Virus record (IMG/VR): IMGVR_UViG_3300030012_004735 | Span: 1 to 22,168 of that record | Source of the DNA: a virus | DNA length: 22,168 nucleotides | Reading direction: 5' to 3' (one strand) | In this document: positions 1 through 22,168 of the stretch, in pieces | How the letters are laid out: each line of letters opens with the position of its first letter | Numbering within the stretch: position 1 is the first letter of the stretch | Notes under the pieces: generated by a model | What the model saw: only the letters and a program-made list of their open reading frames with translations | What the model was told of the DNA's origin: nothing | Databases searched by the model: none | Position numbers and translations under genes: made by a program

Positions 1-1
1 A

Positions 2-445
2 CCTGAGTTCGAGGACGAGGAAGCAATTGATCCGTTCGACTTCTGGCAAGGTGCTAACTTCAAACTGAAGGCAAAGAACGTTGCCGGTTATCGTAACTAT
101 GATTCTTCAGAGTTCGCACGTCAGGATGCACTGCTTGAAGATGATGATGCAATGGAAGCAATCTGGAAGAAGGAGTTCTCTCTGGAAGAGTTCACCAATG
201 CAGATCAGTTCAAGTCCTATGATGACCTGAAGAAGCGTCTTGATTATGTTCTTGGTATCAAGGGTTCTCCCAAGTTCCAAGACCAAGAGACTGTTGAGCA
301 GGAAGAAGACTTCCGTCAGCAGAATCGTGGAGAATCAAATCCTGTTCCTCAGTCAATGAAGGAAGAACTTGATAATCTGACTCCTACAAACACAGATGAC
401 GATGATGACACTCTGTCTTACTTTGCTAAACTCGCAGAGGATTGA
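2..445 (+). CDS. 32: gp32 single-stranded DNA-binding protein, C-terminal part (5' end outside window)
   Basis: The reading frame is open from the first bases (codons start at position 2) to TGA at 443-445, so about 147 C-terminal residues are visible. The segment DFWQGANFKLK followed by NVAGYRNYDSSEF matches the end of the OB-fold core of T4 gp32, which binds ssDNA cooperatively at replication forks and organises recombination and repair proteins. The tail is strongly acidic, with DDDDD close to the end, as expected for the gp32 C-terminal arm that recruits partner replication proteins. An internal ATG at 152 lies inside the domain and is not a real start. The stop is separated by one base from the stop of the convergent gp53 gene. 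Codons here are clearly richer in G and C (CTG, AAG, GAG, TTC, CGT) than in the structural genes that follow, in line with a highly expressed replication gene. Identification is by family memory, not a search. Confidence 0.88.
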   Translation, partial: PEFEDEEAIDPFDFWQGANFKLKAKNVAGYRNYDSSEFARQDALLEDDDAMEAIWKKEFSLEEFTNADQFKSYDDLKKRLDYVLGIKGSPKFQDQETVEQEEDFRQQNRGESNPVPQSMKEELDNLTPTNTDDDDDTLSYFAKLAED

Positions 446-446
446 T

Positions 447-1112
447 TTAGTTGGTGATTGTGACTTTGGTATTCTCGGTGCGAATCAATGATTCATTGAC
501 ATATTCCGAAGACAATCCATAAATCATAATCTCCCTCATATCATTTAAAAACTGTTGTAAAAATCCTTGTTTCAGTAAAAAGATCGAGGATTTTTCTTCA
601 TTTCTACGAGTTTCATATTCCCAATTAGTAACACCTCTTCTAACATTAGCACCGAATAAAGAAACCTTAGAACCATTATCACTATAATTTAAAGAAAAGT
701 CTTCATCGACATCTTTACCTGCCGAAAGAATTAATCTATTATTTGAATCTCTAACTTCTATTGTCTCATAATTATAAAAATTGCTTAAATTTTCAACACC
801 ATACTTTTCTTCAGCATATTGATATAAAGCATAGTTTGATAGTGGCCATTCATCTCTCACATTAATAATACCCGCAGTTAATAAAACGACCCAATCAAGT
901 TCGGCACTTCCATAAAATTCTTCTGCCACTGTATCTGGTCTTGCACCTTCAACTATTTCATACTTATTGAATAATGTAAAAACATTCTGTAAGTCATCAC
1001 GTAATTTATTTCTTCTGAATAAGTTCTTAACTGTTAAGTATTCCTTTGTTGACAGTGCATCAGAAAGAAATGATTGATATTCTACGTTTGGTAGTTCTCT
1101 GAAGTATCCCAT
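447..1112 (-). CDS. 53: gp53 baseplate wedge protein
   Basis: A 221-aa protein that resembles T4 gp53 in length and pattern. The N-terminal half contains the family hallmark of a hydrophobic helix followed by GARPDTVAEEFYGSAELDWV and LSNYALYQYAEEKYG, corresponding to the T4 region with RPEELA, YGNPQLYWVLL and AYQASIQKY. The C-terminus (LNDMREIMIYG) parallels the T4 segment MNDLIRIM. In T4, gp53 joins neighbouring wedges and lets them assemble around the hub. It is the last gene of the minus-strand operon. Its ATG follows the gp48 stop with one base between them, and an AGGA lies about 8 nt upstream inside the gp48 end. No terminator hairpin is visible where it converges on gp32. Confidence 0.88.
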   Translation of the reverse strand: MGYFRELPNVEYQSFLSDALSTKEYLTVKNLFRRNKLRDDLQNVFTLFNKYEIVEGARPDTVAEEFYGSAELDWVVLLTAGIINVRDEWPLSNYALYQYAEEKYGVENLSNFYNYETIEVRDSNNRLILSAGKDVDEDFSLNYSDNGSKVSLFGANVRRGVTNWEYETRRNEEKSSIFLLKQGFLQQFLNDMREIMIYGLSSEYVNESLIRTENTKVTITN

Positions 1113-1113
1113 A

Positions 1114-2301
1114 TTAGTATCCTACTCCCGGTAATTGTGTATCATCATAATCTAAATTGTAAATTGGTTCGAGTTCCTTGAATCCAAGTTCTAAGATCAT
1201 CGATACTGGAGCACCTAAAGTTCCTGCATAAGTGGCATATGTCCCTTCACCAGTATAATTAACTGACATATCAGTTAAGACGCATTGTTTAAAGGTATGT
1301 AAGAATGGATGTGCATTAGGACCTTTCTTATAGGTCAATTCAAAAACGTTTGGAGTTCCTAAGAAGTTATCATTCTGTGGTATTTTTGCCGACATATTTT
1401 TCTTAAATGTATTAATTATTAATCCAACTTGCTGAGCCTCTTTTGGACCTCTTGGTGTCAATTTGAAAGAAAATTTAAATGATCTTATAGTAACTCCATT
1501 AAATAAAAGTTCCACATTTTGATTTAAGATTTCACCTTTTGTTCTGGCAAAAACAGCATCTCTTGTTAATGAACCTCCCATAACCATGTTTGCCGCTTGT
1601 GCTTGTAAGCTTGCTTGTAGAGCACTTTGAAATGCCGGTTCTTTAAGCACACCTACAATTGAACCTCCAACACTTTTTGCTAATATTCCTAATGCTTCTT
1701 GTTTGAATAAAGATGGATCATTACTAAATGCGGTTCCAGCCAAATCTATATTTTTTTGTATTTCTCCAAAAACTTGTGCAGTAACACCATCAAGATTTCC
1801 CGAAGAAAAACTTACAGAATTTGAATCCTGAATATTTGATGGTATTGGTAAAATTATTGATCCCTGTCCAGATATAATTTTAGATTTCTTTTTTACTTCT
1901 TGTAGAGAATCTACTCTTCCATTCGTCAAACTCACAAAAGGTGTTCCAGATGCGGCATTTTCATTAAAAGGAGCATTTCTCCTTCTACTCCTATTATTTT
2001 CATCTCTTCCTGATACTAAACTACCATTATTGATTGCTGCTACTGATTCATATTGTCTAATATCAATTTGCAAATAATCTGTTTCTTCAGTTAGTGCCTC
2101 AAAAGGATACCTTAAAATTTGTCCTTTAACTTTTCCTGAAGGAGATGAAGGAGTTATTCGTGTGTTAAGATCATTAACTCCTGCTGGTTCAAATTTGGAT
2201 TTGGGAGCACGATCCTTGTTAACAGTATTTTGAGTGAAATCAAAATTCGAAGGGGTACTTCCACTAGGAAATCCCATAAGTTCTAGAAAAGTTTTTGACA
2301 T
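1114..2301 (-). CDS. 48: gp48 baseplate tail-tube cap protein
   Basis: A 395-aa protein assigned to the T4 gp48 family. In T4, gp48 sits on the central baseplate and, with gp54, starts tail tube polymerisation. The N-terminal 150 residues are low-complexity, rich in Ser, Asn and charged residues. The C-terminal half has the tube-type beta pattern: VELLFNGVTIRSFKFSFKLTPR, then FKQCVLTDMSVNYTGEG, then the hydrophobic strand VSMILELGFKELEPI, like the T4 gp48/gp54 C-terminal strand LPSTFTLEITMREI. The T4 homologue is similar in size. It lies between an unrecognised gene and gp53 on the minus strand. A TCTAAATA promoter-like octamer is 19 nt upstream. Assignment rests on the tube-like C-terminus and linkage with gp53 and gp54, with moderate to good certainty. 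Confidence 0.8.
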   Translation of the reverse strand: MSKTFLELMGFPSGSTPSNFDFTQNTVNKDRAPKSKFEPAGVNDLNTRITPSSPSGKVKGQILRYPFEALTEETDYLQIDIRQYESVAAINNGSLVSGRDENNRSRRRNAPFNENAASGTPFVSLTNGRVDSLQEVKKKSKIISGQGSIILPIPSNIQDSNSVSFSSGNLDGVTAQVFGEIQKNIDLAGTAFSNDPSLFKQEALGILAKSVGGSIVGVLKEPAFQSALQASLQAQAANMVMGGSLTRDAVFARTKGEILNQNVELLFNGVTIRSFKFSFKLTPRGPKEAQQVGLIINTFKKNMSAKIPQNDNFLGTPNVFELTYKKGPNAHPFLHTFKQCVLTDMSVNYTGEGTYATYAGTLGAPVSMILELGFKELEPIYNLDYDDTQLPGVGY

Positions 2302-2319
2302 CTATCTTTCTTTTTATAA

Positions 2320-2712
2320 CTATTTAGAACGAACTTTAGCAAAACCGAGTTCTATCACATCAGACATCTCTTCTGGATAGATTTCATAGAGTCCACCGAC
2401 TACTTGATTGTAATCATATTGCCTATTATCTCCCCAATGGAAGTTGATTCCACGGAACCCCCAAGAGAAAACACCAGTAACACCAACAAGTGGATATTCA
2501 TCATATTGTATATTTGGTGTCTTGGCACTATAAAAGAATGTATAGTATTTACCTGCCTCAGGAACCTTTCCACCTTCCGATAGAACTCCTATTAATTCTC
2601 CCATAATATCATCGGCAGTTTCTACTCCAATAAAACTATCAACCACACCACGCACACGATTTTCATTATCATCAGTAGGATTTCGTCTTTGTTTGAGTGT
2701 CTTTCTTGGCAT
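2320..2712 (-). CDS. Conserved-looking protein of unknown function, between gp4 and gp48
   Basis: A 130-aa protein I cannot assign to a characterised family. The N-terminus is very basic (PRKTLKQRRNP). The body has a dense aromatic stretch, KYYTFFYSAKTPNIQYDEYPLVGV followed by FRGINFHWGDNR (around residues 55-100). This Y-D-x-P-L-V ... G-x-N-x-H arrangement recalls small conserved proteins I have seen in marine phages, but I know no function for it. There is no signal peptide or membrane segment. The ATG overlaps the gp4 stop by one base (TAATG), so it is probably translationally coupled to gp4, and its own stop (TAG) lies within the TCTAAATA octamer upstream of gp48. Its place in a late operon of head and baseplate genes suggests a virion or assembly role; that is inference only. 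Confidence 0.75.
   Translation of the reverse strand: MPRKTLKQRRNPTDDNENRVRGVVDSFIGVETADDIMGELIGVLSEGGKVPEAGKYYTFFYSAKTPNIQYDEYPLVGVTGVFSWGFRGINFHWGDNRQYDYNQVVGGLYEIYPEEMSDVIELGFAKVRSK
2321..2328 (-). promoter_or_regulatory. Candidate internal late promoter TCTAAATA for gp48-gp53
   Basis: On the minus strand this reads TCTAAATAGTTATAAA and sits 19 nt before the gp48 ATG. The octamer also encodes the last Ser-Lys codons and the start of the TAG stop of the upstream 130-aa gene. The same octamer occurs twice more at the divergent promoter region, which supports a function. The coding overlap means coincidence is possible. Confidence 0.4.
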
Positions 2713-3149
2713 TATTTGATACCGAGTTCATTTTCCGTAAGAACTTTGAATTCATAACCACGATCTAAACACCATTCTTTTGCTGCACCCCACTTTGCCT
2801 GATTTTTGGCATATTCCATGACTTCATAGATATAACCCTTAGTTTTTTTCTTTTGAACTTTAGGTTCTATACACTGCTTATATGGTTTGATTTCAATTAT
2901 CATCTTCTTAATCTTTCCAGTGGACTCTTTTACTTTTATATAAAAATCTGGAAAGTATCTATGATATCTATTATCAACAGGAGAACGATAGGGAACCGTA
3001 ATTTCTTCACTACCCCACTCTAATATGTTTTCGTTCTTATCACAGTAGACCATGAACTTGCGTTCCCATAAAGAACGGTATATAATATTGTTCGCATCGC
3101 CCTTATATTTCTTAGGATAAGATGGTTTGTAATATCCTTTATATGACAT
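2712..3149 (-). CDS. 4: gp4 head completion protein (PD-(D/E)xK nuclease fold)
   Basis: A 145-aa protein strongly resembling T4 gp4 (gp50/65 in older usage), needed to finish DNA-filled heads before tail joining and reported to have nuclease activity. The family signature IIYRSLWERKFM is at residues 22-33, followed by ILEWGSEEITVPYRSPVDN and RYFPDFYIK. A PD-(D/E)xK core is visible: P67-D68, then E86-I-K88, with hydrophobic strands on either side and a conserved Glu (E29) upstream. It is first in the minus-strand operon. Its start codon abuts one of the two inverted TCTAAATA octamers (3182-3189 drives this direction). No Shine-Dalgarno sequence is evident. The ATG at 3149 gives the family's expected N-terminus. 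Confidence 0.9.
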   Translation of the reverse strand: MSYKGYYKPSYPKKYKGDANNIIYRSLWERKFMVYCDKNENILEWGSEEITVPYRSPVDNRYHRYFPDFYIKVKESTGKIKKMIIEIKPYKQCIEPKVQKKKTKGYIYEVMEYAKNQAKWGAAKEWCLDRGYEFKVLTENELGIK

Positions 3150-3156
3150 CTAAATA
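3149..3156 (+). promoter_or_regulatory. Candidate late promoter TCTAAATA for gp54 and downstream tail genes
   Basis: TCTAAATA followed by ACTA, 33 nt before the GTG of gp54. T4 late promoters are TATAAATA followed by roughly CTATT at -10, and marine relatives use NATAAATA. This is a one-base variant in the right place and orientation. Its first base coincides with the A of the gp4 start codon on the other strand. Confidence 0.5.
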
Positions 3157-3181
3157 ACTAATAATAAAGTAGTCGTATAGG

Positions 3182-3189
3182 TATTTAGA
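3182..3189 (-). promoter_or_regulatory. Candidate late promoter TCTAAATA for the gp4-gp48-gp53 operon
   Basis: On the minus strand this reads TCTAAATACCTATA, 32 nt upstream of the gp4 ATG. It is a close match to the T4 late consensus TATAAATACTATT with one change in the octamer. It is the inverted partner of the copy at 3149-3156 and ends one base before the gp54 GTG. Confidence 0.5.
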
Positions 3190-3948
3190 GTGGCAAATAA
3201 CCTTGTCAAAGCAATTACAACTCGTGATATTAGAGAGTTAATAGGACAACCGGCACTTACTAATAATTATTTGGTTTATATACCAGTGCTCTCTTCAAAT
3301 ATGGAGAATTCTCCTAATCAAAAATTAGCAGACCACATAAAAAAATATGGTAGATTAACTGATGGTGAGTTCTTAAAAAGAAAAATAGGACTTCTCTGTT
3401 CTGAGGCATCATTGCCAACTTCATCTTATGCTACCGCAGAAGTTAAGGATAATTTTGTGGGAGTCACTCAAGAATTTGCACATACTCGTTTATATGCTGA
3501 TACTGACTTTACTTTTTATGTAGATAAAAACTATGATAGTTTGAAATTCTTTGAAGCATGGATGGATTATATTTCTGGTGCTGGGGAAGTTTCTCAAAGT
3601 GATAAATTAAAAAAATCTGGATATTTTAGAAAAATGGCGTATCCCGAATATTATAAAATTTCGGAAATGTCAATAACAAAATTTGAGAGAGATATTAAAA
3701 ATATTAATAATGAGTACATAAAATATACATTTATTAACGCATTTCCAAAATCAATGGCAGCAGTTCCAGTTGCTTATGGTGCTGCCGAGTTACTAAAAGT
3801 GACAGTAAGTTTTAACTATGATAGATATATTATTGATAGAATTGTGAATCCAGAGATACAAGCATTTGTTGATGATAATAAAAGGAGTATAGAAGATGCA
3901 AAAATTCTTGTTAATGGTGGGACTATTATAACAGATATTGGTGGATAA
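3190..3948 (+). CDS. 54: gp54 baseplate tail-tube initiator
   Basis: A 252-aa protein with the tail-tube fold pattern shared by T4 gp19, gp48 and gp54. It has FLKRKIGLLCSEASLPTSSY near residues 61-80, an aromatic strand DTDFTFYVDKNYDSLKFFEAWMDYI (about 115-140), and a C-terminal beta section with FINAFPKSMAAVPVAYG and LLKVTVSFNYDRYII. In T4, gp54 binds gp48 on the hub and nucleates the tube. The start is GTG at 3190, and there is no alternative because an in-frame TAG lies at 3178-3180. No Shine-Dalgarno is visible. It is divergent from gp4 and first gene of the plus-strand tail block. It could in principle be another tube-like protein such as gp19, but its position next to the gp48/gp53 operon and gp26 favours gp54. 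Confidence 0.78.
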   Translation: MANNLVKAITTRDIRELIGQPALTNNYLVYIPVLSSNMENSPNQKLADHIKKYGRLTDGEFLKRKIGLLCSEASLPTSSYATAEVKDNFVGVTQEFAHTRLYADTDFTFYVDKNYDSLKFFEAWMDYISGAGEVSQSDKLKKSGYFRKMAYPEYYKISEMSITKFERDIKNINNEYIKYTFINAFPKSMAAVPVAYGAAELLKVTVSFNYDRYIIDRIVNPEIQAFVDDNKRSIEDAKILVNGGTIITDIGG

Positions 3949-3952
3949 CCAT

Positions 3953-3960
3953 AATAAATA
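3953..3960 (+). promoter_or_regulatory. Candidate late promoter AATAAATA upstream of gp26
   Basis: AATAAATA in the 38-bp gp54-gp26 gap, ending 26 nt before the gp26 ATG. It fits the NATAAATA late motif of marine T4-like phages. The gap contains no GC-rich hairpin, so gp54 transcripts probably read through as well. Confidence 0.5.
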
Positions 3961-3986
3961 AAAATAACTGAATTGTATTTTTTAAA

Positions 3987-4709
3987 ATGCCTTTACCCAA
4001 GATTAATACTCCAACTTACGAGTTGGTGTTGCCCTCTAATGGAAAGAAGATTAAATATCGTCCTTTTTTAGTCAGAGAAGAAAAAATTCTTATCATGGCA
4101 ATGGAATCTGAGGATATGAAACAGATTACCGATGCTATTGTTCAGATTCTTGGAGATTGTATTCTTACAAAAGATGTAAAGGTAGAATCTCTAGCTACCT
4201 TTGATATTGAATATTTGTTCCTGAATGTTCGTGCTAAGTCTGTTGGTGAAACAGTGGAAGTTAATGTAACTTGTCCTGATGACAATGAAACTCAAGTCGA
4301 AATGGAAATTCCTATCGACACTATTAAGGTTCAGAAGACTAGAGGACATAAGAATATTATTAAACTTGATAATGAACTTATGATGAAGTTGAAATATCCA
4401 TCTTTAAATCAATTTATTGAGAGTAACTTCGAAACGTCGGAAGTATCTAGTGATGTTAATCAATCTTTGTCAATGATTACATCATGTATTGATGCAATTT
4501 ATAATGAGGAGGAAAGTTGGGAAGCAGCAGACTGTACTAAGAAGGAACTTGATGAGTTTATTGAACAATTGAACACAAAACAGTTTAAGATGATTGAGAA
4601 GTTTTTCAGCACCATGCCAAAACTTACTCATAAGATAAATGTAAAAAATCCAACTACTGGAGTTGAATCTGAAGTTGTCCTTGAGGGATTGGCAAGTTTT
4701 TTCAGTTGA
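3987..4709 (+). CDS. 26: gp26 baseplate hub assembly protein
   Basis: A 240-aa protein with the characteristic start of the T4 base plate protein family (Pfam T4_baseplate): LPKINTPTYELVLPSNGKKI, then KYRPFLVREEKILIMAMES, then FDIEYLFLNVRAKSVGE. A short beta domain with CPDD follows (residues about 100-130), then an acidic helical C-terminal part. In T4, gp26 is an assembly factor for the central hub and is not a major virion component. A candidate late promoter precedes it. The 3' end overlaps the next small ORF, and its last codons AGT TTT TTC AGT TGA contain a slippery heptamer that could direct some ribosomes into that ORF (see findings). The zero-frame product would be the more abundant form. 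Confidence 0.92.
   Translation: MPLPKINTPTYELVLPSNGKKIKYRPFLVREEKILIMAMESEDMKQITDAIVQILGDCILTKDVKVESLATFDIEYLFLNVRAKSVGETVEVNVTCPDDNETQVEMEIPIDTIKVQKTRGHKNIIKLDNELMMKLKYPSLNQFIESNFETSEVSSDVNQSLSMITSCIDAIYNEEESWEAADCTKKELDEFIEQLNTKQFKMIEKFFSTMPKLTHKINVKNPTTGVESEVVLEGLASFFS
4697..4703 (+). promoter_or_regulatory. Candidate -1 programmed ribosomal frameshift site (T TTT TTC)
   Basis: The heptamer T TTT TTC is aligned with the gp26 codons AGT TTT TTC, which is the frame required for tandem -1 slippage. The -1 frame is closed upstream by TGA at 4682-4684, and gp26 stops at 4707-4709, so only about 22 nt could host a productive shift and the heptamer lies in it. After the shift, translation continues CAG TTG AGT ATG GCT into the small ORF, giving a fusion of about 301 aa. 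A weak stem GTATG/CATAC (4710-4714 with 4718-4722) begins 6 nt downstream. No experimental evidence is available to me. Confidence 0.55.
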
Positions 4710-4711
4710 GT

Positions 4712-4891
4712 ATGGCTCATACCAATCTTGAGTCATACTATAAAGTTAATTTTGCCTTGATGCAGCATCATAAATACTCTTTAACGGAGTTAGAAAATAT
4801 GATTCCGTGGGAGAAAGAAATTTATGTGACTTTACTCCAGCAATATGTTGAAGAAGAAAACTTAAAGGCACAACAACAGAATGGTAATTAG
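4712..4891 (+). CDS. Small hub-assembly protein, gp51-like / possible frameshift extension of gp26
   Basis: A 59-aa protein if started at ATG 4712; a TTG at 4706 would add two residues but overlaps the gp26 stop. The sequence has the pattern of small proteins found directly after gp26 in marine T4-like phages: LESYYKVNFALMQHHKYSL, then ENMIPWEKEIYVTLL, then a charged helix EEENLKAQQQ. In T4 the next gene after 26 is 51, a hub assembly catalyst, but T4 gp51 is much longer, so the name is positional. No good Shine-Dalgarno precedes ATG 4712. It may be made by translational coupling at the overlapping gp26 stop, by -1 frameshifting as a gp26 fusion, or both. Its 3' end overlaps the next gene by 11 nt. 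Confidence 0.8.
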   Translation: MAHTNLESYYKVNFALMQHHKYSLTELENMIPWEKEIYVTLLQQYVEEENLKAQQQNGN

Positions 4892-6701
4892 TAGCCAAAT
4901 ATTCAAGGCACCATCTCTAACATCGAGACCGAAACTAACGAAGACTAATGTTTCTTCTTCGGTGTTTCGTGGTATAAAGTCTTCCACTGTTTCTTCTTCA
5001 TCAATTCGTGGAATCAAATCTCAAATTAGTTCTTCATCCACAGCAAAACTATCCAAAGAAATGGATCTGGATAGTGAAAAAATAGATGATCCAAAATATC
5101 TTCAACCACAAATTTCATCTATTGATCAAACTCTTGTAGAAACTAATAATATTCTTGTAGAAATTCAGAAGCAACTTGCTTTTGATTATGCAATGAGAAT
5201 TGCAGAAGAGAAAGATGCAATAAAATCTATTAAGGAAGCAGAATCGAAGAGAAAGTTTGCAGCAAAAGAGAAATCTATAGAAGGTATAAAGAAAATTGGT
5301 GGAGCAGTTGGTGGAACCATAAACAAGATTGCTGCTCCGATTAAAGGTATATTTGATAGAATAAAAGAATTTTTTGGACTAATACTTACTAGTCTTATTG
5401 CCAGTGCTGCATTTAAGTGGTTAGAAAATGAAGATAATATAAACAATTTAATTAAAACTTTTGAATTTATCGGAAAAACACTCCCTTTCCTCTTGGGAGG
5501 TCTTCTAACATATAAGTTAATTAAATGGGGTAGGAGATTATTTTTACTGGGAAGATTTTTATGGAGACTTCCTGGTAGAATAACAAGATTTCTTAAACGT
5601 AGAATACTTGGAGGAGGAAGTACAAGTCCTAAACCAAATAAACCTGTAGGTAGTCCATTTAGAAGTCCTTCAAGATATCGTATGCCTGGTCAAACTGCAG
5701 CAGGTTCTAGTTTTGCAATGGAACAAGCACGAGCAGCATTGACTAAAAGTGGTGCTAATTTTTCATCTGGAGCACCCAAAGGAAATATCTTCCAAAGACT
5801 TGCACGAAGAGGTGCTAATGCAACTAAAACCGGTGGGGGCAATCCTGCTGCAACATTAGCAACATTTTTAATTGGTGATGTTCTTAATAGTGCTTTCAAT
5901 GATCTTTCGGATAAAGCAGGTAAAGCTTTTGAAAATAAAATAATTCAAGATGCTGTTGATAGAATCAATAAATATGATGATAAAAAAAGAGAAAAAGTAA
6001 TTGAAGAAATAAAAGAAAAACTTTTAACAGAATTAGAATATCAAAAATCACCATTATATAAAATTGAAAAAGGAATTCAATTAGGTGGAGAAGTTAGTAG
6101 TGATCGCAAGTTGAGAAAGTTCTATGGTATATTATCAGGACTTGGATTCAATCGAGGTGGAACTGTTCCTGGAAAAGGTTCTGGTAGTGTTGATAGTGTA
6201 AATACTATGCTTGCACCGGGTGAGGAAGTTGTAAAAACTGCATCTGCGAGATTATTCAGACCATTATTGAAAGATATTAATGATAATGCTGGTAGATTGT
6301 GGTCAGCATTTAGCATGGGTATTAATAAATTGATGATGGTTGCTAAACAGCAGGAAGATGTCAATAAAGAATTTGCTAGAGTTATAGAGGATCAGGAAAG
6401 ATATCAGGAACAATTAAAAACAGAGAAACTTTTAAAGAAAGTTGAAGGAAGAGGAGGTGGATATCGTTCTCCTGCTAAAATTACTCCTAAGGCACCAAAA
6501 GGTGGTGGCAATATCAGTATGATTCCACAATCTAGTGGTGGTATGATATTTCAACCTATGGTTCTTCCCACACAAAGATCCAAACCACCACAAGTTCCAG
6601 AAATGAGTGGTCCTGCAACTCAAGCACCTAATATTGCTTCAGCAAATCCTGCTAATCCATATATGATGTTGACTCCAGAATTATATGGAATTTTAATGTA
6701 A
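4881..6701 (+). CDS. Tape-measure-like tail structural protein (606 aa)
   Basis: Not recognised as a named T4 protein; tape measure is the best reading. Residues 1-60 are Ser-rich with a repeated IRGIKS/FRGIKS motif. Residues 75-135 look like a charged coiled coil. Residues 150-230 hold hydrophobic stretches (about 164-181, 196-214 and 219-230) separated by basic residues. Residues 423-455 contain NRGGTVPGKGSGSVDSV and TMLAPGEEVV, a pattern I associate with phage tape measure proteins (GG-x-V-P-G-x-G-x-x-D ... M-L-x-P-G-E). The C-terminus is Pro/Gly-rich. T4 gp29, the tape measure of a tail of about 100 nm, has 590 residues, so the length fits. It lies directly after the gp26/small-ORF pair, where siphophages place their tape measure. 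The core around PIKGIFDRI is shared with the next gene. Confidence 0.6.
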   Translation: MVISSQIFKAPSLTSRPKLTKTNVSSSVFRGIKSSTVSSSSIRGIKSQISSSSTAKLSKEMDLDSEKIDDPKYLQPQISSIDQTLVETNNILVEIQKQLAFDYAMRIAEEKDAIKSIKEAESKRKFAAKEKSIEGIKKIGGAVGGTINKIAAPIKGIFDRIKEFFGLILTSLIASAAFKWLENEDNINNLIKTFEFIGKTLPFLLGGLLTYKLIKWGRRLFLLGRFLWRLPGRITRFLKRRILGGGSTSPKPNKPVGSPFRSPSRYRMPGQTAAGSSFAMEQARAALTKSGANFSSGAPKGNIFQRLARRGANATKTGGGNPAATLATFLIGDVLNSAFNDLSDKAGKAFENKIIQDAVDRINKYDDKKREKVIEEIKEKLLTELEYQKSPLYKIEKGIQLGGEVSSDRKLRKFYGILSGLGFNRGGTVPGKGSGSVDSVNTMLAPGEEVVKTASARLFRPLLKDINDNAGRLWSAFSMGINKLMMVAKQQEDVNKEFARVIEDQERYQEQLKTEKLLKKVEGRGGGYRSPAKITPKAPKGGGNISMIPQSSGGMIFQPMVLPTQRSKPPQVPEMSGPATQAPNIASANPANPYMMLTPELYGILM

Positions 6702-6705
6702 GGAG
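6700..6705 (+). promoter_or_regulatory. Shine-Dalgarno AAGGAG for the 574-aa gene
   Basis: AAGGAG overlaps the TAA stop of the preceding gene and lies 6 nt before ATG 6712. It is one of the few strong ribosome binding sites in the window and fixes this start. Confidence 0.75.
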
Positions 6706-6711
6706 TAGATA

Positions 6712-8436
6712 ATGCAGAAACAAGTAACTCAACTAAAACTTAATGTCACTAATATTAAAAAATCTTTATTTTCGTCTAATAAGGAAATAAAGAAACTTAA
6801 GAGTGATAAAAAATCTTTACTTTTTAAGTTGGAGAAAAGATCGGAATTAAGGGCAGAAGAACAAAGATTAGAAACTAAAAAACTTAATATTGGTTCAGGA
6901 TTTTCTAGAATTGCCCGTGCTGTTACTTCTCCTGTCAAGAGTATTTTTGATAGAATTCTTGAGTTTGCCGGTTTAGTTGGAGCTTCAATTTTAATTAATA
7001 GTCTGCCTGCAATAATAGCAAAAATTGAAGAATTTTTTAATAGTGATTTTATAAAAAATACCGGTAGGGTTTTGAGTGCTATTGGAAATGGCATTATGAA
7101 ACTTGCAGAATTTACTGGGATACTGCCAAAATCAGATCAAGATAAAATTGAGGAAGATATAATAGAAACTGGAAAATTATTTGATAAGAATATAAAAGAT
7201 TTTGATGATACAAAGGGAGAAAGAGATGATTTAGATAAATTCTTAAAGGAAAAAGAAGGAGATGGACAAGAAGAAGAACAACCAACAAATATATCTCCAG
7301 CACAGGTTATTCCTGTTCCACCAGAATCGGGAATAAAACTTGTACCGGCAGGACCAACACAATCTAGTCCCTCTATGGATTCGAGTTCCACTCAAAAACT
7401 CAGTTCTGGTGGAACAGTAAAGCGTGCGAATAGTACTAAATTATCTTCACAACCAATATATCAACCAAAGAAAAGTGGTGTTCTGAAAAAGGCACAGAGA
7501 GATGCTAATGATGGATTTAGAAATTTTCCATTAGCAGTAGATAATATTCATGAATCTACAAAGGAGCAAGAAAAAAATATATTAGCATTCTCTAAGATGT
7601 TGAAAAATTCCAGAGAATTGGAAATGTTTGATAGTGGTAAAAAAACTAAATCTGGTAGTCCTGATGGTCTTAGTAGAAGAAGTGGTGGAATGCTAAGTCA
7701 ATTTACAGGTCCTTATAATTCTGGAAAAACAGGTTCCTTTGCTTCTGGTGCTTATATTGGAAAACCGGGAGATCCTGACGGAGAACAAACTGGATTAAAT
7801 ATGAATTTATCCGGTGGTATTGGAACACCAATTTATGCTCCTTTTGATTTGATTTATAGATCAAAAGGAACTGATGGAAATCCTTCAGTCGGATTGCAAG
7901 GAACTCCTGATGCTTTAGGTCCATCTGGAAGAGGTTTTGGATTTTATGGTGCTTATCGTTATATGAAAAATGGAAAAGAGTATGAAGTGTTGATGGGACA
8001 TTTTAAAGATCTCCCATTTAAAGGAAGTAAAGATGGTGAAATTATTAAAAAAGGAACATTATTGGGATATCAGGGTGCATCTGGTAGATCTATAAGCGGT
8101 ACAAATGGTGTTTATCCTCATATTTCTCTTCATGTTAATGGTATAGGATTTAGAGCTTCTAATTCTGAACTTGTTGATGTTGCAGATAGTATAAGGACTG
8201 GAAAATCTTCTTCATCAGTTACACCCAAATCTACAGCACCGAAAGTCACGACAGTTAGTCCACAAGCTGGAAATGGTGGTTTGCGATTAAATAGAAGTAT
8301 GAATAATCAATCAGTATTCATATATGCTATTCAACCACAAGAAACTTTTGTTCCTTTCCCATATCCAATGCCAGTAGAAAAAATTGTTCCCGTTTCAAGT
8401 TCAAGTCCACAATTATCATCAATATGGAGAACCTAA
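6712..8436 (+). CDS. Tail structural protein with degenerate M23 (LytM-like) peptidase domain
   Basis: A 574-aa protein. Residues 1-60 form a Lys/Glu-rich coiled coil. Residues 72-100 (SPVKSIFDRILEFAGLVGAS) are clearly related to the preceding protein (APIKGIFDRIKEFFGL). Residues 130-250 are acidic and low-complexity. Residues about 345-490 have the M23 metallopeptidase layout: a Gly-rich entry, GTPIYAPFDLIYRS, EVLMGHFKDL (H430), KKGTLLGYQGASG and YPHISLHVNG. The usual first motif H-x-G-x-D reads Q359-T-G-L-N363, and the final H-x-H reads S472-L-H474, so the zinc site looks incomplete and the domain is probably structural or sugar-binding. The C-terminus is Pro-rich (FVPFPYPMPVEKIVP). It follows the tape-measure candidate and precedes the hub gene, so it is probably at the tail tip or inside the tube. 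Confidence 0.7.
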   Translation: MQKQVTQLKLNVTNIKKSLFSSNKEIKKLKSDKKSLLFKLEKRSELRAEEQRLETKKLNIGSGFSRIARAVTSPVKSIFDRILEFAGLVGASILINSLPAIIAKIEEFFNSDFIKNTGRVLSAIGNGIMKLAEFTGILPKSDQDKIEEDIIETGKLFDKNIKDFDDTKGERDDLDKFLKEKEGDGQEEEQPTNISPAQVIPVPPESGIKLVPAGPTQSSPSMDSSSTQKLSSGGTVKRANSTKLSSQPIYQPKKSGVLKKAQRDANDGFRNFPLAVDNIHESTKEQEKNILAFSKMLKNSRELEMFDSGKKTKSGSPDGLSRRSGGMLSQFTGPYNSGKTGSFASGAYIGKPGDPDGEQTGLNMNLSGGIGTPIYAPFDLIYRSKGTDGNPSVGLQGTPDALGPSGRGFGFYGAYRYMKNGKEYEVLMGHFKDLPFKGSKDGEIIKKGTLLGYQGASGRSISGTNGVYPHISLHVNGIGFRASNSELVDVADSIRTGKSSSSVTPKSTAPKVTTVSPQAGNGGLRLNRSMNNQSVFIYAIQPQETFVPFPYPMPVEKIVPVSSSSPQLSSIWRT

Positions 8437-8441
8437 GATAA

Positions 8442-9725
8442 ATGGCAAGTGCATCTGAAAAATCAATACTTCAAATATTTGAAATAATAAAAGATGGAAG
8501 AGTAGTATCTTTAGGTGATAATGAAGAAAGTCCTACAAAGGTCATTAATTTTGATTATTATGAAAGCATTCTATCACCCAATGTTACTGGTGCTTTAACC
8601 ATAGCAGATGTAGCTTCTGCACTTACATATAATTCAAAATATGAAAAACAAGAAATACGGGGAACATTAAGTTCTGCACTTCCACTTACTGGTGATGTCA
8701 GTGTCAGATTTAAAATTGATACAAAATATGGTACATTAGATTTTACAAAAAAACCATTCTTACTCAATAATCAAATACCTCTAGGTCAAGAATCGAATAA
8801 AGAATTTCCTCTATTAAATATTGTTTCGTCACATGCAAAGCAAATTCAACTCCCTGTGAATAGAAAATATACAGGAAATATTTCAAATTCTGTTAGAAAA
8901 ATAATTAAAGAATATTTAAAAGTTCCTGATAATAAAATTTTTACAAGTCCTTCTAGAAATTCTATGAATTTTTATGGGGGAAATGAATCACTGTACAAAC
9001 TCATATGTGAAAAGATTGCTCCAAAAACAATTCCTGTAAAAGGAAATCCTGGATATTTCTTTTATGAAACTCAGGATGGATTTAATTTTAGAGCAATTGA
9101 TGATTTGATATCACAAGAACCTGTTGCGACTTATTATAAAAATAATGTTGTAAGAGCAAATCTGGATAATGATAGTAATGATTTTAAAATAGAAAAAAAA
9201 GTTGATGTTAAGAGGGATGATTTAATTACAGCAATAAAATCTGGACTCTTTGCAAGTAGAAACATTTTTTGGAATCCATTAACGTTTGAATATACCGAAA
9301 AAATATTTAAACTTGATGGATTAGAGGAATCTCTCGGAGGAATAGATTATGATATTCCAGACTTTGGATCATATACAAGAACTCATTTTCATATTTTGGA
9401 TGTTGGTAATTTTGACTCCGGAATTAGTTGTGATGTAAATAATAGTCCAATAGAATGGACTGCAAAATCTACGATGAGATATAATTCTTTATTTTCTCAG
9501 ATTTGTGAAATAACAGTTCCTTGTAATATAAATTTAAGAGCAGGAGATGTTATCGAGTGTGATTTTGAAATGATAACTCAGGATAATAAATCTGGAAATG
9601 CTATTGATCCTACTCAAAGTGGTAGATATTTAATAGAAAATCTTTGTCATCATTTTGATCCAAAAAGATCATACACATCAATGACATTAGTTCGTGATTC
9701 TTATGGAAAATATAGGGGAGTATAA
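8442..9725 (+). CDS. gp27-like baseplate hub protein
   Basis: A 427-aa protein. The N-terminal part (LQIFEIIKDGRVVSL, then VINFDYYESILSPNVTGALTI) is a beta-barrel-like start seen in hub proteins of marine T4-like phages. The middle contains a helical section (ISNSVRKIIKEYLKVPDNKI), and the C-terminal part has another barrel with LRAGDVIECDFEM and SGRYLIENLCHHFDPKRSYTSMTLVRDSYG. That closing pattern (ligand-free beta strands ending ...Y-T-x-x-x-L-V-R-D) is typical of T4 gp27, Mu gp44 and VgrG N-terminal hub proteins, which form the trimeric adaptor between tube and spike. The next gene is an OB-fold gp5-type protein, as expected. Sequence identity to T4 gp27 looks low, so I give no symbol. Confidence 0.7.
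   Translation: MASASEKSILQIFEIIKDGRVVSLGDNEESPTKVINFDYYESILSPNVTGALTIADVASALTYNSKYEKQEIRGTLSSALPLTGDVSVRFKIDTKYGTLDFTKKPFLLNNQIPLGQESNKEFPLLNIVSSHAKQIQLPVNRKYTGNISNSVRKIIKEYLKVPDNKIFTSPSRNSMNFYGGNESLYKLICEKIAPKTIPVKGNPGYFFYETQDGFNFRAIDDLISQEPVATYYKNNVVRANLDNDSNDFKIEKKVDVKRDDLITAIKSGLFASRNIFWNPLTFEYTEKIFKLDGLEESLGGIDYDIPDFGSYTRTHFHILDVGNFDSGISCDVNNSPIEWTAKSTMRYNSLFSQICEITVPCNINLRAGDVIECDFEMITQDNKSGNAIDPTQSGRYLIENLCHHFDPKRSYTSMTLVRDSYGKYRGV
9715..9720 (+). promoter_or_regulatory. Shine-Dalgarno GGGGAG for the OB-fold gene
   Basis: GGGGAG at the 3' end of the gp27-like gene, 7 nt before ATG 9728. It confirms that start and suggests efficient coupled translation of the two hub genes. Confidence 0.65.
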
Positions 9726-9727
9726 TA

Positions 9728-10222
9728 ATGGAATTTAATAATCTATCAAAACAACCATCAAACAAATATCTTGGAGTTGTTGTGAATTTTGAAAGTCAAA
9801 AAGAGCAGATAAGTGGTGATGGACACGGATGGAGATATAAAGTTGCAATTATGGATTCTTACACTGATACTATAGATGTGAGTGACGAGAATATTGAATA
9901 TGCAATAGCACTTCTACCAACAACAGCAGGTAGTGGTGGAGCATCTGTCTCAAAATCATGTAGAATATCGCAAGGAGATGTTGTGGTTCTAGAAAAAATT
10001 AGTGGAATCTCCTTTATAGTTGGTGTATTTGGAAGAAATAATGAAACTGTATATGGCACTGGAAGATTTGATGCAAAATCTGGATTTTTTGGTAAACAAC
10101 AACCTAAAAATATTTTAAAAAGGCAAGAAGTTTCTGAAAGATTTGGACACTTTACTCCAAAACCAATTCCTAAAGGATCCGGCAGTGATAAATCTGTAAG
10201 AAGAAAATTTCCAGGAACCTGA
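9728..10222 (+). CDS. gp5-type OB-fold hub protein, lacking lysozyme domain
   Basis: A 164-aa protein matching the N-terminal OB domain of T4 gp5. It begins NKYLGVVVNFES, has the WRYKVAIMDSYTD strand, then TTAGSGGASVSKSCRISQGDVVVLE and SFIVGVFGRNNE. These parallel T4 gp5 positions with SGIGGSVTG..EGTRVYGHF and GIVLGTYGG. The OB domain of gp5 seats the spike on gp27. After about residue 115 there is only a basic, Gly/Pro-rich tail (KPIPKGSG), with no lysozyme and no beta-helix. T4 gp5 has 575 residues, so this is a stand-alone OB domain; a separate beta-helix gene lies 2 kb downstream. A strong Shine-Dalgarno precedes it. Its stop codon overlaps a candidate late promoter. Confidence 0.72.
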   Translation: MEFNNLSKQPSNKYLGVVVNFESQKEQISGDGHGWRYKVAIMDSYTDTIDVSDENIEYAIALLPTTAGSGGASVSKSCRISQGDVVVLEKISGISFIVGVFGRNNETVYGTGRFDAKSGFFGKQQPKNILKRQEVSERFGHFTPKPIPKGSGSDKSVRRKFPGT

Positions 10223-10228
10223 TAAATA
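10221..10228 (+). promoter_or_regulatory. Candidate late promoter GATAAATA upstream of the 642-aa gene
   Basis: GATAAATA starts inside the TGA stop of the OB-fold gene and ends 23 nt before ATG 10252. It matches the NATAAATA late motif and is followed by a 29-nt non-coding gap, longer than most gaps in this block, which favours a real promoter. Confidence 0.55.
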
Positions 10229-10251
10229 CCACCATAGGAATATTGAAATAA

Positions 10252-12180
10252 ATGTCTAAACTTATAGTAACAATTGGACCTAAAGACAAAGAAGGGTTCT
10301 TGGAGTATTATTCCGAATTTGATGGCACTTCTGAATTAAAAAAAATATCACCAGAGAATTTTGATAAACTTAAAGATCTTGAAAGGAGAGTAAACTCTGG
10401 AGATACTGATACTATTCAAGGTAATTTAACAGATCCAACAGAAGTTGAAATTAAAAGTGTTAGTGTTCTTGACTTCGAAATAAAAGTATTAGAAGATCTT
10501 GAATCTGGTAAATTAACTCCGGCAGATTTATTAAACAGTGGAATAGAAAGATTTCAAGAATTAGTTATAGAAGAGGAAGCACTTCCTCCAGAAGAAGATG
10601 CAGAAACAGAAGGAAATTGTGAAGAAAAACCAGAAGATCCCGAAGAACCTGAATCTACAACAACAAGCCAAACTATCATACAGGCAGATCCTTGCAGAGA
10701 CAATACTCTAGCAAAGGTTGAGGCATATTTAACAAACTTCTTTGATAGAGTTACACAGGTTGGTAATGCAGCAATAAATCTCCCCAATGAGATTAATTTT
10801 GTTGTTGATTTGATTGGTAGTACGATTACCGGATTCACTAATAAGATGCTTGGATCATTGAGTGATGCATTATCTGGTTTAATTAATCAAGGAATTAATG
10901 CATTAACAGCACTTCTTACTGGTTTGGGGAGAACGATTCCTGAAATTATTTTAATTGAAACTCCTTTAATTGGTTTTGCTAAAAGGCTTTTTGATGGATT
11001 ATTCTGTGCAGCAACAAAAGTTATTGAGGGTGCAAGAGATGTAATGAAAGAATTAATTAATAGGTCAATTAAAAATGTTTTAAATGCTGGTCAATGTGTT
11101 GTTGAGCAGATCATGGGTTCATTCACAAATAATCTCGTTAATATTGTAGATTCGATTGCAGGACCCTTGTTGGCACCTATTGTTAATCTCTTGAATGGAT
11201 TTGGTACAAATATTTTTAATTTTAATATTAAAGACTTTTTGTTGACTGGAATCAATGCTATTAGAAAAATCGCAAATCTTTTTGAATGTGATGATAAGAA
11301 ATTTTGTCCCGCAAGTAGTAAGTATATAATCGATAAGGGATTATTTAAAGATATGGATGAGGATGATGAGAATAGTTCTTGGAATCGTATTTTCAGTGGA
11401 ACTGCAATTTCTCAGAATGCATCGAATCTTTCAGGAGATTTTGAAGAAAAGTATGGTAAATGGAGTATATTTGGAGTACCTTTAAGTGAAGCATCAAATC
11501 TTGATCCTTGTAACTTTGGAAATGTAACCGAATGTGGATTACCGACCGTTAGTTTCTTTGGTGGTGATGGACTTGGTGCTGCAGGCAGTGTAATACTTGG
11601 AGGAATTATTAATAATGTTGATACCGAGGATGCTGTCGGTTCTGTTGTTAAACTAGGAAGTATTGTTGGAGTTGAAATCACAAATCCTGGTGAAGGTTAC
11701 ACAAGAGCTCCAATTGTAACTTTCCAGGATAGTTGTAATAAAGGTTACGGTGCTTATGGTCGTGCTATTATTGATCAAAATTCATCATCACCCACATTTG
11801 GTCAGATAACTGGAGTTGCAATGTTTAGTGAAGGAGAAAATTATCCAGCAGGAATTGATGAATTACCTCTTTACATTATAGATGTGATAATAGAAAATCC
11901 TGGGAATAATTATGAGGACGGTGATATTATAGAAATTCCTGGAATAGATGATATCGAAGATGATTTTGAGGTAACAATAATTGATGGAAGAGTCACTGAT
12001 GTTTCTATTGTTAGTGGACTATCATTTAATGGATTGCCAGACCTAAATATTAGAAGTTTAAATGGTTTTGGTGCTGTTTTGAGACCTATTATGTCAACTA
12101 TTCAACCTGATCTTTCATTAATCACGGCAGGTGCATCAGGAGAACAGGGATTCATTAAAGTTATTGATTGTATAAGTTAG
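10252..12180 (+). CDS. Unrecognised 642-aa virion structural protein (hub/spike region)
   Basis: Not recognised by name. Residues 1-100 are a mixed charged domain (KLIVTIGPKDKEGFLEYYSEFDG). Residues 106-136 form a Glu/Pro linker. Residues 150-345 are a long series of amphipathic and hydrophobic helices rich in Leu, Ile, Gly and Asn (for example LSDALSGLINQGINALTALL). Residues 470-640 are beta-rich with repeats of the type VEITNPGEGY / VIIENPGNNY, a motif common in phage fibre and spike proteins. Eight or more Cys residues are scattered through it (C148, C252, C282, C346, C352, C420, C428, C495), unusual for this region. It lies between the OB-fold and beta-helix genes, where T4 gp5 carries its lysozyme, and has its own candidate late promoter. 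A hub or tail-tip role is inference. Confidence 0.6.
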   Translation: MSKLIVTIGPKDKEGFLEYYSEFDGTSELKKISPENFDKLKDLERRVNSGDTDTIQGNLTDPTEVEIKSVSVLDFEIKVLEDLESGKLTPADLLNSGIERFQELVIEEEALPPEEDAETEGNCEEKPEDPEEPESTTTSQTIIQADPCRDNTLAKVEAYLTNFFDRVTQVGNAAINLPNEINFVVDLIGSTITGFTNKMLGSLSDALSGLINQGINALTALLTGLGRTIPEIILIETPLIGFAKRLFDGLFCAATKVIEGARDVMKELINRSIKNVLNAGQCVVEQIMGSFTNNLVNIVDSIAGPLLAPIVNLLNGFGTNIFNFNIKDFLLTGINAIRKIANLFECDDKKFCPASSKYIIDKGLFKDMDEDDENSSWNRIFSGTAISQNASNLSGDFEEKYGKWSIFGVPLSEASNLDPCNFGNVTECGLPTVSFFGGDGLGAAGSVILGGIINNVDTEDAVGSVVKLGSIVGVEITNPGEGYTRAPIVTFQDSCNKGYGAYGRAIIDQNSSSPTFGQITGVAMFSEGENYPAGIDELPLYIIDVIIENPGNNYEDGDIIEIPGIDDIEDDFEVTIIDGRVTDVSIVSGLSFNGLPDLNIRSLNGFGAVLRPIMSTIQPDLSLITAGASGEQGFIKVIDCIS

Positions 12181-12182
12181 TT

Positions 12183-12746
12183 ATGAGAAAACAAGAATCT
12201 AGAAATTTTGATGTATTTGGTCCAAAATTAATAATTGAAACTGGAAACCCACAGATGGGTGCAACAGGAAGAGACTCATTTAAAATGATGTCTACTACGG
12301 ATTCTGGAATTCGTTTCATTCAGTCTCATACTGAAAGTGGAATGTCAAAATACATGACGGAGGGTTCACTACAAGTTGAAGTTGGTGCTTCGGGATTAGT
12401 TAATGAGCAGCAAACAACATTTCAATTCATCACTCATAAAGGTGATTTTGCCGTTAATGCTGATAATGGACACATTAAGATTCATGGAAGAGCAATTTGT
12501 ATTGAGGCAACTGAACAACTTGTAATTCAAGCACCAAAAATTCAAATTGGTTATGAGCAGGAATACAAGACAAAAGATATTAAAATACTTGGACAGAATG
12601 TAGATATTAAATCTCAAAAAGGGAGTCTTGCTGATGCATTATTAACAAGCTCTTTCTTAAAAACTTTCCAAGGAACATTAATCGGAGATTTGGCACTAGC
12701 GGCATCAGGTTCACCAGTTCAAGCAGCACTCAACATCATAACGTAA
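12183..12746 (+). CDS. gp5C/VgrG-like beta-helix spike protein
   Basis: A 187-aa protein starting at ATG 12183, just after the preceding stop; a TTG at 12168 would overlap that gene and is less likely. The middle is a series of short alternating strands typical of the triple-stranded beta-helix needle of gp5 and VgrG: GSLQVEVGASG, KGDFAVNADNGHIKIHGRAI, then CIEATEQLVIQAPKIQIG, then KILGQNVDIKSQKGS. This is the pattern of repeated I-x-I/D-x-x-G-x-I-x-I. The C-terminus (residues 150-187) is Ala/Leu-rich and may be helical or cap-forming. With the OB-fold gene upstream, it would supply the spike part of gp5. No PAAR-type tip protein is visible in the window. Confidence 0.62.
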   Translation: MRKQESRNFDVFGPKLIIETGNPQMGATGRDSFKMMSTTDSGIRFIQSHTESGMSKYMTEGSLQVEVGASGLVNEQQTTFQFITHKGDFAVNADNGHIKIHGRAICIEATEQLVIQAPKIQIGYEQEYKTKDIKILGQNVDIKSQKGSLADALLTSSFLKTFQGTLIGDLALAASGSPVQAALNIIT

Positions 12747-12747
12747 A

Positions 12748-15700
12748 ATGTCAAACGTCCCAGTACCATCTAATCCAATATTTACAAGATCTGGTCACTC
12801 AGTATTTGAGGATCTTACTGTATGGGATGAAGCTAATATTAACAAATTGAATATTTACGGAGAGTCTTTATTTTTTGAAGATGCAAATTTTTTAAAAGAT
12901 GTAAAAATTGATGGAAATTTAGACGTTAATGAATTACTTGTAAGAACAAGATTAGATGTTGGTGTAGGTGGAACGGGACTTAATATTGATGTTAGAACAA
13001 GAAATATTGGAATATTTACATCTCCTTCATCTCAAGGGACCAGACTTTCGTTTGGTGTTGATGAAGAAGCACTTAATGTTGATACAAGAACTAACAGAGT
13101 TGGTATATTTGTAAAAAATCCAGTACAAAAATTTCAATTTAATTCTGACGAAGATTCAACAGTTGTAATTACAGATGAAGGAAGAGTTGGAATTGGTAAA
13201 AAAAATCCAGAAAATGGAATATCCGGTCTTAATACTGCAACACAAGGAGAGTTAAAACTTGATATTGATGGGACTATCTCCATTTCGAGGAACATTTATG
13301 ATTCTGCCGGTTCTCCTGGTGCAAATGGAGCATTTCTTAATCGTGATGAAAATGGTATTCGTTGGGTAACATTTGAACCTGCATTCTCTGAAGGAATTTT
13401 TATTCAGGACGAAGGTGTTTTCATTCCTATAGTTGGTGCGGCACAATCATTTACAGTTTTAAATTATGTTCAGCTTAATAGTCTTGGTTTAGGAACAGAT
13501 ACAACTATTCCTATCCCCGACCCATCTAATCCTCTTGAAATAGCAAGAATACAAACACAAGATTTATGGGGATTTATAGGAGCTGGAAATAATGCTCCAA
13601 TATATCGACAAACAAATGTTGGTATTGGGACCACACAATTTTCAGAGAGACTTACAGTTGCAGGGAATTCTAAATTAGCAGGTGTTGTAACAGTAACTAG
13701 TGATTTATTTGTGGATGGTGCTCTGGATGTAGATCTTCAAACAACACTTAATAATACTTTAGACGTTGATGGAGATACTACGTTAAATGCTACTCTTGAT
13801 GTTGATGGCGCTACTACACTCAATAATACTTTAGACGTTGATGGTGCTACTACACTTAATAATACTTTAGACGTTGATGAAGCTACTACACTCAATAATA
13901 CTTTAGACGTTGATGGTGCTACTACACTTAATAGTACTTTAGACGTTGATGGACTTTCCACATTCAATGATACAACTGATTCTTCATCACCTTCAAATGG
14001 ATCTGTTCAAATTGATGGTGGTGTAGGTATAGTTAAGAAATTGTTTGTTGGTGGACAAACAGAAATACAAAACACTGTCGATTCTAGTGATAAAGATACA
14101 GGTGCTTTAGTGGTTGAAGGTGGTGTAGGTATTGAAAAAAATCTAAATGTTGGTGAATCTGTTAAGGTTCAATCTACTACTAATTCTACCAATAAAGATA
14201 CCGGTGCTTTAGTGGTTGAAGGTGGTGTAGGTATTGAAAAAAATCTAAATGTTGGTGAAAATGTTATAATTTCTGGGACATTAGAACTTGATAATGCACT
14301 CATAGATATCAATCAAGAAAATGGCACAGGTGTATGTAAAGAGGACTATAGACTTGCATCAGTTGGAACGGGAGTTTCATGGAGACCTTCGGGTGTAGAG
14401 ACACATAACACTATTTGGGTCACTAAGAATGGTTGTGATACAAACAGTGGATTATTGGAGGGTGATGCTAAGGCAACTGTTGGTGCTGCTGCTACAGTAG
14501 CACTTGCTGGAGATACCATCAAAATTCGTCCCGGTCGTTACATAGAAAATAATCCTATTGGATTAAGAACAGACGTTTCGGTAACAGGAGAGGATTTGAG
14601 ACTTGTTACTATCGAACCACAAAATCCAACTTTAGATGTTTTTTGGGTTAGAAGGGGATGTCTGATTGAGAACTTAAACTTTTCTGGTGCAACAGTTGGT
14701 GTTGCACATACGGGATGTGGTGCAGTTGCATTTCCAATAACGGGATCAAATGCAAATGTAGGATTTCTTGATTCTGGACCAGCAACAGAAGGTCCTACTC
14801 AGAGGTGGAGATCACCTTATGTTAGAAACTGTACCAATTTCATGACAGGAAGTACTGGCATGAGAATTGATGGAGATGATGCAGCTGCATCAATTGATGG
14901 TGCCAATCTAAAATCCATGGTTTGTGATTCATTTACTCAATATAATGAAAATGGTATTGGTGTATCTCTTTCTAACAATGCATATGCTCAATTAGTTTCT
15001 ATCTTCACTATTAACTGTGACATAGCAATCTATGCTGATACTGGTGGGCAATGTGATCTCACAAACTCTAATTCATCATTTGGTAATTTTGGTTTAGTTG
15101 CTGTTGGTCTTGGCAGTACACAATTTACTGGTAAAGTAAGAGATGATGTTATTCCTGGAGATAATTCTGATGTTATTGTTGGTACTGGTGTTACTGATTT
15201 GGAAGGTGATTCTAGAAGGCCATTTGATGGGCAGGCATTATACTTTAAAATTGATTTAGATAATTATCCAGATGCTGTTGGAAGTGGAAGAATTACTGAA
15301 CCACTACAAGAACTTTCTAAAATAGTGGTTACAAATGGAGGTAGTCCAGGTCAATTTAGTCAAGCTAATCCACCAGATATTCTTATAAGAGATATTGATG
15401 GAATTGTTTTACCTAAAGGTCCTCAAGGAATTATAGCAGAGGCAAGTGCTAATGTGAGCACTGCAGGAACTATAACATCTATAGATGTTATTAACTCTGG
15501 TAGAAACTATCTATCATCTCAAAACATAGTTGTGGATATTGATGGAGATAATTTAGGATTTGCAACTGCAATAATGGAACCAATTTATTTTACTGTTTCG
15601 GAGGCAACTGATAATCGTAATGATCCTGCAGGAATTACAACAATTACTTTTAATGAATTTGTTCCTTATGAATTATTTGCTGGAGATCCATTTACATTAC

Positions 15701-15984
15701 AAAGAATTAGTCGTATCCTGACAAGTTCTCATTCATTTGAATATGTTGGTTCAGGCACCAGCATAAATAGTTCGTTACCTTTTGAAGGTGCCCTTCCTAT
15801 TAAGGAAAATGAAATTGTTGCATCTAAAGGTGCTCAAATTCCATTTACTTCAACAGATCAAAAAGGTAACTTTGATATCGGTCAAGGCATTCAGGTCGAT
15901 CAAACAACATCAACTGTTCGAGGAAGAGACTTTAGTAAAGCTATTCAGGCAGAAGTAACACCACTTATACTTGCATTGAGATAA
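12748..15984 (+). CDS. Large modular tail fibre/spike protein (1078 aa) with beta-helix domain
   Basis: Modular adhesin-type protein. Residues 1-320 carry beta-rich repeats with VGIG..NP signatures (RVGIGKKNPENG, NVGIGTTQFSERL), as in phage fibre proteins. Residues 326-409 are seven tandem 12-residue units (LDVDGATTLNNT). Residues about 415-510 hold three copies of a GGVGI-(E/V)-K-x-L-x-V-G module. Residues 553-800 look like a right-handed parallel beta-helix (pectate-lyase type): an NTIWVTKNG entry, GDTIKIRPGRYIEN, VSVTGEDLRLVTIEP, GCLIENLNFSGATVG. The C-terminus has a beta motif (INSGRNYLSSQNIVVDIDG) and a conserved-looking end KGNFDIGQGIQVDQTTSTV. It probably contributes to host-receptor binding or the baseplate periphery. 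The start is one base after the spike-gene stop, with only a weak ribosome binding site. Confidence 0.72.
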   Translation: MSNVPVPSNPIFTRSGHSVFEDLTVWDEANINKLNIYGESLFFEDANFLKDVKIDGNLDVNELLVRTRLDVGVGGTGLNIDVRTRNIGIFTSPSSQGTRLSFGVDEEALNVDTRTNRVGIFVKNPVQKFQFNSDEDSTVVITDEGRVGIGKKNPENGISGLNTATQGELKLDIDGTISISRNIYDSAGSPGANGAFLNRDENGIRWVTFEPAFSEGIFIQDEGVFIPIVGAAQSFTVLNYVQLNSLGLGTDTTIPIPDPSNPLEIARIQTQDLWGFIGAGNNAPIYRQTNVGIGTTQFSERLTVAGNSKLAGVVTVTSDLFVDGALDVDLQTTLNNTLDVDGDTTLNATLDVDGATTLNNTLDVDGATTLNNTLDVDEATTLNNTLDVDGATTLNSTLDVDGLSTFNDTTDSSSPSNGSVQIDGGVGIVKKLFVGGQTEIQNTVDSSDKDTGALVVEGGVGIEKNLNVGESVKVQSTTNSTNKDTGALVVEGGVGIEKNLNVGENVIISGTLELDNALIDINQENGTGVCKEDYRLASVGTGVSWRPSGVETHNTIWVTKNGCDTNSGLLEGDAKATVGAAATVALAGDTIKIRPGRYIENNPIGLRTDVSVTGEDLRLVTIEPQNPTLDVFWVRRGCLIENLNFSGATVGVAHTGCGAVAFPITGSNANVGFLDSGPATEGPTQRWRSPYVRNCTNFMTGSTGMRIDGDDAAASIDGANLKSMVCDSFTQYNENGIGVSLSNNAYAQLVSIFTINCDIAIYADTGGQCDLTNSNSSFGNFGLVAVGLGSTQFTGKVRDDVIPGDNSDVIVGTGVTDLEGDSRRPFDGQALYFKIDLDNYPDAVGSGRITEPLQELSKIVVTNGGSPGQFSQANPPDILIRDIDGIVLPKGPQGIIAEASANVSTAGTITSIDVINSGRNYLSSQNIVVDIDGDNLGFATAIMEPIYFTVSEATDNRNDPAGITTITFNEFVPYELFAGDPFTLQRISRILTSSHSFEYVGSGTSINSSLPFEGALPIKENEIVASKGAQIPFTSTDQKGNFDIGQGIQVDQTTSTVRGRDFSKAIQAEVTPLILALR
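13723..13974 (+). repeat. Seven tandem 36-bp repeats inside the fibre gene
   Basis: Seven in-frame 36-bp units encode LDVD-(G/E/L)-x-(T/S)-T-(L/F)-N-x-T. The central units are almost identical at the DNA level (TTAGACGTTGATGGTGCTAC and so on), while the outer ones have diverged. This points to recent expansion by slippage or unequal recombination. The protein repeat fits a fibrous beta structure. Confidence 0.92.
14101..14157 (+). repeat. 57-bp direct repeat, copy 1
   Basis: Identical over 57 bp to 14203-14259, with a 102-bp period (34 codons). It encodes the GALVVEGGVGIEKNLNVGE module of the fibre protein. Confidence 0.92.
14203..14259 (+). repeat. 57-bp direct repeat, copy 2
   Basis: Second perfect copy of the repeat at 14101-14157. 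The intervening DNA is not identical, so the two copies have either converted or only recently duplicated in this core. Confidence 0.92.
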
Positions 15985-15985
15985 T

Positions 15986-16996
15986 ATGGCAGTAGCACCA
16001 CTTAATAAATTTATTACAATAGCACTTCCAGTAGGACCAGGAGAGCAAACTGTTTATACAGCACCTACCGGAGTTTCTTCTATTGTTCTTTATGCTTCTG
16101 CTTCAAATGTTGGTATAGGTGAAACATACCCCAGAATAACTTTTACTCATAGAAGAACAAGCACGGCATCTAAAACTTCAGGAAATGTAAGAAATACTAG
16201 AGTCATAAAAAATGCAGAAATACCCCCAGATGATGCATTAGTTATAATTGACGGAAGACTAGTCTTAGAAAGATCTGCATTGCTAAGAGATTCCATCGTA
16301 ATAAACGGTGTTCAATCTGGAATAACAACTATAACAAATGTAGATTATGATAATAACACAGGATTGACAACTGTTACTACTACTCATAGTCATGGATTTA
16401 GTGTAAATGATGAAGTGACTATGAGTGGTATTGCATTTACATGTGATGGATACAGTGGAGGAATAACTACGAGTATTTTTCCAGAACCACAAAGAAGTTT
16501 TACTGTTGAAAGCATAGTAGATAATGTAGGTACATCAAAAACTTTCACAGTAGATGCTGGAGTTGTTCTTGGAATACCACATAGATATGTTTCAGCATTA
16601 CATCAATTTGTTAGTGCCGTAACAAATTCTGTTACTGTAATTTCTGGTAGTGGAGGTCCATTTACTCCGACAAATGCTGATTATAATGGTGATACGGGAG
16701 TTCTTGTATTGACCATACCTGGACATGGATTATCGAATGGAGATACAATAAGTATTGCTAATTTTGGGATAACTTTTAAATGTAGTATGGATAACTTTGT
16801 AACAAATCATCCATATCCAAGACCAACTGATCCAGCGTCAACATCAAATAGTCAGTTAAATAATGGTGTATTAGCAATAACAAATTCTACTACTGATACA
16901 TTTCAAGTAAATGTTGGTGTTTCTCCTAGTGGAGGTAGAGTCGGACCTCTTCAAATGGAACTCATCATGAGTATCTTAGAGAATAGTACTACGTAA
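15986..16996 (+). CDS. Fibre-associated virion structural protein (336 aa)
   Basis: Not assigned to a named family. Residues 1-110 form a beta domain (NKFITIALPVGPGEQTVYTA, then VSSIVLYASASNVG, then DALVIIDGRLVLERSALL) of a type I associate with small structural proteins next to cyanophage fibre genes. Residues about 118-153 and 230-266 are two copies of a unit with the pattern DYxxxTG..(V/L)..(T/P)..HG(F/L)SxxDxxxxxxxxITFxC (TTTHSHGFSVNDEV and LTIPGHGLSNGDTI). The protein is otherwise rich in Thr, Ser and Val, with few charged residues, typical of fibres. It starts one base after the 1078-aa gene and ends four bases before the next fibre gene, so it is likely co-transcribed with both and may be an adaptor between them. 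Function is inference. Confidence 0.65.
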   Translation: MAVAPLNKFITIALPVGPGEQTVYTAPTGVSSIVLYASASNVGIGETYPRITFTHRRTSTASKTSGNVRNTRVIKNAEIPPDDALVIIDGRLVLERSALLRDSIVINGVQSGITTITNVDYDNNTGLTTVTTTHSHGFSVNDEVTMSGIAFTCDGYSGGITTSIFPEPQRSFTVESIVDNVGTSKTFTVDAGVVLGIPHRYVSALHQFVSAVTNSVTVISGSGGPFTPTNADYNGDTGVLVLTIPGHGLSNGDTISIANFGITFKCSMDNFVTNHPYPRPTDPASTSNSQLNNGVLAITNSTTDTFQVNVGVSPSGGRVGPLQMELIMSILENSTT

Positions 16997-17000
16997 TAAT

Positions 17001-20000
17001 ATGCCAAAGTTTATATCAGGTCGTTACAAAAAAACTCCACAAACTGGTTTAACATCCGACAGATATAGATATTTGTCTCCAGGAGATGCAGAACCAGATT
17101 TGGGTGATCCAATTATTGGACCATCGGCATATGATCCAAATTTAGTTCCCGCAGGCAATCAATTTATTATTGTTAATGTTGAAGGGTATCCTGGAGAAAG
17201 ATATTGGATTCCAAATCAAGGTGGTATCATTCCTGGAAGTATTAGTGTATTTGAGGAGACTACTCTTGTTGGTGGATTGAGTAGTACGACACAATTAAAT
17301 TTCGAAGGAAGTGCAATTACAGCAATAGGAGATGGAACAGGAGGATCTAATCCTGGAGTTGCTGTAACTATAACCGTAGCACCACCTGGAAATAATAATT
17401 CAGTATTATTTAAAAATAATAATGATTTTGCAGCAGATACGAGATTTACATTTAATGATGGATTATTTGCTGCTGGAGATAGAATTACTGTAGGAACTGG
17501 TGGAACAGTTATAACGTCTTTGGATAATGGTTTAGTTGGTATTGGAACCACTAATCCAACTCAAAGACTTCATCTTAACGATGGTAACTTTAGAATTAGT
17601 GGAACAATTTATGACTCCCTCAATCAACCAGGTAATACAGGATATATATTAGTTAAAGGTGCAAATGGAGGTCTTATATGGGTTTCACCAGATACAACTC
17701 AATCAGGTGCTGGTGGAACTATAGGGCAGATTCAGTTTCATAATAGTGGTGGTCTTGTAGACGGTGCAGATAATTTTTATTATGACTTTAATAATAATCG
17801 TGTTGGTATTGGTAGTACTATACCAAGTCAACTATTAGATGTATTGGGAATATCTACCTTTAGAGGTGAGGTATTCATTCAGAATTTAACAGTAACTGGT
17901 GATTCTGAATTTAAAACAATAGACGTAGATAGATTATCAGATCTTCAAGATGTAAGAGTTTCTGGGGTATCTACATTTAATGGCAATATTGATGCTAATG
18001 GTAATTTAGATGTAGATGGTGTGACAGACCTTGATGATCTTAATGTATCAGGGTTTATAAAGTCAACAAAATTAAATAATAATGTTTTAGGTAATGTTAA
18101 TAGTGGTGCTGTTCAATTTGATGGTGGTGTCGGTATTGTCAAAAACTTAACTGTTGGTCGAGGAATACAATCTGTTGATCTTAATATTACTGGCGTTGGA
18201 ACTATAGCTAACTTTGATTTTGGAACAGGATTTTTTGATAATATCATTGTGACCGGTGTCTCAACTCTTGGTAATGTTGTAGTTGAGGGTGGTGTTGTAA
18301 AAACAAAACCAGGAACAGGAAATTTAACGATTGACACTGACGGATCATCATCTGTAGTTATTAATGATGGTGTATTAATAAACAAAACTACTAATTCTAC
18401 TAGTAAAGATGATGGTGCTTTAGTTGTTGATGGTGGTGTTGGTATTGAAAAAGATGTTTTTATTGGAGATAAATTAAACGTAATTGGAAAATCTACACTT
18501 ACTGGTATTGTAACGACTGGTACTGATCTCTATGTTGGTGGTGACTTATATGTAAATGATGATATTGTTTTTGATAATCTTTCAGCAAATACAGGAACAT
18601 TTACAGATTCATTAGATGTTCAAGGAATTACAACAACTGAAATCCTAAAAGTAGGGACTAACCCAATAGTCAGTATTTCTGCTATACTTGACGAAGATGA
18701 TATGTCTTCTAATAGTGATACTGCACTTGCTACTCAACAGTCTATTAAAACATATGTTGATAATCAAATAACATCTCAAGATTTAGATTTTACAGGTGAC
18801 AGTGGATCGGGTTCTATTGATTTAGATACTCAATCATTTGCAATAAACGGAACTGCAAATGAAATAGAAACATTAGCATTAAACCAACAACTTACGATTG
18901 GATTGCCCAATAACGTTACCATAGCAAATAATTTGACGGTAAATGGTAATACCACACTTGGAAATGCTGATACTGATAATTTAGTATTTAATGCTAAAAT
19001 TGATAGTAATATAATACCAACTAGTAATAAAGATCTTGGTTCTGTAAATGACAGATGGAACAACGTTTATGCGGATAACATTTTCGGAACATTAAGTGGA
19101 ATAAGTACGGGTTCTGATAGAATAAGAGTAGCAGAAAGAGATACGAACGCAGATCATTATGTGACTTTTATCAGCAGAGATCCTGATAGCAACTATGAGG
19201 AATTGTTTGCTGATGATGAATTAAAATATAATGCATCTCTTAATAGATTAAACGTAGGAATATTATCTGCAAGTTCAAATTCAACACATGTATTTGGTAG
19301 TGGAGATACTCAAATAAGATTATTTCCAGGTGGAGGTTCTGAAACTGATGCAATGTTCCATATTAAAACTTCTAATGGTGATCATGATGGTATCCTGTTG
19401 GATATGGATGATGACCAAGGAAGTAATAATTTCTATGCATTAAACATTAGACTTAGTGATTCTCCTCAAACTCACACAGATAATACTAATACGAAATTCT
19501 TAGTCAATGCTGAAGGAAATCTTCTTATCAATCGGGGAGCAACTTTAGATACTAATTATTGGTTGGATGTTAATGGTGCTGCGAGATTTGCTGCCAATGT
19601 TGATATAGGTGACTCAAGTAGTGATACTTTAACAATTACTTCTAGAGTAGATAGTAATATCATACCTTCGGCAGACTCAACTTATAATTTGGGAGCAGCT
19701 AATCTTTTCTGGTCAAATGTTTATGCTGATAATTTTGTTGGAACAGTAACAGGAGTATCAACCGGTTCTAATAGTGTTGCTGTATTTGAGGATGACACTG
19801 CCGGACAAAGATATTTAACATTCATTAAGAATGATCCAGATAGTAATTTTGAAGAAGTATTTGCTGATGATCAATTAAAATATGATGCTTCATCTAATGT
19901 TTTAACAGTAAAAAATATTTCTATTGAGCAAGATTTATTTGTTAGTGGAATTACATCTACAACTAGATTGGAAGTAGGACCTAATATTACAACAGTTGGT

Positions 20001-22168
20001 ATTACTTCCATAGTTGACGAAGATGATATGATTTCTGATAGTGTCACCGCACTTGCCACTCAACAATCAATCAAGGCATATGTTGATAATCAGATTACGA
20101 TACAAGATTTAGATTTTTCGGGTGATACTGGATCAGGTTCTATTGACTTAGATAGTGAGATTTTCGCAATAATTGGAACAACAAATGAAATAGAGACATC
20201 AGTTCCTAATAATGAAACTCTTCGAATCGGATTACCTGATGATGTTGTCATAACAAATACTCTAACAGTAAATGGTGATACAACACTTGGATCTGATAAT
20301 GGTGATGATTTAATAATAAATTCTGAAATTGTCAGTTCTTTAATACCAAAAACAAACAATAATATTAATGTTGGTTCCTCTCTGAAAAAGTGGAATACTG
20401 TTTTTGCAACAACATTTAATGGTCAATTTATTGGAAATTCTGACACCGCAACAGCACTAGCTAATGCTCAAAATTTCAGTATTGATGGAACTGGTGGAAC
20501 TAATAATATTGGTGAGATAAATGCTCCCGAAGTATCATTTGATGGAACATCTCCCGTAGTTTTAGATGGTAATTTGAAGGCAATAACTGGATTCAATCCA
20601 GGTAATAGCACAATTGGAGACTCCACTAATATTCCAACCTTTAAGGTTAACAATCAAGGATTGATATATGAAGTAGGAACAGTTGGTGTTAATTTTTCCA
20701 CTGCAACTGTTGCACAATCTGATAAGGTAAAAGTATCTCAGGATGATACTACCGGAGTACGTTACTTATCATTTATTAAGAATGATGCTGATGGAAGTTA
20801 TGAAGATGTATTTGCTGATGATCAATTACAATATAATTCGTCTACTAATACTTTAGCTCTTCAAGAAACTGGTTTTAGAGCAGAACTTGATCCAAAATAC
20901 GTGGTGATTGGTAAAGGTAATGGTTCTGTTGCATTAACCATTAATGATAGTGAAGGTAATGCAAATATTACTTTCAATCATCAAGATGGTATTCCAGATA
21001 TAAATGGAAATTCGGGAAGAATACGTTTAAATGTGGACAGCACTTCTTCTGCTGAAATGGGATTTGAATTGAAAGAAAATGTTGTTAGTGGTGCTGATGA
21101 AGAATTAACTAGAATATTTACGGCAAAACCAGCATCAGTAACTCCGGGTAGTAATAATACAATTGATCTGGGTTCAGGCAGTCTTAAATGGAAAGATGTT
21201 TATGCCACTACATTTAATGGAGCTTTTCAAGGTACTGCAGACAATGCAGATCAATTAAAGATAGAGCAAGGAACTACTGATACAAATCATTATATAACAT
21301 TTGTTTCTACTAATCCCAATGATAGTTATCAAACTGTGTATGGTGATAGTGATTTATCATATAATCCAGATGATAATACTGTTAGGATGGTTAGATATAA
21401 GGGAAATCCTTATGATTGTGTTCCTGCATATAGTAGTACTGACTATAATAGTATAGTCTGGGATACAAACGAATCTGCCATTAAACTACAAACTAGTGGA
21501 AGTGACGTAACAATTGGAATGGCATTCCCTGCATTCAGGGTAGATGTAAATACTGGCCAAACATTTAAACTATCTCTCCAAATTAGATCCGATACAAGTT
21601 CTACTAATGGTGTTTATATTAGAGTATATGAATATGATTCAGAACTTCCAGATGGGAAAACTCACGTATCAAATAGTGCAACTAATCCTGTAGTACAGGA
21701 AGATACTAGACAAAAAGGTCTTTCTCCAACATATGAAAATCAACCAGGAAATACTAGTTGGCAAACAATTAATTTTGATTATACACCAACTACTACAGCA
21801 GTTTGGGCTTCTGTTGTTGTACTTAATTGGACTGGATTGGGAACAAATGCTCTTTATGTTAGAGACCTAAAACGTGAATCTGTCATTGGTCAAGTAACAT
21901 CAGCTCTTGCAACTGATCTTGCTGGTGGTACTGCAGGAGATCTTTTATACCAAGATGGGTTAGATTCCACTGCATTCTTAGCAGATCCTGGATCAAGTGG
22001 TGATGGATACCTTTTAAAATGGGATAATGCTAATGTTAAACCTGCATGGGTAAATCCAACAAGTCTTCCTGGAATAGGATATGATTTAAAAGCAGTGCAA
22101 ACTGATGGTACTAATACTGATCCAGTAATTAGATTAACTGATGGAGTATCTAATGATGATGTTCAAAT
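17001..22168 (+). CDS. Giant modular tail fibre protein, incomplete at window end (more than 1,720 codons)
   Basis: One frame stays open from ATG 17001 (PKFISGRYKKTPQTG) to the last base, with no stop seen, so the gene is cut by the window edge. Parts in order: a beta domain; VGIGTTNPTQRLHL with ISGTIYDS, similar to a segment of the 1078-aa protein; GGVGI-(V/E)-K modules at about 18120-18480; a module with LATQQSIKTYVDNQI (about 18651-18962), duplicated at 19974-20291; four copies of a unit with S-x-I-I-P ... LG ... W-x-x-V-(Y/F)-A followed by (Y)-(L/V/I)-(T/S)-F-I-x-x-(N/D)-P/A-D-S-N/Y-x-E; then a beta-sandwich-like domain at about 21417-21880 (TGQTFKLSLQIRSD, then WQTINFDYTPTTTAVWASVV). Such proteins are typical long fibres of cyanophages and probably bear the receptor-binding region near the C-terminus, beyond this window. 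There is no Shine-Dalgarno. Confidence 0.75.
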   Translation, partial: MPKFISGRYKKTPQTGLTSDRYRYLSPGDAEPDLGDPIIGPSAYDPNLVPAGNQFIIVNVEGYPGERYWIPNQGGIIPGSISVFEETTLVGGLSSTTQLNFEGSAITAIGDGTGGSNPGVAVTITVAPPGNNNSVLFKNNNDFAADTRFTFNDGLFAAGDRITVGTGGTVITSLDNGLVGIGTTNPTQRLHLNDGNFRISGTIYDSLNQPGNTGYILVKGANGGLIWVSPDTTQSGAGGTIGQIQFHNSGGLVDGADNFYYDFNNNRVGIGSTIPSQLLDVLGISTFRGEVFIQNLTVTGDSEFKTIDVDRLSDLQDVRVSGVSTFNGNIDANGNLDVDGVTDLDDLNVSGFIKSTKLNNNVLGNVNSGAVQFDGGVGIVKNLTVGRGIQSVDLNITGVGTIANFDFGTGFFDNIIVTGVSTLGNVVVEGGVVKTKPGTGNLTIDTDGSSSVVINDGVLINKTTNSTSKDDGALVVDGGVGIEKDVFIGDKLNVIGKSTLTGIVTTGTDLYVGGDLYVNDDIVFDNLSANTGTFTDSLDVQGITTTEILKVGTNPIVSISAILDEDDMSSNSDTALATQQSIKTYVDNQITSQDLDFTGDSGSGSIDLDTQSFAINGTANEIETLALNQQLTIGLPNNVTIANNLTVNGNTTLGNADTDNLVFNAKIDSNIIPTSNKDLGSVNDRWNNVYADNIFGTLSGISTGSDRIRVAERDTNADHYVTFISRDPDSNYEELFADDELKYNASLNRLNVGILSASSNSTHVFGSGDTQIRLFPGGGSETDAMFHIKTSNGDHDGILLDMDDDQGSNNFYALNIRLSDSPQTHTDNTNTKFLVNAEGNLLINRGATLDTNYWLDVNGAARFAANVDIGDSSSDTLTITSRVDSNIIPSADSTYNLGAANLFWSNVYADNFVGTVTGVSTGSNSVAVFEDDTAGQRYLTFIKNDPDSNFEEVFADDQLKYDASSNVLTVKNISIEQDLFVSGITSTTRLEVGPNITTVGITSIVDEDDMISDSVTALATQQSIKAYVDNQITIQDLDFSGDTGSGSIDLDSEIFAIIGTTNEIETSVPNNETLRIGLPDDVVITNTLTVNGDTTLGSDNGDDLIINSEIVSSLIPKTNNNINVGSSLKKWNTVFATTFNGQFIGNSDTATALANAQNFSIDGTGGTNNIGEINAPEVSFDGTSPVVLDGNLKAITGFNPGNSTIGDSTNIPTFKVNNQGLIYEVGTVGVNFSTATVAQSDKVKVSQDDTTGVRYLSFIKNDADGSYEDVFADDQLQYNSSTNTLALQETGFRAELDPKYVVIGKGNGSVALTINDSEGNANITFNHQDGIPDINGNSGRIRLNVDSTSSAEMGFELKENVVSGADEELTRIFTAKPASVTPGSNNTIDLGSGSLKWKDVYATTFNGAFQGTADNADQLKIEQGTTDTNHYITFVSTNPNDSYQTVYGDSDLSYNPDDNTVRMVRYKGNPYDCVPAYSSTDYNSIVWDTNESAIKLQTSGSDVTIGMAFPAFRVDVNTGQTFKLSLQIRSDTSSTNGVYIRVYEYDSELPDGKTHVSNSATNPVVQEDTRQKGLSPTYENQPGNTSWQTINFDYTPTTTAVWASVVVLNWTGLGTNALYVRDLKRESVIGQVTSALATDLAGGTAGDLLYQDGLDSTAFLADPGSSGDGYLLKWDNANVKPAWVNPTSLPGIGYDLKAVQTDGTNTDPVIRLTDGVSNDDVQ
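18651..18962 (+). repeat. Fibre module A (ATQQSIK/YVDNQI), copy 1
   Basis: About 104 codons running from VGTNPIV through DEDDM, LATQQSIKTYVDNQI, QDLDFTGDSGSGSIDLD, INGTANEIET to LTVNGNTTLG. The same order and most residues recur at 19974-20291. Confidence 0.85.
19113..19262 (+). repeat. Fibre 45-50-aa repeat, copy 1
   Basis: Encodes SDRIRVAERDTNADHYVTFI, then DPDSNYEELFADDELKYNAS. Copies at 19767-19914, 20718-20862 and 21246-21389 keep the pattern of hydroxylated/charged entry, (Y)xTFI, DSxYE, FADDxLxYN. Confidence 0.82.
19767..19914 (+). repeat. Fibre 45-50-aa repeat, copy 2
   Basis: Encodes SNSVAVFEDDTAGQRYLTFI, then DPDSNFEEVFADDQLKYDAS. Closest to copy 3. Confidence 0.82.
19974..20291 (+). 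repeat. Fibre module A (ATQQSIK/YVDNQI), copy 2
   Basis: About 106 codons: VGPNITT, DEDDM, LATQQSIKAYVDNQI, QDLDFSGDTGSGSIDLD, IIGTTNEIET, LTVNGDTTLG. It differs from copy 1 by two extra codons and scattered substitutions, so this is an older duplication than the 36-bp array in the 1078-aa gene. Confidence 0.85.
20718..20862 (+). repeat. Fibre 45-50-aa repeat, copy 3
   Basis: Encodes SDKVKVSQDDTTGVRYLSFI, then DADGSYEDVFADDQLQYNSS. An extra segment of roughly 300 bp (with TALANAQNFSIDGTGGTNN) separates it from its preceding W-x-x-V-F-A unit, unlike the other copies. Confidence 0.82.
21246..21389 (+). repeat. Fibre 45-50-aa repeat, copy 4 (diverged)
   Basis: Encodes ADQLKIEQGTTDTNHYITFV, then NPNDSYQTVYGDSDLSYNPD. 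It is the most diverged copy and the last before the beta-sandwich-like domain. Confidence 0.75.

Follow-up and report, generated by a model that had tools for sequence, protein, structure and literature searches.

Genes 26 and 51 of a marine T4-like phage very probably act as a single tail assembly chaperone gene whose long product arises by programmed −1 ribosomal frameshifting

The window analyzed here, i.e., the whole stretch of 22,168 nucleotides of the 25.8-kb IMG/VR virus record IMGVR_UViG_3300030012_004735 (positions 1 to 22,168), carries gene 26, a small ORF lying in its −1 frame and, immediately 3′ and overlapping the end of the small ORF, a tape-measure-like gene (Table 1). The small ORF was identified as gene 51 by its match to PHROG 634 (‘baseplate hub assembly catalyst’) and also to the last columns of PHROG 150. 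Among annotated phage records, the nearest relative was Marine virus AG-345-L05, with a gp26 that is 75% identical. That a tape-measure-like gene follows had been proposed from the sequence, and this was supported by a weak family match of its 606-aa product and by synteny, with genes at the equivalent position in KVP40-like and phiM7 phages matching tape measure families. Further downstream, a 574-aa protein encoded at 6712–8436 showed, over residues 410–471, a match to M23 peptidases that fell short of the threshold (E 0.008).

Table 1. Features of the gene 26/gene 51 junction and its surroundings in the window.
Feature	Position	Strand	Evidence
Gene 26 (TAC-N, short form, 240 aa)	3987..4709	+	PF12322 T4_baseplate, E 2.4e-74; PHROG 150, E 6e-81
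TGA shutting the −1 frame upstream; 5′ limit for a productive shift	4682..4684	+	sequence
SD-like GAGGG, 9 nt 5′ of the heptamer; likely upstream stimulator	4683..4687	+	GAG codon bias, anti-SD pairing
gp51/TAC-C domain, −1 frame	4685..4891	+	PHROG 634, E 1e-27; also PHROG 150 (C-terminal columns)
Slippery heptamer T TTT TTC	4697..4703	+	phase shared by 275 of the 279 distinct junctions in relatives
gp26 stop TGA	4707..4709	+	sequence
11-bp hairpin (4709–4719 with 4729–4739), 9-nt loop	4709..4739	+	−14.8 kcal/mol
ATG, possible start for free-standing gp51	4712..4714	+	sequence
Tape-measure-like gene, 606 aa	4881..6701	+	PHROG 25241 (tape measure), weak, E 4.5e-6

Gene 26 ends with the codons AGT (4695–4697) TTT TTC AGT TGA (4707–4709), in which T TTT TTC, two codons 5′ of the stop, has the X XXY YYZ phase relative to the zero frame. 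The −1 frame is open from 4685 to a stop codon at 4889–4891, and the heptamer sits inside the 22-nt window that permits a productive −1 shift. A shift at this point would join 3987–4703 to 4703–4891, with base 4703 being read twice, and would yield a product of 301 aa. Codons and coordinates bore out the original prediction in these respects, namely the in-frame heptamer just before the gp26 stop, the TGA that shuts the −1 frame some 22 nt upstream and a fusion of about 301 aa. Across the nine large plus-strand genes checked (approximately 4,300 codons), T TTT TTN occurs in frame at just two further positions (4064 and 12888), so that a chance heptamer within the productive window of about seven codons would be expected with a frequency of around 0.3%. 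A chance origin was ruled out because the heptamer is kept in 275 of 279 related junctions.

These relatives were gathered by means of gp26 or gp51 patterns that excluded the junction, and were complemented with annotated phages; a mixed Aeromonas/Vibrio alignment was dropped as a scanning query because it was too divergent. T TTT TTN was present in phase at 275 of the 279 distinct gp26/51 junctions of T4-like phages, and the −1 ORF reached 50–69 aa past the gp26 stop in 277 of them. The heptamer was found in cyanophages, P-HM2-like phages, Stenotrophomonas phages DLP_6 and Ps15, Sinorhizobium phage phiM7, Pootjesviridae, Aeromonas phages PX29 and 65 and KVP40-like Vibrio phages. Clustering at 80% gp26 identity yielded 163 clusters, picked for having the heptamer, with four of the 279 junctions left out. 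Within this set, the heptamer read TTTTTTC in 107 clusters, TTTTTTT in 37, TTTTTTA in 18 and TTTTTTG in one, and the T run, which was 6–8 bases long and exactly six in 126/163, invariably began at codon position 3. A purely codon-driven heptamer was ruled out by two observations. Firstly, control Phe-Phe pairs elsewhere in gp26 were slippery in 9/163 cases, compared to 163/163 at the junctions by which the clusters had been picked (Fisher p 1e-82). Secondly, Phe is replaced by Leu (UUU UUA) in some relatives with the slip property retained, the Phe-Leu pair being encoded via TTA in 18 clusters. Alignment of many junctions, as originally suggested, therefore revealed that heptamer, phase and −1 frame are conserved beyond codon constraint.

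The four junctions without the heptamer were those of two contigs, L084 (IMGVR_UViG_3300028829_006604) and L123, and those of two Vibrio phages of Ackermannviridae-like type, D528 and SD25 (SD25 being represented by its IMG/VR copy, L352). Neither contig was retained as a true exception: L084 has lost the end of gp26 with the heptamer through a deletion that spares the stop and gp51, while L123 contains a premature stop, with a normal TTTTTTC 127 nt further on. Both look like defective phages or misassembled contigs. In D528 (L170, junction near 3085) and SD25 (L352/L169, near 2250/3244), gp51 lies in the −1 frame and no T TTT TTN occurs at the junction. Only CTT TTC or GTT TTT, along with TAATG-type stop/start overlaps or nearby starts, were observed there, and these phages may use another slip site or reinitiation. 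Save for these two phages without a canonical heptamer, the junctions showed none of the arrangements that had been named as speaking against a shift, i.e., non-overlapping genes, other relative frames or the lack of a slip site.

With regard to stimulatory elements, the 11-bp hairpin starts 5 nt after the heptamer, with z values of −3.6 against synonymous recoding and −2.6 against dinucleotide shuffles. A small stem at 4710–4722, initially put forward as the downstream structure, can form; however, it was rejected as the main stimulator, since the stable predicted fold is the larger hairpin at 4709–4739. Across the 163 clusters, the mean hairpin z value was −1.96 compared to synonymous recoding of gp51 (p 3e-30, uncorrected for shared ancestry), and individual values of p < 0.05 were reached in 54% of them. 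Other clades carry unrelated hairpin sequences at the equivalent site, such as GGGCTCTC/GAGAGCC(T) and GCCCTC/GAGGGC. No hairpin was detected by this folding analysis in the Pootjesviridae Atu_ph04 and N34, in Aeromonas phage 65 or in D479. Upstream, anti-SD pairing (GAGG) peaked 7–10 nt 5′ of the heptamer, with a mean z of −1.1 against a synonymous null, and the Glu codon at the SD-like site was GAG in 83 of 118 clusters, compared to 30% elsewhere (Fisher p 1e-18). Judging from this codon bias and pairing, the SD-like GAGGG is probably an upstream stimulator. The −1 cassette of Escherichia coli dnaX has a three-part layout. The junction described here resembles it in its upstream SD-like element, its near-single-base heptamer and its hairpin about 5 nt downstream (PMC5009743), and differs from it in having a U run instead of an A run, in the unrelated genes concerned and in that the shift would lengthen the protein, whereas it truncates the dnaX product.

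The T4 branch provides a natural contrast to the phages with a frameshift signal, as a second gene would there replace the shift. T4 gp51 (249 aa) matched PHROG 150 over its full length (E 3e-84) and, in its last 100 residues, PHROG 634 as well (E 1e-23), which indicates that it consists of a gp26-like domain plus the domain encoded here by the small ORF. In T4, gp26 and gp51 are encoded by separate genes on opposite strands. Loss of frameshifting after such a gene separation predicts that the slip site should be absent from this branch and, as expected, no T TTT TTN was found in the last 20 gp26 codons of T4 and seven further Straboviridae-type phages, in which the stand-alone gp51 is 247–253 aa long. 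T4 retains the homologous Gly-Leu-x-x-Phe-Phe, coded by TTC TTT, as in KpV477, and by TTC TTC in Pet-CM3-4.

Regarding function, the predicted gp26 model (mean pLDDT 87.5) had the HK97 tail assembly chaperone 2OB9 as its top PDB match in Foldseek, albeit without significance (E 0.8). With VIA-align, Z values of 7.8 over 84 residues for 2OB9, 7.8 for 3FGX and 7.1 for YqbN 3KLU were obtained, with subsequent rows at 5.0, 4.3 and 2.4; we take 3FGX and 3KLU to be TAC-type structures as well. PDB sequence searches with the gp26 and gp51 profiles returned nothing informative, and when the isolated gp51 domain was compared by fold with viral models, the best matches were weak, falling on short proteins of phages and on baseplate/gp51 proteins of T4 type. 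In the suggested comparison with known tail chaperones, 2OB9 leads in ranking and Z value and lacks a significant Foldseek E value, and the model supports, with middling strength, a resemblance of the gp26 N-terminal domain to HK97 gp13. The shift could be real and its products still be parts of the baseplate hub rather than tape measure chaperones, in keeping with the names of PHROG 150 (‘baseplate hub’) and PHROG 634 (‘hub assembly catalyst’). These names stem from T4 genetics, however, and the gene order directly 5′ of a tape-measure-like gene, the N-form/NC-form architecture, the likeness to HK97 gp13 and the reported 2022 reassignment of T4 genes 26 and 51 to chaperones all make a hub role improbable. 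Structure and gene order thus support a chaperone role without proving it.

A different reading concerns the route by which gp51 is made, namely that it is produced only as a separate small protein through termination and reinitiation at an ATG after the gp26 stop, the heptamer being incidental. ATG 4712 lies directly past the stop in this phage, and an ATG is present within five codons of the junction in 70/163 clusters. In contrast, 88/163 clusters have neither ATG nor GTG nor TTG in the gp51 frame at a distance of up to five codons from the junction; in these, therefore, the full gp51 domain could not be started alone from a common start codon. Furthermore, heptamer and phase stay constant even where the encoded residues differ, and in T4 the two domains are joined within one reading frame. 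On these grounds, we regard exclusive reinitiation as very unlikely, although free gp51 might possibly be made from ATG 4712 in addition to the fusion. The lack of a start codon at the beginning of the domain also explains why gene 51 is annotated in truncated form in syn9, P-HM2, Aeromonas phage 65 and Vibrio phage D479. In GenBank, gp51 is shortened to 30 aa in P-HM2, 47 aa in syn9 and 26 aa in Aeromonas phage 65, and it is unannotated in many cyanophages. The truncated ORFs map to 2771–2914 in syn9 (L175), 2082–2174 in P-HM2 (L176), 3292–3372 in Aeromonas phage 65 (L163) and 3439–3531 in D479 (L178). Database entries for gp51 are consequently often wrong, being either truncated or missing. 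Lastly, transcriptional slippage on the homopolymer run of 6–8 T, by which an added base would yield the fusion from an altered mRNA, can be practically dismissed, since the run comprises just six T in 126/163 clusters compared to about nine in documented bacterial cases (PMC5009743), and the invariant phase and the frequent hairpin at 5 nt suit ribosomal slippage.

Taken together, genes 26 and 51 very probably constitute a single gene for a tail assembly chaperone, expressed by way of programmed −1 ribosomal frameshifting. The view of gp26 and the small ORF as a G/GT-like pair, already advanced in the original prediction, is well supported by the conserved heptamer, phase and frame, the missing gp51 starts, the hairpin, the T4 gene that joins a gp26-like and a gp51 domain in frame, and the likeness of gp26 to HK97 gp13. 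From the observed site and its conservation, together with the homology, we infer that a shift occurs at an efficiency at which most ribosomes would terminate at 4707, giving TAC-N (gp26, 240 aa). Some ribosomes would stall on U UUU UUC, aided by the hairpin and probably also by pairing of the SD-like GAGGG upstream, and slip by −1 to produce TAC-NC (gp26 plus the gp51 domain, 301 aa). On the model of lambda G/GT, the tape measure protein encoded directly downstream would then be coated by numerous copies of the short form and few of the long one, which would also recruit tube subunits.

Vladimirov, Gautam and Davidson (2022, Virology 566:9–15) reportedly identified genes 26 and 51 as the T4 chaperone genes and are said to have found frameshifting conserved in several T4-like groups. 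The original prediction, in which no description for T4-like phages was known, was therefore mistaken on novelty, as chaperone genes 26/51 with poly-T shift sites had been published in 2022. A 2025 paper (PMC12846349) credits that work with −1 shift sites of the poly-T kind in the TAC-N genes of T4-like phages, and the PRFect paper (PMC10885494) cites it for T4-like phages having separate short and fused genes. The present locus belongs to the same families as those 26/51 chaperones (PF12322/PHROG 150 and PHROG 634), and differs from T4 in that one gene with a frameshift takes the place of two genes for the short and long forms. Similarly to lambda gpG/gpGT (PMC5009743), the −1 shift would fall just before the short-form stop, the C-terminal domain is on the long form and a tape measure gene (here, tape-measure-like) comes next, whereas the heptamer differs and sequence homology would not be expected. 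Phage Adele (Vandenendeviridae/Andersonviridae TAC, PMC12846349) is likewise a myophage in which TAC-N ends in a poly-T −1 site and the small ORF is annotated as a separate gene; its motif, however, is GTTTTT instead of T TTT TTN.

The phenomenon is thus already known for T4-like phages, and the present case is a well-supported instance of it, to which our comparisons add the breadth of conservation, a probable SD-like stimulator and evidence from missing starts; the analyses of missing starts, of the SD-like element and of synonymous constraint may be new. We see an even chance that a three-part, dnaX-like cassette (SD-like GAGG, U UUU UUN and a hairpin about 5 nt on) is conserved in most non-T4 lineages of the supergroup, that it is likely among the commonest recoding signals of marine viruses and that it is the sole route to the complete gp51 domain in more than half of the lineages. 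The frameshift very probably accounts for the way in which abundant marine T4-like phages express a core factor of tail assembly.
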